Shown here piece after piece: positions 1-61,267 of a stretch of DNA of 61,267 nucleotides. The first letter of the stretch is position 1. Each line of letters begins with the position of its first letter. Origin of the DNA: a virus. The stretch is from positions 1-61,267 of IMG/VR virus record IMGVR_UViG_3300042896_001037; one strand, given 5' to 3'. The notes beneath the pieces were generated by a model. It worked only from the letters and a program-made list of their open reading frames with translations. It was not told the DNA's origin and made no database searches. The translations under genes were made by a program, and so were the position numbers.

Positions 1-50
1 CATTGAACCGAGTTTCCTTGCCGCAAGGTGGGTTTTACAAGTTCAACTAT

Positions 51-124
51 GCGTGTATAGCTCAATTGGTTAGAGCATCCGCCTGATACGCGGAAGGTTA
101 TTGGTTCGATTCCAGTTACACGCA
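51..124 (+). tRNA. tRNA-Ile (anticodon GAT)
   Basis: A full cloverleaf can be drawn: acceptor stem GCGTGTA/TACACGC with discriminator A, D arm GCTC/GAGC, anticodon stem TCCGC/GCGGA around loop CTGATAC (anticodon GAT), and T arm ATTGG/CCAGT with loop TTCGATT. The 3' CCA is not encoded. It stands at the head of the early region, directly upstream of a second, incomplete tRNA. Confidence 0.93.
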
Positions 125-130
125 CATACG

Positions 131-164
131 TCGTGTTAGTGGTTCGAATCCACTCAGGCGTGCA
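131..164 (+). pseudogene. tRNA remnant (T arm plus 3' acceptor strand)
   Basis: A T arm (AGTGG, loop TTCGAAT, CCACT) is followed by seven bases that would form the 3' strand of an acceptor stem (CAGGCGT) and then GCA. No D arm, anticodon arm or 5' acceptor strand precedes it, because the intact tRNA-Ile ends only a few bases upstream. It therefore looks like the 3' third of a deleted tRNA, or a tRNA scar left by recombination. Confidence 0.5.
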
Positions 165-176
165 AGTACAAGAGTT
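164..176 (+). repeat. Left arm of 13-bp inverted repeat flanking the first gene
   Basis: AAGTACAAGAGTT here is the exact reverse complement of AACTCTTGTACTT at 599-611. The two arms bracket the gene at 202-585. In the transcript they could pair and close the whole message into one loop. Confidence 0.75.
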
Positions 177-186
177 CTTTGACATA
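174..186 (+). promoter_or_regulatory. boxA-like antitermination sequence
   Basis: GTTCTTTGACATA matches the boxA pattern (C/T)TCTTT(A/G)ACA bound by NusB and S10 in rRNA leaders. The form with TTTGACAT is the one I associate with Bacteroidota rRNA leaders. It lies in the leader of the gene at 202, just after the tRNA genes. A role as a conventional promoter -35 (TTGACA) is the alternative. Confidence 0.45.
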
Positions 187-201
187 TAAAAATTTAAAAA
201 C

Positions 202-585
202 ATGATAGAAATAACATCATATGTTTTAGGTATGCTTACGATTGCAGCAGTATTATTATTAATAACTCTAGTTGTAGGTATGGTTAAGATAAGCAAATTA
301 GAAAAAAAAATAAGTGAACATCAAAAACAATTTGATATTGTATATGAAAATATGAGTCGCAATGACGAATATCTTCGTCGATTACTTGAAGATACTCATC
401 GCGATATCAATATGGTTGAAAAAACAATAATGAATCAAGTTCAACAAATTGATCAAGAACATCACAAAATAGAAGATGAAATTCATCGAGAAATTGATCA
501 AACAAAATCCTATATTGATTCTCGAATCGATAAGGTAGTATTACAAGGTTCCCTTGTGGGATCAAAAGAATTAATTAAAGGATAA
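202..585 (+). CDS. Membrane-anchored coiled-coil protein
   Basis: No named family recognised. Residues 8-30 form a hydrophobic membrane helix, followed by a charged region rich in E, K, Q and D (about 32-115) that reads as a long coiled coil. A single-pass membrane protein with a helical stalk is likely. The gene stands alone between the tRNA locus and the first early promoter element, and is enclosed by the 13-bp inverted repeat at 164 and 599. The ATG at 202 is the natural start because it places the membrane helix at the N terminus. Confidence 0.8.
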   Translation: MIEITSYVLGMLTIAAVLLLITLVVGMVKISKLEKKISEHQKQFDIVYENMSRNDEYLRRLLEDTHRDINMVEKTIMNQVQQIDQEHHKIEDEIHREIDQTKSYIDSRIDKVVLQGSLVGSKELIKG

Positions 586-598
586 ACTAACCGTTAAA

Positions 599-611
599 AA
601 CTCTTGTACTT
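599..611 (+). repeat. Right arm of 13-bp inverted repeat
   Basis: AACTCTTGTACTT pairs perfectly with 164-176. It is followed by a T-rich stretch (612-636), so pairing with the distant left arm could also act in termination after the first gene. Confidence 0.7.
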
Positions 612-634
612 TTATTTGGCTTTTAAAATTTTTT

Positions 635-658
635 TTCGTATATTCCATTATAAAAAAG
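635..658 (+). promoter_or_regulatory. Early promoter element, divergent copy
   Basis: TTCGTATATT at 635-644, but with CCATTATAAAAAAGG in place of the usual second half. It lies ten bases upstream of the metallophosphoesterase start and follows a run of eight T. Confidence 0.65.
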
Positions 659-667
659 GAAAAATCA

Positions 668-1378
668 ATGAAAATTACATTAATCTCTGATACACATTCA
701 AAGCATAAGCAATTGGATGGAGATCTACCTGGAGGTGAGATATTAATCCATGCAGGTGATTTCATGAACTCAGGTTATGTTAAAACAGAGGCAACTGAAT
801 TTTTTGATTGGTTTGATGCAATAGACAATTACGATACAAAAATATTAATTGCAGGCAATCATGACCGAATAATGGAAAATGATCCTGAATGGGCTCAAGG
901 CATCTTAACAGGATATAAAACCATTGAATATTTGCAAGATGACGATTTAACACTATACTATGACGGACACAATGGAGATTTTCCGGAAGACAATGTTCAC
1001 ATATATGGTTCACCTTGGCAACCTGCATTCTATAATTGGGCTTTCAATTTACCACGCAATAGTGAAGAAATTAAATCAAAGTGGGATGCTATCCCAACTA
1101 ACACAGATATCTTAATCACACATGGACCTCCATTTGGCTACCAAGATATACCAGGTGGACAGAATATACGAGTTGGATGTGAAATGTTACGTCCTCGAGT
1201 AGATGAACTTAAACCAAAAATTCATGTGTTTGGTCATATACATGGAGCAAATGGATATTACTTTAATGGACATACACATTTTTTCAATGCTTCTGTTTTA
1301 AACGAGCGATACAATTATACAAATAAACCATTTTATTTTGAATGGGATCAAGCAACAAATGAAATAAAATGGCTATAA
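668..1378 (+). CDS. Calcineurin-like metallophosphoesterase (MPPED-like)
   Basis: A two-metal phosphoesterase with all family motifs in order: DTH (D8, H10), GD (D31), GNHD (N64, H65), THGPP (H152) and GHIHG (H190, H192). Its length (236 residues) and the sequence around HGPP and GHIH resemble the MPPED/brain-protein-239 group, some members of which hydrolyse cyclic nucleotides; the substrate here is unknown. No signal peptide, so it should act in the cytoplasm. Transcribed from the early promoter element at 635. Its last ten bases overlap the next gene, suggesting translational coupling. Early expression fits a role in nucleotide turnover or in removing a defence signal, which is inference. 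Confidence 0.9.
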   Translation: MKITLISDTHSKHKQLDGDLPGGEILIHAGDFMNSGYVKTEATEFFDWFDAIDNYDTKILIAGNHDRIMENDPEWAQGILTGYKTIEYLQDDDLTLYYDGHNGDFPEDNVHIYGSPWQPAFYNWAFNLPRNSEEIKSKWDAIPTNTDILITHGPPFGYQDIPGGQNIRVGCEMLRPRVDELKPKIHVFGHIHGANGYYFNGHTHFFNASVLNERYNYTNKPFYFEWDQATNEIKWL

Positions 1379-1740
1379 AAATAAATCAAGATAAAATACC
1401 AGTAACATTAGATACTAGTGATAATCTACACATAGATCAACTAGAAGATTTAGCAGAGCTACTAACCCAAGGTAAACCTAATTGGAAGCTCGTTAGAAAG
1501 AGAGATGGGTTAATCAAACATTCAGTAGATGTAATTTGGATTGAGTTTAATGAAAATGGCACCTTTAAAGCAAAATATGATGAACCAGCTATTGATCGTT
1601 CATTAATTATGTCACCATTTAACCAATTCTTTACTTGGCAAACAACTCCAATAACAGAAATTGTGGAGGAGCAAGATGATTATATTAAATTTAAGACACA
1701 AAATAGTAATTACGAATTGTGGAAACTAAAAAATAATTAA
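1369..1740 (+). CDS. Hypothetical protein, 123 aa
   Basis: Not recognised. A soluble protein with a short leucine/acid-rich helix (residues 22-34, LEDLAELLTQ) followed by alternating hydrophobic and polar strands rich in aromatic residues (WKLVRK, VIWIEF, FFTWQ). The start ATG lies inside the end of the phosphoesterase gene in another frame, so translation is probably coupled. No promoter element lies between the two. Confidence 0.75.
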   Translation: MAIKINQDKIPVTLDTSDNLHIDQLEDLAELLTQGKPNWKLVRKRDGLIKHSVDVIWIEFNENGTFKAKYDEPAIDRSLIMSPFNQFFTWQTTPITEIVEEQDDYIKFKTQNSNYELWKLKNN

Positions 1741-1745
1741 CACAT

Positions 1746-1985
1746 ATGGGAAAAATAATATTAGAGTTTGACTCTTTTGAAGAGCAAGATGATGCAAGAA
1801 TGGCATTAGATGGATATAAATGGAAAGTAGCTATGTGGGACTTAGACCAAGAGCTTCGAAGTGTAACAAAGTATGGCACTTTTGATGGAAGAGAAGCTAC
1901 AGGAGAAGAACAAAACATGGCTGAATCACTAAGAGATTCTATCAGAGAGGTATTAAATAGATCTAATTTAAACTTAGAAGATTAA
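1746..1985 (+). CDS. Conserved phage hypothetical, 79 aa
   Basis: A small acidic protein with the pattern IILEFDSFEEQDDARMAL then WDLDQELR, which I recall from hypothetical proteins of several T4-like and other large phages. No known function. It follows the previous gene by five bases and belongs to the same run of closely spaced genes from 668 to about 3697. Confidence 0.8.
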   Translation: MGKIILEFDSFEEQDDARMALDGYKWKVAMWDLDQELRSVTKYGTFDGREATGEEQNMAESLRDSIREVLNRSNLNLED

Positions 1986-1991
1986 ATAGTT

Positions 1992-2198
1992 ATGAATAAA
2001 TGGTATAATTATGGGAAGTGGAGACATCCTGAAAAACGTAAAGAATTAATAAAAAATATGAATAAAGAACAAGCCAAAGACGAGTTAATCAAAGTATTGT
2101 ACTCTCAAGTAGTAGATCTAACCATGATGTCCAAAATTGAATTGGGAGATGATGTGATAGCAGAAATTAAACGACTAAACGAAATTATCAATGGATAA
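1992..2198 (+). CDS. Hypothetical protein, 68 aa
   Basis: Not recognised. The N terminus is basic and aromatic (KWYNYGKWRHPEKRK), the rest a predicted helix ending KRLNEIING. Six bases separate it from the preceding gene, and the next small gene starts inside its last codons. Confidence 0.7.
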   Translation: MNKWYNYGKWRHPEKRKELIKNMNKEQAKDELIKVLYSQVVDLTMMSKIELGDDVIAEIKRLNEIING

Positions 2199-2265
2199 AA
2201 CAATATATTACTCAATTTTACATTTACTAGCGGGAATTACGTTAGGATATTTAATGTTTTCATAA
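2191..2265 (+). CDS. Small membrane peptide, 24 aa
   Basis: The 24-codon frame starts within the last codons of the preceding gene (8-base overlap). It encodes MDKTIYYSILHLLAGI followed by TLGYLMFS, essentially one membrane helix. Translational coupling is likely; function unknown. Its size makes it uncertain, but similar single-helix peptides occur several times in this region. Confidence 0.45.
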   Translation: MDKTIYYSILHLLAGITLGYLMFS

Positions 2266-2278
2266 AATTTAAAACAAT

Positions 2279-2509
2279 ATGTTTTACGATACTAAAGGAA
2301 GACCACCTGAAAAGAAAATAGTAACAGTAGTTGTTTATAAAAAACCTACTGGAAAAAAATATTACATGCTGACAACAGAAGATGGAATAGATGCTATATT
2401 AAGTCCATCTAAACGTAAACCTCTTTTGCCCGATAATTTTGAAATAATTGATATGGGAATGGGAGAATCGTACATTGAAAAATATAAAAATCTATACAAA
2501 ATAAAATGA
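2279..2509 (+). CDS. Hypothetical protein, 76 aa
   Basis: Not recognised. A compact basic protein with a strand-rich N-terminal half (KKIVTVVVYKK, KKYYMLTTEDG) and a lysine-rich tail. Its stop overlaps the start of the next gene by four bases (ATGA), typical of coupled translation. Confidence 0.7.
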   Translation: MFYDTKGRPPEKKIVTVVVYKKPTGKKYYMLTTEDGIDAILSPSKRKPLLPDNFEIIDMGMGESYIEKYKNLYKIK

Positions 2510-2718
2510 AACCAGTATACATGCATGGAGAAAATGCCTACATTATTGTAGGGCAAAAACCTGTTAATCATTTTGCAAAAACATTTGGAGACCACCCCAA
2601 TATGGAGTATGTTCAAATGTATATGAATTGGTTAAAATGTGATCACGTGTTGAACAATCAAACACATTTTCTGTTTTGTGAAACAATAAAAGAAGCTGAA
2701 TTAATAGAGGAAAATTAA
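2506..2718 (+). CDS. Hypothetical protein, 70 aa
   Basis: Not recognised. Contains several His and Cys residues (H7, H22, H30, C45, H47, H54, C58), enough for a metal site, but no classical zinc-finger spacing. Starts within the stop of the upstream gene and ends five bases before the glycoside hydrolase gene. Confidence 0.65.
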   Translation: MKPVYMHGENAYIIVGQKPVNHFAKTFGDHPNMEYVQMYMNWLKCDHVLNNQTHFLFCETIKEAELIEEN

Positions 2719-2723
2719 AAAAT

Positions 2724-3443
2724 ATGGAAAATAAAATAGAATGGTCAGGGTATAATTGGATAACCCAAGAGAGATGGGGAAATATTCACCCTGATAAGAC
2801 ATACAATTGGTATGATCCAAGTGCTGTAGAGGTTAGAGGTGAAGATTTAATCTTAAAAACTCATTACAACCCTAAAGAATTTACAGTTAACAACAAGAAA
2901 ATTACAAGTAATTATGGTGTTGGGTTAGTTTCTAATACAACTAAATTTGGGTATGGCTACTTTGAAATAGAAGCAAAATTACCAACAGGTAGAAATTTAT
3001 GGCCTGCTTTTTGGATGTGGTCATTCGATACTTGGCCACCAGAAATAGATATTTTAGAAGCTTATAGTTCTATAAAAAGACCATCTTATTTTAAATTATA
3101 TTTAGATTCATTGCTTGGTTTTTGGAATGTTCAAACAAACTATCATTACGAAACAAAAGATAAAAAAGGATCAGTTGGAGGTAAAACACATTGGTTTGGA
3201 TTTAAAAATCCACAGAAAAATTTTATCAAATATGGATGTTTATGGGAAGAAAATCAAATTGTTTTTTATTACAATGGAAGAGTGGTTAGAATTATTAAGG
3301 ATAAAGCAATACTAAGTAACCTTAAAGATACTAAAATGAATATTATAATAAATAATCACATTAGAGAAGATATTGGCAATTTTGGCTCATCAGAGTTTAT
3401 TATAAAAAGTTTTAAATATACAGAATTAAGTAAAAAAATATGA
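2724..3443 (+). CDS. GH16 family glycoside hydrolase
   Basis: A beta-jelly-roll endo-glycosidase of family GH16 (laminarinase, agarase, carrageenase group). The catalytic signature ExDxxE is intact: E107-I-D109-I-L-E112, preceded by the conserved strand YFEIEAKLPTGRNLWPAFW (79-97). At 239 residues it is a bare catalytic domain with no signal peptide, no carbohydrate-binding module and no tail-attachment domain. It sits in an operon of small early genes rather than among tail genes, so a tail-borne depolymerase is less likely than an intracellular enzyme or one released at lysis. The polysaccharide target cannot be told from sequence; beta-1,3-glucan or an algal polymer would suit a marine flavobacterial host. 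Confidence 0.88.
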   Translation: MENKIEWSGYNWITQERWGNIHPDKTYNWYDPSAVEVRGEDLILKTHYNPKEFTVNNKKITSNYGVGLVSNTTKFGYGYFEIEAKLPTGRNLWPAFWMWSFDTWPPEIDILEAYSSIKRPSYFKLYLDSLLGFWNVQTNYHYETKDKKGSVGGKTHWFGFKNPQKNFIKYGCLWEENQIVFYYNGRVVRIIKDKAILSNLKDTKMNIIINNHIREDIGNFGSSEFIIKSFKYTELSKKI

Positions 3444-3697
3444 TATCACCACAATCAATCCGAAAAGGAATTACAATTAAATTTGATAACATAGAAGTAG
3501 ATAAAGCTACTATCATTAAAGCAAGTGAAGAATGGAAGGAAAGCCATGAAATTCTATTTAAAAAACTACTTAAACAAGGTGGTTCATTTAAAATTAATGG
3601 AGTTTTAGTTGAAGTTAAACCTACAGATAAAATGTTAACATCTCGTGGTGAACAAGATGGTGGTGTAATTCAAGTTGACGCTTTTGCAAGATTTTAA
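3440..3697 (+). CDS. Hypothetical protein, 85 aa
   Basis: Not recognised. Mixed alpha/beta composition with a helix of K/E (ASEEWKESHEILFKKLLKQG) followed by strands (FKINGVLVEVKP). Starts four bases inside the GH16 gene (ATGA overlap) and is the last gene before the next promoter element. Confidence 0.7.
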   Translation: MISPQSIRKGITIKFDNIEVDKATIIKASEEWKESHEILFKKLLKQGGSFKINGVLVEVKPTDKMLTSRGEQDGGVIQVDAFARF

Positions 3698-3720
3698 GGA
3701 CTAGATTTCTTAAAATATCT

Positions 3721-3744
3721 TTCGTATATTCCCATTAAATAAAA
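3721..3744 (+). promoter_or_regulatory. Early promoter element, divergent copy
   Basis: TTCGTATATT followed by CCCATTAAATAAAAGGG, leading directly into the gene at 3749. The second half lacks the usual GTATAAATA. Confidence 0.6.
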
Positions 3745-3748
3745 GGGA

Positions 3749-3958
3749 ATGAAATCAATATTAAATAAAAAATTAAGAAGCAAACCTGATCCAGAATTCA
3801 TTATATTAAATGAACACGCTCAGGTTTACTGTGGTTTAAAAGGTGGTTACCCCCAATTTACTGATGACTTTAATGAAGCTAGATCCATTGAAAGAGATGA
3901 ACAGCTAAAAACAATCCAACGAGGGACTTTATTTAAATTAGAAAAAATACTTTTATAG
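3749..3958 (+). CDS. Conserved phage hypothetical, 69 aa
   Basis: The central pattern YCGLKGGYPQFTDDFNEAR resembles a widespread small phage protein whose members read YxGLRGGxPxFxDDxxEA; function unknown. Single gene between two early promoter elements. Confidence 0.75.
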   Translation: MKSILNKKLRSKPDPEFIILNEHAQVYCGLKGGYPQFTDDFNEARSIERDEQLKTIQRGTLFKLEKILL

Positions 3959-3983
3959 AGGGAATAAGAGATTTGAAAAGGAA

Positions 3984-4007
3984 TTCGTATATTATAGTAT
4001 AAATTTA
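3984..4007 (+). promoter_or_regulatory. Early promoter element
   Basis: TTCGTATATT, ATA, GTATAAATTTA; 13 bases before the start at 4020. Confidence 0.75.
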
Positions 4008-4019
4008 AAAAAGAAAGAT

Positions 4020-4193
4020 ATGTTTTGGTTTTTATTCGTGATCGTGTTATTATTTATTGGGTTTCTTTACAACGCTTTAGAATACCTACGGAAAATGTTT
4101 GAAGAGTTACGTGAACCAGATACTAGACATATAGGAGTTGGTAGATTGCTTTCGGTTATAGTTATATTCATAGCATTAGCAATGATTTTTTAA
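4020..4193 (+). CDS. Two-helix membrane protein, 57 aa
   Basis: MFWFLFVIVLLFIGFLYNAL forms a first membrane helix, then a charged loop (EYLRKMFEELREPDTRH), then a second helix (LLSVIVIFIALAMIF) to the C terminus. It has its own promoter element and an A-rich leader. Function unknown; a small hairpin membrane protein made early. Confidence 0.7.
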   Translation: MFWFLFVIVLLFIGFLYNALEYLRKMFEELREPDTRHIGVGRLLSVIVIFIALAMIF

Positions 4194-4221
4194 ATGAAGG
4201 AATAAGAGATTAAAAAAAGAT

Positions 4222-4245
4222 TTCGTATATTAAAGTATAAATTAA
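4222..4245 (+). promoter_or_regulatory. Early promoter element
   Basis: TTCGTATATT, AAA, GTATAAATTAA; leads to the RecA-like gene at 4262. Confidence 0.75.
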
Positions 4246-4261
4246 AAAAAGAAAAAAAGTT

Positions 4262-5071
4262 ATGAAAATTCAAAAAAGAGAAATGAAAACAGAGCGCAGA
4301 GGACGTCCAAAAAAACAAGTTGAAATTGTATCATTTGATTCAACTAAAGTAAAATTACTTAGAGGTAATGATTTAGCATTTAATGAATCATTGTTTGTTC
4401 CTTTAAAAACGAATACTGAAATTGATTTAATCCTATCTACTGATGGTGGATTGATGCCAGGTATAAGCATAATGATTGCAGGAGGGCCAGGTTCAGGTAA
4501 ATCAACGTTAGTGTTAGATATGTTATCTAAATTTACAATGCAAGGTTTAAAATGTTTGTTAGTACAAGGCGAAATGGATCAAATAGGCCATTACAAATAC
4601 TGTCGAAGAATGCCTTCATTTGGTTGTATTCAAACATTGTTTTTAAAAGATCATATGGATGATATCAAAGAAACAGTTGAACATGTATTTAATTTAGGAT
4701 ACGATGTAATAGGAATTGATTCAATTGCAGAAATTTTAGATATGTATAAAGATCAAAACGGAGGAACATCAAAACAAGCTGAATCGTGGTTTTTGAAGTT
4801 ACAAGATGAAACGAAAAAAGGCGGTAACGCACAAGGATATTACACATCGTTCATCAATATACAACAAATGACTAAATCAGATGAATTTGCAGGATCAAAC
4901 CGATTGAAACACATGATGGAAGCATTTTGCAAAGTTGAACGTAGTAAAGATGGATTAGAGCGTTCATTGCACTTTGAAAAGAATCGTGATTGCGACAAGG
5001 ATTTTAAAGTGTTTTTTTCAATATATAAGGAAGGAGTACATTACTCGTTTGAACTAGAAAAAGAAGATTAA
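4262..5071 (+). CDS. RecA/RadA-like ATPase
   Basis: A single RecA-fold ATPase of 269 residues. Walker A is GGPGSGKST (74-82), Walker B lies in YDVIGIDSI (147-155), and the layout (dilated loop after Walker A, SFINIQQMTKSDEFAGSN sensor-like segment) resembles RadA/Sms or DnaB-type cores rather than a complete RecA. The N terminus carries an AT-hook-like RRGRPKK (12-18) that would give minor-groove DNA binding. It may serve as the recombinase or a helicase-loader-like protein; no canonical uvsX or gp41 is present in the window to compare with. Single-gene transcription unit from the element at 4222. Confidence 0.8.
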   Translation: MKIQKREMKTERRGRPKKQVEIVSFDSTKVKLLRGNDLAFNESLFVPLKTNTEIDLILSTDGGLMPGISIMIAGGPGSGKSTLVLDMLSKFTMQGLKCLLVQGEMDQIGHYKYCRRMPSFGCIQTLFLKDHMDDIKETVEHVFNLGYDVIGIDSIAEILDMYKDQNGGTSKQAESWFLKLQDETKKGGNAQGYYTSFINIQQMTKSDEFAGSNRLKHMMEAFCKVERSKDGLERSLHFEKNRDCDKDFKVFFSIYKEGVHYSFELEKED

Positions 5072-5081
5072 TCAAGGAATA

Positions 5082-5097
5082 GGGAGAGCAATCTCCC
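5082..5097 (+). terminator. Terminator hairpin fused to the next promoter
   Basis: GGGAGA-GCAA-TCTCCC, six base pairs closing a GNRA-type loop, followed by TTT that is already the start of the promoter element at 5099. Confidence 0.75.
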
Positions 5098-5098
5098 T

Positions 5099-5122
5099 TT
5101 CGTATATTCAATTAAATAAAAA
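5099..5122 (+). promoter_or_regulatory. Early promoter element, divergent copy
   Basis: TTCGTATATT then CAATTAAATAAAAAA; leads to the DUF932-like gene at 5133. Confidence 0.65.
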
Positions 5123-5132
5123 AAGGAAAACT

Positions 5133-5876
5133 ATGAAATACAAATTTATTCCAGTCGATAACGACTTAAACAAAGCAATTGCATTTGCTAATTCGCTTGA
5201 TCAAAACAATGTTATTAATGTTCAAAAAATTAAACAAAAGGAATTTTATATTCCAACACTAGATGTAATTACAAAATTACAAGATAGTGGATGGCATTTA
5301 AAAGGCGTTGCTGAACAAAGAGGAAAAAATAGGAAAATATCAAATAACTTTATTCAACTACAACATCCTGATTTTGCAATACAAAACAGTCAAGGTAAAA
5401 ACGAAGCATTTACTTCAATTACACTATCAAATAGTTGTAACGGATCATCTCCACTACAAATGGATTTAGGAACGTATCGTTTAGTATGTAGCAATGGAGC
5501 AATTACATTTGATGGATTTGAACAAAATAAAATTAAACATACTGAAATTAATTATAGAGATTTAGATCGTTTAGTTGCATCAATGAATGTTAGAGCAAGT
5601 AAATTGTTAACTGATGTAAATGAAATGAAACATACAGGATTATCAATTGAAGATATGCGAAAATTAGCTCGCAACGCAGCTAGTTTAAGATATGATAATT
5701 TAGATGAAATAAACATTGATGATTTATTTGCAGTTAGTAGAGTAGAGGATGAAAGCAATGACTTATGGACTGTATTTAACCGTATACAAGAAAACCTAAC
5801 ACATGATATTACAAACATGAAGGAAGATATCAGATTGAATCAACAACTGTTTGCATTAGCTGAAACATTTGCTTAA
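5133..5876 (+). CDS. DUF932-like protein, paralog A
   Basis: Belongs to the DUF932-type phage/plasmid family. Seen here are the N-terminal segment with GWHLKGVAEQRG, the middle LGTYRLVCSNGAI, and a C-terminal helical part ending DLWTVFNRIQENL and LNQQLFALAETFA. The second copy at 6779 has the same blocks (GLFRMVCENGLV, DLWSVFNVIQEKI, INQKLFAMAAEY). The biochemical role of the family is unknown; members are abundant on phages and plasmids. Own promoter, single gene. Confidence 0.85.
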   Translation: MKYKFIPVDNDLNKAIAFANSLDQNNVINVQKIKQKEFYIPTLDVITKLQDSGWHLKGVAEQRGKNRKISNNFIQLQHPDFAIQNSQGKNEAFTSITLSNSCNGSSPLQMDLGTYRLVCSNGAITFDGFEQNKIKHTEINYRDLDRLVASMNVRASKLLTDVNEMKHTGLSIEDMRKLARNAASLRYDNLDEINIDDLFAVSRVEDESNDLWTVFNRIQENLTHDITNMKEDIRLNQQLFALAETFA

Positions 5877-5899
5877 GGAATATTTTATGTAAAAAAGTT

Positions 5900-5923
5900 T
5901 TCGTATATTGAAGTATATAAAAA
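5900..5923 (+). promoter_or_regulatory. Early promoter element
   Basis: TTCGTATATT, GAA, GTATATAAAAA; leads to 5931. Confidence 0.7.
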
Positions 5924-5930
5924 GAGAAAT

Positions 5931-6122
5931 ATGAATTTACATCCAGTTATACAAGAAAGCCGATTACCACAGGAAACTAAAGAATTCATCCAACATCTAT
6001 TGGAGGATGAATTCAACAGTGATTGGAATTTATTGCTAGAAAGTATGATGGAACATGCTGTGGGTGATGAAGAATATGAATTAGCAGCAGAAATTAGAGA
6101 TTATTTGAAAAAATACAAATGA
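5931..6122 (+). CDS. Small UVR-motif-like protein, paralog A
   Basis: A 63-residue protein whose C-terminal half reads DEEYELAAEIRDYLKKYK, the pattern of the UVR helical hairpin of UvrB/UvrC and McsA (YExAAxIRDxI). A second copy with the same layout lies at 12138. A helical protein-protein interaction module is the likely role; there is no DNA-cutting domain. Overlaps the next gene by four bases. Confidence 0.7.
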   Translation: MNLHPVIQESRLPQETKEFIQHLLEDEFNSDWNLLLESMMEHAVGDEEYELAAEIRDYLKKYK

Positions 6123-6313
6123 ATCAAAGAATAATAAAAATCAAATTTAGATTACCACGAAAGACTAAAAAGAAATTAAAAAAAGATTTATTTTCTTATC
6201 CAAAAAGTGAAAGAAATACTTACTTAATTGCTTGGCCATATAAATATGAAAAAGATTATGTTGCATACAAAAAAGGATTATTAAGAGGACTTAAAGAGAA
6301 ATTAATTAAATAA
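6119..6313 (+). CDS. Lysine-rich hypothetical, 64 aa
   Basis: Very basic (segment KFRLPRKTKKKLKKDLF, tail RGLKEKLIK) with an aromatic middle. Could bind nucleic acid. Coupled to the UVR-like gene by an ATGA overlap. Confidence 0.65.
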   Translation: MNQRIIKIKFRLPRKTKKKLKKDLFSYPKSERNTYLIAWPYKYEKDYVAYKKGLLRGLKEKLIK

Positions 6314-6333
6314 ATAAATAAATAAAAAAGGTT

Positions 6334-6669
6334 ATGGCTAAGAAAGAGAAAAATGTGATTGAGAAAAAGTTTATGAATATCAAAACGAAGTTTAAATCGG
6401 GTGATTTTGATATAGTAGAAATGGATGGTTTAACCTGTGATTTAATTTCTCATTTAGCCCAACTAACATTAAACGGGGTAACTGAAGTAGAAGGTGTTCC
6501 AATTGATCTATACAAAGATAGAACTTGGTGGATTGTAGAAAACATTGGACTATTACCTGAATATAGAGGACCTAAAGACGAAGAAGAAGAGGGTGAAATT
6601 GTAGATGATTACTACTCAAATGACGATGAAATAGAAGTAGAAATAGACGATAGCAAATTCTACCGGTAA
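6334..6669 (+). CDS. Hypothetical protein with acidic tail, 111 aa
   Basis: Not recognised. A basic N terminus (KKEKNVIEKKF), a middle with DGLTCDLISHLAQLTLNG, and a strongly acidic C-terminal tail from about residue 81 (DEEEEGE, DDYYSNDDEIEVEIDD). Such tails are common in phage proteins that mimic DNA or bind basic partners, but nothing more specific can be seen. Confidence 0.7.
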   Translation: MAKKEKNVIEKKFMNIKTKFKSGDFDIVEMDGLTCDLISHLAQLTLNGVTEVEGVPIDLYKDRTWWIVENIGLLPEYRGPKDEEEEGEIVDDYYSNDDEIEVEIDDSKFYR

Positions 6670-6687
6670 ATTACTTTTAAAAGTAAT
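6670..6687. terminator. 18-bp perfect palindrome after an operon
   Basis: ATTACTTTTAAAAGTAAT begins at the stop codon of the acidic-tail gene. It could fold as a weak hairpin at the operon end, but no T run follows, so an operator is as likely as a terminator. Confidence 0.4.
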
Positions 6688-6717
6688 GTACAGGAAATTA
6701 GGAGATTTAAAAAAGTT

Positions 6718-6741
6718 TTCGTATATTATAGTATAAGAAAA
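6718..6741 (+). promoter_or_regulatory. Early promoter element
   Basis: TTCGTATATT, ATA, GTATAAGAAAA; the leader to the start at 6779 is longer than usual (about 37 bases). Confidence 0.7.
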
Positions 6742-6778
6742 AGGATAAATAAGTTATAAATTAAAAAAAGAAAAAGTT

Positions 6779-7591
6779 ATGTTAGATTTAAGCAATCAAG
6801 AGTTTTTAAGTACAGAAGAAATTAAGCAACGCGCTTCATCAATCTTCTCAACAACAGCAGCACCTACGGTGTCCGACAAGTTTACGCACATTCCAACGTT
6901 TAAAGTAATTGAGGATATGGCAAAATTAGGTTGGAATGTAGTAGATGCTAAACAAGTTAAAGCACGTAAAGAGGAAACACGTGGTTTCCAAAAACACCTA
7001 GTAGTATTTCGTAATAATGATGTAGTAATTAATGGAGCAGACGGAGATACAGTTTTTCCACAAATTCTATTAACAAATTCCAACGATGGAAAAAATGCAT
7101 TTACATTTACAGCAGGTTTGTTCCGAATGGTATGTGAAAATGGTTTAGTTATTTCAACTGAGCAATTCAATGATGTTAAAATGCGTCACATGGGATACAC
7201 GTTTGAAGAATTGCAAGGTCAAATCAAAGAGATGGTTGAATTGTTACCATTAACTGTTGAATCAATGAATAGAATGAAAGCAATTGAATTAAACGAAGAT
7301 CAAACCAAAGCGCTTGCTAAAAAAGCATTATCAACACGTTTCACAGAGGAGCAAGTTGAAGCATTTAAAATTGATATTGATAAATTACTAGAGCCAACAC
7401 GACCTGAAGATAAAGGAAGCGATTTATGGTCAGTATTTAACGTAATACAAGAAAAAATATTAGATGGTGATTTCACATACATAACAGGTGCTAAATCAAG
7501 AAAAGCACGTAAAGTGAAGAATTTCAAACAAGATATGGAAATTAACCAAAAATTATTTGCAATGGCCGCTGAATATACAGTTGCGGCCTAA
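6779..7591 (+). CDS. DUF932-like protein, paralog B
   Basis: Second DUF932-type protein (270 residues), sharing with the copy at 5133 the blocks GWNVVDAKQV, GLFRMVCENGLV, DLWSVFNVIQEKI and INQKLFAMAAEY. It is 23 residues longer, with an extended N terminus and a basic insert (SRKARKVKNFKQDM). The longer leader and the structured RNA right after its stop make it the better candidate for special regulation. Confidence 0.85.
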   Translation: MLDLSNQEFLSTEEIKQRASSIFSTTAAPTVSDKFTHIPTFKVIEDMAKLGWNVVDAKQVKARKEETRGFQKHLVVFRNNDVVINGADGDTVFPQILLTNSNDGKNAFTFTAGLFRMVCENGLVISTEQFNDVKMRHMGYTFEELQGQIKEMVELLPLTVESMNRMKAIELNEDQTKALAKKALSTRFTEEQVEAFKIDIDKLLEPTRPEDKGSDLWSVFNVIQEKILDGDFTYITGAKSRKARKVKNFKQDMEINQKLFAMAAEYTVAA

Positions 7592-7680
7592 GCAACACAA
7601 AAGTAGATGACCATGAAGTGAAACCAAATAAACTAAAAGCGCCTACAGTGGTACATGGATCAGGCGCTTTATCTACTTGC
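7592..7680 (+). ncRNA. Structured RNA with predicted pseudoknot
   Basis: An outer helix AAGTAGAT (7601-7608) with ATCTACTT (7671-7678) encloses a 27-base bulge and an inner helix AAAGCGCC (7636-7643) with GGCGCTTT (7663-7670). The two 3' strands abut, so the helices can stack. CCATG in the bulge (7611-7615) can pair with CATGG in the inner loop (7654-7658), giving a pseudoknot. It starts one base after a stop codon and ends one base before a tRNA-like gene. Unknown class; it may be the 5' part of one transcript that ends at the terminator at 7784. Confidence 0.55.
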
Positions 7681-7681
7681 T

Positions 7682-7754
7682 AGTCAGGTGTACTTAAATG
7701 GAAAAGTACCTAACGCTTAATTAGGAGATGCAGGTTCGAATCCTGTCCTGACTA
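7682..7754 (+). tRNA. tRNA-like gene with atypical anticodon loop (possibly Lys, CTT)
   Basis: Acceptor AGTCAGG/CCTGACT with A73, D arm TACT/AGTA with GG in the loop, anticodon stem CCTAA/TTAGG, T arm GCAGG/CCTGT with loop TTCGAAT. The anticodon loop reads CGCTTAA: the middle triplet is CTT, but position 33, nearly always T, is G. The base between D and anticodon stems (position 26) is also missing. CCA is not encoded. Either a decayed tRNA or a tRNA mimic. Confidence 0.6.
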
Positions 7755-7783
7755 CACAACTGCTTCATAACCAGTTCTTTTAC

Positions 7784-7814
7784 CCCACCTGATGCGAGTT
7801 GGGTGGGTTTTTTA
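7784..7814 (+). terminator. Intrinsic terminator after the RNA block
   Basis: Stem CCCACC/GGTGGG with an extra T-G pair and a ten-base loop, then a T run (7808-7813). It closes the transcript that contains the structured RNA and tRNA-like gene. Confidence 0.85.
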
Positions 7815-7843
7815 AATAAAGGAATAGTTGAAGCAAAAGAAAT

Positions 7844-7867
7844 TTCGTATATTATAGTATAAAAAGG
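7844..7867 (+). promoter_or_regulatory. Early promoter element
   Basis: TTCGTATATT, ATA, GTATAAAAAGG; leader of about seven bases to the start at 7872. Confidence 0.7.
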
Positions 7868-7871
7868 AAAA

Positions 7872-8060
7872 ATGAAAAACGATAAAAGTTTAGAATTAGG
7901 TACAATTTTATTTTTGATATTTTTAGTATTAAAATTAACAAACAACATTAGTTGGTCGTGGTGGTGGGTAACAGCCCCATTATGGATTCCAATTGCATCC
8001 ATTATTTTAATAGGTGGAATTGCAGTATTAATTGGATTAATTTTTTACTTAAAAAAATGA
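7872..8060 (+). CDS. Small two-helix membrane protein (Fragile-X-F/TMEM185-like)
   Basis: Two hydrophobic helices (about residues 10-24 and 36-59) separated by NNISWSWWWVTAPLWIP. The W-W-W...PLWIP signature is like the short phage and bacterial proteins labelled transmembrane Fragile-X-F. Inner-membrane location expected; function unknown. Overlaps the next gene by four bases. Confidence 0.7.
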   Translation: MKNDKSLELGTILFLIFLVLKLTNNISWSWWWVTAPLWIPIASIILIGGIAVLIGLIFYLKK

Positions 8061-8302
8061 ATAACGTAACACCGAGAGTCAAAATACACAAAAATATAAA
8101 TGAACTAATTGGACGTATAGCAAATAGTAATTGCTTTTCTACAATGAGAGGAAAATTCATTTATATTAAAGACGATCGATGTTATTTTGAAATGGTGGAA
8201 AACGATGTTTATCCAAAATATAATTATTGTGCTGGTAAAATAGAGTATTTACTTGATCACATGGTAGCAACAATGAAATTTGAAGAAGATGAAAGCATTT
8301 AA
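8057..8302 (+). CDS. Hypothetical protein, 81 aa
   Basis: Not recognised. Starts MNNVTPRVKIHKNINELI. I chose the ATG at 8057, which overlaps the upstream stop as ATGA; a longer frame open from 7952 would lie inside the membrane-protein gene and is unlikely. Contains three Cys residues without zinc-finger spacing. Confidence 0.65.
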   Translation: MNNVTPRVKIHKNINELIGRIANSNCFSTMRGKFIYIKDDRCYFEMVENDVYPKYNYCAGKIEYLLDHMVATMKFEEDESI

Positions 8303-8564
8303 CGCAGAAAATGATAAAGAATTTGAAATAGAAAGATTTTCAATGGAATTTGGCAATGGAAATACTATTTCTGTTGTATTTGGAAAAGGAACATATTCCG
8401 ATCAAGGAGAAACAACAGCGGAGGTAGCAGCTTGGGATAGTAAGGGTGATTGGATGTTATTTCAAAATGAAAAATGGATCACACTAGAGCAAGATCACGA
8501 CGTTATGCCAAGATGTACACCTGGGGAAGTGGCTGAAATGATATTTACTTTAAGTAAACTTTAG
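8289..8564 (+). CDS. Hypothetical protein, 91 aa
   Basis: Not recognised. Acidic, strand-rich, with a tryptophan pair (WDSKGDWMLF) and a C-terminal helix (PGEVAEMIFTLSKL). ATG at 8289 preferred over an upstream TTG in the same frame. Overlaps the previous gene by 14 bases. Confidence 0.65.
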   Translation: MKAFNAENDKEFEIERFSMEFGNGNTISVVFGKGTYSDQGETTAEVAAWDSKGDWMLFQNEKWITLEQDHDVMPRCTPGEVAEMIFTLSKL

Positions 8565-8591
8565 TGAAGGACAAGGATTATTGAAAGAGAA

Positions 8592-8615
8592 TTCGTATAT
8601 TATAGTATAAATAAG
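8592..8615 (+). promoter_or_regulatory. Early promoter element
   Basis: TTCGTATATT, ATA, GTATAAATAAG; leads to 8629. Confidence 0.75.
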
Positions 8616-8628
8616 AAAAATAAAGGTT

Positions 8629-9381
8629 ATGAAAAACACAGAAAATTTTAAAGATCCGAATCAATTGGATTTATTTGCAGGTATTGTATTAACTACCGAA
8701 CAACAAAGTCAAGTTGATCGATATATTGATAACGTAAACAAAAGTGCTAATTTTCAAAGAAATAAAGTACAACAACTTGAACAGTTACTTGTTGAAGCAG
8801 GTTTTAAAAAGGGAATTGATTTTGAAAACACATTCAAATCATCTTTAGAAACAAGTACTGTTGGAATTGGATGGGGAAATAATCAGTTTGAAACAGAGGT
8901 TACAGCTGAATTTCATTCAGGTGATGTTGTGTTGAAGGGTTTAAGGTTTTCAAATAATGAATTAATAAAGGCTACATTTAATATTAATATTGATAAAGAT
9001 AAAGTTCAATGCTATACAGTTCAAGGTCAATCTCGTTATATTAAACCTAAAACATTACTTGAAAAACTTAATCAATACAATGAATGTCAAAAAGATGCGT
9101 TAAAGGATTTTCAAAATAAAACAAATTTAAAACAAATTGTAGTTGAAAAATATACAAAACTATATCCAAATGCTATAGTAACAGTTAAAAGTGATTGGAC
9201 AAAATATAGCGGCTCGTTTGAAGTTATTGAAGTTAAATTTGAATCAGGTAGTTATGTTCAATTTAGATTAGACACATACAATAATAAAGAATATATGTTC
9301 AGAAACCACGATGCTGAATTTGTAAAATTAAATTCAGAGGAATTGTTAAATAGATTTTCAAAACAGGAAGCTCTCAATTAA
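8629..9381 (+). CDS. Hypothetical protein with sliding-clamp-binding motif, 250 aa
   Basis: No domain recognised. Residues 12-16 are QLDLF, a perfect match to the bacterial beta-clamp-binding pentapeptide QL(S/D)LF, placed near a flexible N terminus (MKNTENFKDPN) as such motifs usually are. The rest is a helical stretch (25-55) followed by two strand-rich segments with similar flavour (VGIGWGNNQFETEVTAEF and YSGSFEVIEVKF), perhaps a repeat. If the motif is real the protein is brought to the host or phage clamp at forks. Single gene, ending in a terminator hairpin. Confidence 0.75.
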   Translation: MKNTENFKDPNQLDLFAGIVLTTEQQSQVDRYIDNVNKSANFQRNKVQQLEQLLVEAGFKKGIDFENTFKSSLETSTVGIGWGNNQFETEVTAEFHSGDVVLKGLRFSNNELIKATFNINIDKDKVQCYTVQGQSRYIKPKTLLEKLNQYNECQKDALKDFQNKTNLKQIVVEKYTKLYPNAIVTVKSDWTKYSGSFEVIEVKFESGSYVQFRLDTYNNKEYMFRNHDAEFVKLNSEELLNRFSKQEALN

Positions 9382-9389
9382 GAGAGCTT
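9368..9389 (+). terminator. Terminator hairpin fused to promoter, stop codon in loop
   Basis: AAGCTCTC-AATTAA-GAGAGCTT, eight base pairs; the TAA of the upstream gene (9379-9381) is in the loop. Its T run is the start of the promoter element. Confidence 0.8.
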
Positions 9390-9412
9390 TCGTATATTGT
9401 AGTATAAATAAA
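9389..9412 (+). promoter_or_regulatory. Early promoter element
   Basis: TTCGTATATT, GTA, GTATAAATAAA; leads to 9423. Confidence 0.75.
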
Positions 9413-9422
9413 AAGGAAAGTT

Positions 9423-9617
9423 ATGAAAGAAAATAGATTATCAAACAACAATTATGGAGTATTTTGTATTGCTGCTCAATTAGAACAAAACAATAGAGAA
9501 TTAGATGTTTTGTGGGACAAAGCACTTAAACTGTATGATGAATTTCGAAATAGTACATTTAATAATCTGGAAGAATCGGAATTAGAATGTATCAATGAAT
9601 TTTTAAATAAAAAATAA
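9423..9617 (+). CDS. Hypothetical helical protein, 64 aa
   Basis: Not recognised. Mostly helical and acidic (LEQNNRELDVLWDKALKLY, LEESELECINEFLNKK). First of two small genes on this transcript. Confidence 0.65.
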   Translation: MKENRLSNNNYGVFCIAAQLEQNNRELDVLWDKALKLYDEFRNSTFNNLEESELECINEFLNKK

Positions 9618-9621
9618 AGCC

Positions 9622-9795
9622 ATGACAGAATTCGAAGAAAACAATCAAGAACAATTAAAAGCATTTTTAAAAAAGTTAAATGAATTAGTAGATGAATTCC
9701 ACCCAAACATTTATTTGTTAAATGGTGTATTTAAAGGAGTTCAAACCATTGAAATTGCTATTTTAAATGAATTAAATAAGGACAAAGAAATTTAA
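9622..9795 (+). CDS. Hypothetical protein, 57 aa
   Basis: MTEFEENNQEQLKAFLKKLN followed by ELVDEFHPNIYLLNG and a second helix. Helical and acidic; no family recognised. Follows 9423 by four bases. Confidence 0.55.
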   Translation: MTEFEENNQEQLKAFLKKLNELVDEFHPNIYLLNGVFKGVQTIEIAILNELNKDKEI

Positions 9796-9802
9796 AAAAG
9801 CT

Positions 9803-9827
9803 TTCGTATATTAATCGTATAAAAAGA
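9803..9827 (+). promoter_or_regulatory. Early promoter element, 4-base spacer
   Basis: TTCGTATATT, AATC, GTATAAAAAGA; leads to 9837. Confidence 0.7.
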
Positions 9828-9836
9828 AAAAAAGTT

Positions 9837-10739
9837 ATGAAAAAAAAGAATTTATTTCAAGCAGTAAAAACGTTTATCAATGACACACCAAGAGGTGAAA
9901 CATTTACAACAAAAGAATTAATTGCAAGTGTAGGTAATCAAGAAGATTCAACACAGTGGAAAAGATGGAATAATAATCCAAATTATAGAACACACACATA
10001 CAAGGCCTATTTGAAACGAACCGGATTTTTATCTAATCCAAAATATGGTGTATGGGAAGTTAAAAAACACATACCTGATTTTATTAATTTAGGTACAATT
10101 GAGTTTTTAATTGGATATAAAACTTATAGTAATAGATACAATGGTTTAACTGAACAGCAAATAAAAAATAGTATAGAGGAATTCAATGTTGTAATGGAAA
10201 AAGGTTATCTTACAGAAATGTACCCTGACATAAAGAATCTAAATAGAGAATGTGAATGTAATTGTGGAGAAGGAAATAGTTGTATTGATGGAGAAACAAC
10301 ACAACAATTACTAGAGAGTATTGGAATGGAAGATCAAATGCTACGTCAATTGATTATGTCTCAGCCAATAGATGAAATAAAATATTTAATTGAGGAACGA
10401 GAAAATTTAGAAAAAGTTCGTATATTAGATGAAATAAAAAAAGAAAAAGTTATGAAATTTGATTTTGAAAAAGGTAAACAGGAATTAATAGAATATTTTG
10501 AAATGGAATATTCACAAGCAGAATTTTATTCATTGGATCATATTAGGGGATGTAATAATATAGATGATGTTGAAAGTGAAGTAAAATCATTTAAAGATTT
10601 TAAGGAAGTACATTTTAGATTAATAGGAAAAATCGATCGTGCCTCAACACTATCACTAGTATTTGAAGCGCTAACTGATACTATTTTAGAGGATGACGAT
10701 GAAAGAATTTTATCATTTTTTATTGAAGGACTACAATGA
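9837..10739 (+). CDS. Hypothetical protein with promoter element translated in frame, 300 aa
   Basis: The N-terminal part (1-90) looks like a small winged-helix or HTH module (ETFTTKELIASVG, YRTHTYKAYLKRTGFLSNP), followed by a Cys-rich patch (ECECNCGEGNSC, about 138-149). Residues 193-204 (KVRILDEIKKEK) are the translation of an early promoter element and its A-rich leader, and residue 206 is the ATG that would normally start a separate gene. The frame thus appears to be two genes joined when the first lost its stop; the downstream part can still be made alone. A natural fusion, or internal start, has to be settled by protein data. Confidence 0.7.
   Translation: MKKKNLFQAVKTFINDTPRGETFTTKELIASVGNQEDSTQWKRWNNNPNYRTHTYKAYLKRTGFLSNPKYGVWEVKKHIPDFINLGTIEFLIGYKTYSNRYNGLTEQQIKNSIEEFNVVMEKGYLTEMYPDIKNLNRECECNCGEGNSCIDGETTQQLLESIGMEDQMLRQLIMSQPIDEIKYLIEERENLEKVRILDEIKKEKVMKFDFEKGKQELIEYFEMEYSQAEFYSLDHIRGCNNIDDVESEVKSFKDFKEVHFRLIGKIDRASTLSLVFEALTDTILEDDDERILSFFIEGLQ
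10417..10440 (+). promoter_or_regulatory. Early promoter element inside a reading frame
   Basis: TTCGTATATT, AGATGAAATAAAAAAAG; the second half is diverged (GATGAAATAAA for GTATAAATAAA), yet the downstream leader AAAAAGTTATG is intact. It lies within the 300-codon frame 9837-10739. Confidence 0.6.
10452..10739 (+). CDS. Internal gene, 95 aa, from in-frame promoter
   Basis: Starts at the internal ATG that follows the translated promoter element, with the standard AAAAAGTTATG leader. Product begins MKFDFEKGKQELIEYF and is acidic and helical; no family recognised. It shares frame and stop with the 300-residue product. Its existence as a separate protein is inferred from the promoter and leader. 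Confidence 0.55.
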   Translation: MKFDFEKGKQELIEYFEMEYSQAEFYSLDHIRGCNNIDDVESEVKSFKDFKEVHFRLIGKIDRASTLSLVFEALTDTILEDDDERILSFFIEGLQ

Positions 10740-10843
10740 GAAAATCAGCTAAACAACAAGTAGAGGAAATCGAAATGGCAAGATTTGAAATGTATATGAC
10801 ATTATTCTTGCTCAATTTAGGAATAGAAATAAATTTAAATTAA
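10736..10843 (+). CDS. Small hypothetical, 35 aa
   Basis: ATGA overlap with the preceding stop. Product MRKSAKQQVEEIEMARFEMY plus a hydrophobic end (MTLFLLNLGIEINLN). Possibly a short amphipathic or membrane-associated peptide; unknown. Confidence 0.5.
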   Translation: MRKSAKQQVEEIEMARFEMYMTLFLLNLGIEINLN

Positions 10844-10848
10844 ATAAA

Positions 10849-11271
10849 ATGGGAAGTGTATTAGATTATATTGAATGCCCGAATTGTAAATTAGAGGCAA
10901 TGGATGACTTTTATTACAAAACGGGAGAAGAGTATGTAAACTGCGGTAACTGTGGATACCATTACTCAGCAACAATTAAAAATAGAGAAAAAAGATTGGA
11001 TCTATTAACTGATAAAGATTGGAAAATTACTGAATTGAAAAAACCATACGGGTCATATAGAATAAAATCATATGATGGAGTTGGGTATTTAGGAGGTTCG
11101 TTATCAAATAAAAAACAATTTATTGAATTGAAAACGAATTGCGAAAACGATACAAATATAGAGACTTTAACAGTTAGTCGTTTTTTAAATGGAAAAATTA
11201 AATTTGAAACAGTAATTGATAATGGGCCTAAAGTGGATGGAGCTGGATTTACAGTTGAAGATAGGGAATAG
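10849..11271 (+). CDS. Zinc-ribbon protein, 140 aa
   Basis: Two cysteine knuckles, CPNC (10-13) and CGNC (32-35), with GY after the second, make a classical zinc ribbon of the kind found in nucleic-acid-binding proteins. The rest (about 40-140) is strand-rich and unrecognised. Last gene of the transcript starting at 9803 or 10417. Confidence 0.75.
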   Translation: MGSVLDYIECPNCKLEAMDDFYYKTGEEYVNCGNCGYHYSATIKNREKRLDLLTDKDWKITELKKPYGSYRIKSYDGVGYLGGSLSNKKQFIELKTNCENDTNIETLTVSRFLNGKIKFETVIDNGPKVDGAGFTVEDRE

Positions 11272-11287
11272 AAAATATAAAAGAAAT

Positions 11288-11311
11288 TTCGTATATTATA
11301 GTATAAATAAA
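11288..11311 (+). promoter_or_regulatory. Early promoter element
   Basis: TTCGTATATT, ATA, GTATAAATAAA, a perfect consensus copy; leads to 11322. Confidence 0.8.
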
Positions 11312-11321
11312 GAAAGAAATT

Positions 11322-11558
11322 ATGTCAGAAGTTAAATTAGAAAAAGTTACATTTGAGTTCACTCAAGAAGAGAATTGTAATTCAACTGATATGGGTGGAA
11401 TAGAGTTACTTACAGTTGAATGTACATCAGATTTAGGTATTTCAAATACAGATGGAGCATTTTTTGTATTGAAAACAGAACAATGGGCTATTAATGATAT
11501 TGATGAGTTAAAACTATTATTTGATAAAATTGAACAAGCTATAAACATAGTAAAATAA
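11322..11558 (+). CDS. Hypothetical protein, 78 aa
   Basis: Not recognised. Strand-rich, acidic (VTFEFTQEENC, LLTVECTSDLG, FFVLKTEQWAI) with a C-terminal helix; small single-domain fold. Confidence 0.65.
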   Translation: MSEVKLEKVTFEFTQEENCNSTDMGGIELLTVECTSDLGISNTDGAFFVLKTEQWAINDIDELKLLFDKIEQAINIVK

Positions 11559-11564
11559 AAAACA

Positions 11565-11681
11565 ATGACAGAAAAAGAATTAAGAGAAGCATGGGAAAAA
11601 TATCAATCCACAGCACATCCGGAAGATATGATGTCGTATGTTGAATTTTTAAGTGAACAGGGAATTGAATTAGAAGATTAA
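11565..11681 (+). CDS. Small acidic hypothetical, 38 aa
   Basis: MTEKELREAWEKYQ followed by HPEDMMSYVEFLSEQGIELED. Helical and acidic. Six bases after the upstream stop; its own stop touches the next promoter element. Confidence 0.5.
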   Translation: MTEKELREAWEKYQSTAHPEDMMSYVEFLSEQGIELED

Positions 11682-11683
11682 TT

Positions 11684-11707
11684 TTCGTATATTACAGTAT
11701 AAATAAA
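11684..11707 (+). promoter_or_regulatory. Early promoter element
   Basis: TTCGTATATT, ACA, GTATAAATAAA; leads to 11720. Confidence 0.8.
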
Positions 11708-11719
11708 AAAAGAAAAATT

Positions 11720-12136
11720 ATGTCAACAAGAAGTAGAATAGGAATTGAAAACCAAGACGGAACAACTACATCAATTTATTGCCATTTTGATGGTATGATA
11801 GATGGTGTTGGAGCAGTATTACAGAAACACTACACTAATCGTTCAAAAGTAGAACAATTAATAGCATTAGGGAGTATTTCATACATAGCAGAAAATGTAA
11901 ATCCAACAGGTGAACATAGCTTTGCTCAACCTGAAAAGGGTGTTGTAGTTGCATATCACCGTGATAGAGATGAAGAATTTGATCAACAAATAAATCAAAG
12001 TGTTCCTAACTTATTTAATTGTATCTATCAATCATGTGAGGAATTTATTTATTGCTTTACTAAAGATGGTATTTGGCTAGTTTCGGATGGTGGACCAGTA
12101 GTTGATTTAAAAGTAGCAATAGAGGAAGGGATTTAA
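11720..12136 (+). CDS. Conserved phage hypothetical (MSTRSRIGIEN family), 138 aa
   Basis: Begins MSTRSRIGIENQDGTTTSIYC and contains HFDGMIDGVGAVLQKHY, a pattern I recall from hypothetical proteins in phages of many hosts. Biochemical role unknown. First gene of a two-gene unit with the UVR-like protein at 12138. Confidence 0.8.
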   Translation: MSTRSRIGIENQDGTTTSIYCHFDGMIDGVGAVLQKHYTNRSKVEQLIALGSISYIAENVNPTGEHSFAQPEKGVVVAYHRDRDEEFDQQINQSVPNLFNCIYQSCEEFIYCFTKDGIWLVSDGGPVVDLKVAIEEGI

Positions 12137-12137
12137 T

Positions 12138-12374
12138 ATGGATGAAGCAGTTAAATTATTATGGAAAGGTAAAATGCACCCGGAAATATACAACTCAAAT
12201 ATTCCTTGGGAACAAAAACAATTTCTACAAAATCAACTTGAATATAAACATAATGGAGACTTTGTAGCATTGTTAAATGATATGCTAGAATACTCATTAC
12301 TACCAGATGTAGAAGATTACGAAAATGCAGTGGAAATTAGAGATTATATTAAAGAAATAAAGGAAGAGCTTTAA
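12138..12374 (+). CDS. Small UVR-motif-like protein, paralog B
   Basis: Second copy of the 5931 family: MHPEIYNSNIPWEQKQFLQNQ parallels MNLHPVIQESRLPQETKEFI, and both end in a UVR-like hairpin (DYENAVEIRDYIKEIKEEL here). The N-terminal extension of about twelve residues (MDEAVKLLWKGK) is unique to this copy. Its stop lies in the loop of the following terminator. Confidence 0.7.
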   Translation: MDEAVKLLWKGKMHPEIYNSNIPWEQKQFLQNQLEYKHNGDFVALLNDMLEYSLLPDVEDYENAVEIRDYIKEIKEEL

Positions 12375-12384
12375 CAGAAGCTCT
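12365..12384 (+). terminator. Terminator hairpin fused to promoter, stop codon in loop
   Basis: AGAGCTT/AAGCTCT stem of seven pairs (eight with A12364-T12385); the TAA of the upstream gene (12372-12374) is in the loop. TTT leads into the promoter element. Confidence 0.75.
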
Positions 12385-12408
12385 TTCGTATATTATAGTA
12401 TAAATAAA
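12385..12408 (+). promoter_or_regulatory. Early promoter element
   Basis: TTCGTATATT, ATA, GTATAAATAAA; leads to 12421. Confidence 0.8.
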
Positions 12409-12420
12409 AAAAGAAAAGTT

Positions 12421-12621
12421 ATGAAAGTATTTAGAATTACTACAAAAGTAAAAGCAACAAAAACTATTCAATATGTTGTTGAAGCGAACTCAAAGGAAGA
12501 AGCAGAATTAAAAATAATTGAAGGAGAAGAACGTGGTGAAGGTGATGAAGTGGATGAGGTAATTGAATGGGGGACAGAAATACTTACTAAAACTAAATTT
12601 ATAGAAGAATTAGAGGACTAA
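12421..12621 (+). CDS. Hypothetical protein, 66 aa
   Basis: Not recognised. A strand (KVFRITTKVKATKTIQYVVE) followed by an acidic helix; resembles many tiny alpha/beta phage proteins with a VEANSKEEAELKI turn. Single gene. Confidence 0.65.
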   Translation: MKVFRITTKVKATKTIQYVVEANSKEEAELKIIEGEERGEGDEVDEVIEWGTEILTKTKFIEELED

Positions 12622-12637
12622 AAGTATTAAAATAGAA

Positions 12638-12661
12638 TTCGTATATTATAGTATAAATAAA
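12638..12661 (+). promoter_or_regulatory. Early promoter element
   Basis: TTCGTATATT, ATA, GTATAAATAAA; leader to 12666 is unusually short (about five bases). Confidence 0.75.
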
Positions 12662-12665
12662 GGTT

Positions 12666-12911
12666 ATGAAAAAGAAAGATATTATTGAATTATTACAAAA
12701 TAAAGAAGCAGTAGCTTATTTAGATCTACAACAGTACAACGACAATTTTGGTGCTGATCATCGATACACAACACTATCAAGACGAACATGGGGTGTTTTA
12801 GTAGAAATAATGGCAGAAATGCAAATTAAACCAAACATGGAATTAGAAGCAAATAAACAAGCTCAAGAAATGGTTTTAGATAGATATAAAAGAGAATACC
12901 TACAAAAATGA
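12666..12911 (+). CDS. Hypothetical protein, paralog of 19377, 81 aa
   Basis: MKKKDIIELLQNKEAVAYLD lines up with MMKKVDMIKTIQSTEARAWL of the gene at 19377, and both have a W...L...M core and a closing helix with LEANKQAQEMVLDRY versus LVESKEALQIILDNF. A helical bundle of unknown role. Coupled by ATGA overlap to the next gene. Confidence 0.65.
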   Translation: MKKKDIIELLQNKEAVAYLDLQQYNDNFGADHRYTTLSRRTWGVLVEIMAEMQIKPNMELEANKQAQEMVLDRYKREYLQK

Positions 12912-13057
12912 AACAAGGCGACAAAGTAAAATGCCTATCATACTCAGGTGTTTGGACGTTGGTGTGGTATAAAGAAGGCGACACAACGTGTGCTATTCAA
13001 AATGAAACCCGACGCTACATTGTTAAGACATCTACTTTAACCTTAATAAAGGAATAA
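12908..13057 (+). CDS. Small SH3-like hypothetical, 49 aa
   Basis: MKQGDKVKCLSYSGVWTLVW then YKEGDTTCAIQ and RRYIVKTSTLTLIKE. The GDKVKC start and alternating strands suggest a tiny SH3/KOW-type barrel. Starts within the upstream stop. Confidence 0.55.
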   Translation: MKQGDKVKCLSYSGVWTLVWYKEGDTTCAIQNETRRYIVKTSTLTLIKE

Positions 13058-13073
13058 GAGATGTAAAATAGAA

Positions 13074-13097
13074 TTCGTATATTATAGTATAAATAAA
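13074..13097 (+). promoter_or_regulatory. Early promoter element
   Basis: TTCGTATATT, ATA, GTATAAATAAA; leads to 13109. Confidence 0.8.
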
Positions 13098-13108
13098 AAA
13101 GATAAGAT

Positions 13109-13417
13109 ATGAAATTTAAAGAATCAGCATTAAAAGAATTACAGTTTGAAAGAGATGTAAGATTACAAGAAGAATTGTTAAATTACGACTCGATAGAAGA
13201 AATGGAAGAGGATTGGGGCTACTCGGAATCTATATTGAAAGGAAAATCAGACAATGAGTTGGTGGAACTGATCGATTCTACAATGAACGATGTAGAATGG
13301 GAATCGTCATTAAAGATAACAAGAGAAAGCTTTAAAGACACACCAGCAACGGAATTTGAGATAAAATATGAGTTACTTTGGGAAACAATTTGTAGTAAAT
13401 TGCAAAATTTTAATTAA
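13109..13417 (+). CDS. Acidic hypothetical protein, 102 aa
   Basis: Not recognised. Strongly acidic and helical (SIEEMEEDWGYSESIL, DNELVELIDSTMNDVEWESS). DNA mimicry is a possibility for such composition but cannot be shown. Single gene. Confidence 0.65.
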   Translation: MKFKESALKELQFERDVRLQEELLNYDSIEEMEEDWGYSESILKGKSDNELVELIDSTMNDVEWESSLKITRESFKDTPATEFEIKYELLWETICSKLQNFN

Positions 13418-13441
13418 AGGAATAAAATAAGTAAAATAGAA

Positions 13442-13465
13442 TTCGTATATTATATTATAAATAAA
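13442..13465 (+). promoter_or_regulatory. Early promoter element
   Basis: TTCGTATATT, ATA, TTATAAATAAA (one change from consensus); leads to 13480. Confidence 0.75.
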
Positions 13466-13479
13466 AAAAGAAAAAAGTT

Positions 13480-13818
13480 ATGAAAATTACAAGCAAAACA
13501 TTAATGGTAGGCTTCCAAACAGAAGTAAAATTAGGTAACAATGATGCAATTGAGTTAACATTAATACACCAGGCCTGTATTAGTAGAGATAAATTAGGTA
13601 AATTAATTGTTGAGATGGATTTAGGTATAGATATTGATAATGTAAAATTTCTAGGAATAGATATTGATGCAGATTATACATCATTTAAACAATTCAAAGC
13701 ACAACTATTAGAATTAGGAATTGATTTGAATAAATTAATTGAAGAAAAAGAAGCAGAGTTAATTACTAATGGAATAGAAAATGAATTGAAATTATTATTT
13801 AGAAATAACGAATTATAA
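13480..13818 (+). CDS. Hypothetical protein, 112 aa
   Basis: Not recognised. An N-terminal strand region, then two similar short blocks LGIDIDNVKF and LGIDIDADYTSF, then a C-terminal helix rich in E and K. The two blocks may bind a metal or be a small internal repeat. Confidence 0.65.
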   Translation: MKITSKTLMVGFQTEVKLGNNDAIELTLIHQACISRDKLGKLIVEMDLGIDIDNVKFLGIDIDADYTSFKQFKAQLLELGIDLNKLIEEKEAELITNGIENELKLLFRNNEL

Positions 13819-13827
13819 TAAAGGACG

Positions 13828-13845
13828 AAGGAGCATAAGCTCCTT
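13828..13845 (+). terminator. Terminator hairpin fused to promoter
   Basis: AAGGAGC-ATAA-GCTCCTT, seven base pairs, followed by TTTTCG of the next promoter element. Confidence 0.8.
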
Positions 13846-13869
13846 TTCGTATATTATAGTATAAATAAA
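13846..13869 (+). promoter_or_regulatory. Early promoter element
   Basis: TTCGTATATT, ATA, GTATAAATAAA; leads to 13888. Confidence 0.8.
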
Positions 13870-13887
13870 AATAAAAAAAGAAAAGTT

Positions 13888-14166
13888 ATGAAATTAGAAT
13901 TTGTAAAAGAAAAAGAATTAGAATTAATTAATAATAGATTTGCTGAAGAAGATTCAATTGATTATGATTATTGGGATTTGATGAGTGATGAAGAGATATT
14001 AATTACTGATGCTGCTATGTTTGTTGATGAAGCATACTGTGAAAATGAATTTAATTCGTTAGAGGAATTTGCTAAAAATGCTTCTGAAGGTGAAGGAGAT
14101 ACTATAGAGAATACTATTAAAAGATTAAATGAAATGTTAATTAAAGGAATATTAAAATTAAAATAA
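13888..14166 (+). CDS. Acidic hypothetical protein, 92 aa
   Basis: Not recognised. Helical and very acidic (FAEEDSIDYDYWDLMSDEEI, YCENEFNSLEEFAK). Single gene; its stop is almost directly followed by the next promoter element. Confidence 0.65.
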   Translation: MKLEFVKEKELELINNRFAEEDSIDYDYWDLMSDEEILITDAAMFVDEAYCENEFNSLEEFAKNASEGEGDTIENTIKRLNEMLIKGILKLK

Positions 14167-14168
14167 GA

Positions 14169-14192
14169 TTCGTATATTACAGTATAAATAAA
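14169..14192 (+). promoter_or_regulatory. Early promoter element
   Basis: TTCGTATATT, ACA, GTATAAATAAA; begins three bases after the upstream stop codon and leads to 14205. Confidence 0.8.
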
Positions 14193-14204
14193 AAAAGAAA
14201 AATT

Positions 14205-14555
14205 ATGAAAAAAGAAAATTTAATTGAACAATTAAACGCAGCAAAGGCATTATCATCACAAGTTGATATTGATAAAGTTATTGAATTAATTAAGCAAATT
14301 GAAACAGGAGGACTTACAGAAGAACTAGCTGAGGAGATTGCAGATCAGATCGAAAGATCATTGGATAACAATTCATTGAATGATTTGGTTGATTGTGATA
14401 GTGCAGAATTTGAAATAAACTATGATAACCGAGTTGAATTGATAGCCGCGTCTGTTAATGTGTCAGGAATCATGGATCATGTTACTGCCTGCTTAGACGA
14501 GTTTATCCAGAAGGAAGAAGTAAGTTCTTCCGAATTCACCCCAAGTGAAGATTAA
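14205..14555 (+). CDS. Acidic helical hypothetical, 116 aa
   Basis: Not recognised. Helices LIEQLNAAKALSS, IDKVIELIKQIE and LTEELAEEIADQIERSL suggest a helical bundle; the tail is acidic and Ser-rich (EEVSSSEFTPSED). Single gene with a terminator-promoter junction after it. Confidence 0.65.
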   Translation: MKKENLIEQLNAAKALSSQVDIDKVIELIKQIETGGLTEELAEEIADQIERSLDNNSLNDLVDCDSAEFEINYDNRVELIAASVNVSGIMDHVTACLDEFIQKEEVSSSEFTPSED

Positions 14556-14571
14556 TTAAAATAAATAAAGG

Positions 14572-14593
14572 AAGCCCTTAATCAAAAGGGCTT
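14572..14593 (+). terminator. Terminator hairpin fused to promoter
   Basis: AAGCCCTT-AATCAA-AAGGGCTT, eight base pairs, running into TTCG of the promoter element. Confidence 0.8.
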
Positions 14594-14616
14594 TCGTATA
14601 TTACAGTATAAATAAA
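14593..14616 (+). promoter_or_regulatory. Early promoter element
   Basis: TTCGTATATT, ACA, GTATAAATAAA; leads to 14643. Confidence 0.8.
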
Positions 14617-14642
14617 GAAATTAATATAAAAAGAAAAAAGTT

Positions 14643-14846
14643 ATGACAAAGTTAAATGGATTTGAATCACATGCAATTATTACAGGATTAGAAATGTATA
14701 AAAATACATTAAAGCAAGAAATAGCAAATGCAGAAGCAGCTGGTAAACGGCCGTTTATGACACAAGGATTTGTTGATATGCAAATTGACGAAGTGATTGG
14801 TAAAGTCAAATTAATGACTAAAAAAGATAAATTCGCTACAATATGA
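14643..14846 (+). CDS. Hypothetical protein, 67 aa
   Basis: Helical, with FESHAIITGLEMYKNTLKQE and RPFMTQGFVDMQIDEVIGKV, a pattern I have seen in small proteins of other phages but cannot name. Coupled to the next gene by an ATGA overlap. Confidence 0.65.
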   Translation: MTKLNGFESHAIITGLEMYKNTLKQEIANAEAAGKRPFMTQGFVDMQIDEVIGKVKLMTKKDKFATI

Positions 14847-14926
14847 GTAATGAAGAGGCATTGTTTATACTTGAACAAATGGAAGAGCTAGATTTTGGAG
14901 CTAGGGACATAGGTTATCCAATTTGA
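14843..14926 (+). CDS. Very small acidic peptide, 27 aa
   Basis: MSNEEALFILEQMEELDFGA followed by RDIGYPI. ATGA overlap with the upstream gene, and its TGA directly precedes the next promoter element. Unknown. Confidence 0.45.
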   Translation: MSNEEALFILEQMEELDFGARDIGYPI

Positions 14927-14927
14927 T

Positions 14928-14952
14928 TTCGTATATTAATTGTATAAAAAAT
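14928..14952 (+). promoter_or_regulatory. Early promoter element, 4-base spacer
   Basis: TTCGTATATT, AATT, GTATAAAAAAT; starts two bases after a stop codon and leads to 14960. Confidence 0.7.
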
Positions 14953-14959
14953 AAAAGTT

Positions 14960-15076
14960 ATGGAAGATCTACAAACCTATTTAAAGGAACTTGTTAATGA
15001 AAGCATTATACACAATGATGTAAAGGACGAGATATTGTTTTTGGTAAAAAAGCTAATCAAGGAAATAGAAGCGTAA
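14960..15076 (+). CDS. Small helical hypothetical, 38 aa
   Basis: MEDLQTYLKELVNESI then NDVKDEILFLVKKLIKEIEA; one or two amphipathic helices. Its stop codon lies in the loop of the terminator that follows. The last five codons and the terminator are repeated almost exactly at the end of the next gene. Confidence 0.55.
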   Translation: MEDLQTYLKELVNESIIHNDVKDEILFLVKKLIKEIEA

Positions 15077-15082
15077 GCTTCT
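15067..15082 (+). terminator. Terminator hairpin fused to promoter, stop codon in GNRA loop
   Basis: AGAAGC-GTAA-GCTTCT; the loop GTAA holds the TAA stop of the upstream gene. TT and then TTCG follow. Confidence 0.8.
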
Positions 15083-15083
15083 T

Positions 15084-15107
15084 TTCGTATATTGTGGTAT
15101 AAATAAA
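15084..15107 (+). promoter_or_regulatory. Early promoter element
   Basis: TTCGTATATT, GTG, GTATAAATAAA; leads to 15118. Confidence 0.8.
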
Positions 15108-15117
15108 GAAAAAAGTT

Positions 15118-15327
15118 ATGAAATTTGAAATTGGTAATAAAGTTAAAATAATAGGATTTCCAAAAATGAAATGTACTATTTATGATTGTTGGATAAATAA
15201 ATTGGAAAATTTAAGAATGGAAGGTAATGAAATTACTTATGCTGTTGAACATGACAATTATAGAGGGAAAATGGTTATGATTTATACAGTTAAAGAAAGT
15301 GAATTAATTAAGGACATAGAAGCGTAA
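15118..15327 (+). CDS. SH3/KOW-like hypothetical, 69 aa
   Basis: MKFEIGNKVKIIGFPKMKC then strands up to MIYTVKESELIKDIEA. The start (IGNKVKIIG) is typical of small SH3-like barrels. Ends in the same DIEA-stop-in-hairpin arrangement as the gene before it. Confidence 0.65.
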   Translation: MKFEIGNKVKIIGFPKMKCTIYDCWINKLENLRMEGNEITYAVEHDNYRGKMVMIYTVKESELIKDIEA

Positions 15328-15333
15328 GCTTCT
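15318..15333 (+). terminator. Terminator hairpin fused to promoter, stop codon in GNRA loop
   Basis: Same AGAAGC-GTAA-GCTTCT hairpin as 15067-15082, with the upstream TAA (15325-15327) in the loop; a recent duplication of the whole junction. Confidence 0.8.
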
Positions 15334-15334
15334 T

Positions 15335-15358
15335 TTCGTATATTACAGTATAAATAAA
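15335..15358 (+). promoter_or_regulatory. Early promoter element
   Basis: TTCGTATATT, ACA, GTATAAATAAA; leads to 15369. Confidence 0.8.
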
Positions 15359-15368
15359 AAGAAAAGTT

Positions 15369-15665
15369 ATGAGCAAATTCAGAGAATTAAGATTAAACGC
15401 ACCTAAACTAGCTATTAAAGAAGGAGCAAGGGAAGTAATATTCAAAACAATATCATGTATGTGTGATAATGTTGGACATTTGAGATTTAAGAAAAACAGT
15501 GATGGTGATTTTAAAATAGATGGAATGGGGTTTGCAGTACCAAATTGGCAAATGAAATATGGAAAACATGAAATTGAATGGACCGCAGACCATGAAGGAT
15601 GGGATGAAGTGATAAGAATGATTAATTCAGGCACATCAGCAATCGAATCAGTAATTAGCAGATAA
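15369..15665 (+). CDS. Hypothetical protein, 98 aa
   Basis: Not recognised. Contains CMCDNVGHLRFKKNSDGDFK then GMGFAVPNWQM and a Trp-rich end (IEWTADHEGWDEV). Alpha/beta, soluble. Followed by a second gene without a new promoter. Confidence 0.65.
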   Translation: MSKFRELRLNAPKLAIKEGAREVIFKTISCMCDNVGHLRFKKNSDGDFKIDGMGFAVPNWQMKYGKHEIEWTADHEGWDEVIRMINSGTSAIESVISR

Positions 15666-15681
15666 ATAAAAAGAAAAAGTT

Positions 15682-15894
15682 ATGAGAACAATTAAAGTAA
15701 CAACATTAAGTGACAAAAAATCTATCTATATAAACATAGATATGATAGGACATTTATATGAGGTAGAAGAAAAAGATTTTAATCGTGAGCCAAAAAAATA
15801 CACCGTAATAGGAACCACAACACATAACAATGGTGGATTTAAAGTAATTGAAAGTATACAGGAAGTATTTAATAGAATAAAAGCAGAGGAATAA
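15682..15894 (+). CDS. Hypothetical protein, 70 aa
   Basis: MRTIKVTTLSDKKSIYINID then a beta-rich middle (YTVIGTTTHNNGGFKVIES) and helix EVFNRIKAEE. Resembles short phage proteins with the phrase IxVxxxxGxxxVxES, function unknown. The leader AAAAAGTTATG is present but no promoter element precedes it. Confidence 0.65.
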   Translation: MRTIKVTTLSDKKSIYINIDMIGHLYEVEEKDFNREPKKYTVIGTTTHNNGGFKVIESIQEVFNRIKAEE

Positions 15895-15910
15895 GTTATT
15901 TAAAATAAAT

Positions 15911-15934
15911 TTCGTATATTGTGGTATAAATAAA
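15911..15934 (+). promoter_or_regulatory. Early promoter element
   Basis: TTCGTATATT, GTG, GTATAAATAAA; leads to 15942. Confidence 0.8.
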
Positions 15935-15941
15935 GAAACAT

Positions 15942-16160
15942 ATGAAAAAAGAAGAATTAAATTTAGAAATTAAAAAATTAAAAGATTTTGGTTTTACAGG
16001 GAATAGTATTGAGTTTAAATCTTTATTAATAACATGTTTTACTCAAAATAAAAAAGGAATTGCTGAGTATATTGTTTATGGGGAAGATGATGAGAGTGAA
16101 GATGGAATATTTAATTCTTTTAACTCAGAGGAAGTAGTAGAGTTTGTTTTTAATTATTAA
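15942..16160 (+). CDS. Hypothetical protein, 72 aa
   Basis: Not recognised. Lysine-rich N-terminal helix (EELNLEIKKLKDFGF) and acidic C terminus (YGEDDESEDGIFNSFNSEEV). First of three genes on one transcript. Confidence 0.65.
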   Translation: MKKEELNLEIKKLKDFGFTGNSIEFKSLLITCFTQNKKGIAEYIVYGEDDESEDGIFNSFNSEEVVEFVFNY

Positions 16161-16179
16161 ATAAAGAAAATAAAAAGAT

Positions 16180-16335
16180 ATGTATAGTTTAGATTGTAGT
16201 TATTACACAGTAGAATTTAACACATTAGAGGAATTAATAGAGGCTGTAATGTTAGGGGGAATGGATCCAAGTTACGAGGTAACATTTAATGGAGTAGGAA
16301 TTGGAGAACAAATAAGTGATTATTTAATGTATTAA
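16180..16335 (+). CDS. Hypothetical protein, 51 aa
   Basis: MYSLDCSYYTVEFNTLEELI then a Gly-rich middle (MLGGMDPSYEVTFNGVGIGE). Leader AAAAAGATATG. Unknown; compact alpha/beta. Confidence 0.55.
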   Translation: MYSLDCSYYTVEFNTLEELIEAVMLGGMDPSYEVTFNGVGIGEQISDYLMY

Positions 16336-16343
16336 AAGAAAAC

Positions 16344-16493
16344 ATGAAAGAAATACTAGAGAGATTACTAAAGGAGAATAACGAAATGATAATGGAATCA
16401 CCATTAATTGGAGATGATAACTATAGAGTAGGATATGTCCAGGCATTACTGAATATGAAATCATCAATTGAATTTGAACTAGATAAATTATAA
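16344..16493 (+). CDS. Hypothetical protein, 49 aa
   Basis: MKEILERLLKENNEMIMESP then GYVQALLNMKSSIEFELDKL; two helices. Last gene before the noncoding block 16494-17203. Confidence 0.55.
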   Translation: MKEILERLLKENNEMIMESPLIGDDNYRVGYVQALLNMKSSIEFELDKL

Positions 16494-16574
16494 AGCAACG
16501 GATAATTGATTAACTAAACGTGTATAAAACGAAGATTATCAACAAACATAGGGACTATTAAAACCAAGGAGATT

Positions 16575-16598
16575 ATCGTATATTAACGTAAATAAAGA
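16575..16598 (+). promoter_or_regulatory. Variant early promoter element
   Basis: ATCGTATATT, AAC, GTAAATAAAG: the first T of the core is changed and TA is lost from the second half. Leads to the 40-codon frame at 16608. Confidence 0.5.
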
Positions 16599-16607
16599 AA
16601 TTAACAT

Positions 16608-16730
16608 ATGACAAGTAGATCAACATGGGGAACGAAGATTATTAACAGGGATATTATAAGAATGAAAATCGTTAATGGTATGTGGAAAATGGGGAATGCA
16701 ATGGATATTGTAAGGAAATATTGGGGATAA
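16608..16730 (+). CDS. Small basic hypothetical, 40 aa
   Basis: MTSRSTWGTKIINRDIIRMK then IVNGMWKMGNAMDIVRKYWG. Basic, with four Trp. It has a variant promoter element and a leader ending ACATATG. Lies directly upstream of the phased repeats of the putative origin; could equally be part of a noncoding transcript. Confidence 0.4.
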   Translation: MTSRSTWGTKIINRDIIRMKIVNGMWKMGNAMDIVRKYWG

Positions 16731-16789
16731 CCCTTCCACGCAGCAACCACGCACCTTTACATGTCTTTCCAAAAGTATATACAAAACTT

Positions 16790-16822
16790 GTGAACATAAC
16801 GTGAACATTACATGAACAATTG
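16790..16822 (+). repeat. Three 11-bp iterons
   Basis: GTGAACATAAC, GTGAACATTAC and ATGAACAATTG follow each other without gaps; TGAACA recurs at 16791, 16802 and 16813. One repeat per helical turn puts the same face of the DNA to a bound protein. Together with the AT-rich phased block after it this has the make-up of a replication origin. Confidence 0.8.
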
Positions 16823-16831
16823 GGAAAAAAA

Positions 16832-16870
16832 TTAAAAGAATGTTAAAAAGAAATTAAAAAGATATTAAAA
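16832..16870 (+). repeat. Phased TTAAAA tracts, 11-bp period
   Basis: TTAAAA occurs at 16832, 16843, 16854 and 16865, exactly 11 bp apart, continuing the helical phase of the iterons to within one or two bases. Such a block would be curved and easily melted (a candidate unwinding element). Confidence 0.8.
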
Positions 16871-16894
16871 AAAATTAGGATACCTGGGATAGAT

Positions 16895-17145
16895 TTCGTA
16901 TCTTACCATATGTATTAATGAGTACGATGGTATCTCCCGCAATGGAAATAGAAACGGGCAACGCAACAGTTTTAGGACACAGAAAGGCGCCACTTAGTAA
17001 ACAAAAACGGTAGAAACATCAGTATTCGTGTGTGAATGAGTATGTAAGGTGATCATTGAAAACTTCACACCGCGATTATAGCCAAACGTGGCGCTTGGAT
17101 TATAAAGTAAAAAGCTTGCACAAGAGATGTAGGCTATCGTTCTGT
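16895..17145 (+). ncRNA. Structured noncoding RNA with crossing helices
   Basis: No plausible reading frame. It begins at a variant promoter element (TTCGTATCTT at 16895). Helices visible: TACCAT 16904-16909 with ATGGTA 16927-16932; CCCG 16936-16939 with CGGG 16955-16958; GCGCCAC 16987-16993 with GTGGCGC 17088-17094; GTGTGAA 17030-17036 with TTCACAC 17064-17070; ATAGCC 17078-17083 with GGCTAT 17132-17137. The last crosses the third, giving a pseudoknot. The GC-rich helices stand out in this AT-rich DNA. No tmRNA, RNase P or riboswitch signature recognised. Position beside the phased repeats suggests an origin transcript or regulatory RNA. Confidence 0.55.
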
Positions 17146-17172
17146 TTAAGGACTAAGTTTAGTAAATGAGAT

Positions 17173-17196
17173 TTCGTATATTTCAGTATAAATAAA
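17173..17196 (+). promoter_or_regulatory. Early promoter element
   Basis: TTCGTATATT, TCA, GTATAAATAAA; leads to 17204. Confidence 0.8.
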
Positions 17197-17203
17197 GAAA
17201 CAT

Positions 17204-17383
17204 ATGAAAAAAGTTGTAATTATATTAAAAAATCGTTTAACAGGATTAAACGAAGAATTGTTTTTATTAGAGAATAAAACAATAGTAAATCAAGAAACAT
17301 TTAAAAACATCTGTGAACAGAATTATTTTATAAATTCTGATGTAATGGCATGTTTTCATAAAAGTTGTTTTGGGAATAAGTAA
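17204..17383 (+). CDS. Hypothetical protein, 59 aa
   Basis: MKKVVIILKNRLTGLNEELF then NYFINSDVMACFHKSCFGNK. Hydrophobic start, three Cys in the last third; unknown. Own promoter. Confidence 0.55.
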   Translation: MKKVVIILKNRLTGLNEELFLLENKTIVNQETFKNICEQNYFINSDVMACFHKSCFGNK

Positions 17384-17395
17384 ATCAAATTATAA

Positions 17396-17419
17396 TTCGT
17401 ATATTGAGGTATAATTAAA
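17396..17419 (+). promoter_or_regulatory. Early promoter element
   Basis: TTCGTATATT, GAG, GTATAATTAAA; the TATAATTAAA variant is shared with 18240 and 18475. Confidence 0.75.
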
Positions 17420-17431
17420 AAAAGAAAAGTT

Positions 17432-17632
17432 ATGAAATTTGAAAGTATTAAAGAATTAAATTTGTTTATAAATGAATATGATGGAGTTGATTTTGTAGAT
17501 AATAATGATGAAAGTGAGTTTTTAGATTTAGTAAATGAAGAATTAAAAAATTATAAAAGAAAAAATCCTTTTAATGTTAATAATTGTTTGATTAAATTAG
17601 AAAATAAAGGATTGTTAGATAAGTTTTGTTAA
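17432..17632 (+). CDS. Hypothetical protein, 66 aa
   Basis: Not recognised. Acidic N-terminal half (NEYDGVDFVDNNDESEFLDL), lysine/asparagine-rich C-terminal half. Single gene. Confidence 0.6.
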   Translation: MKFESIKELNLFINEYDGVDFVDNNDESEFLDLVNEELKNYKRKNPFNVNNCLIKLENKGLLDKFC

Positions 17633-17655
17633 GGAATAAGTAAAACAAAATATAA

Positions 17656-17679
17656 TTCGTATATTACAGTATAAATAAA
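17656..17679 (+). promoter_or_regulatory. Early promoter element
   Basis: TTCGTATATT, ACA, GTATAAATAAA; leader of about 35 bases to 17715. Confidence 0.8.
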
Positions 17680-17714
17680 GAAAATAAATAATTAAATTAA
17701 AAAAAAGAAAAGTT

Positions 17715-18044
17715 ATGAAAAGTGAAGTTAAAAGTGTAAAATTAGGACGTCCTGTAAATGAAAACAGTGTAAGACAATTAAGGATTAAAGAGTTAGAGTT
17801 AAAACGTAGTAACGGAGAGTTAAAGTTAGGACGTCCTGTTAATGAAAACAGTGTAAGACAATTAAGGATTAGTGAGTTAGAGAGTAAAAGAGTAAACGGA
17901 GAGTTGAAATTAGGACGTCCTGTAAATGAAAACAGTGTAAGACAATTAAGGATTAAAGAGTTAAATGAAAAAAGAGAGTTAGGTTTAGTTAAAAGAGGAC
18001 GACCTAAAATGATTAAGAGTGTAACTGATGAAATAGCTGCTTAG
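17715..18044 (+). CDS. GRP-repeat (AT-hook-like) DNA-binding protein, 109 aa
   Basis: Three consecutive 28-residue repeats, each KLGRPVNENSVRQLRI then a charged helix (ELELKRSNGEL and variants), followed by a final KRGRPKMIKS. GRP with flanking basic residues is the AT-hook core that enters the minor groove of AT-rich DNA; the last copy, KRGRPK, is the most classical. The repeats are also near-identical at DNA level (84 bp each, from 17739), so they expanded recently or are kept alike by conversion. A role as nucleoid-like or silencing protein on AT-rich phage or host DNA is inference. Followed by a terminator-promoter junction. Confidence 0.75.
   Translation: MKSEVKSVKLGRPVNENSVRQLRIKELELKRSNGELKLGRPVNENSVRQLRISELESKRVNGELKLGRPVNENSVRQLRIKELNEKRELGLVKRGRPKMIKSVTDEIAA
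17739..17990 (+). repeat. Three 84-bp tandem repeats within a gene
   Basis: Units 17739-17822, 17823-17906 and 17907-17990 encode the GRP repeats; each contains GGACGTCCTGT and the stretch GTGTAAGACAATTAAGGATT. No spacer variation, so not a CRISPR array. Confidence 0.85.
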
Positions 18045-18071
18045 GAATAAGCAGTTAATAAATAATAATGG

Positions 18072-18093
18072 AAGCAGCTAATTAAAGCTGCTT
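18072..18093 (+). terminator. Terminator hairpin fused to promoter
   Basis: AAGCAGCT-AATTAA-AGCTGCTT, eight base pairs, running into TTCG of the promoter element. Confidence 0.8.
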
Positions 18094-18116
18094 TCGTATA
18101 TTATAGCATAAATAAA
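18093..18116 (+). promoter_or_regulatory. Early promoter element
   Basis: TTCGTATATT, ATA, GCATAAATAAA (one change); leads to 18148. Confidence 0.75.
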
Positions 18117-18147
18117 GAAAATAATATAAATTTAAAAAAAAAAGTAA

Positions 18148-18258
18148 ATGACAAAAGTAATTTTCGTGACTTGGAGTGTGATGTTGAGTTCAGCATTAAT
18201 GTATGGTGTGATTATGGGAATAGTAAATTTGATATTTAGTTCGTATATTGATGTATAA
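18148..18258 (+). CDS. Small membrane peptide ending inside a promoter, 36 aa
   Basis: MTKVIFVTWSVMLSSALMYG then VIMGIVNLIFSSYIDV. One long membrane helix. The last six codons (SSYIDV, stop) are the translation of the promoter element at 18240, whose GTATAA supplies the TAA stop. Start ATG follows a long A-rich leader. Confidence 0.55.
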   Translation: MTKVIFVTWSVMLSSALMYGVIMGIVNLIFSSYIDV

Positions 18259-18263
18259 TTAAA
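18240..18263 (+). promoter_or_regulatory. Early promoter element overlapping a gene end
   Basis: TTCGTATATT, GAT, GTATAATTAAA; the first half codes for the C terminus of the upstream peptide. Leads to 18276. Confidence 0.75.
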
Positions 18264-18275
18264 AAACGATAAGAT

Positions 18276-18464
18276 ATGAAAAGAGTTAACATTAAAGAAA
18301 CAGATAATAGAGATTCAAGTGAAACAGATTTAATATTAGATAACGGAACTGTAGTAAGTATTGATGTACAAGATTTGTTTGAGAATATGTTAGAGAATTT
18401 AGGTGATGATGATTTATTAGATAAATTTTATGAGTTACAAAAATTAATTGAGGACAGAGAGTAA
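18276..18464 (+). CDS. Acidic hypothetical protein, 62 aa
   Basis: Not recognised. MKRVNIKETDNRDSSETDLI then an acidic helix region (LFENMLENLGDDDLLDKFYE). Single gene. Confidence 0.6.
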   Translation: MKRVNIKETDNRDSSETDLILDNGTVVSIDVQDLFENMLENLGDDDLLDKFYELQKLIEDRE

Positions 18465-18474
18465 CAAAATATGA

Positions 18475-18498
18475 TTCGTATATTGATGTATAATTAAA
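18475..18498 (+). promoter_or_regulatory. Early promoter element
   Basis: TTCGTATATT, GAT, GTATAATTAAA; identical core to 18240. Leads to the cluster of overlapping peptides from 18511. Confidence 0.75.
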
Positions 18499-18510
18499 AA
18501 ATAAAAGAAA

Positions 18511-18582
18511 ATGATAGGTAGTTTAGTTTATGTAAGTTTGTTGTTGAATGTAGTATTAATTTTAAAATTAATAAGTAAATGA
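18511..18582 (+). CDS. Membrane peptide 1 of cluster, 23 aa
   Basis: MIGSLVYVSLLLNVVLILKL then ISK: a single membrane helix. First of four short frames, each starting in the stop of the one before (ATGA). Confidence 0.5.
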   Translation: MIGSLVYVSLLLNVVLILKLISK

Positions 18583-18659
18583 TAGGTATAGGAGTTTGTA
18601 TTGGTTTAACAATGTTGTTAATAGGATTTAAATTAATTTTAATGAGTTTATTTTCATGA
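18579..18659 (+). CDS. Membrane peptide 2 of cluster, 26 aa
   Basis: MIGIGVCIGLTMLLIGFKLI then LMSLFS. Begins MIG like peptide 1, so possibly a diverged duplicate. ATGA overlaps on both sides. Confidence 0.5.
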   Translation: MIGIGVCIGLTMLLIGFKLILMSLFS

Positions 18660-18745
18660 TGGTGGTAACGGGGATTTTGGTTAGCATGGTATTAGTGTTA
18701 ATAACTGTATTGATTTTGGATATTTTAACTGATTTATTTTTATGA
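18656..18745 (+). CDS. Membrane peptide 3 of cluster, 29 aa
   Basis: MMVVTGILVSMVLVLITVLI then LDILTDLFL; a single hydrophobic helix with an acidic end. ATGA overlaps on both sides. Confidence 0.5.
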   Translation: MMVVTGILVSMVLVLITVLILDILTDLFL

Positions 18746-18867
18746 GAAAGAAAGAAATGGATGAAATGATGATGTTGTTGTTTTTGGTTAAACAAGAATT
18801 GGCTTGTGAGATTGTGTACGCACCTCACTACCTGAAATTTGAACACTCGATTATATGGGCTAATTAA
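18742..18867 (+). CDS. Peptide 4 of cluster, 41 aa
   Basis: MRKKEMDEMMMLLFLVKQEL then ACEIVYAPHYLKFEHSIIWA. Partly hydrophobic, with basic start; the only member with a soluble C-terminal part. Starts in the stop of peptide 3. Confidence 0.5.
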   Translation: MRKKEMDEMMMLLFLVKQELACEIVYAPHYLKFEHSIIWAN

Positions 18868-18890
18868 GGACATAGAAATCATAGATCAGG

Positions 18891-18914
18891 TTCGTATATT
18901 GTGGTATAAATAAG
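18891..18914 (+). promoter_or_regulatory. Early promoter element
   Basis: TTCGTATATT, GTG, GTATAAATAAG; leads to 18940. Confidence 0.75.
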
Positions 18915-18939
18915 AAATAATAATTAAATTTAAAAAGAT

Positions 18940-19011
18940 ATGTACGCAGCATTAATGACAATTTTAACAGTAGGTCTCATTATGGGATTTATTCACATTA
19001 TTAATAAATAA
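18940..19011 (+). CDS. Small membrane peptide, 23 aa
   Basis: MYAALMTILTVGLIMGFIHI then INK; a single membrane helix with its own promoter and leader AAAAAGATATG. Precedes 19020 on the same transcript. Confidence 0.5.
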   Translation: MYAALMTILTVGLIMGFIHIINK

Positions 19012-19019
19012 AAAAAAAT

Positions 19020-19325
19020 ATGACAGCGGTAGAATATGGATTGGCATATATTGGATTTGAGGGTTTTGGTAAGATCAAGGATATTGATTTTGCGGATGAA
19101 TTATGGAATGAGGAGATCAGTGATGGACTTACCATTCGAGGGATCGATTTTGAGGATGATCTGGTTTACTTAGGTACATTGGTAGAATATCCATGTGGTG
19201 GGGAGTGTTGTGGTTCATATTGGGAGGTTGATGAGTATAATTTAGACCAATTAGCCAGTAAAGGCCACTTAGGCAAATTAATTGGTATGATGGATGATAT
19301 ATTAACGGCTAAAACGGGAATATAA
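19020..19325 (+). CDS. Acidic hypothetical protein, 101 aa
   Basis: Not recognised. Acidic, with a cysteine cluster CGGECC (about 60-65) followed by GSYWEVDEYN. The cysteines could hold a metal, but no known motif fits. Confidence 0.65.
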   Translation: MTAVEYGLAYIGFEGFGKIKDIDFADELWNEEISDGLTIRGIDFEDDLVYLGTLVEYPCGGECCGSYWEVDEYNLDQLASKGHLGKLIGMMDDILTAKTGI

Positions 19326-19339
19326 TTATTAAGATCTGA

Positions 19340-19363
19340 TTCGTATATTGTGGTATAAATAAA
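19340..19363 (+). promoter_or_regulatory. Early promoter element
   Basis: TTCGTATATT, GTG, GTATAAATAAA; last copy of the dense early series. Confidence 0.8.
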
Positions 19364-19376
19364 AATGATAAAAGAT

Positions 19377-19616
19377 ATGATGAAAAAGGTAGACATGATT
19401 AAAACGATTCAATCCACAGAAGCAAGAGCTTGGTTAGCATTAAAAAAATCTCAAGTAAATAATGGTAAAGAAAGCCAAATAACTAAAGAGTATAGAGAAC
19501 GATGGATGACGCTTAAGTGCTTAATGTCGGCTTTAGATATAGAATCAGATGTTGAGTTGGTAGAATCAAAAGAAGCGCTTCAAATTATATTAGATAACTT
19601 TGAACTCGCTTTTTAA
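19377..19616 (+). CDS. Hypothetical protein, paralog of 12666, 79 aa
   Basis: MMKKVDMIKTIQSTEARAWL matches the start of the gene at 12666 and the C-terminal helix also lines up. I chose the ATG at 19377 because the preceding GATAAAAGAT is the usual leader; an in-frame ATG at 19365 lies too close to the promoter element. Confidence 0.65.
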   Translation: MMKKVDMIKTIQSTEARAWLALKKSQVNNGKESQITKEYRERWMTLKCLMSALDIESDVELVESKEALQIILDNFELAF

Positions 19617-19698
19617 AGTACAATAGACCCTAGTATAAGGGTGGCGGGCGGTACGGCGTATGGCGGTATATATATGGGCGTAATATGGTCGTATGGCC

Positions 19699-19729
19699 CC
19701 ACGCGCGCCGGTGTCAATATGGCGCGTGG
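19699..19729 (+). other. GC-rich hairpin
   Basis: CCACGCGC (19699-19706) pairs with GCGCGTGG (19722-19729), eight GC-rich base pairs with a 15-base loop. No T run follows, so not a classical terminator; could be an RNA structure, a protein site or a replication barrier. Confidence 0.65.
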
Positions 19730-19757
19730 TGTGGTGGTCCGCGAATTATATGACTTA

Positions 19758-19788
19758 ACTCATCGACTACAACTCTTCACTCATCGAC
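19758..19788 (+). repeat. 10-bp direct repeat, two helical turns apart
   Basis: ACTCATCGAC at 19758-19767 and 19779-19788, 21 bp from start to start. Typical spacing for a dimeric regulator or initiator site. Confidence 0.6.
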
Positions 19789-19884
19789 ATTGTATATCCT
19801 TATATATTAAAATAAAATATCCCCACAATGTATCCCAAATTTTAAAACCCATAAAAAATGTAAAACCCCAAAAATCCCAAATCT

Positions 19885-19900
19885 TTTTTTTTAAAAAAAA
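19885..19900. repeat. T8A8 palindrome
   Basis: TTTTTTTTAAAAAAAA, a perfect 16-bp palindrome upstream of the first middle/late gene. It can act as a bidirectional weak terminator or a stiff DNA element. Confidence 0.5.
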
Positions 19901-19952
19901 TGCGTGTTTACAATAGGATATATATGTATATTAAACGAATAAACTAATTACT

Positions 19953-20069
19953 ATGATATATAGAATAATCAAATTACCATTTTACCTCGCCTTAGGTTAC
20001 TTTGGGATCCTTTTTTGTGGAGGAATGGAAATTATTAATTTATTTTCATGGACTTTTAAAAAATTATAG
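19953..20069 (+). CDS. Small membrane protein, 38 aa
   Basis: MIYRIIKLPFYLALGYFGIL then FCGGMEIINLFSWTFKKL: a basic start, one membrane helix, basic end. One of the few genes here ending in TAG. First gene after the noncoding island. Confidence 0.55.
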   Translation: MIYRIIKLPFYLALGYFGILFCGGMEIINLFSWTFKKL

Positions 20070-20080
20070 TATTTATAAAC
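20067..20080 (+). promoter_or_regulatory. Late-type TATTTATAA motif
   Basis: TAGTATTTATAAAC, twelve bases before the start at 20092. Same class as the motifs at 24387, 27407 and 30013. Confidence 0.45.
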
Positions 20081-20091
20081 AAATAAAAATT

Positions 20092-20328
20092 ATGAGCGAC
20101 ATTAGACAAGAAATGGATCAAGTGATCAATGAATTAAAAAACAAAGGAATCCACGAAACTACTAACCCCAATGAAATTACAGGTTTAGGAGATGTTCTTG
20201 AATCAACTTTAACTAAATTTGGTATTACCCAAGAACGATATAAAAGTTGGTTTGGGTTAGAAGAATGTGGTTGCACCGAAAGAAAGAAATGGCTTAACGG
20301 TTTATTCAGTTGGCACACTAAAAAATAA
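20092..20328 (+). CDS. Conserved phage hypothetical with CGC-ERK-W motif, 78 aa
   Basis: Contains TGLGDVLESTLTKFGITQER and then LEECGCTERKKWLNGLF, a C-terminal pattern (CGCxERKxxLN) that I recall from small conserved proteins of marine T4-like phages; function unknown. Helical, with two close Cys. The ATG at 20092 with leader AAATTATG is preferred over an upstream in-frame GTG. Confidence 0.7.
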   Translation: MSDIRQEMDQVINELKNKGIHETTNPNEITGLGDVLESTLTKFGITQERYKSWFGLEECGCTERKKWLNGLFSWHTKK

Positions 20329-20333
20329 ATAAA

Positions 20334-20444
20334 ATGGAAAAAGAAACATGCCCTAAGGGTACAAAATGTCTTTGTGGATTATCCCAAGACCCTAATGGAA
20401 ATTGTGATGGTTCCCACGTAGCAACTTCTCAAGATACCAAATAA
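20334..20444 (+). CDS. CDGSH-type iron-sulfur mini-protein, 36 aa
   Basis: MEKETCPKGTKCLCGLSQDP then NGNCDGSHVATSQDTK. Residues CLCGLSQDPNGNCDGSH carry C-x-C and the exact CDGSH end of the [2Fe-2S] CDGSH finger; the spacing between second and third Cys is nine instead of eight. The usual fold is a homodimer of longer chains, so a 36-residue version would be minimal. A redox or iron-sensing role is inference. The stop is immediately followed by the next ATG. Confidence 0.6.
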   Translation: MEKETCPKGTKCLCGLSQDPNGNCDGSHVATSQDTK

Positions 20445-20825
20445 ATGGCATCTTACACATACACCGAACTATACGGATCAGGATCAATTGGAGAAACTCT
20501 TGTTGGATATACTAGATTTGAATTTAATAACCCAAGTGGTTCCTCATATTTTACTTTAGAAACCATACCTACCTCTACTGGTTTTTATGAAGCTAGTTCA
20601 CCTAAAAATTTTATTGGGACCTATACAAATGATATACATCCTTATATGGATCCAACAAATCCATCCTCTATAAATCCTTGGGGATTAGTTACTTCCTCAT
20701 ATATAGCTAGTGTAGTTGTTCCACCAGGACTAAGCTCTTTTGATTTTGACCCAACAGTGGTCCCTATTTTAGGTACTACCTATCGTTTAAGAGGAACAGG
20801 AGCATATTCTCTTTCCATTTCTTAA
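20445..20825 (+). CDS. Hypothetical, structural-like, 126 aa
   Basis: Ser/Thr/Tyr/Pro-rich and beta-rich (TELYGSGSIGETLVGYTRFE, NNPSGSSYFTLETIP), like the phage surface and tail proteins further downstream, and unlike the Lys/Glu-rich early proteins. No family recognised. Starts in the base after the CDGSH gene stop. Confidence 0.6.
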   Translation: MASYTYTELYGSGSIGETLVGYTRFEFNNPSGSSYFTLETIPTSTGFYEASSPKNFIGTYTNDIHPYMDPTNPSSINPWGLVTSSYIASVVVPPGLSSFDFDPTVVPILGTTYRLRGTGAYSLSIS

Positions 20826-20852
20826 ATAAATCCTAGGCTTTTTTATCTTTTA

Positions 20853-20877
20853 TTCGTATATTAATTGTATAAATAAT
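20853..20877 (+). promoter_or_regulatory. Early promoter element, 4-base spacer
   Basis: TTCGTATATT, AATT, GTATAAATAAT; an isolated copy beyond the noncoding island, leading to 20892. Confidence 0.7.
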
Positions 20878-20891
20878 TAAAAATAAAGGTC

Positions 20892-21137
20892 ATGAAAGAA
20901 GAAAAAATTAAATCACTAAAACAAGAAATTAAAAGTCATTTACTCCCATTAATTTTAAATAGTGGAATGGCTATTGCTCAAATATTACTCCTCATTGGAT
21001 TTAGCAATAGTTGGGAAACATTAATGATATTTGGCTCAGCGTTAATGGTATTTGGATTTGGATTAACAGCCATAATCCATGCCCTAGAGATCTCAGACAT
21101 TAAAAAATCATTAAAATCATTTACCGATGGAAAATAA
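20892..21137 (+). CDS. Two-helix membrane protein, 81 aa
   Basis: A charged start (MKEEKIKSLKQEIKSHLLPL), two membrane helices (about 19-36 and 42-64) and a charged tail. Inner-membrane protein of unknown role. Overlaps the next gene by eleven bases. Confidence 0.65.
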   Translation: MKEEKIKSLKQEIKSHLLPLILNSGMAIAQILLLIGFSNSWETLMIFGSALMVFGFGLTAIIHALEISDIKKSLKSFTDGK

Positions 21138-21363
21138 ATCATATAAACCCTCAAAAAAGTTAACAACCGCAGATGGCACTATAATGTACACGTTTGATGG
21201 TAAGTTACACAATTGGGAAGGACCCGCTTTAATACCTGAGGGTAATAACCGTAAACGGGAATATTATATAAATGGAATCAAATATACGGAGGAGAAGTGG
21301 AAGGAAATGTTACAAAGCAGAGAAGGCTTACCATGGTATAAAGGTTCCGGAGCTAGATTTTAA
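21127..21363 (+). CDS. Conserved phage protein with DGxxHNxxGPA motif, 78 aa
   Basis: DGTIMYTFDGKLHNWEGPAL followed by REYYINGIKYTEEKWKEML is the pattern of a family of short repeat-containing proteins (x-NGxxHRxDGPA) common in large phages and giant viruses; role unknown. It ends three bases before the GIY-YIG-like gene. Confidence 0.7.
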   Translation: MENKSYKPSKKLTTADGTIMYTFDGKLHNWEGPALIPEGNNRKREYYINGIKYTEEKWKEMLQSREGLPWYKGSGARF

Positions 21364-21366
21364 GTT

Positions 21367-21819
21367 ATGGAACGTTTAACTGAAGAAGAAGCTAAAGAAT
21401 TTATTCCTTGTTCGGAAGATTACTCAAATAACCCCCCTGCATATTTTACTATTAAAACATCAAGTGATGGTTGGGATGAATTAACGTATTACACGTGTAA
21501 AAAACGAGGTCTTTACGTTGGCAAGGATGGTGATGAATGGGTTTATGTCTTATCTAATCCTGCGATGCCGGGAATGTTAAAAATCGGTTATACTAAAAGT
21601 GATCCCTTTAATAGAGCAATTCAATTAAGTAGAGGAACAGGAATTCCATTAGGTTATGAAGTTGAATGGGCTTACAAATGTTATAAAGGTGAGCGTATTG
21701 AATCCGAGGTACACAAGTTTTTTAAATTAGAACGTGTAAATAAACAAAGGGAATTTTTTCGAGTTACCCTAGAGGAAGCTAAAAGTATTATTGAAAAAAT
21801 AGGAAGAAAATACCTCTAA
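21367..21819 (+). CDS. T5orf172 / GIY-YIG-like nuclease domain protein
   Basis: Residues about 58-150 match the T5orf172 (MUG113) branch of the GIY-YIG superfamily: WVYVLSNPAMPGMLKIGYTK supplies the YVL...KIGYT strands, IESEVHKFFK the conserved Glu-Val-His helix, and REFFRV the final strand. Such domains occur in phage proteins and homing or restriction nucleases. The first 55 residues are specific. No HNH or HTH partner domain is visible, so whether it cuts DNA is open. Confidence 0.8.
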   Translation: MERLTEEEAKEFIPCSEDYSNNPPAYFTIKTSSDGWDELTYYTCKKRGLYVGKDGDEWVYVLSNPAMPGMLKIGYTKSDPFNRAIQLSRGTGIPLGYEVEWAYKCYKGERIESEVHKFFKLERVNKQREFFRVTLEEAKSIIEKIGRKYL

Positions 21820-21887
21820 TATTTATTTATGATTAATCAACATATTAACACGTGGATTTAATTTTAAAATAATATATACATATAAGT

Positions 21888-22328
21888 ATGTCAATTAATG
21901 GAATATTTGCTATGTTTGGGTTTCCTGATGATGGAACAAATAAAGAAACTGGAAAGATTTTAGATGATATAAGTGAATATAAGGATTCTCCTCATTTTAA
22001 ACTTGGTATGTTTAAAAAATTAATCATGAATGGTACTGTATTTAAAAAGCAAGTTTTAAAATTCTTTTCTAAATCTGACCCTGAATTAGATATGAAAGGA
22101 GTTGATGACGCTGGGGAGTATATGATGTACACAAGAGCATATTATTGGATTCAAAGTTGCAAAATTAGAAATAAGGAATGGAAACTTGCTTTAAGTAATT
22201 ATGCAAGTGATGAGTTTCTTGTTGCGGTAAAATTGTCTATCAATTACTTTGAAAGTACCGAAGAGTACGAAAAATGTGCTTTCCTTAAAAAAATACAAGA
22301 TTTTATTGAAAAATGCTTGGTTAAGTAA
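21888..22328 (+). CDS. Hypothetical helical protein, 146 aa
   Basis: Not recognised. Mostly helical, with an aromatic-rich centre (YMMYTRAYYWIQSC) and a C terminus rich in Glu/Lys/Cys. The segment DEFLVAVKLSINYFESTEEY followed by CAFLKKIQDF recalls the UVR-like helix pairs at 5931 and 12138, so distant kinship is possible. Confidence 0.6.
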   Translation: MSINGIFAMFGFPDDGTNKETGKILDDISEYKDSPHFKLGMFKKLIMNGTVFKKQVLKFFSKSDPELDMKGVDDAGEYMMYTRAYYWIQSCKIRNKEWKLALSNYASDEFLVAVKLSINYFESTEEYEKCAFLKKIQDFIEKCLVK

Positions 22329-22412
22329 AAGAAAGTTATTACCTTTAATCATATTTTGATTTTAAAATGATTGAAATATATAGATAAAAATTAAATAATC
22401 AAATAAAATAAA

Positions 22413-22580
22413 ATGAAAAATAAAGAATTATTATTGAGACGGATGGAGTCTATTGAAAACCGGTTAAAAGTTTTAAGAAATGCTTTAAACGAAAGAGATC
22501 TTGAAAAAGCAAAATTAGTATTACAAGAAGTATTAGAATTGAGGGAAGACGCTCAATCAATTGTTGAAAGAGAAAATTAA
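22413..22580 (+). CDS. Small coiled-coil protein, 55 aa
   Basis: MKNKELLLRRMESIENRLKV then leucine-spaced charged helices to VEREN. A short dimeric coiled coil is likely. Unknown. Confidence 0.6.
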   Translation: MKNKELLLRRMESIENRLKVLRNALNERDLEKAKLVLQEVLELREDAQSIVEREN

Positions 22581-22600
22581 TAAATTAATAAATAAAAGTT

Positions 22601-23395
22601 ATGAATCTAACCCCAGAACAAATCCAAGGAAATTGGATTGAATTAATGAATTATATTGAAAAATATATTTCCGAACCACGTAAAGAAAATATTTTAACAT
22701 TTTATGATCAATATTCAGAACGTTTAATGTTAATGCCTGCTGCGCATAAAAAAGAATACCATAACGCTTTCCCCGGAGGATATGTAGAGCATGTTTTACG
22801 CGTTATTCGATGTGCTATTAAGCAAGCTACATTATGGGAAGAGGAAGGATGTGATATGTCTACATTTACAACTGAAGAACTTGTATTTTCAGCACTAAAT
22901 CATGATTTAGGTAAAATGGGAAGTGAAGATGAAGATTCTTATATACCCCAAACTGATAATTGGAGACGTGAAAAATTAGGAGAGGATTATATGTTTAATA
23001 CTAAAGTTCCATTTGCTTCAGTTCCAGATAGAGGTTTATTTTTACTTCAATCACATGGTATATCTTATACATTTAATGAAATGATTGCTATCCAAACACA
23101 TGATGGTTTATATGATAAAGCAAATGAAAAATATTTAATGCCTTATATGCCAGAACAAAAACCAAGAACTTCATTACCTTTTATCTTACATCAAGCAGAT
23201 TTAATGGCAGCGCGTATTGAATTTGAACGTGAGTGGTTGCCTAGATTAAAAGAAGGTAAAAAGTCCGTGGATAAGCAAAATACTAATTTTACATTGGGGA
23301 ATAAACCAAACATGTCTAAAAAATTATCAACCAAAACCAAAGCTTTAGGTTCATTTAAAAGTGAAGGTTTAAAAAATATATTTAACAGCTTATGA
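22601..23395 (+). CDS. HD-domain phosphohydrolase
   Basis: A metal-dependent HD hydrolase: GGYVEHVLRVIR (first His at about residue 65), NHDLGKMG (the HD pair at about 104-105) and later QTHDG and HQADLMAAR complete the HD site. At 264 residues it is a single domain, like HD hydrolases found in phages that act on nucleotides. Substrate unknown: dNTPs, (p)ppGpp or a cyclic nucleotide would all be possible. The C terminus is basic and likely flexible. The next gene starts in its stop codon. Confidence 0.85.
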   Translation: MNLTPEQIQGNWIELMNYIEKYISEPRKENILTFYDQYSERLMLMPAAHKKEYHNAFPGGYVEHVLRVIRCAIKQATLWEEEGCDMSTFTTEELVFSALNHDLGKMGSEDEDSYIPQTDNWRREKLGEDYMFNTKVPFASVPDRGLFLLQSHGISYTFNEMIAIQTHDGLYDKANEKYLMPYMPEQKPRTSLPFILHQADLMAARIEFEREWLPRLKEGKKSVDKQNTNFTLGNKPNMSKKLSTKTKALGSFKSEGLKNIFNSL

Positions 23396-23670
23396 TAGTT
23401 ATATTATGCATTTTAGCAACATTAGTAGTAATTCTAGGATTTACTACTTTTAATTTACTTAAAAAAAATGAAAAGCAAGAAGACATACTTGCGGGTTATC
23501 TAACGTATTTAGATAATTTATCTCGAACCATAGAAATCTCTGGCAAGAAATTAAAAGAGTTAGACCGTGGTGGAGTTTTTGAAAAAGACGATGAAGTTGG
23601 GGTTATATTTCAATCAATACTTAAAGTACAGGAAATCCTCAATGAATTTAATCTCAGAAAAACAAACTAA
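23392..23670 (+). CDS. Single-pass membrane coiled-coil protein, 92 aa
   Basis: MIVILCILATLVVILGFTTF is an N-terminal membrane helix; the remainder is a charged helix. The last 29 bases overlap the start of the sigma gene. Function unknown. Confidence 0.65.
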   Translation: MIVILCILATLVVILGFTTFNLLKKNEKQEDILAGYLTYLDNLSRTIEISGKKLKELDRGGVFEKDDEVGVIFQSILKVQEILNEFNLRKTN

Positions 23671-24379
23671 AGTGTCTCCAAAAAAGAAAGTAAGCAAAAA
23701 TTACTTTACTCAAGAGACAGAAGACGCTATTGTATTATACAATAATACCTCTGATTCAGTAATCCGGAGTAGCATATATGAAGAAAAAATTCACTATGCG
23801 TTTTTTAAACTTACTCAAAATATTATTCACACATTTAAATTCTACCATACTGAGGTAGATAATCTAGAACATTTACAACATGAAATCATTGTATTCTTAC
23901 TTTCAAAAATTCATTTGTTTGATCCAAGAAAAGGGGCTAAAGCATATTCTTACTTTGGCACTATTGTTAAACGTTGGTGTATTTTATACAACGATAAAAA
24001 CTACAAAAGCAAAGTTAAAAAAGTTTCTACGGATGAATTAGAAAAAGACGATACTCATTCATATACATTAGATCAATCATCTTCAAATGATCGTTTATCT
24101 AATTTTATGGATGAATACGTTGAATTCGTTAGTTTAAACATATATAAAACCTTCCCTAAACCATATGATGCTAAGATTGCAGATGCAATTTTAGAGCTAT
24201 TTCGTAAACGAGAGGGAATTGACATCTTTAATAAAAAAGCACTTTACATCTACATACATGAGATGGTTCCAGATGCTAAAACTCCAAAAATTACAAAAAT
24301 AGCAACATCTTTATACGAAATATTTAAGAAAAATTATTTGTTTTATTTAGAACAAGGATATACAGATTTTAAACTTTAG
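23642..24379 (+). CDS. T4 gp55-like late sigma factor
   Basis: A 245-residue protein that fits the T4 gp55 / phage late sigma group: a region-2-like helical core containing HLQHEIIVFLLSKIHLFDPR and KGAKAYSYFGTIVKRWCI, which parallels the conserved FDxxKxxxFxxYFxxxxR region of small sigma factors, then a longer C-terminal part. T4 gp55 directs host RNA polymerase to late promoters together with the sliding clamp. I chose the ATG at 23642; translation from further upstream would run through the membrane-protein gene. Its place just ahead of the baseplate genes fits control of the late block. Confidence 0.8.
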   Translation: MNLISEKQTKVSPKKKVSKNYFTQETEDAIVLYNNTSDSVIRSSIYEEKIHYAFFKLTQNIIHTFKFYHTEVDNLEHLQHEIIVFLLSKIHLFDPRKGAKAYSYFGTIVKRWCILYNDKNYKSKVKKVSTDELEKDDTHSYTLDQSSSNDRLSNFMDEYVEFVSLNIYKTFPKPYDAKIADAILELFRKREGIDIFNKKALYIYIHEMVPDAKTPKITKIATSLYEIFKKNYLFYLEQGYTDFKL

Positions 24380-24386
24380 TATTTTT

Positions 24387-24397
24387 CTATATTTATA
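24387..24397 (+). promoter_or_regulatory. Late-type promoter motif
   Basis: CTATATTTATA, 15 bases before the start at 24413 and directly downstream of the sigma gene. Confidence 0.5.
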
Positions 24398-24412
24398 CCC
24401 AAAAATATTCAT

Positions 24413-24754
24413 ATGAATAATTTAGAATCTAACATTTGGGGTAAGAAAAAATTTTCTGATCTCTTAAAAGAAATTTACGATAACCAAAAGAAAAAGGAAG
24501 CTCAAATTTCTGCACTTATTGGTGAATTAAAACCATTAATTAACGATATTGGTGATGCTACATTAATTGTTCCATTAATTAAAGAATATATGGAATTAGG
24601 TATTAAAAATGATGAGCAATTGATTAAAATGGTTAATATAGCTCAACGTGCTTTATCTTCTGGAAAATCAGAGGAGGAATCTTTTGGTATGACTGATGAT
24701 GAAAAAGCACAATTATTATCTGAAATTAAAAAATTTAATCCTAAAGATCAATAA
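24413..24754 (+). CDS. Hypothetical helical protein, 113 aa
   Basis: Helical throughout (WGKKKFSDLLKEIYDNQKKK, ALIGELKPLINDIGDATLIV), acidic C terminus. It sits between the late sigma factor and the hub protein. By size and position it could be a gp33-like late co-activator or a small baseplate component, but no specific motif supports either. Confidence 0.6.
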   Translation: MNNLESNIWGKKKFSDLLKEIYDNQKKKEAQISALIGELKPLINDIGDATLIVPLIKEYMELGIKNDEQLIKMVNIAQRALSSGKSEEESFGMTDDEKAQLLSEIKKFNPKDQ

Positions 24755-24756
24755 TA

Positions 24757-26034
24757 ATGAAAGTTGGAACAGGAAATACACTAAACTCCCCAACTTCAGG
24801 TGATCGTAGATTAGATAGAAGCGCGTCTGATGCTCAAGGAAAAGTAGTTGCGGCTAGAGTAATAGATATTGTTTTAAATGAAAAACACCAATATTATAAA
24901 CTTGTAGGAGAATGGAATGGAATAGGAGCTATATTTTATGAAATTGTAAATAAATCTGGCACTAAATCTTACCCAAATTTTGCATTACCTTATGATGCTC
25001 AATTAAAAACTTATCCATTAATAAATGAAATAGTTTTATTAATTTCTTTACCAAACCAATCTATGGGGTTTGTATCATCAAATGAATCATATTTTTATAT
25101 GAGTCCATTAGGTATTTGGAACCATCCTCACCACAATGCATACCCAAATTTATTAGATGGATTAAATGATGAAGAACAAACAAGAGACTACCCATCATCT
25201 ACATCAGGAAGTGTTAGAAGAGTTACAGATAGTGGTACAGATATAAAATTAAATGGCTCTAATCCTACATCAAATACATTTAGAGAAAAAATAAATATAC
25301 ATCCATTGTTACCTTTTATGGGAGATTCTTTATTAGAAGGAAGATATGGTCAAAGTTTGCGTTTTGGAAGTACCGCTAGATCTGATTTTAATATTTTCTC
25401 TCCTAGTAAAATTCAAAATAATTGGTCTAATTCTGGTAAAAATGGGGATCCTATTACTATTTTAAGAAATGGACAACCAACAAAAACAAGTGACGAGGGT
25501 TGGATTCCTATAACAGAAAATATAAATAATGACTTATCATCAATTTATTTAACTTCAACTCAAAAAATCCCATTTAAATTAGCTAGAGAAGAAGAAAAAA
25601 GATGGATTAAATCTCCAACTTTTCCTGGGCAATATACCCTTCCCCAAATATTAATAAATTCAGGTCAAATATCAATAAATTCTAAAGAAGATAGTATATT
25701 ATTAGGTTCTAAAAAATCAATAGGTTTAACTTGTTATGATGAAATAAATTTAATAGGAAATGATATAGTATTAGATGCTACTAATTTATATTTAGGATCT
25801 CAAAATGCTTCACATCCTGTATTATTAGGAGATAAAACAATAACTACTTTAAAACAAATTACATCAATTTTAAAAAGTATTGCTAATGTTTTAAAACTTG
25901 ATCAAATGTTTCCTGCTGGTATTCCTATTTCTAATGGTCCCTTAAATGTAGTATCTTTAACTGCTACTCAAGCATTAGCTACAATTGAAGCTAGTCTAGA
26001 TAGTTTAGCATCTAAAAAAGTAAAAGTAGAATGA
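24757..26034 (+). CDS. Baseplate hub gp5-like protein (OB-fold)
   Basis: A 425-residue structural protein. Residues 28-105 (KVVAARVIDIVLNEKH, GAIFYEIVNKSGT, YPLINEIVLLISLPNQ) look like the OB-fold of gp5/gpV-type spike proteins; the C-terminal third (SGQISINSKEDSILLGSKKS onward) has the short-strand repeats of a spike or of a gp5 C-terminal helix. No lysozyme domain of the T4 gp5 type is present. Start two bases after the preceding stop; the last four bases overlap the next gene. Confidence 0.65.
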   Translation: MKVGTGNTLNSPTSGDRRLDRSASDAQGKVVAARVIDIVLNEKHQYYKLVGEWNGIGAIFYEIVNKSGTKSYPNFALPYDAQLKTYPLINEIVLLISLPNQSMGFVSSNESYFYMSPLGIWNHPHHNAYPNLLDGLNDEEQTRDYPSSTSGSVRRVTDSGTDIKLNGSNPTSNTFREKINIHPLLPFMGDSLLEGRYGQSLRFGSTARSDFNIFSPSKIQNNWSNSGKNGDPITILRNGQPTKTSDEGWIPITENINNDLSSIYLTSTQKIPFKLAREEEKRWIKSPTFPGQYTLPQILINSGQISINSKEDSILLGSKKSIGLTCYDEINLIGNDIVLDATNLYLGSQNASHPVLLGDKTITTLKQITSILKSIANVLKLDQMFPAGIPISNGPLNVVSLTATQALATIEASLDSLASKKVKVE

Positions 26035-27404
26035 GTGATCCATTACAAGAACAACTAGCTGAAATTGATATTACTCCTATTGGAGACGTTCCTGTTGAAA
26101 CTGGAAATACGTCTCCTACTCTAATACCTGTAGTTGGTATACTTACAACCCTAATAACAAATCCAATAACAAACCCAGTAAATGATTTTTCAAATAATAC
26201 CAATTTAACACCTGTATCTTCCCCTTCTGAAATAGAATATTCAATAGAAGGAACGGTTGTTGATTCTACTAATCCTAATAAAAAAATCTCTGGAGCAAAA
26301 ATATCAACTAACGACCAAAATCAAACCACTTCAAAAATTAATGGGCAATTTATCCTTAAAGGAAAAACAACTACAGATAAAAAAATAAGTATTTCTGTTA
26401 GTTTAAAAGGATATACCCCTCAAAATTTTACTCCATATTTTGGAGACGGTACTATTAAATCTAATTTAGGAGTAATCCAACTTCAATTAATTCAAAAAAG
26501 TTTAGATCAAGATAAAATAAACTCTAGTTTATTAACAGATAGCCAAATTAATGGTTTAACTAAATCAATAAAAACTTCATCTTCATTTTTCCAAAAAAAA
26601 TTAACAACTTCTATAATTAATGTTAAAAGTCGTTTAATCCCTTTAATATTAACTTTAATTGCTGGGTTTGGAGTTACTCAAGTTAATAAATTAATAGATA
26701 AAGGAACAACTAAAATTTCTGATATACAAAATCAAACTACATGTCCTACTCAACCAGAATTAGCTAAAATTATTTCACGTAAAAATAGATTAGTAAAACA
26801 ATTAAATAGACTTCTTAAAGTAATTCAATCTACTGAAAAATTTATTAGCTCAATCAAAAAACTTATTGATACTACATCAACAACTATTTCAGGTTTAGAT
26901 ATAGCTTCGTTAGCTTTACCTTCTTCAATTCCTCCTGGAGTTGGTATCCCTGTTGGTGTTATTAATAAATCAGGAGATGTAATTAATTTATTAAAAAATC
27001 AAATAAAAGGTGAACAAGGAAAAATAGACAATTTAGTTTCCCCATTAACCTTACTAAAATCAGTAATAACTCAAGCTCTCCAATATTTAAGTCTTTTAGA
27101 TAATTTAGTTCAATATTGTTACCCTGATGCTAATCAAGAACAAATTTCTGCAGAATTAACAGCAATTACTACAGACGAATCAAACCAAGAATCCCCAGTA
27201 GTTACAAATGTAAATGGATTTACAATGGGGGTTGAAACAGAACCACAAATATCAACATTATCCATAAAACGTAGAAGAGCTATAGCTACAAATAAACAAG
27301 GTGTAATAATGTTAACAGGAGAATGGTCATTTAGTTCAATTGATCAAATACTAATAGATGAACTTGTATTTTATATTCAAACAAATGATTTAAGAGCAGA
27401 TTAA
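26031..27404 (+). CDS. Baseplate/tail protein with carboxypeptidase-regulatory-like domain
   Basis: 457 residues. An N-terminal acidic and hydrophobic region is followed at about 65-145 by SIEGTVVDSTNPNKKISGAK and NGQFILKGKTTTDKKISISV, typical of the CarboxypepD_reg/PEGA-like beta sandwich used in surface proteins of Bacteroidota. A helical middle follows, with hydrophobic stretches (LIPLILTLIAGFGV), and a beta-rich end. Probably a hub or cell-envelope-contacting tail component. Confidence 0.6.
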   Translation: MSDPLQEQLAEIDITPIGDVPVETGNTSPTLIPVVGILTTLITNPITNPVNDFSNNTNLTPVSSPSEIEYSIEGTVVDSTNPNKKISGAKISTNDQNQTTSKINGQFILKGKTTTDKKISISVSLKGYTPQNFTPYFGDGTIKSNLGVIQLQLIQKSLDQDKINSSLLTDSQINGLTKSIKTSSSFFQKKLTTSIINVKSRLIPLILTLIAGFGVTQVNKLIDKGTTKISDIQNQTTCPTQPELAKIISRKNRLVKQLNRLLKVIQSTEKFISSIKKLIDTTSTTISGLDIASLALPSSIPPGVGIPVGVINKSGDVINLLKNQIKGEQGKIDNLVSPLTLLKSVITQALQYLSLLDNLVQYCYPDANQEQISAELTAITTDESNQESPVVTNVNGFTMGVETEPQISTLSIKRRRAIATNKQGVIMLTGEWSFSSIDQILIDELVFYIQTNDLRAD

Positions 27405-27406
27405 CC

Positions 27407-27420
27407 CTATATTTATAAAC
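27407..27420 (+). promoter_or_regulatory. Late-type promoter motif
   Basis: CTATATTTATAAAC just after a stop codon, ATG follows at 27423. Confidence 0.55.
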
Positions 27421-27422
27421 AT

Positions 27423-27755
27423 ATGAAAAGTACAGATTTTAAAAAATTAATTAAAGAAGCCGTAAGGGAAGCAATTCAAGAAGAATTAAAGGATATTTTA
27501 TTAGAAGCCGTAAAATCTTCTAAACAAATAGTAAGAGAATCTTATACTCCTGTTACTTCCCCTAATCCATCTTATGCACCACCACCAATAGATTTTAGGT
27601 CAAAATATGCTGAGGTATTAGGAGAAACAGCTTTAAGTTTTACCTCCCAAAACGCTCAATCTTTTACCCCACAAATGGGTGATCCTGTAAACGGAAGTTT
27701 AGGAGCTGGAGAATTAGGTATGGATCAAATAATGGGTCTTTTAAATAGTAAATAA
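27423..27755 (+). CDS. Small tail-region protein with KLIKEAVREAI N terminus, 110 aa
   Basis: N-terminal amphipathic helix (DFKKLIKEAVREAIQEELKD, ILLEAVKSS) of the kind shared by the proteins at 48239, 52116 and 57029, then a Pro/Ser-rich linker (SPNPSYAPPP) and a Gly-rich end (GSLGAGELGMDQIMGLLNSK). A candidate scaffold-like or targeted small structural protein; see the N-terminal peptide finding. Confidence 0.65.
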   Translation: MKSTDFKKLIKEAVREAIQEELKDILLEAVKSSKQIVRESYTPVTSPNPSYAPPPIDFRSKYAEVLGETALSFTSQNAQSFTPQMGDPVNGSLGAGELGMDQIMGLLNSK

Positions 27756-28159
27756 TGGCATTTAATCCACAATTAATAAATCCGATTGATTTAAATCCAA
27801 ATCTTGCAGTTGGGGTAAATCTACCATTTAGTGGACCTTCTGTTTTTGAATCAAATTATTTAACATCCGACGCTATAAAAAACAATTTAATTAACTATTT
27901 TTTAACTAATCCTGGAGAAAGACCATTAAATCCTACTTTTGGTGGAGGTTTAAGATCTTTTATATTCCAACAAATCTCAGAAAATTCACTAGATGGATTA
28001 AAAGAAAACGTAAGTTTAAAATTAGAAACATATTTTCCAAATGTTATAATTAACTCATTAGATGTACTTAAAAGAGATGATGAAAATTCAGTAGTAGTTC
28101 AATTGAAATATTCTATTGCTAATTCTAATATCAATGATAACTTAACTTTTCAATTTTAA
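27755..28159 (+). CDS. Baseplate wedge protein gp25-like
   Basis: 134 residues, the usual gp25/gpW-like length. Signature features are AIKNNLINYFLTNPGERPLN followed by PTFGGGLRSFIFQQ, matching the family core (I..ai..iL.T..GeR...P.fG..l...lf). It builds the sheath initiator at the baseplate. Starts in the stop of the preceding gene. Confidence 0.92.
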   Translation: MAFNPQLINPIDLNPNLAVGVNLPFSGPSVFESNYLTSDAIKNNLINYFLTNPGERPLNPTFGGGLRSFIFQQISENSLDGLKENVSLKLETYFPNVIINSLDVLKRDDENSVVVQLKYSIANSNINDNLTFQF

Positions 28160-28162
28160 AAA

Positions 28163-30010
28163 ATGGCTAAAACTAATAGAGATATAAAATATATTAATCG
28201 TGATTTTGAATCCTTTAGATCAAGATTAATAGAATTTTCTCAAACATATTTCCCCGCAACATATAACGACTTTTCATCAACCTCACCAGGTATGATGTTT
28301 ATGGAACAATCTTCTTATGTGGGAGATGTTTTAAGTTTCTATTTAGATAACCAATTTCAAGAAACATTTATTCAATATGCCCAACAAACAAATAATGTAT
28401 TTGAATTAGCATATATGTTTGGTTATAGGCCAAAAACAACAGGAGTTGCCCAAACTAGTGTTGATTTTTATCAACAATTACCTTCAATTAATGATGGTAC
28501 TGGTAATTATATTCCTGATTATAGTTATGCTACTACAATTAATGAAAATACTACTATTACTTCTCAAAATGGAGCTTCATTTATCATTCAAGATAAAATC
28601 GATTTTTCAGTTTCAAGTTCATTAGATCCTACTGAAGTTTCTGTATATCAAATATCTGGAAATATACCACAATATTTTCTTTTAAAAAAGAGTAGAAATG
28701 CTATTTCATCTACTATTAACACAACTAGTTTTAGTTTTGGAGCACCTCAACAATTTGCAACTATAAATATACAAGCTAATAATATTATAAAAATATTAGA
28801 TATTACTGATTCTGATGGTAATATATGGTATGAAGTAGATCATTTAGCACAAGAAATGGTATTTGATTCAATAAAAAATACTAACATTAATGATCCAAAT
28901 AAAATAGATAACACCCCATTTTTATTAAAATTAAAAAAAGTTGCAAGAAGATTTGCTACTCGATTTACATCTTTATCAAATTTACAAATTCAATTTGGAG
29001 CGGGTTCACCAAGTGATACAACTGAAGAAATTACTCCAAACCCCAATAATGTAGGTATTGGATTACCTTTTAAAAAAGATAAATTAACTACAGCATTTTC
29101 ACCACTTAATTTTTTATATACCGGAACATATGGGATTTCACCTGCTAACACAACATTAACAGTTAGATATCTAACAGGTGGTGGGGTAAATTCAAACATT
29201 ACTGCAAATTCTTTAACTAATTTAAATACAGGTAATACTAGATTTAATAACTTTAATTTAAATTCTACAACCTCAAATTATATTTTTGCATCACTTTCCG
29301 CAACTAATCCAATAGCAGCAACTGGTGGAAGAGGAGGAGACACATTAGAGGAAATTCGCCAAAATACGCTAGCACTAGTTGCATCTCAAAAACGTTCAGT
29401 TACCGCAGATGATTATTTAGTTAGAGCTTTAAGTATGCCCTCTGAATATGGAGCGGTTTCAAAAGCATATATTGAACAACCTAAATTAACAGATAATCAA
29501 GTATCAACAATTGAAACTTTAAGTTTATATGTTTTATCTTTAAATTCTTCTGGGCAATTAGATTATGCTAATACAACTTTAAAAAATAATTTAAGAACCT
29601 ATTTATCTCAATATAGAATGATTGGGGATAATATAGAAATTAGAGATGCATATATTATTAATATTGGAGTAAATTTTGAAATTATAGTATTACCTGAATA
29701 TAATAATAATGAAGTTTTATTGTCTTGTATATCATCTATACAGTCATATTTTTTACTTGATAAATGGCAATTAAATCAACCAATTATGATACGAGATTTA
29801 TATATTTTGCTTGATAAAATTAAAGGCGTTCAAACAGTAAAAAATGTATCTATTGTAAATAAAGCAGGAACTTCAACAGGATACTCACAATATGCTTACG
29901 ATATAGAGGGAGCTACACAAAATCAAGTAGTTTATCCTTCATTAGACCCTAGTATATTTGAATTAAAATATCCTAACCAAGACATAAAAGGTAAAGTAGT
30001 TCCTTTATAA
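28163..30010 (+). CDS. Baseplate wedge protein gp6-like (baseplate J)
   Basis: 615 residues, close to T4 gp6 (about 660). N terminus INRDFESFRSRLIEFSQTYF then SSTSPGMMFMEQSSYVGDVL is typical of gp6; the block GGRGGDTLEEIRQNTLALVA then SQKRSVTADDYLVRALSM is the baseplate-J core. Forms the iris of the wedge. Three bases after gp25, as in many T4-like genomes. Confidence 0.88.
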   Translation: MAKTNRDIKYINRDFESFRSRLIEFSQTYFPATYNDFSSTSPGMMFMEQSSYVGDVLSFYLDNQFQETFIQYAQQTNNVFELAYMFGYRPKTTGVAQTSVDFYQQLPSINDGTGNYIPDYSYATTINENTTITSQNGASFIIQDKIDFSVSSSLDPTEVSVYQISGNIPQYFLLKKSRNAISSTINTTSFSFGAPQQFATINIQANNIIKILDITDSDGNIWYEVDHLAQEMVFDSIKNTNINDPNKIDNTPFLLKLKKVARRFATRFTSLSNLQIQFGAGSPSDTTEEITPNPNNVGIGLPFKKDKLTTAFSPLNFLYTGTYGISPANTTLTVRYLTGGGVNSNITANSLTNLNTGNTRFNNFNLNSTTSNYIFASLSATNPIAATGGRGGDTLEEIRQNTLALVASQKRSVTADDYLVRALSMPSEYGAVSKAYIEQPKLTDNQVSTIETLSLYVLSLNSSGQLDYANTTLKNNLRTYLSQYRMIGDNIEIRDAYIINIGVNFEIIVLPEYNNNEVLLSCISSIQSYFLLDKWQLNQPIMIRDLYILLDKIKGVQTVKNVSIVNKAGTSTGYSQYAYDIEGATQNQVVYPSLDPSIFELKYPNQDIKGKVVPL

Positions 30011-30012
30011 TG

Positions 30013-30026
30013 CTATATTTATAATA
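30013..30026 (+). promoter_or_regulatory. Late-type promoter motif
   Basis: CTATATTTATAATA right after the gp6 stop; next start at 30037. Confidence 0.55.
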
Positions 30027-30036
30027 AAATATATTA

Positions 30037-31236
30037 ATGGCTGTATATAAAATATTCCCTACTCAAGATACTACTTTATATTGCTCTAATCCTTCTATGA
30101 ATACTGGATTAAATGCTATATTAGAGGTATCTAATAAATTAAATTTAAGTGGAACTCCTGAAGTAGCTAGATATTTAGTTCAATTTGATCAAGATGAAAT
30201 TATAGATATATATTCTAATAAAATAGGAAGTAGTTCTTATGATATTTATTTTAAAAATTCTATAGCTGAAGCCCAAGGTATAAACCAAAATACATTACTA
30301 GAAATTCTTCCTGTAGCCCAATCTTGGAATAATGGAACAGGATACACCTCAAATAATCCACAAACTACGGATGGAGCATCATGGACATATGCAAGTTATA
30401 GTGGCTCAAACCCATGGTCCCCATCAGGATCATATTCTGGATCTAGTGGTAATTATATTTACACTAGCTCATACAGTAGCATTTGTGGTGGTATAGGAGG
30501 TGGTAATTGGTTTTATGATCCTAATGGAGGATTTTATGTAATTGCAGGATATGTTTTTCCTGGTTATATAGCAAGTTTTTCCCCTAGCAGCTCCGTTAAT
30601 TTAAGTTATTACCCAAGATCTATTAAAGATATTGAAGCTAATGTTAATAATATAGTTGATGGTTGGATAGGCAATGCAATTCCAAATTATGGATTTATAG
30701 TTAAATTATCAAGTTCATTTGAATTCAATTCAAATCAACATGTTCAACCTCAATTTAAATATTACAGTGTTGACACAAACACAATTTACCCTCCATGCTT
30801 AGAATTTAGATGGAGAGACTACCAATCTGTATTAACAGGCCCACTAACTGGAAGCATCGTAACTACTTCAGACATTAAAATGTCTTTATCTCAAAATTCA
30901 GGTGTATTTTATCCAACAAGTATAAATAAATTTAATGTAAATGTAAGTCCTTTATACCCAAATCGTGTATATCAAACGTCTTCATTATTTACTAATTTAA
31001 ATTATTTACCTACTTCTTCATATTATGCCATAAAAGACTTGGCTACCAATGAATTTGTTGTTAACTTCGATGATCAATATACCCAAATTAGTTCTGATTT
31101 AACAGGAAATTATTTTAGTGTTTATATGAGTGGCCTTGAACCAGAAAGATATTATAAAATTTTAATTAAAACTATAATTAATGGTTCAACATTAATATTT
31201 GATGATAATTATTATTTTAAAGTTATAAACGGATGA
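30037..31236 (+). CDS. Tail/baseplate protein, DNRLRE-like N terminus, 399 aa
   Basis: Starts with AVYKIFPTQDTTLYCSNPSM and GTPEVARYLVQFD, a form seen in DNRLRE-type surface proteins and in baseplate-associated proteins of marine phages. The middle is Gly/Ser/Tyr-rich (YSGSSGNYIYTSSYSS), typical of exposed tail parts. Placed between gp6 and a 2017-residue protein, so most likely a wedge or fibre connector. Not assignable to a T4 gene. Confidence 0.65.
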   Translation: MAVYKIFPTQDTTLYCSNPSMNTGLNAILEVSNKLNLSGTPEVARYLVQFDQDEIIDIYSNKIGSSSYDIYFKNSIAEAQGINQNTLLEILPVAQSWNNGTGYTSNNPQTTDGASWTYASYSGSNPWSPSGSYSGSSGNYIYTSSYSSICGGIGGGNWFYDPNGGFYVIAGYVFPGYIASFSPSSSVNLSYYPRSIKDIEANVNNIVDGWIGNAIPNYGFIVKLSSSFEFNSNQHVQPQFKYYSVDTNTIYPPCLEFRWRDYQSVLTGPLTGSIVTTSDIKMSLSQNSGVFYPTSINKFNVNVSPLYPNRVYQTSSLFTNLNYLPTSSYYAIKDLATNEFVVNFDDQYTQISSDLTGNYFSVYMSGLEPERYYKILIKTIINGSTLIFDDNYYFKVING

Positions 31237-31595
31237 GTGAAAATATAAAATTTAATAAACAAGTATATGATAAAGGACAGTATGCTAAAGTAATAAACAC
31301 ATCCTTCACTCAATTAGGAGTTCAATCAATTCAAGAAACAATTAATAATCAACCTACTACAGATCAATTTTTTAGTATGTATAATGATTTATTTTACGAT
31401 ATTCCTGAATTAGGTGAAATTAATTCACATGAATATTTAATTACAAAAAGTAGTGAATATATCAATTTTGATGTTAATCAAGAAGAAATAGAAGCTTTAC
31501 AAGAAGAAATTGCTCAATTAAGAGAAGAATTACTTGATGCTCAAAAACAAAATATAGAATTACAAACAGGAATAACTATATCTACCCCACTATAA
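31233..31595 (+). CDS. Structural connector with C-terminal coiled coil, 120 aa
   Basis: Unrecognised N-terminal part, then a heptad-rich helix at about 86-110 (QEEIEALQEEIAQLREELLD). ATGA overlaps on both sides place it with its neighbours in one translational unit, between the 399- and 2017-residue structural proteins. Confidence 0.65.
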   Translation: MSENIKFNKQVYDKGQYAKVINTSFTQLGVQSIQETINNQPTTDQFFSMYNDLFYDIPELGEINSHEYLITKSSEYINFDVNQEEIEALQEEIAQLREELLDAQKQNIELQTGITISTPL

Positions 31596-34500
31596 TGGCT
31601 GCATCAATTTCACAAATAGATACTCAAGATTTTACTTCTCAAACATATGGGGGAAGTGATATATCTTTACTTTCTCAATTTGATATCGATACATCTTTAA
31701 CATCAAATAGTTATATTGAATATTTTATATACGATAATAATAAAAATTTACTATCAACAGATTATTCCTTTTTAAAATACACAGTATTAAATGATGGTCA
31801 ATCTGCAGGAAATAACAATTCTTTATCCCAAATAGAAATAAACCCTGAAAAAACCCTTATTAATTCAGGATATGACCAAGGTGAATATATTACATACTTT
31901 AATATTTTAAATAAACAAATTGGTTCTGATTTACAACAACTTTATATTACTGAAATATCATCTGATAGAACAGAAATCAGATTAGATAGTACTTCTTTAA
32001 CTGAATTTGATCTAGTTGAACAAACTAATATTTTTATACAGGAACGAGAAAATAGTACATATTTTTTAGATTTTTATTTAAATTTTGGAGATAATAATTT
32101 ATTTATATCTAATAATATTTCATTAGATAATCAAGATCCAACCAACCCAACAATATTAATTAAATTATATGAACCCCTTTCGGATGAATTTGATATAAAT
32201 TCTACATTGTGGGTTGTAACTGTTGTAGAAGAACCGGTAGCTTATAAAGTTACCTTTGAAGATATTCCTATAGTATTTACAGATACTACTAGTATTGGGG
32301 GACCTAATTTTAATTTAAATTTAAAAGATCAAGTTAACAATTCATCATTAGAATTATCATATGCGGATTTAGTTTTAACATCTTTAACTAGTTCCACGAA
32401 TCAATTAAATAGTTTACTTGAGGAAAAAGAAATTGATATAAATGTTGATTACACAGATTTTTCTAATTTTATTCACTTTAGCTCAGTTCAATCAAGAATT
32501 GAAAATTTTTATTACAAAGTTGGTTTAATAGAAAATTATTCATCTTCTATTGCAACTTTAAATAATACTACAAATAATAACCCAAGTGCTAGTATAGCTA
32601 TATATGAATCTAAAATAAATAACATTATAACTAATTTTGATGGTTATGATTATTATTTATATTATTCTAGTGAGTCTTTAGCTTACCCAAAAACTAATTC
32701 ATCACCTCCTTATACATTATACTCTTCTACAAGCCCAACAGTTTTAACATGGTTAGGGAGTGCTGATGAAAATAGTACATATTATGGGGGAATACTTCTC
32801 TCAGCTTCTATCTACGATAACTTAAACCAAAATAATCTATTTTATGCTATCCCAGAATATTTAAGAGAAGATCCTGCAAATGATCCATATCAATTATTTA
32901 TTGAAATGGTAGGACAACATTACGATAATATTTGGATATATTATAAAGATGTTACTCAAAAATACAATGCGGATAACCGTTTAGAAAATGGTATTTCAAA
33001 AGATATAGTAGCGGATGCTATTAGGGATTTTGGAATTAAATTATATCAAAATAATTTTTCAAACGAGGATTTATATACAGCATTTTTAGGTTTAACACCT
33101 GAAGGTGGTTTATTTCCATTTCCAAATATAACCGGATCTTTACCTACCCCTAGTGGGTATGAGTATATTAATACAAAAATATCTGCTTCAAATGATTATT
33201 TACCGTTAGATGACGTTAATAAATCGTTATATAAACGCATATACCATAATTTGCCATACCTATTACAAACAAAAGGCACATTGCCGGGTTTGCGCGCACT
33301 TATTACCTCATATGGTATTCCTGATACAATATTAAGGATTAAAGAATATGGTGGAAAAGATAAAACAAATACAAATGATTGGGATTATTGGCAAAATGAA
33401 TTTAATTATGCTTATAAACAAAATGGAGATAATTTTATTTCCTCTAGTTTTGTTTTAAATTCATCTTGGGGATCAAATTCAAATGTACCTGAAACAGTAA
33501 TGTTTAGGTTTAAAACTAATGGTTTACCAACTTCATCTATTCCTTATTCTCAAAGTTTATTTCATTCATTTCCTAATACCTCAGCTATAACCCTTCGTTA
33601 TACAGGATCAGCTTATTCTACAGTATTTCCTCCTTCTAGCTCTTATAATGGTTCAATTATTGACCCATACTACCAATATGCCTATTTAGATTTTCATCCT
33701 AACTTTTCATCCCAACCTACATTAAGTGCTAGTGTTTACTTACCATTTTTTAATGGTGATTGGTGGTCAGTAATGGTTAAAAGAACAGGAACCGGAGCAT
33801 CAACTAATTTTGAATTATATTCGGGGAATAAAATATATGAGGGTGGTGAAAATGGAACCTCTATTGGTTTTTTTAATTCATCCTCAGTTATAGCTAATGA
33901 TACAAGTTTTGTTGCTGCTACAGACGCACGTTTTGGTTCTGGATCAATTACTGTAAATACTCAAATATACAATAAATTTTCCGGATCTTTTCAAGAAATT
34001 AAATACTACAGTAAACCTATAAGTGAAAGTGTATTTAGAGATTTTGTAATGAATCCTTCCTCAATTGAAGGAAATACTTTAAATTCTGGAGCAGATCAAT
34101 TAGCTTTTAGATTACCTTTAGGAGGAGAATTATATACAGGATCAAATTCAATCCATCCAAAAGTTACGGGTTCATGGATTACTACTTCTTCTTTTGCATC
34201 TAACAGTACTGCTTCTTTTAATTCAACACCTACATTTGTACCTAATACAGAACATTTTTATTACGATCAACCAATAGTAGGGATTAAAAATGCAATTGCT
34301 GATAAAATTAGAATTGAAAATAATGTAATTCCTGAAGGGGATGTTTTATCTCCATTCATGTCTTTATCCCAACAAGCTAATATATCTCAAAGTTATACAG
34401 CAAACACAAATTTACTTGAGGTAGCATTTTCACCACAAGATGAAGTAAATGATGATATTAATTCCTCTCTTGGATACTTTAATATAGGAGAATATATTGG

Positions 34501-37500
34501 AGATCCAAGACTACGTTCGTCCTCCGCTGAATCATATCCATCTTTAGATGCTTTAAGAGATTCATATTTTCAAAAATATACTAAAAATTATAATTTAGTT
34601 GATTTTGTTCGTTTAATTAAATTTTTTGACAATTCATTATTTAAAATGATAAAAGATTTTGTACCTGCTCGTACAAGTCTTGCTTCGGGAATTGTAATTA
34701 AACAACATATTTTAGAAAGAAATAAATATCCTCAACCCCAAGTTGATACTAATTCTATTATAGCTAAATATGCAAAAAGTGGTTCTATTATTTGGAACGA
34801 ACCTATTATAACTAAAGATCTTACAATATCTGGAACAATAGCTCCACAATGGAACGACTATAATGCGGGTACAGTAGAAAATTCTAATGGAGGTACTGCA
34901 GGAGTATTTGAAATGTTTAATGGAACAGCTTTTGCTCCATCCGGCTCTAATATATTTAATTTAACCCAAAGTTGGAGTGAATCAATCCCAACGATTTCTG
35001 GATCTGTAAATGTAATCCATAATTCACAAGATGAATTTTATGATGGAGAATTTAAAGGATCTACATTAATTATTACTACTCAAAGTTTAAATCCACCTTT
35101 ACCAAATTCAATACTTAGTTTTGATTATACTCCCGTAAGATACAGTCCACAAAATTACGGTTTACCTTCTACTGATCCTTTTGCACAATATCAATTTTTA
35201 AATGCATTAACAGTACCTGATGAAGGAGAAATTTTACTTTTAAGAGCTTACAGAAGAATTCTCCCAGATGGTAGTACTGGATTATCATCCCCATATGTTA
35301 AAATTCATAAACTTGATAATTCTGGATTTGATAATGCTATAGCTTTAGGACAAGCTACTAAATTAAGAATTAAATACACTACTGAATCGGGTTATTTAAC
35401 TATTGGAAATATTATATCAAGAGCAGAATACCCAACATATTGGCTATATCAAGTTCAATCATTAGGATCAGATACAGCAGATAATTATATTAAAGATTAT
35501 AATGTATCTGCTTCAAATATAAACCCATTATCACCTGCTCCATCAACCCAATATATTTTAGGAAGTGGAAATTCATTTAATACTATTACTGGGAATTCTT
35601 CAGGATTCTATAATTCTTCAACAGGTTATTATACAATTCCACAAACCGCTAATGTTCCATTACAAATAACTGCTTCTATTACTACAGATTCAACTCATAT
35701 AACAGGAAATCCTTTCTTTGCTTTATATTCTGTTGATTCCTCTAATTCCTTTACATTTTTACAATCTTCCTCTATACAATTAGGATCAAATATTACTACA
35801 AGATTATCATCTTCTTATTATCCATTAGGTACAGAAGCATTAATTGCTTTTATCCAAACCCCTAGTGTAGGTTCTTTTACACTAAAGTCAGGTAGTCTTT
35901 TAGTTACTCAAAGTATAGCCCCTTCCGCACTTGAAAATGATCTTATTATAATTGAACCTTATATTACTGACCCCAATTTTTATAACAGCGATAATAATGC
36001 TCTTTTAAATAGCGTTAGTGATCAAAGACCAAATTCTTATGCTTTAGATGTAGATTACACATATGGTATTACTCCCCCAATTAATTTCGGTTTATTAATT
36101 TCCGGAACTGCAACCCCTGCTACTGTACCTGATTCAAATTATACCTCTAAAAAATCTACCCTTTTAAAATATGAAGGTTCAAAATCAACTTCACAACTTT
36201 TAAATCAATGGACCGAAGGAGATACAGGAACATATGGTAAATTACCTTCAGTAGAAAGCCTAAAAACATATATAGCATATTGTGATGGGATTGGTGGATG
36301 GCCACCAGAAAGAGAAAATGCATCAGCAATGAATGTTATATATTTAATTAAAGCTGATGGTACTGTAGTTATTCCTAATACCTCAAAAGATTCACTATCA
36401 ATAATGCAACAAACCTTTCAAACTGGTGAAAGAGTATTTATTAATACAAAAAATGTAAACATATCCTCACTTGATCCTTACAGAACTGTTATTAGAGGAG
36501 GAACTCATATTGAACCTATTCTATACACCCAATCCGGTAGCGCCCCAAATGCTAACTTTTCAGGATCTATCCTTTTACAAGATATTGACTTAACTAATGG
36601 TACAGTAACATCAGATAAGTCACAAGATTATATAGGAAATATTGCTTCCTTTACTAATATATCCGATTTTAGTCCATTAGATTTACCTTTAATTTCTATA
36701 ACTAATCAAAATAATGTTCCTATTTCTACTAATCCATTTTTTGGAAAAGGTTATACCGTTCAACCAATAACTATAACTGAAGGTTGTAATTTAATTTTTA
36801 CTCCCCAATTTGCAGTTTCTAATTATTCTACATACCCCGGACTAACTTTTAAAATTTCCTTATATAAATCTACATCCACCCCCGGATTAAGTACTCCTGT
36901 AGCTTCAACTACAAGTACAGGAACAGTTCAAAATTCATCAACACAAATATATAATACCTCATTTACAGTTCCAAACTCAGATTTAGAGGCAAGTATTATA
37001 TATTACATTCAAATACAAGTTACCTCTTTAGGCTCTCCATTTGCTAGTTTTCCTAGCGGTGGCCCAATTATAATTAGTGGAGGATCTATAGGACTTAAAG
37101 TTGCCCAATATCCAACATTTATAACTCCATTTTCATCTTCTGGATACAATACAATTTGGGGGTATGGAAATACAGTTACTCATCCATATATAATTACCTC
37201 ATCTAGACCCCAATTAACAGATTATTTTGAAAATCCTGAGATTATAATGAAATCTGTTGATGGATCAGGTTTTAATCAAATTCAACTACCTTGGAGTATA
37301 AAACTTGGAGATGAATTTAGATTTGAAGGTAGAGAAGATTTTTCATTTATGGTAAAAAATATCTTTGGTCCTGCAGAAAGTGGATCTGGAAGAATATCCC
37401 AAACAGGATCTATTGAAGTTCATTTTAATACAAACTTACCAGTTTCAGCATCTTCTACAGTATTTAATTTAGATCACTTTTTAATCCGTAGATATGTTGA

Positions 37501-37648
37501 TGATGCTGCTCAAAATATTATAACAGGATTTAAACCTCCGGGATCAACGGGTCCATATCTTATAAAACCTGAGTTTGTAATTCCTGAATTAAATAAATCA
37601 ATAGATGAAGTTATATTAGATCTTACGCAAAAAGGTTTGATTACATAA
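31595..37648 (+). CDS. Giant baseplate/tail protein, 2017 aa
   Basis: Largest gene in the window. Ser/Thr/Asn/Tyr-rich and beta-rich throughout. A conserved-looking helical block at roughly 425-600 (YDNIWIYYKDVTQKYN, SKDIVADAIRDFGIKLYQNN, LYKRIYHNLPYLLQTKGTLP) resembles a baseplate wedge segment found in large wedge proteins of marine T4-like phages. Its length and place after gp6 suggest a gp7-type wedge initiator fused to fibre-like domains, but only structure or alignment can tell. The C terminus ends with the helical SIDEVILDLTQKGLIT. Confidence 0.7.
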   Translation: MAASISQIDTQDFTSQTYGGSDISLLSQFDIDTSLTSNSYIEYFIYDNNKNLLSTDYSFLKYTVLNDGQSAGNNNSLSQIEINPEKTLINSGYDQGEYITYFNILNKQIGSDLQQLYITEISSDRTEIRLDSTSLTEFDLVEQTNIFIQERENSTYFLDFYLNFGDNNLFISNNISLDNQDPTNPTILIKLYEPLSDEFDINSTLWVVTVVEEPVAYKVTFEDIPIVFTDTTSIGGPNFNLNLKDQVNNSSLELSYADLVLTSLTSSTNQLNSLLEEKEIDINVDYTDFSNFIHFSSVQSRIENFYYKVGLIENYSSSIATLNNTTNNNPSASIAIYESKINNIITNFDGYDYYLYYSSESLAYPKTNSSPPYTLYSSTSPTVLTWLGSADENSTYYGGILLSASIYDNLNQNNLFYAIPEYLREDPANDPYQLFIEMVGQHYDNIWIYYKDVTQKYNADNRLENGISKDIVADAIRDFGIKLYQNNFSNEDLYTAFLGLTPEGGLFPFPNITGSLPTPSGYEYINTKISASNDYLPLDDVNKSLYKRIYHNLPYLLQTKGTLPGLRALITSYGIPDTILRIKEYGGKDKTNTNDWDYWQNEFNYAYKQNGDNFISSSFVLNSSWGSNSNVPETVMFRFKTNGLPTSSIPYSQSLFHSFPNTSAITLRYTGSAYSTVFPPSSSYNGSIIDPYYQYAYLDFHPNFSSQPTLSASVYLPFFNGDWWSVMVKRTGTGASTNFELYSGNKIYEGGENGTSIGFFNSSSVIANDTSFVAATDARFGSGSITVNTQIYNKFSGSFQEIKYYSKPISESVFRDFVMNPSSIEGNTLNSGADQLAFRLPLGGELYTGSNSIHPKVTGSWITTSSFASNSTASFNSTPTFVPNTEHFYYDQPIVGIKNAIADKIRIENNVIPEGDVLSPFMSLSQQANISQSYTANTNLLEVAFSPQDEVNDDINSSLGYFNIGEYIGDPRLRSSSAESYPSLDALRDSYFQKYTKNYNLVDFVRLIKFFDNSLFKMIKDFVPARTSLASGIVIKQHILERNKYPQPQVDTNSIIAKYAKSGSIIWNEPIITKDLTISGTIAPQWNDYNAGTVENSNGGTAGVFEMFNGTAFAPSGSNIFNLTQSWSESIPTISGSVNVIHNSQDEFYDGEFKGSTLIITTQSLNPPLPNSILSFDYTPVRYSPQNYGLPSTDPFAQYQFLNALTVPDEGEILLLRAYRRILPDGSTGLSSPYVKIHKLDNSGFDNAIALGQATKLRIKYTTESGYLTIGNIISRAEYPTYWLYQVQSLGSDTADNYIKDYNVSASNINPLSPAPSTQYILGSGNSFNTITGNSSGFYNSSTGYYTIPQTANVPLQITASITTDSTHITGNPFFALYSVDSSNSFTFLQSSSIQLGSNITTRLSSSYYPLGTEALIAFIQTPSVGSFTLKSGSLLVTQSIAPSALENDLIIIEPYITDPNFYNSDNNALLNSVSDQRPNSYALDVDYTYGITPPINFGLLISGTATPATVPDSNYTSKKSTLLKYEGSKSTSQLLNQWTEGDTGTYGKLPSVESLKTYIAYCDGIGGWPPERENASAMNVIYLIKADGTVVIPNTSKDSLSIMQQTFQTGERVFINTKNVNISSLDPYRTVIRGGTHIEPILYTQSGSAPNANFSGSILLQDIDLTNGTVTSDKSQDYIGNIASFTNISDFSPLDLPLISITNQNNVPISTNPFFGKGYTVQPITITEGCNLIFTPQFAVSNYSTYPGLTFKISLYKSTSTPGLSTPVASTTSTGTVQNSSTQIYNTSFTVPNSDLEASIIYYIQIQVTSLGSPFASFPSGGPIIISGGSIGLKVAQYPTFITPFSSSGYNTIWGYGNTVTHPYIITSSRPQLTDYFENPEIIMKSVDGSGFNQIQLPWSIKLGDEFRFEGREDFSFMVKNIFGPAESGSGRISQTGSIEVHFNTNLPVSASSTVFNLDHFLIRRYVDDAAQNIITGFKPPGSTGPYLIKPEFVIPELNKSIDEVILDLTQKGLIT

Positions 37649-37668
37649 TATTTATTAGTATAATAGAA
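37648..37668 (+). promoter_or_regulatory. Late-type promoter motif
   Basis: AATATTTATTAGTATAATAG directly after the stop of the 2017-residue gene; start at 37685. Confidence 0.45.
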
Positions 37669-37684
37669 TATATAACACAACAAT

Positions 37685-38350
37685 ATGGGATATTTAAATA
37701 ATAGCGTCGTTACAGTAGATGCAATTTTAACAACAAAAGGAAGAGAACTTTTAGCAAAAAATGATGGTTCTTTTCGAATTACACAATTTGCTTTTGCAGA
37801 TGATGAAATAGATTATACTTTATATAACCCCACACATCCTTCTGGATCTGCATTTTATGGAGAAGCTATTCAAAATATGCCTTTACTTGAGGCTTTTCCT
37901 CAAGAAATCCAAATTATGAAGTATAAATTAGCTACTCTACCTCGCGGAACAGCTAAATTACCAGTTTTAAATTTAGGCTACTCAGCCATTACTTTAAAAC
38001 AAGGTGCTTCGTTAGCTATTACCCCACAAACTTTAAATTATTTAGGTAATGCTCAAGCATATGAAACTAGTGGATACTCAGCTACAATTTCTGATATTAG
38101 ATTAATGAGTACATTTACGGGAATTGGAATTAATACAACAGCTGCACAAACATCAAATGCACCTATTACAACAACTTTAGGAACTAATGTTTCTCAAACT
38201 ATAATTGGTTCTCAGATTAATTTAAGAGCAACAACAGTAAATACTTTATTTGGTACAAATTCTCAACTTTCCGCCACAATAACATTTGTAGGATTAGATA
38301 GTGGAGCTCGTTTAACCATCCCAGTTTTAATTAATAAAACAATAGTTTAA
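37685..38350 (+). CDS. Structural protein, 221 aa
   Basis: MGYLNNSVVTVDAILTTKGR then ELLAKNDGSFRITQFAFADD, a form I recall from structural proteins of marine T4-like phages (virion proteins near the tail fibre genes). Beta-rich, no named domain. Not assignable to a specific T4 gene. Confidence 0.65.
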   Translation: MGYLNNSVVTVDAILTTKGRELLAKNDGSFRITQFAFADDEIDYTLYNPTHPSGSAFYGEAIQNMPLLEAFPQEIQIMKYKLATLPRGTAKLPVLNLGYSAITLKQGASLAITPQTLNYLGNAQAYETSGYSATISDIRLMSTFTGIGINTTAAQTSNAPITTTLGTNVSQTIIGSQINLRATTVNTLFGTNSQLSATITFVGLDSGARLTIPVLINKTIV

Positions 38351-38360
38351 ATTATAAAAT

Positions 38361-39374
38361 ATGTCATTTAAAAGATTAGACCCTGAAGATTTTTTAGTCA
38401 GCTCAGATTCAATTGTTAATACTCTGTGGTCAACAGATACCCCAACACTAACTACTTTTTTTACTTCCTCTGTTCAAGTTGCATCTACTGCAGGTACTTA
38501 TTACTATAGTGTTTATCAAACTTCATCTTTAGAATCAAATGCCGCAGTACAGTTTGATATAGCATATGCTGATTCACTAGGAAGTGGAAGTGTATTATAT
38601 AATAATGCGGTACCTGAAAATTCCCCAACAAAAACCATATATGGTCAATATCGTTCTATGATTTTAGAGGATGAAAATTCATCTTTTACCTTTGGACAAG
38701 GAAATAATATTTATACAACTGATAATTTTTGGGTAATAAATTTTGAAAGAGCAAGATATAAACAATCTTTATTCCCTGGATCTTTAAATTTAAGACTTTC
38801 AGGATCTGGGGGGATTATAAATCTTACAGATAATTCATTAGATAATCCCATATCCCAATTTTTAGGTTCAACTAGAGTATATCAATTAATTTCTGGATCT
38901 AATGGAACAGCAGGAACTTCTGCAACTAGTGGATATGTAGCAGGATCAGGTTCATATGGTTTAGTATTCCCTGATTTAGGAACTATTTTAATTAATCCAA
39001 CAGCTGTATCTCAATCAATTAGAGTATCTCCAAGTAGATCAAATAATTCTGATGGTTTAAATAATCAAAAATTATTTAATGCTATTAATTTAGGAGCATC
39101 AATTACAATTAACTCTCAAGAAACACTTACTTCAGACTATGTTTTTGTTAGAGCACGTAATAGTGAATTTAACTACTCTGAAAATCCATCATTTATTTCT
39201 GGTTCAACAGGTGAGGTAATTTATGATCAATTTATTAATGCCCCACAAGTATATCTTACTACTATAGGAATGTATAATGATAGTAATGAATTAGTAGCGG
39301 TAGCTAAAATGTCAAGACCATTATTAAAAGATTTTACAAAAGAAGCTTTAGTTAGAGTAAAATTAGATTTTTAG
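38361..39374 (+). CDS. Tail fibre-like protein, paralog A, 337 aa
   Basis: Ser/Gly/Asn-rich beta protein. It shares with the next gene the C-terminal block: RNSEFNYSENPSFISGSTGE then a 20-residue gap and YLTTIGMYNDSNELVAVAKM with a basic end. Probably a short tail fibre or adaptor; receptor binding cannot be shown. Confidence 0.65.
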   Translation: MSFKRLDPEDFLVSSDSIVNTLWSTDTPTLTTFFTSSVQVASTAGTYYYSVYQTSSLESNAAVQFDIAYADSLGSGSVLYNNAVPENSPTKTIYGQYRSMILEDENSSFTFGQGNNIYTTDNFWVINFERARYKQSLFPGSLNLRLSGSGGIINLTDNSLDNPISQFLGSTRVYQLISGSNGTAGTSATSGYVAGSGSYGLVFPDLGTILINPTAVSQSIRVSPSRSNNSDGLNNQKLFNAINLGASITINSQETLTSDYVFVRARNSEFNYSENPSFISGSTGEVIYDQFINAPQVYLTTIGMYNDSNELVAVAKMSRPLLKDFTKEALVRVKLDF

Positions 39375-39379
39375 AATGA

Positions 39380-40321
39380 ATGAGCATATTCAAACCATTT
39401 ATAACTTCTGATGTTATTGTTTCTCCTTTTAAGGTAAATAAATCATTTACTTTTACAGGAAACAATCTTACCGGCTCAAATGTACAAATCGATAGATTTC
39501 TTGGAACAAACACAACAGCATCTTTATGGATATCTGGCTCAGATAATACTGGATATATTACACCCCAATCAAGTCAATTAGTATATCGTTCTATTAAAGA
39601 ACTTTATTACTCTAATTATATTGGAGGAGAGAATGGAGCTCCGGCAGCAACTGCTTCATTTAATAATGATGGAACAATAACAGGTCCTGCTTATACCCCA
39701 AATTACTATAACTATTTATCAAATACTTTAACTGCTAGCAGGTATTTTCCTACAGGATCAGATGAAATAGTCACTGTAATATCTATTCCTTCAAATTTAT
39801 TTGGCGAATATTTAAACCCAGGAACTATTTCAATTACCTCAGCTAGTTTAAATCTATACGATGATGGATTAGGTAATTTAATCTCAGCATCTAAAAAAGT
39901 AGGAGATGTTATTTATGAACATGGGATAATTACTATAACTAATAGTGGCACAACACCATATAGTTCAACTTTACCTAATAATTTTTATAGCGGTTCATTA
40001 ACTTGTTCATTTGAAAGTACAGTTACTATACATGAAACCCAATATAAATGTACTATTAGAGAAAATGAATTTAATTTTTCAAATAATCCCTCACTTACTT
40101 CAGGATCACTAGCTATAAGCAATGATAGTGGTAGTTCATTCCCCCAACCAGGAAGTGGAAAATTAAATGATAACGTAACAGGTTCATATTTTTCTCCATA
40201 TATTACAACTGTTGGATTATATAATAATAATAAAGAATTATTAGCGGTAGCAAAACTTGCCCAACCTTTACCTGTATCTACTGTTACAGACACATCAATA
40301 TTAATAAACTTTGATTTTTAA
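39380..40321 (+). CDS. Tail fibre-like protein, paralog B, 313 aa
   Basis: Second copy of the 38361 family: the C-terminal block reads RENEFNFSNNPSLTSGSLAI and YITTVGLYNNNKELLAVAKL. The N-terminal two thirds differ more, as expected for fibre proteins under selection for host range. Start ATG at 39380, six bases after the preceding stop. Confidence 0.65.
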   Translation: MSIFKPFITSDVIVSPFKVNKSFTFTGNNLTGSNVQIDRFLGTNTTASLWISGSDNTGYITPQSSQLVYRSIKELYYSNYIGGENGAPAATASFNNDGTITGPAYTPNYYNYLSNTLTASRYFPTGSDEIVTVISIPSNLFGEYLNPGTISITSASLNLYDDGLGNLISASKKVGDVIYEHGIITITNSGTTPYSSTLPNNFYSGSLTCSFESTVTIHETQYKCTIRENEFNFSNNPSLTSGSLAISNDSGSSFPQPGSGKLNDNVTGSYFSPYITTVGLYNNNKELLAVAKLAQPLPVSTVTDTSILINFDF

Positions 40322-40326
40322 AATTT

Positions 40327-40785
40327 ATGTCAAATTGGTTATATAAAGATAAAAGAATACAAGACATAACAGATTTTCCTCAAGGAACCTATGGTTTCAT
40401 TTATATTTCTGTTCATATGCCAACCGGTAAATCTTATTTAGGTAAAAAATCTTTATATCACAATGTAAAGAAAAAATTAGGTAAAAAAGAATTAGCTGAA
40501 CAACCTGTAACTAGAGGAAGAATATCTACTACAAAACAAATTATAAAAGAATCTGATTGGAAAACCTACTATGGTTCAGCAAAACCAATCCTTGAACTTA
40601 TAAAATTAGGAAAACAAAAAGATTTTGATCGTAAAATTTTATGTATTGTTCCAAATAAAAAATTATTAACATACTATGAATGCAAACATTTGTTTCAATT
40701 AGGTGTTTTAGAAAATCCAAACGATTGGATAAATGATAATATTTTAGGGAAGTTTTTTCGGAAAGACTTTGTTCCCCAAGATTAA
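40327..40785 (+). CDS. GIY-YIG-like putative endonuclease, 152 aa
   Basis: The core YGFIYISVHMPTGKSYLGKK contains a FIYI/SYLGK version of GIY-YIG, followed by SDWKTYYGSAKPILELI, a pattern of Seg-like or structural GIY-YIG proteins in T4-like phages, and a helix with YYECKHLFQLGVLEN (a conserved E). It lies at the junction between tail and DNA-metabolism genes, a typical place for a free-standing homing enzyme. Confidence 0.7.
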   Translation: MSNWLYKDKRIQDITDFPQGTYGFIYISVHMPTGKSYLGKKSLYHNVKKKLGKKELAEQPVTRGRISTTKQIIKESDWKTYYGSAKPILELIKLGKQKDFDRKILCIVPNKKLLTYYECKHLFQLGVLENPNDWINDNILGKFFRKDFVPQD

Positions 40786-40802
40786 TATTGTATCTTACAT
40801 TT

Positions 40803-41732
40803 ATGGTAAATGAATTACTAGTTAATTTAGTTAATTCTGTTCTAGGAGCAGGCAAACGTACTGCAAGAGGAAATCAATCTTATACTTGTCCTTTCTGCCA
40901 TCACCACAAACCCAAACTTGAAGTTAATTTTACTGAAAATAAAGATGGTATAAATCAATGGGCTTGCTGGACGTGTAGTAAAAAAGGAAAATCAATAAAA
41001 AGTCTTTTTAATCAAATTAAAGTTGATGCAAATCACTTTCATGAATTAAGTAAATTAGTTAAAAATGTATCTTTACACAATATAGGTGAATTAACTATTG
41101 CTACATTAGAATTACCAAAAGAATTTAAAACATTTACAAATAATAAGGATATTGTAGCAAGACATGCTTGGTTTTACCTTAAAAAAAGAAACATAACCCA
41201 ACAGGATATATTAAAATATAACATTGGTTATTGTAATTCAGGTCAATATAATAATATGATAGTTATACCGTCATATGATAGCACCGGTAAATTAAATTAT
41301 TTTACCGCTAGATCATTTGAGCCAAATCCTTACACCAAGTACCGCAACCCGGAAACGTCTCGCGATATTATACCGTTAGAATTGTTTATTAACTGGGATT
41401 TACCTATTATATTATGTGAAGGACCATTTGATGCTATGGCAATAAAACGAAATGCGGTTCCATTATTTGGAAAAAATATTCAACCTAGTTTAATGAAAAA
41501 ATTAGTTGAATCAAAAGTACAAAAAATATATATTGCTTTAGATAACGATGCTATAAAGCAAGCACTTAGATTTTGTGAACAACTCTTAGATGTTGGAAAG
41601 GAAGTTTATTTAGTAGAATTACAAGGGAAAGACCCTAGTGAATTAGGTTTTGAAAATTTTACAAAACTAATACAAACAGTGTCTCCATTAACACAATATA
41701 AACTTATGGAGAAGAAACTATCAACTATATGA
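40803..41732 (+). CDS. DNA primase (zinc finger plus TOPRIM)
   Basis: A 309-residue primase of T4 gp61/DnaG type. An N-terminal zinc-binding module has CPFC (about 27-30) and CWTC (about 53-56). The TOPRIM core is visible in LPIILCEGPFDAMAIKR (catalytic Glu) and IYIALDNDAIKQAL (DxD). It would make RNA primers for lagging-strand synthesis together with a hexameric helicase not present in this window. I chose the ATG at 40803 rather than an upstream TTG. The last four bases overlap the nuclease gene. Confidence 0.88.
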   Translation: MVNELLVNLVNSVLGAGKRTARGNQSYTCPFCHHHKPKLEVNFTENKDGINQWACWTCSKKGKSIKSLFNQIKVDANHFHELSKLVKNVSLHNIGELTIATLELPKEFKTFTNNKDIVARHAWFYLKKRNITQQDILKYNIGYCNSGQYNNMIVIPSYDSTGKLNYFTARSFEPNPYTKYRNPETSRDIIPLELFINWDLPIILCEGPFDAMAIKRNAVPLFGKNIQPSLMKKLVESKVQKIYIALDNDAIKQALRFCEQLLDVGKEVYLVELQGKDPSELGFENFTKLIQTVSPLTQYKLMEKKLSTI

Positions 41733-42502
41733 CAAAAAGAAACATTAAAAGATCTTATAATAGAATTCTAGAAATTTCAGAAGATGCAAAACAAATAACA
41801 TTACCCGATTCAAGATATTATCGTAGAAATGGTAAATATTACCCCTCTATTACTTATGTTTTAAGTTATTACCCAAAAGGTAAATTTTTTGAAAATTGGC
41901 TTAAACAAGTAGGATTTGCCTCAGAACACATTGTTAAAAAAGCAGGTGAAGAAGGTACTCAAGTGCATGAAATGATTGAAGAGTATTTAAATGGGAAAGA
42001 ACTTAACTTTTTATCCCCAAGTGGAACTCCATTATTTAATCCAGATGTATGGCAAATGTTTTTACGTTTTGTAGATTTTTGGGAAGAATATAAACCAACT
42101 CTAATTGAAGCAGAAGTGCATTTATTTTCAGATGAAATAAAAGTAGCAGGTACTTGTGATATGGTTTGCGAAATTAATGGTGAAATTTGGATTATTGACT
42201 TTAAAACATCAAATCACTTACAAACAACATATGACTTACAAACTGCAATTTATGGTAAATGCTATGAAGAATGTTTTGGTAAAAAAGCAGATCGTTACGG
42301 AATATTATGGTTAAAATCAAGCAAACGTAAAAGTGCTAAAGATAAAATACAAGGTAAAGGATGGGAAATGTATGAATCATCTCGTACACAAGAGGAAAAT
42401 ATTGATATTTTCTTAACAGTTAAAAAATTATTTGATTTAGAAAACCCTACTCACTCACCAATATTTACTGAATTTAAAACTAGTGTTAAGCGAGAGTTGT
42501 AA
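41729..42502 (+). CDS. RecB/Cas4-like PD-(D/E)XK exonuclease
   Basis: Nuclease motifs in order: GTQVHEMIEEYLNG (His of motif I), EAEVHLFSDEIKVAGTCDMV (the motif-I/II Asp), EIWIIDFKTSN (D-x-K), and LQTAIYGKCYEE, the QxxxY motif that marks the RecB/AddB/Cas4 branch. Cas4's four Cys of an Fe-S cluster are absent. Possible roles are recombination, end processing or host DNA degradation. Coupled to the primase by ATGA overlap. Confidence 0.82.
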   Translation: MTKRNIKRSYNRILEISEDAKQITLPDSRYYRRNGKYYPSITYVLSYYPKGKFFENWLKQVGFASEHIVKKAGEEGTQVHEMIEEYLNGKELNFLSPSGTPLFNPDVWQMFLRFVDFWEEYKPTLIEAEVHLFSDEIKVAGTCDMVCEINGEIWIIDFKTSNHLQTTYDLQTAIYGKCYEECFGKKADRYGILWLKSSKRKSAKDKIQGKGWEMYESSRTQEENIDIFLTVKKLFDLENPTHSPIFTEFKTSVKREL

Positions 42503-42513
42503 TATGTATAATT

Positions 42514-43314
42514 ATGATAAGTCTTATCCAATTATTAAAGGAAGTGCAAGATAGTCCTAAAGCTATTATATTAGCGGGGGCACCAGGATCTGGAAAAGGA
42601 ACTATTCTAAGAGATTTAAACTTAAGTAAATTTAAAATTCTTAACATTGATGATACTATAGCAGCTTTATCAAAACAAGATCAATTTACACTAAACCAAA
42701 AAACAGCAGATTCTGAAGATAGAAGTAAATTTATGTCTGCAATGCAAACTGCTGCAAAACAATTAAAAACTCAAGATTTACCTCAGACTATATTAAATAA
42801 AGAATCATTTATTTTAGATGGTACATCTTCATCTTCAAACCAAACTTTAAAACTAAAATCTCAACTTGAAGAAGCGGGATATAAAGTAATGATGTTATAT
42901 GTTTATACTGAACTAGAAACATCTTTAAAACGCAATGAAGAACGATTTGAAAAATCAGGTGGAGAAGATAGAAGTTTACTTCCTGGTGCGGTGTTAGGAA
43001 CATGGCTTATGGTAGCTAAAAATTTTCCTTTATACCAACAATTATTTGGTAATAATTTTGTATCTGTATCCAATACTGGTAATAACGAAACATTAAAAGA
43101 TATTGATCAAATTATCCAAAAGTATGTTACCCCATTTGATCCAAAAGATCCAAAACAAAAAACAGAAAAAGAACAAGAAAAATCTAATAAATTAAAAGAA
43201 AAATTAAATATAGAAATTCAAAATTTCCTTGATTCTAATCTAGCTCAAAATATTATAAACTCCTCTGTTTCTAAAGAAGAAGCTCAATCTAAAATAAATG
43301 AATTCATTAGTTAA
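42514..43314 (+). CDS. P-loop kinase (zeta-toxin-like) with N-terminal targeting-like peptide
   Basis: Walker A GAPGSGKGT (22-30) opens a P-loop kinase fold: ILNIDDTIAAL supplies the DD after strand 2 and YKVMMLYVYTELETSLKRNE the later strand, as in zeta toxin/nucleotide kinases. The last 55 residues are charged and helical. The first eleven residues (MISLIQLLKEV) are the short amphipathic peptide shared with many genes downstream. A toxin antitoxin partner is not seen, so a nucleotide or RNA kinase carried in the virion is one reading (inference). Overlaps the next gene by 17 bases. Confidence 0.72.
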   Translation: MISLIQLLKEVQDSPKAIILAGAPGSGKGTILRDLNLSKFKILNIDDTIAALSKQDQFTLNQKTADSEDRSKFMSAMQTAAKQLKTQDLPQTILNKESFILDGTSSSSNQTLKLKSQLEEAGYKVMMLYVYTELETSLKRNEERFEKSGGEDRSLLPGAVLGTWLMVAKNFPLYQQLFGNNFVSVSNTGNNETLKDIDQIIQKYVTPFDPKDPKQKTEKEQEKSNKLKEKLNIEIQNFLDSNLAQNIINSSVSKEEAQSKINEFIS

Positions 43315-44419
43315 ATCACTTATATTTCCACTTTTAGAATCTGAACAAAAAGGTGTTGCTTTAATCCCTGGTGGTTTTAAACCTCCAACCATAGGACATT
43401 TTGTATTAGTTGATGAAGTAGCACAAAATCCTAATTTTGATAAAGTAATTGTTTTGATAGGTCATAAAATAAGAGATGGTGTAACTAAAGAAGAAAGTTT
43501 AGCAGTATGGGATATCTATAAAAAATATCTTCCTTCTAACGTTGAAATTAAAATCTCAGATAACTCTTCACCTATTGCAGATATTAGATCACTTATAAAA
43601 AACAATCCTGACACATACTTCTACCCAGTAGTTGGTATTAGAGGTGAAATGGATTTAGGTGATATAAAACGATTTGATAGTTTAGAAGGTGAATATCCTA
43701 ACTTTAAAACAATAGTAATTAAAACAGAAGAAGGTAAAGATCGAGTTAGTGGAACAAAAACAAGAGCTGCTTTAATTGGTGGTGAAAAAGACAAATTTCA
43801 ATTATATCTCCCAACTGAATTATCACAGGAAGAAAAAGATGGGATTTGGTCTATTTTAACTAAAACCCCACTAAATGAAATAAAATATGCTGAACCTAGC
43901 AAATTTGATTATCCAAAACAATTAAAATCACTTACCGAATTTATGTTAGATAAGGGAATGAATATTAAACCTTTACCTAAAGTAAAATTTGTAGAAGATG
44001 ATGTTGAAAACGCTAGGAATTTTTTCGGTAAAACGGCGTATTACGATCGAAATCAACGCGTTATAGTACTTTATACAATGGATCGTCATCCAAAAGACAT
44101 TATGCGTTCATTTGCGCATGAAATGATTCACCACATGCAAAACTGTGAAGATCGTTTAAATGGTATTTCTACTCAAGACACAAACGAAGAAGGTGATTTG
44201 CCTAAAATTGAAAAAGAAGCATACTTAAAAGGTAATTGGGCTTTCCGAACATGGACAGATACATTAACTAAAGGTATTGAAGGCGATAGAATTGAATGTG
44301 ATAAATGCAATCATAGTTGGCCAATAGTAACTGGAGGCAATGATTTATATGTTTGTCATGAATGTGGACATGATAACACACCTGAATCATTTTTACTGAA
44401 GAATTACTTGAACGAGTAA
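43298..44419 (+). CDS. Nucleotidyltransferase / zinc metallopeptidase / zinc-ribbon fusion
   Basis: Three modules in 373 residues. Residues 22-165: cytidylyltransferase/NMNAT-like fold with GGFKPPTIGHF (TxGH at 31-34) and VSGTKTRAAL, the (I/V)SxTxxR motif. Residues 225-320: a zincin-like domain with HEMIHH (HExxH, 274-278). Residues 334-356: a zinc ribbon (CDKC, CHEC). The first fifteen residues (MNSLVKSLIFPLLES) are the short targeting-like peptide, with LLE-S as a possible cleavage site. The combination is unusual; NMN adenylation or another nucleotidyl transfer plus proteolysis is the direct reading, but the substrates are unknown. It opens with a 17-base overlap with the kinase gene. Confidence 0.75.
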   Translation: MNSLVKSLIFPLLESEQKGVALIPGGFKPPTIGHFVLVDEVAQNPNFDKVIVLIGHKIRDGVTKEESLAVWDIYKKYLPSNVEIKISDNSSPIADIRSLIKNNPDTYFYPVVGIRGEMDLGDIKRFDSLEGEYPNFKTIVIKTEEGKDRVSGTKTRAALIGGEKDKFQLYLPTELSQEEKDGIWSILTKTPLNEIKYAEPSKFDYPKQLKSLTEFMLDKGMNIKPLPKVKFVEDDVENARNFFGKTAYYDRNQRVIVLYTMDRHPKDIMRSFAHEMIHHMQNCEDRLNGISTQDTNEEGDLPKIEKEAYLKGNWAFRTWTDTLTKGIEGDRIECDKCNHSWPIVTGGNDLYVCHECGHDNTPESFLLKNYLNE

Positions 44420-44451
44420 AAAGTAGGTTGTAAATTTATTAAAATTAATAC

Positions 44452-45015
44452 ATGAAAAAAATACCAACTTTACTTGACTTATATGAGGCAATCAAACCAT
44501 ACACTATATATTGTGATATGGATGGTGTGCTTTGTGATTTTGATCAAGGATATGAAAAGTTAACAGGAGAATCTACAGATGAAGCTAATGCTAAAGGTAA
44601 ATCTTATTTTTGGAAACTTTTTAGAGAAAGCGTTGGAAAAAATGAAAAAGATTTTTGGGCTAACTTACCATGGCAACCCGGAGGAGAAGAACTTTGGAAT
44701 TATATTAAATCTTCTTCCCCAAATATCTTATCAGCTCCCGCAGTAGATTTTAATTTACCTCAAGACCAACAATTAAATCCTGAATTTAACCAAGCTATTC
44801 AAGGTAAAAAAGAATGGATTTCTAAACACCTTAATGGTGTAAATAAAGAAATATTTGTTCCTGCTCCTCAAAAATCAACATTTGCAACATCAAAGCATAT
44901 ACTTATAGACGATATGCAAAAAAATATAGATGCTTGGAAGGCAGCTGGTGGTAAAGCAATTTTACATACTTCTGCTTCAAAAACCATAGAAGCTCTTAAA
45001 AAATACGATTTATAA
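44452..45015 (+). CDS. HAD-type 5'(3')-deoxyribonucleotidase-like phosphatase
   Basis: HAD motif I is CDMDGVLCDF (21-30), with the second Asp two residues after the nucleophile, as in the NT5C group. Motif III/IV area shows HILIDDMQKNIDAWKAAGG near the C terminus. The fold is complete at 187 residues. It should dephosphorylate nucleotides. N-terminal KKIPTLLDLYEAI resembles the short targeting-like peptide (LYE-A). Follows the nucleotidyltransferase fusion and precedes 45016 by zero bases. Confidence 0.8.
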   Translation: MKKIPTLLDLYEAIKPYTIYCDMDGVLCDFDQGYEKLTGESTDEANAKGKSYFWKLFRESVGKNEKDFWANLPWQPGGEELWNYIKSSSPNILSAPAVDFNLPQDQQLNPEFNQAIQGKKEWISKHLNGVNKEIFVPAPQKSTFATSKHILIDDMQKNIDAWKAAGGKAILHTSASKTIEALKKYDL

Positions 45016-45588
45016 ATGTCAGATTCAGTTTTAAAAAAAGAATTCCAAAAAAAAGACGTTGAACGTTTACGTAACCTAGTTAAAGGTAAATATGGAGACA
45101 GAACAACTGTTGGAATAGGTTATAGTAAAACTCCTGAAGGAGAACATAAAGAAGGTGACATTTGGAAATCAGATGGTAAAGAATGGACTATTAAAGATGG
45201 TTTAAAAGAAAATATTACTAAATTAGATAAATTTAAAAATTTATCTATTCCTATATTTTGTCCAAAATGTAAACAAAACATGGACAAACAATTAGACATA
45301 CACTATTTTAAATCTTATGGTGAATGTTTAGATTGTAGAACTACAACAGAAACCCAACTAAAAATATCTGGAAAGTGGGAAAATTATGTAAATCAAACAT
45401 TTAATAAAGAAATTGATCTTCATATAGAAGATCATAAAAGTTTCATAGATAATAAGTTGTCAGAAAGTAATAATAGCTTTGTAACAGAAGCTGGTGATGT
45501 GCAAAAATGGGTTGGTGGGATTGATAAAGATCGTGCATTAAAGGCTATGGAAGAATCTATTAATTATTTAAATTCACTTAAAAAATGA
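45016..45588 (+). CDS. Conserved phage zinc-ribbon protein, 190 aa
   Basis: N-terminal block FQKKDVERLRNLVKGKYGDR then GIGYSKTPEGEHKEGDIW is a pattern I recall from conserved proteins of marine T4-like phages. A zinc ribbon follows (CPKC at about 82-85, CLDC at about 105-108). C-terminal half helical and acidic. Function unknown; possibly a virion or packaging accessory. Confidence 0.7.
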   Translation: MSDSVLKKEFQKKDVERLRNLVKGKYGDRTTVGIGYSKTPEGEHKEGDIWKSDGKEWTIKDGLKENITKLDKFKNLSIPIFCPKCKQNMDKQLDIHYFKSYGECLDCRTTTETQLKISGKWENYVNQTFNKEIDLHIEDHKSFIDNKLSESNNSFVTEAGDVQKWVGGIDKDRALKAMEESINYLNSLKK

Positions 45589-46205
45589 CAACAACTGTAT
45601 TTACAACAATTTTAGTAGCATTAATAACTGCTGTACTAGGTCCTATTATAGTAGCTTGGTTTAAACTAAAAATGGAAAAAAAATCCCAAAATACTTTAAT
45701 GTTTGATGCTCTTGAAACTTCAACTTTAGTAGATACTCAACTTGAAATCGTATTAGAGGAATTAGAATGTGATAGAGTATGGATTGCTCAATTCCATAAC
45801 GGAGGTCATTTTTACCCTACAGGTAAATCTATTCAGAAATTTTCTATATTTTACGAAAAATGTACCCCTGAAACTCCAAACATACAAGGTACATTTCAAA
45901 ATATTCCTGTATCTTTATTTCCTAGAGTACTTTCTAAAGTATATAAAGACAATGAACTGTATGTTTCTGATGTAGAAAATGATGAGGATACATATGGGTT
46001 AGAATTTTTTACTAACCAATGTGGTACTAAATCAGCTTGCATAGTGGGTTTACACAGTTTAGATGACCATTTAATAGGAATAATGGGAATATCATTTAAA
46101 GAACCACATCACTTAGAAAAAGATAAATGGATATTCCTTAGACAAAAAGTAGGAGTTATAGGAACATTACTTTCTGAATATTTATACGCGACAAACAAAA
46201 AATAA
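45585..46205 (+). CDS. Membrane-anchored GAF-like domain protein, 206 aa
   Basis: One N-terminal membrane helix (VALITAVLGPIIVAWFKLKM, about 9-28), then a soluble domain: ECDRVWIAQFHNGGHFYPTG opens it, and VGLHSLDDHLIGIMGISFKE ends it, in the manner of GAF-type sensor domains. A phage protein of this type is common in marine T4-likes but not characterised. Start overlaps the upstream stop by four bases (ATGA). Confidence 0.65.
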   Translation: MTTTVFTTILVALITAVLGPIIVAWFKLKMEKKSQNTLMFDALETSTLVDTQLEIVLEELECDRVWIAQFHNGGHFYPTGKSIQKFSIFYEKCTPETPNIQGTFQNIPVSLFPRVLSKVYKDNELYVSDVENDEDTYGLEFFTNQCGTKSACIVGLHSLDDHLIGIMGISFKEPHHLEKDKWIFLRQKVGVIGTLLSEYLYATNKK

Positions 46206-46208
46206 TTT

Positions 46209-46223
46209 AATATTTATTATAAA
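46209..46223 (+). promoter_or_regulatory. Late-type promoter motif
   Basis: AATATTTATTATAAA immediately before the ATG at 46224. Confidence 0.45.
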
Positions 46224-46742
46224 ATGAAAAACCAAAAATTAAACAAAGAATTTTACAGAATGCAACAATTAGCAGGCATTATAAATGAATCATCAGATTT
46301 AACAGCTAACCAAATTGCATTAAATTATTCTAATACTTCCCCTAATACAACCCCAGGTGCAACCCCAGGTGAAACACCTTTAAAAAATAAAATTAGAGAA
46401 ATGATTTTAGCTGAATTAGGTAATCCTGATGATAAAGAAGCAGTTTATGAAGATGGAGAATTAGAAGAAGCTAAAAAAGATGAAGAAGTAGAAGACGTTG
46501 AAATAACAGATACAACTGAAGAAGAACCTGAAGAAGATGTACCGGCTGAAGAAGCACCTGCTACAGGTGGTAGCTTAGAAGACATAGCTGCAGACATGGA
46601 AGGTACAGAAGGCGACTTAATGGATCATTTAATGAAAGCCCTTAAAGTTGCTAAAGGAATGAACAATGAAAAACTAGAAACACAAATAGGAAACACACTA
46701 AAATTTTTCGTTAGCGAATATATTGGTGGAGAAGAACAGTAA
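46224..46742 (+). CDS. Acidic protein with EFYRMQQLAGIINE peptide, 172 aa
   Basis: Residues 9-22 are EFYRMQQLAGIINE followed by S, a (L/I)-x-E-S site. A Pro/Thr/Gly linker (NTTPGATPGETP) leads to a second amphipathic helix (LKNKIREMILAELG), then an acidic stretch of D/E and a helical C terminus with DLMDHLMKALKVAKGM. The same peptide occurs at both ends of the 798-residue protein at 52411. The profile fits a virion-internal or scaffold-like protein; no enzyme domain is visible. Confidence 0.65.
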   Translation: MKNQKLNKEFYRMQQLAGIINESSDLTANQIALNYSNTSPNTTPGATPGETPLKNKIREMILAELGNPDDKEAVYEDGELEEAKKDEEVEDVEITDTTEEEPEEDVPAEEAPATGGSLEDIAADMEGTEGDLMDHLMKALKVAKGMNNEKLETQIGNTLKFFVSEYIGGEEQ

Positions 46743-46772
46743 ACAATTAAATCTATATAAACAATCAAATCT

Positions 46773-46946
46773 ATGAACACAACAGAAATTTTTAACGCAA
46801 TTCAAGAACAATTAGCTACTTTAGAAGCTGAACATGGTAAAACATCAAAAGCAGCTCGTGGTAGAGCACGTAGTGCCGCTAACAATATTAAAAAATTAGC
46901 AGCAGAATTTAAGAAAACTTCAACTGCAGAAGACAAAGCAGCTTAA
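46773..46946 (+). CDS. Histone H1-like (Hc1-type) basic protein, 57 aa
   Basis: MNTTEIFNAIQEQLATLEAE then HGKTSKAARGRARSAANNIK and KLAAEFKKTSTAEDKAA. The order acidic helix, GKTSKAARGRARSAANNI, KLxxEFKKxS is that of the Hc1/histone-H1-like proteins of Bacteroidota (GxKAAGTRARKxxxELxKLLKEFRKxS). It should bind DNA without sequence preference. Located among genes with targeting-like peptides, so a DNA-condensing role in the head or on host DNA is possible (inference). It has its own short leader. Confidence 0.7.
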   Translation: MNTTEIFNAIQEQLATLEAEHGKTSKAARGRARSAANNIKKLAAEFKKTSTAEDKAA

Positions 46947-46949
46947 AAA

Positions 46950-47750
46950 ATGGAACAACCTATTAATGAACCTTTTACTTCAGAGGAATCTCAAGAGATA
47001 TACCAGAATTTTAAGACCATTATTAATAGTCGTTTAGATAAACTTTACAACTCAAAAGGCTCGGACGGCGAACAATACGCATATAGTATCGCCGTTAAGC
47101 AAATGAGAAAAAAACAAGCTGATAAATTAGCAGAACCAACAACTGAAGAACCTATGGAACAAGGAGACAAATTAAAAGAAATGATTCAATCAGCATTATC
47201 TAAACCCTTATCTGAAAAGAAAGGTATAGATAGAACAGGTCCTAAAGGAAAACCAGATGGAAAAATTGATTCTAAAGATTATTTAGCTGCTGTAGATTTA
47301 GCTATTAAAAAATCTAAAAGTAATTTAGATGAAGATCTTGATTTAGGTCATGAAGATAATGAACCACATATGCTTAAAGCGGATCTATATCGTATTGGAA
47401 AATATGCTATGGAACTTTACAAAATGGTTGATCAATTTGAAGGTGAACAAGAAGTTGATTTTCCACATTGGTGGCAAGCAAAAATTATTGAAGCTAAAAA
47501 TATGTTAGTTTCAGCTAAGCATTACCTGGATTTTGAATTAAAAGAACCTCAACTAGATGCTATGGTAGACGTAGCTTCTGAAGAAGGAGCTATTGATGAA
47601 ATGTCAAAAAAACAAATCAAAAAACGTGGTGAAATATTTGATACTTTAACAGCTAAAGGCATGCCCGATGAAAAAGCAGGTAAAATTGCTACATCAACTG
47701 CAATGAAGAAAAAAATTAAAGAAGCTATTTTAGCTAAACTTAAAAAATAA
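46950..47750 (+). CDS. Hypothetical protein with EF-hand-like loop, 266 aa
   Basis: Residues about 90-107 contain GPKGKPDGKIDSKDY, similar to a dockerin/EF-hand Ca-binding loop (DxDGxIDxxD). Preceded by an amphipathic helix LKEMIQSALSKPLSEK; C terminus is basic (MSKKQIKKRGEIFDTLTAKG, MKKKIKEAILAKLKK). The His/Trp segment PHWWQAKIIEAKNML suggests a helical bundle in the middle. No enzyme motif. Start three bases after the Hc1-like gene. Confidence 0.65.
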   Translation: MEQPINEPFTSEESQEIYQNFKTIINSRLDKLYNSKGSDGEQYAYSIAVKQMRKKQADKLAEPTTEEPMEQGDKLKEMIQSALSKPLSEKKGIDRTGPKGKPDGKIDSKDYLAAVDLAIKKSKSNLDEDLDLGHEDNEPHMLKADLYRIGKYAMELYKMVDQFEGEQEVDFPHWWQAKIIEAKNMLVSAKHYLDFELKEPQLDAMVDVASEEGAIDEMSKKQIKKRGEIFDTLTAKGMPDEKAGKIATSTAMKKKIKEAILAKLKK

Positions 47751-48220
47751 TGACTAAAGATCAACTTAAGAGAAGAATTCAAGACTTAGCTCGTCAAGTA
47801 TACTCTGCTAACACTATTACCCCAGCAGAAGCTATCGAATACGATGAGTTAACTAAATTCCCTGAACTTAAAAAAGTTATAGTTGATTTACTTACTTTAG
47901 AATATGATAATTTTTTATCCTCAATTGATTGGGTAGCACCTCGTCCTTCCACATTTAGAATTAATTTAAAAAACGACCAAAATTTTTATTTAATTTATGG
48001 AAGACGTAGTTGGATTGCTCAAGTAGAAGGTAAAAAATACTATTTACTTAATTTACCTGAAGAAGAAAGAGCTTCTCAATCTATAGCAAACATGCTAAGA
48101 TATGGCGTTAAAGGAGAAGAAGGTGATAGTGAAACTGGAGCAGGAATTGAAAGTGTAGAAACACCACCAGGAGAAACATCACCAGAAGAAACCACACCAA
48201 CTGAACCAACTCCAGCATAA
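47750..48220 (+). CDS. Hypothetical protein with PxET tail, 156 aa
   Basis: An N-terminal helix (DQLKRRIQDLARQVYSANTI), a compact middle with tyrosine/tryptophan (FYLIYGRRSWIAQVEGKKYY), and a C-terminal tail ETPPGETSPEETTPTEP. The same TPPGETP-type linker ends the next gene and occurs in the protein at 46224. First base shared with the stop of the upstream gene. Confidence 0.65.
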   Translation: MTKDQLKRRIQDLARQVYSANTITPAEAIEYDELTKFPELKKVIVDLLTLEYDNFLSSIDWVAPRPSTFRINLKNDQNFYLIYGRRSWIAQVEGKKYYLLNLPEEERASQSIANMLRYGVKGEEGDSETGAGIESVETPPGETSPEETTPTEPTPA

Positions 48221-48238
48221 TAATTTAAAATTAAATAA

Positions 48239-48547
48239 ATGAAAAAATTTCAATTAAAAGAATTAATTAAAGAAGAAATTAAAAATATTCTTGAAAACTC
48301 AGAAGAAAAAATAAATACAGGTTTATTTAATGAAAAATTAAAAGATTTTTATTTAGAATTAAGGAGTAATAAAATAGGAATAAGTACACTTGAATTACAA
48401 AATATATTAGATTTAATTGAATTATTAGTACTTAAAGCTAGAGAAAGCTCTTTAACCCAAGCTCAAGAAGATAGAATTAAATTAATTCTTGATCCTAATA
48501 ATAGATTATCAACTGAAGAAACCCCTCCCGGAGAAACTCCAACATAA
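48239..48547 (+). CDS. Small protein with LKELIKEEI N terminus, 102 aa
   Basis: Begins MKKFQLKELIKEEIKNILEN, the clearest form of the shared N-terminal peptide (ILE-N as possible cleavage). Leu-rich helices follow and the protein ends in ETPPGETPT. No domain recognised. Its stop overlaps the next start by one base. Confidence 0.65.
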   Translation: MKKFQLKELIKEEIKNILENSEEKINTGLFNEKLKDFYLELRSNKIGISTLELQNILDLIELLVLKARESSLTQAQEDRIKLILDPNNRLSTEETPPGETPT

Positions 48548-49773
48548 TGGATATTTTAGAACAATTCATCCGTGATATAGCTTACAAATTTCCTAAAGGA
48601 TATCCTGATATGAAGGATAAACAGGATTATTTATTATTTGAACGTGAATTGTTTAAACATAATATTGATTTAAGAGAAGGAACTAGATCATCTAATTCCC
48701 GTAAAGCAATTGATGCTATTGTAAATTCTAAAGAAGGTAAAGCTGTTGGATTAACTAAAATGGCTAATGATTCTAGAATAGGTAATATAAATAAAATAGA
48801 TAAAGATAAATTTATTGAAATTTTAAATAGTTTATTTAATTCCCCTAAAATAAAAATATATAGTCCTAAAGAAGGACCTAATTTAAGTTCAAAATACAAT
48901 ATGTTTGAATTTGATTTAGAAGATGAAGGACAAGTACAAATTACTTTAGCAGGTGGAGCAAATGAAGGTGAAAAATATGAAAAAAATTTATTAGGTAAAT
49001 TACAATCTGCTGCTGGAGAATCTTTAGATTCAATAGAAGATTATGAAACAAAACAAATATTTTCTACCTTAGGAATTGATCCTTCCCAATTAACATCTAA
49101 AGATATTTATTTTGCAGGTGCATCTGATACCTCAAGACAACTTTCATTTGATGGCCCTCAAGATTTAGGAGAAAAAATTTCAGATATAGTAATTACTACA
49201 CCAAACAAAACATATTATCTTTCAATTAAAAATGTGGGTGGTTCTGCGATATATAATGGTGGAAATCTTCCATTTATTGTATTTGATAAAGAAGGTAAAG
49301 TAATATTTGATAAATCAAAATTTAATGATAATCCATTATTTGCAGATATATTTGATACTTTAAATATTGATTCTCAAAAAATAGCAGATGGGTTAAATAA
49401 TTATGTTAATCAAACAGGTGTACCAAATAATTGGGAATCTATTGATGGAGTAGATTTAAGTAAAGTAAAAAAATTACTTGCTTCATCTTTTGGATATGGT
49501 TATTGGTATGTTAGAGAAAAACCTGGAGGAAAATTATTTATTTATCATGTAGCAACTGCTGAAGATGCTTACAAAATGGTAGGCGAACTAAGACCAGATT
49601 CAGTTAAAGTAAAATACCCAGGCCCTACAACTAAAGTTTTAGAAGTAAGAATTGAAACAGATAGTGAAGTATTAGAGGGAGGTAAAACTACTCCTTTAGT
49701 ATATCAAATTGTAGCTAGAAATGCTTCTGGTAAACTTCTTCCATTAAGAATGAATATTAGAACTAATAAATAA
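48547..49773 (+). CDS. Hypothetical protein, possible PD-(D/E)XK-like fold, 408 aa
   Basis: No clear family. A segment KISDIVITTPNKTYYLSIKN (about 213-232) has the spacing D-I-V-I...Y-L-S-I-K seen in restriction-like nucleases (Asp on one strand, Lys after SxK on the next), with an Asp/Glu-rich region upstream. The surrounding structure is alpha/beta. If it is a nuclease it lacks a DNA-binding partner domain. Set among candidate virion-carried proteins. Confidence 0.6.
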   Translation: MDILEQFIRDIAYKFPKGYPDMKDKQDYLLFERELFKHNIDLREGTRSSNSRKAIDAIVNSKEGKAVGLTKMANDSRIGNINKIDKDKFIEILNSLFNSPKIKIYSPKEGPNLSSKYNMFEFDLEDEGQVQITLAGGANEGEKYEKNLLGKLQSAAGESLDSIEDYETKQIFSTLGIDPSQLTSKDIYFAGASDTSRQLSFDGPQDLGEKISDIVITTPNKTYYLSIKNVGGSAIYNGGNLPFIVFDKEGKVIFDKSKFNDNPLFADIFDTLNIDSQKIADGLNNYVNQTGVPNNWESIDGVDLSKVKKLLASSFGYGYWYVREKPGGKLFIYHVATAEDAYKMVGELRPDSVKVKYPGPTTKVLEVRIETDSEVLEGGKTTPLVYQIVARNASGKLLPLRMNIRTNK

Positions 49774-49784
49774 TATTTATTATC
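49772..49784 (+). promoter_or_regulatory. Late-type promoter motif
   Basis: AATATTTATTATC directly before the ATG at 49785. Confidence 0.45.
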
Positions 49785-50459
49785 ATGGACAAATCACGTT
49801 TAAAACACCTTATCAAAGAAGTATATTTAAAAAAAGATACTTGCAATTGTGGTTGTCACGATTGTGACAACGTAGGTAATACTGGTGTTGTACTAAATGA
49901 AAGTTTAGTTAAAAAAGAGATATTGTCGGAGAATCTGCGATATCACGTGGATAAACAACTCCCACTTACCGAAAACACGTTCCGATATGGTTCTGAATCG
50001 TTCCTTAATTTATGGGCAGAAGCTCGTTCACTGTATTTACGTGAAATTATTCATGTAAACGAAGATGATAAAGAAATTTTAGAGGAAACTGATTTAGGTA
50101 ACTATGGTTTATATGAAGGTGTTAAAGTACCTTTAGATCTTCTTTTACTTGAAAACGAGGAACTTGAAGAAGCTGAAGGTAAAAAGAAAAACCCACCAAT
50201 TGGAAAACCAAAACGTGGTGGATCTAAAAAATTCTACGTTTACGTTAGAAAACCTGGAGGCGGAATTAAAAAAGTATCTTTTGGAGACACTACAGGCCTA
50301 TCAGCTAAAATAAACAACCCAGAAGCACGTCGTGCATTTGCAAAACGTCATGACTGTGCTAATAAAAAAGATAGAACAAAAGCATCTTATTGGTCATGTC
50401 GTTTACCAAGATATGCTAAATTGCTTGGATTAAAATCATCTTTTTCAGGATTCTGGTGA
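49785..50459 (+). CDS. Conserved virion-like protein, basic C-terminal domain, 224 aa
   Basis: The C-terminal 75 residues (GGSKKFYVYVRKPGGGIKKV, then PEARRAFAKRHDCANKKDRT and SYWSCRLPRYAKLLGL) are a module I know from conserved structural-region proteins of marine T4-like phages. N terminus: DKSRLKHLIKEVYLKKD, the shared peptide, then a Cys/His patch (CNCGCHDC). Several L-x-E sites follow in the first hundred residues (VLNE-S, ILSE-N, PLTE-N), more than expected by chance and suggestive of stepwise prohead processing. Four bases overlap with the next gene. Confidence 0.7.
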   Translation: MDKSRLKHLIKEVYLKKDTCNCGCHDCDNVGNTGVVLNESLVKKEILSENLRYHVDKQLPLTENTFRYGSESFLNLWAEARSLYLREIIHVNEDDKEILEETDLGNYGLYEGVKVPLDLLLLENEELEEAEGKKKNPPIGKPKRGGSKKFYVYVRKPGGGIKKVSFGDTTGLSAKINNPEARRAFAKRHDCANKKDRTKASYWSCRLPRYAKLLGLKSSFSGFW

Positions 50460-50866
50460 TGGATAGGCTTCGAAAACTTATTAACGAAGTTCTTTCTGAA
50501 GAAAAGAAAAAACGAGACAGATGTCTTCGTATTGCAGATCGCAAATATGATAAACCATCTGCTTACAAATCGGGTGCTGTTGTAAAATGCCGCCAAGGAA
50601 CTATTTGGAAAGATTTAAAAGAAGAAGTAATTCAAGAAAAAGTTAAAGAAACCCTCCGTACTTGGTTTTCCCGCAAAGGTGCACCTGGTAAAAAAGGTGG
50701 ATGGGTAGATTGCAACGCACCAATCAGAAAAGATGGTGATATAACAGGATATAAAGCATGTGGTAGGGAAAAAGGAGAAACACGTTCAAAATATCCTTCA
50801 TGTCGTCCTACAGCAGCTCAATGTAAAACACCTGGTAAAGGTAAAACTTGGGGTAAAACAAAATGA
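50456..50866 (+). CDS. Cys-rich virion-like protein (DUF5872-like), 136 aa
   Basis: Starts MMDRLRKLINEVLSEEKKKR (shared peptide with VLSE). Then RCLRIADRKYDKPSAYKSGA and VKCRQGTIWK resemble the DUF5872-type module, and GGWVDCNAPIRKDGDITGYK with CGREKGETRSKYPSCRP complete a Cys-rich basic C terminus (four Cys). Basic overall, so DNA or capsid binding is plausible. ATGA overlap with the previous and next genes. Confidence 0.7.
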   Translation: MMDRLRKLINEVLSEEKKKRDRCLRIADRKYDKPSAYKSGAVVKCRQGTIWKDLKEEVIQEKVKETLRTWFSRKGAPGKKGGWVDCNAPIRKDGDITGYKACGREKGETRSKYPSCRPTAAQCKTPGKGKTWGKTK

Positions 50867-51441
50867 TTAAATTAATAAACATATTAAAAGAAATTACTGA
50901 AGGTAAACAAATAGGAGAAATTTATCATTTTACCTCACTAGACTCAACACCTGATATATTAGAATCTGGAAAATTAGAACCATCCCCAGATAGATCAGAA
51001 AAATTAGGATTTATATCATTTACAAGAAATAGAGCTTTATCAACTTTAGGAGGTTTTAAATCTCAAGTTAGAATAACAATAGATGGGGATAAATTATCAA
51101 ATAAATACCAAATTCTTCCATATGCTCAACTTAAACCTGAAATCAAAAGAGATGAAAAAGATTGGGATACTCCATATTCTCGATCTACCCAAAATTCAGA
51201 ATCAGAATTGATAATTCCTTCTAAAAAATACAGTGGTAAAATTAATATAACACCTTATATTAAAAAATTAGATATAATAATTTATGATGATATGGACACA
51301 TATCATGAGGATCAAATAGGTGAAATTAATAAAATTAATAATATTTCTAAAAAATTAAATATTCCTGTAGAATATTACAAATATCCAAATCGAAAAAATA
51401 ATTCATATTGGTCTCCTCAAAAAAATAAAACTGTAAATTAA
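50863..51441 (+). CDS. ADP-ribosyltransferase-like protein with ITE-G targeting peptide
   Basis: 192 residues. After MIKLINILKEITE-GK (shared peptide, with ITE-G matching the T4 prohead protease consensus), the sequence shows the three ART landmarks: IYHFTS (H22), LGFISFTRNR (S52-x-T) and SESELIIP (E113-x-E115), with DGDKLSNKYQILPYA between. That layout (H...SxT...ExE) is typical of bacterial mono-ADP-ribosyltransferase and related folds. T4 carries Alt, also an ADP-ribosyltransferase, in its head with a targeting peptide; this gene could be the equivalent, which is inference. Target unknown. Confidence 0.65.
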   Translation: MIKLINILKEITEGKQIGEIYHFTSLDSTPDILESGKLEPSPDRSEKLGFISFTRNRALSTLGGFKSQVRITIDGDKLSNKYQILPYAQLKPEIKRDEKDWDTPYSRSTQNSESELIIPSKKYSGKINITPYIKKLDIIIYDDMDTYHEDQIGEINKINNISKKLNIPVEYYKYPNRKNNSYWSPQKNKTVN

Positions 51442-51446
51442 AAATT

Positions 51447-51872
51447 ATGATTAAATTAACAGATATATTAAGCGAAGCTGAATTAAATAAATGTCCAATT
51501 CCAACTCAAAATATAGAGTTGAATTTACAAAATAGACAAAAATCAATCAATGAGTATGGATATGGACCTTTAAATCCAAATGAACCAAATGATAAGTTTT
51601 GGCAAGCAAAAGTAGATATGTGGCAACTAGATTCTGTAGAAGAAGCTAAAACTTCACGTTGTGGTAATTGTGCGGCATTTGATGTTACAACAAAAACATT
51701 AGATTGCATAGCTAAAGGAATTGGCACAGATGGAGGATCAGAAGATCCATTTGATGTTATTAAAGCTGGAAAATTAGGATATTGTAGAATGCTTAAATTT
51801 AAATGTGCTGCTGCTCGAACCTGTGATGCTTGGGTTGTTGGTGGTCCTATTACAGATGACAAAACCGTATAA
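51447..51872 (+). CDS. Cysteine-rich conserved phage protein, 141 aa
   Basis: N-terminal IKLTDILSEAELNK is the shared peptide (LSE-A). The C-terminal half has a regular Cys pattern: RCGNCAAFD, LDCIAKG, GYCRMLKFKC and RTCDAWVVGGP, six Cys in total, like a conserved protein of marine T4-like phages; the pattern recalls small Fe-S or zinc proteins. Function unknown. Overlaps the next gene by 17 bases in another frame. Confidence 0.7.
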   Translation: MIKLTDILSEAELNKCPIPTQNIELNLQNRQKSINEYGYGPLNPNEPNDKFWQAKVDMWQLDSVEEAKTSRCGNCAAFDVTTKTLDCIAKGIGTDGGSEDPFDVIKAGKLGYCRMLKFKCAAARTCDAWVVGGPITDDKTV

Positions 51873-52119
51873 CGATATAGAAGTTACAGATAAATATATT
51901 ATTCGTGAATTTAACGAAAATATAGACCCAATAGAACTTATGTGGCATCGCGATGATGAATCTCGCACTATTGAAATTTTAGAAGATACAAATTGGCAAC
52001 TTCAATTAGAAAATTGCTTGCCTACCTCACTAAAAGATCGTATATTCATCCCAAAACACGAATGGCATCGTGTGATTAAAGGAACAGGAACTTTAAAATT
52101 AAAAATACATAAATTATGA
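51856..52119 (+). CDS. Conserved phage hypothetical, cupin-like, 87 aa
   Basis: MTKPYNDIEVTDKYIIREFN then ELMWHRDDESRTIEILEDTN and FIPKHEWHRVIKGTGTLKLK. The combination WHRD...EVLxxxxWQxQ...IPKxxxHRVIKG is seen in a small family of phage proteins with a single-domain beta fold. The paired His could bind a metal. Start ATG at 51856 chosen because it removes an improbable Leu-rich extension. Confidence 0.7.
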   Translation: MTKPYNDIEVTDKYIIREFNENIDPIELMWHRDDESRTIEILEDTNWQLQLENCLPTSLKDRIFIPKHEWHRVIKGTGTLKLKIHKL

Positions 52120-52373
52120 AATTAAATAATTTAAAACAATTAGTTAAAGAAGAACTTAATCGTACTTTAAATGAAGTTAAAGTCAAAATCGAGTATATTA
52201 CAGAAGACCCAAAGGATGGCGGCCCAGACTTTTCTGGATCTACAATAGAACAAATTAATCAAGCTGATTTTGATAAACATAAAGATAACGTTCAATCTAG
52301 TTTTTGGAGAGAAATAGCTAAATCAGTAACAGATGAACGTATTTATAAAGTAACAGAAGTAACAAAACTATAA
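52116..52373 (+). CDS. Small protein with LKQLVKEEL N terminus, 85 aa
   Basis: MKLNNLKQLVKEELNRTLNE then VKVKIEYITEDPKDGGPDFS. The first 20 residues are the shared peptide (TLNE-V); the rest is a small alpha/beta piece. ATGA overlap with the previous gene. Confidence 0.65.
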   Translation: MKLNNLKQLVKEELNRTLNEVKVKIEYITEDPKDGGPDFSGSTIEQINQADFDKHKDNVQSSFWREIAKSVTDERIYKVTEVTKL

Positions 52374-52388
52374 ATTACCTACTTTTTA

Positions 52389-52400
52389 ATATATTTATAA
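52389..52400 (+). promoter_or_regulatory. Late-type promoter motif
   Basis: ATATATTTATAA, eleven bases before the ATG at 52411. Confidence 0.5.
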
Positions 52401-52410
52401 CAAAAATAAA

Positions 52411-54807
52411 ATGGATAAAGAATTTTTAAGAATGCAGCAATTAGCAGGTATTATAAATACTAATTCAGACCACGACCCAATATGTGAAATATTTGTTGAA
52501 TATCTAACTGAACTTCATTTATTAAAAAATTATTATTCTAAAGGCATTTTAAAAGAAAATATATCTGTAAATGAAATAAATCTTCTTGAAGATACATTTA
52601 GAGAAAAGATTAAAAATTGGTTTACAAAAAACGCAATCAAACCAACAGAAGCTTATATATTAACTTTAATAAATAAGTTTGAAAAATCAGCAAAAAAATT
52701 AGGAATTGTAGATTGGAAAGATTCTCTGTTTAAATTTTCAAATACAGATTATACTGAAAAAAACTCAGATAAATTTTTCCCAGATATAGAAGATGGTAGT
52801 CCTGTAACTAAATCCGATAAAGTAAATAAAACAGCTTTAGCTTTTTTAGGTATTTTTATAACTAAACTAGTTATTGCTACTTCATTATCTTTATCAACTC
52901 TTATTCCCCAAGCTCAAGAAGTTCCTCCTAGTTTTACTGATACAGCTTCAATAGAAAATGTAAGTGATGTAAATAAAGAAAAAATAGAAAACATTGAGCA
53001 AAAAGCTAAAGAATCAATTAAAGCAAATTTTTCACAAGATGACCCATTAAAAAACCCAATAAAAACCCCAATAATTACATCAGATTCTTTAGATGTAGTA
53101 GATGTTGAATTTCCTACAGGTGAATTTGAACTTGATGCAGATTTAGAAAAAGAATTAGTAAATAAATTAGTTGATAATGTTAAAAAAACTATAAGTTCTA
53201 ATAAAAACATTGATAGTTTAACCATTGAATATGGAGGATCAATTGATGATATTGGAAGCGATACAGGAGATGAAGATAATCCTGATGGCCCTGATAAAGA
53301 CGGATTAAAAGATCTTAGAACAGGTGTTGGAAAAAATATAGCAGATAAAGCAATAAAAATATTAAACTCTTCTTTTAAAAACATTAAATTTAATTCAGTA
53401 AAATTCGATAATAAAGATAATAAAGCAGGAATTGGATTTGATCTTAACACCTCTGAAAAAGATCCAACCCCAAAATCACCACCTGTTTTCCCACTAGATG
53501 CTAAACGAAAAGAAAAACCACCTCGAATTCTCCCAACCCCTAAACCTTTAGATGAACCCTCAACTAAAGGTACAGATGAACCTTTAGTTAATGATCCAAA
53601 ATTAGATACAAAATCAGACACCCCAATTCCTACTGACCTTGGAAGAGATGTTACTAATATTGCTAACTTAAATAGAAATAATCAAATAGCATTTGTTTTA
53701 GCTAAAACTAATAATAAACTTAATTTATATAGACAATTAGGTGTAAAAAATATAATAAATATTCCTGATGGAGAATTTAATAATATAGCTACTAAAGGAG
53801 AATATAACGGAAAAAAGGTTACTCCCCAAGCTCAACTTTTAGCACAAAATGTTATTAGATCAAGAAAAAACCCTAATACATTTATTAATGCATACGCTAA
53901 AATAACAGGAACAAACCTGGGAGGAAGTAGACGAAAAGCATCAATTACAACAGGTGCAAAAGGTCAATCATCAAGTGCTCCTATTAAAGAAGAAGCATCA
54001 ATTGATAAAATATTAGCAGATAATTCACTTCAAACTACCTTTAAACAAAAAGCATTTTTAGCTAAATTAATAAATGTTATATATTATGGAGAAGAAGGAA
54101 AAGATGTTTTAGATATAGAATCATCTACAGATGATAGATTTAAAAAAGAATATAAAAAAATTCCATCTCCTTTAGGCAGCCAAGAAAAAGGTGAAAGATA
54201 TGTTTATTTTGATAAACTTCAAAATAAAAACCCAGATAAATATGATACTAAAGTTACTAAAAATATAGTTAGTAAAATTCCCCAATTATCAATTTTATTA
54301 AATAAAATCAATACTAAAGCAGAATTAGCAGATTTTATACTAGCTTTATTCCTTCATACAAATGAACAAGGAAGTAGTCTTTTTAGTGATAAAAAAATAT
54401 TTGCAACTAATACAGGAAAAGTTAGATCAGCTCTTTTTGGATTAAATAATAGAATTCCAAAATCCCTCCAAGAAATATTATTTGGAGAAGCAGAAGAAAC
54501 CCCTGAAACACCAGATAAAAATTTATTTGATGTTGAAAAATTTTATAAGTTAATTGATTCGAAACCAACACTTTTAGCTAAATTAAAAAATATAGATAAT
54601 ATAGAAGAATTTTATCAATTATGTTTACGAGTAATATTCCCATTACTTAATGATACTTTTAAAACTGAAACAGGAGTATCTCAATTAAAACAAGCTATAG
54701 CTCTGGCTGCTAACTCTTCTACAAAATATAAATCTATATTAGATGCTAAACCAAAACCAGTAAATGAAGAATTTTATAGAATGCAACAAATAGCTGGATT
54801 AATATAA
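52411..54807 (+). CDS. Large protein with RMQQLAGII peptides at both ends, 798 aa
   Basis: No enzyme domain recognised. Residues 4-15 are EFLRMQQLAGII and the last twelve are EFYRMQQIAGLI, so the same peptide brackets the protein. A hydrophobic helix lies at about 144-163 (ALAFLGIFITKLVIATSLSL); then a low-complexity, Pro-rich and charged linker (about 345-390), and a helical C-terminal half rich in Lys and Asn (for example LAKTNNKLNLYRQLGVKNII). It is the largest of the candidate cargo or core proteins. The terminator and early-type promoter follow within 100 bp. Confidence 0.65.
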   Translation: MDKEFLRMQQLAGIINTNSDHDPICEIFVEYLTELHLLKNYYSKGILKENISVNEINLLEDTFREKIKNWFTKNAIKPTEAYILTLINKFEKSAKKLGIVDWKDSLFKFSNTDYTEKNSDKFFPDIEDGSPVTKSDKVNKTALAFLGIFITKLVIATSLSLSTLIPQAQEVPPSFTDTASIENVSDVNKEKIENIEQKAKESIKANFSQDDPLKNPIKTPIITSDSLDVVDVEFPTGEFELDADLEKELVNKLVDNVKKTISSNKNIDSLTIEYGGSIDDIGSDTGDEDNPDGPDKDGLKDLRTGVGKNIADKAIKILNSSFKNIKFNSVKFDNKDNKAGIGFDLNTSEKDPTPKSPPVFPLDAKRKEKPPRILPTPKPLDEPSTKGTDEPLVNDPKLDTKSDTPIPTDLGRDVTNIANLNRNNQIAFVLAKTNNKLNLYRQLGVKNIINIPDGEFNNIATKGEYNGKKVTPQAQLLAQNVIRSRKNPNTFINAYAKITGTNLGGSRRKASITTGAKGQSSSAPIKEEASIDKILADNSLQTTFKQKAFLAKLINVIYYGEEGKDVLDIESSTDDRFKKEYKKIPSPLGSQEKGERYVYFDKLQNKNPDKYDTKVTKNIVSKIPQLSILLNKINTKAELADFILALFLHTNEQGSSLFSDKKIFATNTGKVRSALFGLNNRIPKSLQEILFGEAEETPETPDKNLFDVEKFYKLIDSKPTLLAKLKNIDNIEEFYQLCLRVIFPLLNDTFKTETGVSQLKQAIALAANSSTKYKSILDAKPKPVNEEFYRMQQIAGLI

Positions 54808-54864
54808 AGAATAACTTACAGACAGATTCATAGCCTGTCGACTTAAAAAAATTATTAGAGATCT

Positions 54865-54886
54865 GTGGCCTCCTTTGGGAGGTCAC
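54865..54886 (+). terminator. Strong intrinsic terminator fused to early-type promoter
   Basis: GTGGCCTCC-TTTG-GGAGGTCAC (nine pairs, one G-T) followed by nine T; the T run merges into the promoter element at 54894. Strongest terminator in the window. Confidence 0.9.
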
Positions 54887-54893
54887 TTTTTTT

Positions 54894-54917
54894 TTCGTAT
54901 ATTTAAACATAAAATAA
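54894..54917 (+). promoter_or_regulatory. Early promoter element, only copy in the late region
   Basis: TTCGTATATT then TAAACATAAAATAAAA: the core is exact, the second half diverged (ACATAAAATAAA). Leads to the flavoprotein gene at 54921. Confidence 0.7.
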
Positions 54918-54920
54918 AAC

Positions 54921-56216
54921 ATGGACAAAAAAATAGTAATAGTAGGAGCAGGTGTAGCAGGTATAAATGCTGCAACAAAATTAGTAGACAATGGATATCC
55001 TGGAGAACTCATTACCATAATTGATATGGGTAAAGATCCATATAACCGCTTACCTGAAGAGGTAATGACAGGTATGCTAGGAGCTGGAGGATGGAGTGAT
55101 GGCAAGTTAACTTACCATACAGCAATTGGTGGTGTATTATCAAAATACACAGGTGAGGAAAAAGCAATGGAATTGATGGATCAAGTAATTACCAATTTTA
55201 AACGTTTTCATCCTAAACCAGAAGAAGTACAATGTTCAAACCCTGAATCTGAACCTGAATTTATTAAACCATACTTTGGTTTACGTTTGTTTCCTGTTTG
55301 GCACGTAGGTACAGATTACCTATCTGAAATTGCTAAAAATTGGTACGATTATTTAGTGTCTAAAGGTGTAGAATTCATTTGGGAAACTAAAGTAGAAGAT
55401 ATAGATTTTAAAACCAACTATGTTCTTACTCATAATGCTTATTTACAATATGATGAACTTATATTTGCTGTAGGTAAATCAGGAATTGATTTTGCTCAAC
55501 AACTAGCAAACGAATATAAACTACCAGATGAACCTAAATCAGTACAAATTGGAGTTCGATTTGAGGCACCACAAGAACACTTTCAAAATCTAATTGATAT
55601 TTCATATGACTTTAAGTTATATAGAAAATTTGACGATAAAGGAGTTTCATTACGTTCATTTTGTACAAACAATAATGCAGCATTTGTTGCTGTAGAGGAA
55701 ACATATGGTGATGTAAGTTACAATGGACATGCTAAAAAAGATCCTAAATATTTAAATGGAATGACCAATTTTGGTATTTTAATGGAAATTAATGGTATTG
55801 AAGATCCATTTACTTGGTCACGTGAAGTAGTAAACAAATTACAATCAAACGAAACTGGTTTATATTATAGCCCATCTCGTACTCCATCAACTACATCTGA
55901 AGGTAATAATGTAACTTCAACTCAAATTAGTTTAGATACACTTGCTCATGTTGTAGAACCTGCAATGGGTGGTTATTTTAAATATGTTATGGACTTTATT
56001 ATGGATATGAAAAAAGTATTCCCTACACTTAAAGACGATTGGGGTATATATATTCCTGAAGTTAAATATCTTTCACCAGAGCCATTAGTAAATTATGAAG
56101 ATCTTAGTTTAACAAAGTATCCTAACGTACATTTCGTAGGAGATGCTTTATCGGCTCGTGGTATAACAGTTTCGGGAGCGCATGGAATTTATGTAGCAGA
56201 AAGTTTTTTAAAATAA
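54921..56216 (+). CDS. FAD-dependent oxidoreductase (dehydrogenase-like)
   Basis: A 431-residue flavoprotein. The Rossmann N terminus VIVGAGVAGINAATKL has GxGxxG at 9-14; VDNGYPGELITIIDMGKDP ends strand 2 with acidic residues for FAD ribose. The C terminus has VHFVGDALSARGITVSGAHG, the GD motif and following region of the group of uncharacterised FAD-dependent dehydrogenases (COG2509-like). Complete length. Flavoproteins are rare in phage late regions. It is the first gene of a separate transcript made from an early-type promoter, with a NadR-like kinase behind it. Confidence 0.85.
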   Translation: MDKKIVIVGAGVAGINAATKLVDNGYPGELITIIDMGKDPYNRLPEEVMTGMLGAGGWSDGKLTYHTAIGGVLSKYTGEEKAMELMDQVITNFKRFHPKPEEVQCSNPESEPEFIKPYFGLRLFPVWHVGTDYLSEIAKNWYDYLVSKGVEFIWETKVEDIDFKTNYVLTHNAYLQYDELIFAVGKSGIDFAQQLANEYKLPDEPKSVQIGVRFEAPQEHFQNLIDISYDFKLYRKFDDKGVSLRSFCTNNNAAFVAVEETYGDVSYNGHAKKDPKYLNGMTNFGILMEINGIEDPFTWSREVVNKLQSNETGLYYSPSRTPSTTSEGNNVTSTQISLDTLAHVVEPAMGGYFKYVMDFIMDMKKVFPTLKDDWGIYIPEVKYLSPEPLVNYEDLSLTKYPNVHFVGDALSARGITVSGAHGIYVAESFLK

Positions 56217-56234
56217 ATAAATAAAATAAAAGTT

Positions 56235-56774
56235 ATGAAAATAGGATTTTGCGGTACAATTTCAGTAGGTAAAACTACATTAGTTAATGCTTTAAAAGAA
56301 TTACCAGAGTTTGCAGATTATCATTTTGCAACAGAACGTTCAAAATATTTACGTGATTTAGGTATTCCTTTAAACACAGATTCAACATTAAAAGGTCAAC
56401 TTATATTTTTAGCTGAACGAGCTAGTGAATTACTTCATGAAAATATGATAACAGATCGTACAGTAATTGATGTTATGGCATTTAGTCATTTATCAATTAC
56501 AATTCCATTTTTTATATCTGCTGATTTAAATAAAGCTGTATCTGAATTAATACGAGATTATGATTATATATTTTATGTTTCACCTGAAGGTGTAGAATTA
56601 GAGGATAATGGCGTTCGTGTAGTAGATTCTGAATATAGAATGGAACTTGATAAAACAATTAAAAACTTACTAGAACAACATAAATTTAAATTTAATACTA
56701 TTACAGGATATGCTGAATTATCAGGTACTACCGAGGAAAGAATACAAAAAATTAAACAAGTAATGTCCCTTTAA
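56235..56774 (+). CDS. NadR-like P-loop kinase/ATPase
   Basis: 179 residues. Walker A GTISVGKTT (7-15) and ITDRTVIDVMAF (a DR...D segment like the kinase lid or Walker B) lie in a fold with HFATERSKYLRDLGI in between and FNTITGYAELSGTTEERIQK at the end, as in the NadR ribosylnicotinamide kinase domain and AAA_28 phage kinases. Nicotinamide riboside, another nucleoside or a different phosphate acceptor may be the substrate. Eighteen bases after the flavoprotein gene on the same transcript. Confidence 0.75.
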   Translation: MKIGFCGTISVGKTTLVNALKELPEFADYHFATERSKYLRDLGIPLNTDSTLKGQLIFLAERASELLHENMITDRTVIDVMAFSHLSITIPFFISADLNKAVSELIRDYDYIFYVSPEGVELEDNGVRVVDSEYRMELDKTIKNLLEQHKFKFNTITGYAELSGTTEERIQKIKQVMSL

Positions 56775-56791
56775 TATTTATTAATAAAATA
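56773..56791 (+). promoter_or_regulatory. Late-type promoter motif
   Basis: AATATTTATTAATAAAATAC immediately after the kinase stop. Its last part (TTATTAATAAAATACAAT) is repeated before the gene at 57029. Confidence 0.45.
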
Positions 56792-56795
56792 CAAT

Positions 56796-57017
56796 ATGGA
56801 TAATTTTGATTTAAAAAATTACTTAGCTGAAAATAAACTTTTAAAAGAAAATACTTTAGCAGGTTATTATAGTAGTGCAAATAAAAAAATTAAAATATTA
56901 GCTAACGAAATCGACACAATGATAGCAGAACATCCTAAAAAAGAAGATCTTTTTGACAAAATTACAGACCTAGTAGAGGCGTATGCTCAAAATAGAGAAG
57001 ATTCAAACAATTATTAA
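56796..57017 (+). CDS. Small helical protein with DLKNYLAENKLLKEN start, 73 aa
   Basis: MDNFDLKNYLAENKLLKENT is a variant of the shared peptide (YLAE-N); then LAGYYSSANKKIKILANEID and an acidic helix. Unknown. Returns to the late-type promoter after the flavoprotein/kinase pair. Confidence 0.65.
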   Translation: MDNFDLKNYLAENKLLKENTLAGYYSSANKKIKILANEIDTMIAEHPKKEDLFDKITDLVEAYAQNREDSNNY

Positions 57018-57028
57018 TAAAATACAAT

Positions 57029-57928
57029 ATGAAACATACTCGATTACTTGAAATTATACGTGAAGAAATAGCTGGTGCTTTAAATGAAATAGAAAAGGGA
57101 AATATTAAACTACCTAAAGGAACACCCCAAAACTCTATTGAACAATATACTGATAAAGGATTTGATGTAGAAATAGAACTTGAAGAAGATGCTTTAAATG
57201 AAGAACCTGATTTTGGTGGACAATTAGATAAAAAAGTAGCAGCAAAATACGGTGAAGAAGATACATTAGAAGCAGCTACTGAAAAAATTACTAATAGAGT
57301 ATTATCTGATAAAGGTATAACTAAAGCTGAAGTAGCTAAAATGGATAAAGATACACTTAAAGTATTACTAAAAGATATCCGTGCTTTTATTTCCCAAAAG
57401 AATCAAACCCCAGAAGTAACAGCAGCTCTTGAAAAACAAAAAGATATTGAATCTAGTGAACCTGGAGGATATACTGGAAAACAATTACAAGATAACCAAA
57501 CTAATAAAGCCATTTTAAGAGCATTAGGATTTGAATCTAAAAAAGGACCAAAAGGACCAACTAAACCAAAAGCAGAAAAACCAACTTCTACAGGTAAAAA
57601 AGGAAGACCAGCAAGTGAACTAAAAGCAGAAAAAACAGCTACTCTTACAAAGGGAGATGACGGATTTGATTCAGTAGATGCTTCAGATGCAGATAATGAT
57701 AAAGAAGCAACACAAAATATAGGTAGTGATTCAACAGCAAAAAAATTAGGTAATTTAGCTACAGGTAAAGAAGAAACATTTAATAGAATTTTAGGTTTAG
57801 TTGAAAAATATAAAGATGATAAAGATAAAGTTGATGCTTTTATTAATAAAGCTAAAAACGAATATAAACTCTCAAAAACATTATTAGACCAGTTAAAACG
57901 TGTTGCTGGTAGAGATGTTAAAATTTAA
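57029..57928 (+). CDS. Charged protein with LLEIIREEI N terminus, 299 aa
   Basis: Begins MKHTRLLEIIREEIAGALNE (shared peptide, ALNE-I). Long charged helical segments (AAEKITNRVLSDKG-type), a basic linker with KGRPAS (AT-hook-like) at about 189-196, and a C-terminal helix FNRILGLVEKYKDDKDKVDA. Profile of a scaffold or DNA-associated virion protein; no known domain. Confidence 0.65.
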   Translation: MKHTRLLEIIREEIAGALNEIEKGNIKLPKGTPQNSIEQYTDKGFDVEIELEEDALNEEPDFGGQLDKKVAAKYGEEDTLEAATEKITNRVLSDKGITKAEVAKMDKDTLKVLLKDIRAFISQKNQTPEVTAALEKQKDIESSEPGGYTGKQLQDNQTNKAILRALGFESKKGPKGPTKPKAEKPTSTGKKGRPASELKAEKTATLTKGDDGFDSVDASDADNDKEATQNIGSDSTAKKLGNLATGKEETFNRILGLVEKYKDDKDKVDAFINKAKNEYKLSKTLLDQLKRVAGRDVKI

Positions 57929-58287
57929 TGAAAGATAAAATATTTCAAATAAAGTTATCCCATCTTATCATAGGTGGGATACTTTTGTTGTTAACAATAT
58001 TTTTACTTAAATGTAATGTTACTCCAACATTTGTCAACACATATGATAAAGAAAAAAAGGAAATAGACAGTTTACAAGTTGAAATTAGTAAATTAAAAAA
58101 ATCACAACTTGAATTAAATAAAGATATAGATAAACAAATATTAATTACAGATTCATTAAATAAAGAAATTAAAATTACAGAAAAAGAGCTAACACAAACA
58201 CGCACATATTATGCTAACAAAATTAAAAATATCAATAGTTCTTCTCCTTCTGAGCTTAACGAGTTTTTCACAGAAAGATACAAGTAA
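57928..58287 (+). CDS. Candidate i-spanin-like membrane protein, 119 aa
   Basis: N-terminal membrane helix (LSHLIIGGILLLLTIFLL, about 10-27), then Cys29 and a long coiled coil (KEKKEIDSLQVEISKLKKSQ onward to about 105). Type II inner-membrane protein with periplasmic coiled coil, as in Rz-like i-spanins. The next gene begins inside it in another frame. No lysozyme or holin is adjacent, so this remains a candidate. Confidence 0.55.
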   Translation: MKDKIFQIKLSHLIIGGILLLLTIFLLKCNVTPTFVNTYDKEKKEIDSLQVEISKLKKSQLELNKDIDKQILITDSLNKEIKITEKELTQTRTYYANKIKNINSSSPSELNEFFTERYK

Positions 58288-58639
58288 AATTTGCTTTCCA
58301 TATAGTAAAGCAAAACAAATAGCAATTGACTTAGTTAGGGGAGATTCAGCTATAACAGAATTAAAAATCACCCATAAATTAGTTTGGCAATTAAACAAAA
58401 AAATTAGTACTCAAGATAGTACTATTACACTTTACATAGTTAAAGAACAAAATTATATTAGTCAAATAAACAATTACGATAAAATTTCTACTAAAAAAGA
58501 TGAGATAATAACGGGTCTTGAAAAAGATGTTACTAAATTAACTAAGAAAAATAATCGTTTAAAAACAGGACTTAAATACCTTGGTGGGGGATTCGTGGCT
58601 TCCATACTTACTATTATTACATTGACATTAATTAAGTAA
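58211..58639 (+). CDS. Secreted coiled-coil protein with C-terminal membrane helix, 142 aa
   Basis: Begins MLTKLKISIVLLLLSLTSFS-QKD: a signal peptide with the SFSQ end common in flavobacteria. A helical coiled-coil middle (TKKDEIITGLEKDVTKLTKK) and a C-terminal membrane helix (FVASILTIITLTLI). It overlaps the 57928 gene by 77 bases in a different frame. The pair resembles a nested spanin arrangement, but there is no lipobox, so a unimolecular-spanin-like role or a membrane sensor are alternatives. Confidence 0.6.
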   Translation: MLTKLKISIVLLLLSLTSFSQKDTSKICFPYSKAKQIAIDLVRGDSAITELKITHKLVWQLNKKISTQDSTITLYIVKEQNYISQINNYDKISTKKDEIITGLEKDVTKLTKKNNRLKTGLKYLGGGFVASILTIITLTLIK

Positions 58640-60237
58640 TGGCTGAAGATCTAAAAAAAGCGATAAGAGAAGAATATGTAAGATGTGCAACATCTCCGGC
58701 ATATTTTATGAAAAAGTATTGCTATATTCAACATCCAAAACGTGGTAGAATTCAATTTAATCTTTACCAATTTCAAGAAAAAGTATTAACTTTATTTCAA
58801 GAAAATCCTTACTCAATGGTTTTGAAATCTAGACAACTAGGAATTTCAACTTTATGTGCTGGTTATTCTTTATGGATGATGATTTTTCATCAAGATAAAA
58901 ATATACTTTGTATTGCTACAAAGCAAGAAACAGCTAAAAACATGGTTACCAAAGTAAGGTTCATGTATGAAAGTTTACCTTCTTGGCTTAAAGAAAAAGA
59001 TAAACCTACCGAAGACAATAAATTAACATTACGCTTAAAAAACGGATCTCAAATTAAAGCAACAGCAGCATCCAGTGATGCAGGCCGTTCAGAAGCCGTT
59101 TCTTTGCTAATTATAGATGAGGCAGCATTCATTAACAATATTGGAGAAATATGGGCCTCAGCACAGCAAACATTAGCTACAGGTGGTGGGTGTATTGCTT
59201 TATCTACCCCTTATGGTACCGGTAATTGGTTTCATCAAACATGGGTTGCTGCAGAAATGGCAGAAAACAGTTTTTTACCAATTAGATTACCTTGGCAAGT
59301 TCACCCTGAACGAGATCAAGTATGGAGAGATAGACAAGATTCTGACTTAGGAATTAGAATGGCAGCACAGGAATGTGATTGTGACTTTTCTACATCTGGA
59401 GATACTGTATTTTATCCTGACGATATAACATTTTACGAAAAAACATTTATAAAAGATCCATTAGAAAAACGAGGAGTAGACCAAAATCTATGGATTTGGG
59501 AACCTGCAGATTATTCAAAAAATTATTTAATTGCGGCTGATGTAGCCCGAGGAGATGGAAAAGATTATTCTGCATTTCACATCTTTGATGTAGAAACATT
59601 TACTCAAGTAGGGGAATATAGGGGACAAATTGGCACAAAAGAATATGGCCATATGCTAGTAGGCATGGCTACAGAATATAATAATGCTTTACTTTCAGTA
59701 GAAAATTCTAATATAGGATGGTCTACTATTCAAACTATTTTAGATAGAGGTTACCAAAATTTCTACTATTCACCTAAAGGTGGAAATATGAGTACAGATT
59801 CTTATTTTGATCCATATATGGATACAAGTAGAATGACACCTGGATTTTCTATGACTACAAATACTCGACCTATTGCTATTGGTAAATTTCAAGAAGCAAT
59901 ACAAGACAAAGGAGTTACTTTTTACTCTAATCGATTACTAGAGGAAATGAAAGTATTTATATGGAGAAATGGTAGAGCAGAAGCCCAATCAGGCTATAAT
60001 GATGACTTAATGATGGCGTTTGCTATAGGTTGTTATTTACGTGATACCTCATTTAAATTTAGACAGTCAAATATGGATATGACTAGAAGTATGCTTAACG
60101 CTATATCAACTAATTCCTCTAAATATTCGGGTGGATATTCTTCTGGAGCAGCATATGCAGACAAATACAATAACAATCCATTTAATATTGATAACCCTTA
60201 TTCAAACGAACAAGAAGATATTTCTTGGTTACTTTAA
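58639..60237 (+). CDS. Terminase large subunit (gp17-like)
   Basis: A 532-residue packaging motor. Adenine-binding/Q-motif region YQFQEKVL (43-50), Walker A variant SRQLGIST (64-71), Walker B LLIIDEA with catalytic Glu (157-162), and motif III STPYGTGNWFH. The nuclease domain follows: AADVARGDGKDYSAF (Asp301) starts the RNase H-like fold, VENSNIGWSTI and YNDDLMMAFAIGCYL supply later acidic residues. Length and motif order match T4 gp17-type (SRQLG) terminases. The first base overlaps the preceding stop. Confidence 0.97.
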   Translation: MAEDLKKAIREEYVRCATSPAYFMKKYCYIQHPKRGRIQFNLYQFQEKVLTLFQENPYSMVLKSRQLGISTLCAGYSLWMMIFHQDKNILCIATKQETAKNMVTKVRFMYESLPSWLKEKDKPTEDNKLTLRLKNGSQIKATAASSDAGRSEAVSLLIIDEAAFINNIGEIWASAQQTLATGGGCIALSTPYGTGNWFHQTWVAAEMAENSFLPIRLPWQVHPERDQVWRDRQDSDLGIRMAAQECDCDFSTSGDTVFYPDDITFYEKTFIKDPLEKRGVDQNLWIWEPADYSKNYLIAADVARGDGKDYSAFHIFDVETFTQVGEYRGQIGTKEYGHMLVGMATEYNNALLSVENSNIGWSTIQTILDRGYQNFYYSPKGGNMSTDSYFDPYMDTSRMTPGFSMTTNTRPIAIGKFQEAIQDKGVTFYSNRLLEEMKVFIWRNGRAEAQSGYNDDLMMAFAIGCYLRDTSFKFRQSNMDMTRSMLNAISTNSSKYSGGYSSGAAYADKYNNNPFNIDNPYSNEQEDISWLL

Positions 60238-60246
60238 AAACAAATC

Positions 60247-61267
60247 ATGGCAGACACAGGCTTATTTAAAAGATTACAACGTTTATTTTCAACTGATGTT
60301 ATTATCCGAAATGAAGGAGATAATAAACTAAAAGTATTTGACATTAACAAAATACAAGTTTCAGGAGAATATGAAACAAATTCCCTAGTAGACCGATTTT
60401 CTAGAATATTTACAAACACAAACACCTCAATTTATGGATACCAAAGTAGTTTCAACTATCAATCAATACGCCCTACGCTTTATTCTGAATATGATTCAAT
60501 GGATACAGATGCTATTGTCGCCTCTGCTTTAGATATAATTGCTGATGAAAGTACATTACGTAATGATATGGGAGAAGTACTTCAAATACGTAGTTCTGAT
60601 GAAGATGTACAAAAAATACTGTACAATTTATTTTACGATGTATTAAATATAGAATTTAATCTATGGCCATGGGTTAGAAATATGTTGAAATATGGAGATT
60701 TCTTTTTAAAATTAGAAATAGCAGAAAAATTTGGTGTATATAATGTTATCCCATACAATGCATTCCACATTGAAAGACAAGATGGATACGATAAAGACCA
60801 CCCTGCATCTATAAGATTTAAATTTGACCCAGAAGGAATTACAGCTGCCTCAAGTTATGGATTTTACAATGTTCCAAACTCTGCAAATCAAGCAACTGCT
60901 ATTTATTTTGATAATTATGAAATGGCTCACTTCCGTTTATTAACGGATACTAACTTTTTACCTTATGGTAGATCTTACTTAGAACCAGGACGTAAATTAT
61001 TTAAACAATACACTATGATGGAGGATGCAATGCTAATCCATAGAATTGTTAGAGCACCAGAAAAACGTATATTTTATATTAATGTAGGAAATATTGCACC
61101 TGCTGAGGTAGAAAACTTTATGCAGAAAACGATTTCAAAGATGAAACGTACTCCATACATTGATCAAGAAACAGGTGATTACAATTTAAAATACAACATG
61201 CAAAACTTGCTTGAAGATTTTTATATTCCTGTTAGAGGAACAGATCAAGCAACTAAAATAGATAATT
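60247..61267 (+). CDS. Portal protein (gp20-like), cut by window end
   Basis: Starts MADTGLFKRLQRLFSTDVII, nine bases after the terminase stop; 340 codons are in the window and no stop is reached. Features of T4 gp20 portals: SIRPTLYSEYDSMDTDAIVA, ALDIIADESTLRND, FLPYGRSYLEP and the highly conserved LKYNMQNLLEDFYIPVRG near the end. The gene order terminase-portal is that of T4 (gp17, sheath and tube genes, gp20) with the sheath and tube genes moved elsewhere. Confidence 0.95.
   Translation, partial: MADTGLFKRLQRLFSTDVIIRNEGDNKLKVFDINKIQVSGEYETNSLVDRFSRIFTNTNTSIYGYQSSFNYQSIRPTLYSEYDSMDTDAIVASALDIIADESTLRNDMGEVLQIRSSDEDVQKILYNLFYDVLNIEFNLWPWVRNMLKYGDFFLKLEIAEKFGVYNVIPYNAFHIERQDGYDKDHPASIRFKFDPEGITAASSYGFYNVPNSANQATAIYFDNYEMAHFRLLTDTNFLPYGRSYLEPGRKLFKQYTMMEDAMLIHRIVRAPEKRIFYINVGNIAPAEVENFMQKTISKMKRTPYIDQETGDYNLKYNMQNLLEDFYIPVRGTDQATKIDN

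What the first reader, a model, noticed from the sequence alone, without database searches (positions are those of the whole stretch)
50863..51441. Candidate injected ADP-ribosyltransferase with an exact ITE-G site
Seen: H22, S52-x-T, E113-x-E115 in the order expected for ADP-ribosyltransferases, directly behind MIKLINILKEITE-G. Known: T4 Alt is a head-packaged ADP-ribosyltransferase that modifies host RNA polymerase. Inference: an analogue with an unrelated sequence.
Basis: partly seen in the sequence, partly recalled or inferred. Interest (0 to 1): 0.7.

Follow-up and report, generated by a model that had tools for sequence, protein, structure and literature searches.

The report
Head-packaged phage ADP-ribosyltransferase of new family
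This phage gene encodes a small ADP-ribosyltransferase, a kind of enzyme that tags other molecules using NAD, behind a short tag that probably loads it into the virus head for injection into the bacterium, and it belongs to a widespread phage family that until now carried no name or function.

Summary
The ORF and its motif are real. By themselves H22, S52-x-T and E113-x-E115 are weak evidence (4 of 49 window proteins show that order), but 28 aligned relatives from unrelated phages keep H22, S52 and E115 invariant. The AlphaFold model (pTM 0.71) matches the ADP-ribosyltransferase (ART) lobe of yeast Tpt1 (Z 12.5) and DarT (Z about 9); a second member (pTM 0.77) gives the same. So this is an ART fold nearest DarT/Tpt1, not the Alt family, and unnamed in the databases searched. 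The leader claim also holds and grows stronger outside the window: in 25 of 26 relatives the segment before the ART domain contains an [LIVMF]-x-E site (22% of internal stretches), and in 13 of 26 it is shared with a non-ART neighbour gene (control 3 of 26). Two unrelated window genes carry nearly the same leader. Related phages encode a head-maturation protease and a T4-type major head protein with a fitting cleavage site; T4 Alt itself is cut at ITE-6. Packaging and injection are well supported, not shown. The target is unknown; I favour a host macromolecule, a nucleic acid slightly ahead of a protein. New variant of a known kind: Alt-like delivery of an unrelated ART.

The parts
50863..51441 (+). 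ART-fold protein gene, 192 aa (P0001)
   Evidence: relatives 7, 50, 51; model 65; fold matches 70, 71
50863..50901 (+). 13-residue N-terminal leader MIKLINILKEITE (helix 2-12 in the model), candidate capsid-targeting sequence
   Evidence: near-identical leaders on unrelated genes 42514 and 51447 and in close relatives
50893..50904 (+). ITE-G, predicted prohead-protease cut after E13
   Evidence: L/I-x-E rule from PMC9026906; T4 Alt cut at ITE-6, PMC5694885
50914..51390 (+). ART domain, about residues 18-176
   Evidence: model range 3-176 against Tpt1 and DarT
50926..50928 (+). H22 (H-x-T), invariant
51016..51018 (+). S52, invariant
51025..51027 (+). R55, nearly invariant
51199..51207 (+). E113-S-E115; E115 invariant, presumed catalytic glutamate
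   Evidence: DarT profile has Q-A-E at the corresponding place, matched by eye
42514..43314 (+). Zeta-toxin-like kinase with the same leader (MISLIQLLKE)
51447..51872 (+). Unrelated protein with the same leader (MIKLTDILSE-A)
50459..50866 (+). Upstream coupled gene (DUF5872-like, just under the Pfam cut-off) with leader MDRLRKLINEVLSE
48239..48547 (+). Gene with leader-like N-terminus MKKFQLKELIKEEIKNILE
52116..52373 (+). Gene with leader-like N-terminus MKLNNLKQLVKEELNRTLNE
57029..57928 (+). Gene with leader-like N-terminus MKHTRLLEIIREEIAGALNE

Best explanation
The gene encodes a mono-ADP-ribosyltransferase of an undescribed phage family with a DarT/Tpt1-like fold. Its 13-residue leader docks the precursor on the prohead core, as the T4 capsid-targeting sequences do. 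The phage's head-maturation protease then cuts after ITE-13, the mature enzyme stays in the head with the DNA, and it is injected at infection, where it moves ADP-ribose from NAD+ to a host macromolecule early in infection. Shown here: the gene, the family, the conserved H/S/E set, the predicted fold, the shared leaders with L/I-x-E sites, and the protease and head-protein site in relatives of this phage. Inferred: cleavage, packaging, injection, NAD+ chemistry and target.
For: Fold: model pLDDT 72, pTM 0.71; Tpt1 7yw4 Foldseek E 3.4e-5, Z 12.5 over 118 residues, DarT 7omw/7yk3 E about 6e-4 to 7e-4, Z 8.6-9.0, with other ARTs below. A second member, L045, pTM 0.77: Tpt1 Z 11.7, DarT Z 9.7. H22, S52 and E115 invariant across 28 sequences. 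Profile comparison with DarT joins the H-x-T motif at pairwise E 2.5e-5. Leader: 25 of 26 relatives with [LIVMF]xE before the domain against 22% of internal stretches; 13 of 26 leaders shared with non-ART neighbours, control 3 of 26. Whole-record scans of five records find the leader at few starts and never in the reversed control, in the 262-kb phage on unrelated proteins. In the window the best two leader matches are unrelated genes 42514 and 51447. Protease (phrog_207, E 3e-49) and T4-type major head protein (phrog_138) with ..QLVTE|ASAT.. in relatives of this phage. Literature: L/I-x-E specificity and 10-19 residue capsid-targeting propeptides (PMC9026906); Alt cut at ITE-6 (PMC5694885).
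Against: No virion proteomics or activity data. The window stops in the portal gene, so the protease is seen only in relatives. The Arg two places after E115, common in the family, is Ile here. Dickeya and Salmonella phage members have no leader, so head delivery is not universal. Half of the loci show no shared leader within the stretch examined. The leader part of the model is of low confidence (pLDDT 55-72).
Confidence: 0.72

Rival explanations
1. An active ART made inside the infected cell and not packaged (like T4 ModA/ModB or a toxin of a toxin-antitoxin pair); the leader is a folding or docking helix.
For: Dickeya, Rhizobium and Salmonella phage members lack a T4-like leader.
Against: Leaders with L/I-x-E sites are shared with unrelated neighbours in several lineages; Pfam found no macro-domain or antitoxin-type match in the ten cassette proteins tested, though the next gene has no Pfam match at all.
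Confidence: 0.15
2. A packaged, injected NAD+ glycohydrolase or ADP-ribose-signal interfering enzyme: it destroys NAD+ or acts on small molecules to blunt NAD-based defence instead of tagging a macromolecule.
For: ART folds include NADases, and PMC9503650 describes virus enzymes acting on NAD-derived signals.
Confidence: 0.12
3. An ART-fold protein that has lost catalysis and serves as a structural or DNA-binding internal head protein.
For: The downstream Arg of the family motif is replaced by Ile in this clade.
Against: H22, S52 and E115 are kept in all four close relatives and in the whole family; dN/dS about 0.34.
Confidence: 0.08
4. An RNA-repair 2'-phosphotransferase (Tpt1/KptA) of the phage.
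For: Best fold match is yeast Tpt1, Z 12.5.
Against: No N-terminal lobe: only the leader precedes the ART domain; Pfam PTS_2-RNA does not match.
Confidence: 0.04

Closest known systems
T4 Alt (head-packaged ADP-ribosyltransferase)
   Same: ART activity predicted; short N-terminal propeptide ending ITE, cut by the prohead protease in Alt (ITE-6, PMC5694885); myovirus; host-directed early action inferred.
   Different: Alt belongs to the R-S-E clade (PMC9503650); this family has His at the first motif and a DarT/Tpt1-like fold.
DarT (PF14487), ssDNA thymidine ADP-ribosyltransferase
   Same: Fold (Z about 9), H-x-T opening motif alignable by profile, Glu in the last motif.
   Different: Not matched by the DarT model in the window; E-x-E instead of DarT's Q-A-E; no DarG partner recognised; leader at the N-terminus.
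Tpt1/KptA C-terminal lobe (PF01885)
   Same: Closest solved fold (Z 12.5).
   Different: No N-terminal lobe, no Pfam match.
T4 capsid-targeting sequences of IPI-IPIII
   Same: 10-19 residues, N-terminal, end in L/I-x-E, shared by unrelated cargo (PMC9026906).
   Different: Letters differ by phage lineage; function here is inferred, not shown.
Virion-packaged phage ARTs surveyed in PMC9503650
   Same: General idea that myovirus ARTs are packaged and injected.
   Different: That survey infers packaging from fusions and gene neighbourhoods and names N4-like, PART, ORF28, p0068-like, Alt/VIP2 and Mod families; in the parts I read I found no description of this family or of leader peptides. I could not check whether it falls in the p0068-like or N4-like family.

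Membership tests
ADP-ribosyltransferase superfamily | ART split beta-sheet fold | tested here: met
   Two models; Tpt1/DarT best, other ARTs (TreTu, pertussis toxin, PARPs) below
ADP-ribosyltransferase superfamily | Conserved active-site residues in three motifs | tested here: met
   H22, S52, E115 invariant in 28 sequences
ADP-ribosyltransferase superfamily | NAD+ binding and ADP-ribose transfer | not testable with these tools
   needs an assay
T4 Alt/VIP2 family (R-S-E clade) | Arg at the first motif | tested here: not met
   His in all members aligned
DarT (PF14487) | Match to the curated DarT profile | tested here: not met
   No match in the window; only one family member at E 0.021
DarT (PF14487) | DarT fold | tested here: met
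   Z 8.6-9.7
DarT (PF14487) | Adjacent DarG macrodomain antitoxin | tested here: not met
   The next gene, 51447, has no Pfam match; the upstream gene matches only DUF5872, just below its cut-off
DarT (PF14487) | ADP-ribosylation of thymidine in ssDNA | not testable with these tools
   needs an assay
Tpt1/KptA | N-terminal lobe plus ART lobe; PF01885 match | tested here: not met
   Only a 13-17 residue leader precedes the domain; no match
T4-type capsid-targeting leader | N-terminal 10-19 residues ending in L/I-x-E | tested here: met
   ITE-13; rule
T4-type capsid-targeting leader | Same leader on unrelated cargo in one phage | tested here: met
   Genes 42514 and 51447; L004 272-520; other phages
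T4-type capsid-targeting leader | Head-maturation protease and matching head-protein site in the phage | tested here: inconclusive
   Found in relatives L084 and L072, not in the window, which ends in the portal gene
T4-type capsid-targeting leader | Cut protein present in virions | not testable with these tools
   needs virion proteomics

The most novel reading that the evidence does not exclude
A large, unnamed phage family of DarT/Tpt1-like enzymes is carried inside virions by lineage-specific leader peptides and ADP-ribosylates host or rival nucleic acid on entry. This would be DarT chemistry, known as a bacterial anti-phage weapon, used by phages as an injected attack.
Probability: 0.3. 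Interest if true: 0.8.

Novelty: new variant of a known kind. Interest (0 to 1): 0.58.

Why it matters
T4 Alt has been the textbook case of an injected ART. Here an unrelated ART family, present in phages of Vibrio, Pseudomonas, Dickeya, Alishewanella, Microcystis and in many uncultured phages, and annotated only as hypothetical, recurs behind leader peptides that differ between phages but are often shared with other genes within one phage. If the leaders are confirmed as head-targeting signals, that gives a way to list the injected proteins of a phage from sequence alone: read the leader off one known cargo and find its copies.

Tried and rejected
No family named it: Pfam, PHROGs and PDB sequence searches with the protein alone gave nothing; Pfam, PHROGs, PADLOC and NCBIfam with relatives gave only scattered hits, nearly all weak, among them Tox-ART-HYD1 (0.016) and DarT (0.021). 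One hit to 2CompARG (E 8e-4, one member) did not recur when seven longer members were scanned. Sequence search of the PDB with the family profile put DarT1 first but at E 0.37, not significant. The idea that S52-x-T is a conserved motif was rejected (T54 varies). A simple count of [ILV]xE[AGS] at N-termini gave only a mild excess in the cassette (5 of 21 genes against 3 of 70), so I rely on leader similarity instead. Two scans of bacterial and archaeal genomes found no relative; the patterns were few, so this is weak evidence that the family is confined to phages. Some alignment-based scans failed for lack of conserved stretches, and one script stopped on an error and was rerun. I could not read the 2015 ART classification (not held), so whether this equals the p0068-like or N4-like family is open. 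The residue-by-residue match of E115 to DarT's Glu was made by eye, not from coordinates.

Full report
What was checked. ORF 50863-51441 on the + strand encodes 192 residues starting MIKLINILKEITEGKQIGEIYHFT. The ATG overlaps the stop codon of the gene before it. Taken alone they prove little: the loose order H..SxT..ExE is found in 4 of 49 window proteins of 120 aa or more and in 4.9% of shuffled copies. The protein is under purifying selection (dN/dS about 0.34 against the relative at 77% identity).

A family without a name. The protein alone hits nothing in Pfam, PHROGs or the PDB sequences. Four near copies exist in IMG/VR. Weak tblastn hits in cultured phages led step by step to a broad family: Microcystis phage Mel-JY01, Vibrio phages such as D484, Alishewanella phage Slickus01 (five copies), Pseudomonas phages Lu11 (three copies) and HRDY3, Dickeya JA29 and Salmonella Sen-NF (two copies each), Rhizobium RHph_I42, Salicola SCTP-2, and two very large uncultured phages. 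In the annotated records every copy is called hypothetical. Profile scans of IMG/VR added 46 and 8 loci, partly overlapping. Across 28 aligned members H22, S52 and E115 are invariant and E113 and R55 nearly so. S-x-x-R ... E-x-E.

The fold. AlphaFold with that alignment gives pLDDT 72 and pTM 0.71, with a helix at residues 2-12 (the leader) and then an alternating strand and helix domain to residue 174. Foldseek's only PDB matches at E 0.001 or better are yeast Tpt1 (7yw4, E 3.4e-5) and two DarT structures (7yk3, 7omw; E about 6e-4 to 7e-4). VIA-align 2 gives Tpt1 7yw4 Z 12.5 over 118 residues, most other Tpt1 and DarT chains Z 7-9.4, then other ARTs (TreTu, pertussis toxin, PARPs) at Z 4-6. 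A second member, L045, modelled at pTM 0.77, repeats the result: Tpt1 Z 11.7, M. tuberculosis DarT Z 9.7, Thermus DarT Z 9.5, E. coli DarT1 Z 8.6. Among viral models the hits are family members plus, more weakly, baculovirus ORF32 and iridovirus 422L; these may belong to the ORF28 family that PMC9503650 relates to DarT. A DarT alignment built here matches the family profile over the H-x-T region (pairwise E 2.5e-5, probability 75%). It is thus an ART fold closest to DarT and Tpt1. It is not a DarT or Tpt1 by their own profiles.

The leader. T4 gp21 cuts after L/I-x-E, and short N-terminal capsid-targeting propeptides of 10-19 residues carry internal proteins into the head (PMC9026906). T4 Alt is cut at ITE-6 (PMC5694885). 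Here ITE-13 precedes G14. In the window the two N-termini most like this leader belong to unrelated genes of the same block: 42514 (Zeta-toxin-like kinase, MISLIQLLKE) and 51447 (MIKLTDILSE-A), each with p about 0.0004 against internal stretches; a third match at that level, 56235, is a P-loop match further into the protein and not leader-like; three further cassette genes follow at p 0.007-0.012. Close relatives repeat it: L004 has an unrelated 82-residue protein starting MIKLTDLLKE, and L002 has MNKETFRMQMLAGIITE-G.

Other phages use other leaders in the same place. Examples are MKIxxLYESxLEEG in Alishewanella phage, MRAQEFLAEA in a 262-kb uncultured phage, MKLLMENWRKFLKEG, MLSYKEYLAE and MKYIKIFENF. 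Of 26 different members with a leader, 25 contain an [LIVMF]xE site before the domain, against 22% of internal stretches of equal length. In 13 of 26 the leader matches a non-ART N-terminus in its own stretch of genome better than in nearly all other stretches, where an internal segment gives 3 of 26. Whole-record pattern scans find these leaders at only two to six places per record, mostly clustered, with none in the reversed controls; four of the five in the 262-kb phage start unrelated proteins. The Lu11 leader (MKIQLAVA) has no L/I-x-E site, and the Dickeya and Salmonella copies have no leader at all.

Head genes. The window ends inside the portal gene. Relatives found through the terminase (70-100% identical) continue into a head-maturation protease (phrog_207, E 3e-49) and a T4-type major head protein (phrog_138), whose N-terminal region reads ..NQAKQLVTE-ASATNQGG.., a fitting cleavage site. 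That site is predicted, not measured.

Mechanism and confidence. I take the protein to be an ART (fold about 0.95), catalytically active (about 0.8), and packaged and injected after loss of the leader (about 0.75). The target is open. The DarT/Tpt1 likeness favours a nucleic acid, the E-x-E motif leaves an amino-acid target possible, and a NADase role cannot be excluded. The survey in PMC9503650 already argued that myovirus ARTs are often packaged, from fusions and gene neighbourhoods. What is added here is a family I could not find described, its DarT/Tpt1-like fold, and leader peptides as sequence evidence for head delivery.

Noticed in passing
window 46224-46742 and 52411-54807; L084 17316-18704, L072 9765-10811, L092, L078: A second tag, F-x-RMQ-x-LAGI, sits at the N-terminus of two window proteins and also at the C-terminus of one of them, and ends the likely scaffold protein next to the head gene in related phages (3 N-terminal, 9 C-terminal and 1 internal occurrence in the window plus terminase-related loci). 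It may be a second prohead-docking signal; L002 9526-10224 carries both tags in a row.
   Followed up: partly
window 42514-43314: Zeta-toxin-like kinase (Pfam E 1e-16) behind the same leader as the ART: a candidate injected kinase.
   Followed up: partly
window 43298-45015: A cytidyltransferase-like protein (PHROG E 3e-7) followed by a nucleotidase-like HAD protein, both with short N-terminal extensions ending in x-x-E (LLE-S, LYE-A), lying in the same block.
   Followed up: no
L009 6979-7491 and L012 5696-6148: A different ART-like protein type (YHGSPKKFEKF / YHGTKKKFEKF) shares the leader of the ART paralogues in Alishewanella and Pseudomonas Lu11 phages.
   Followed up: no
L050 2099-3340 and L059 1643-3340: Family ART domains fused behind a weak GNAT match and behind a zincin-like metallopeptidase match (both below the Pfam cut-off), with an L-x-E-like site (LMKEA, LKES) at the junction, as if the protease would release the parts.
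   Followed up: partly
window 17715-18044: Protein made of near-identical repeats (GRPVNENSVRQLRIKELE..), function unknown.
   Followed up: no
L046 1821 and L158: In the 262-kb phage the MRAxEF leader is also on a protein of a different kind (VIVVDVQPEYSG) next to the ART gene and on a 490-residue protein of unknown function.
   Followed up: partly
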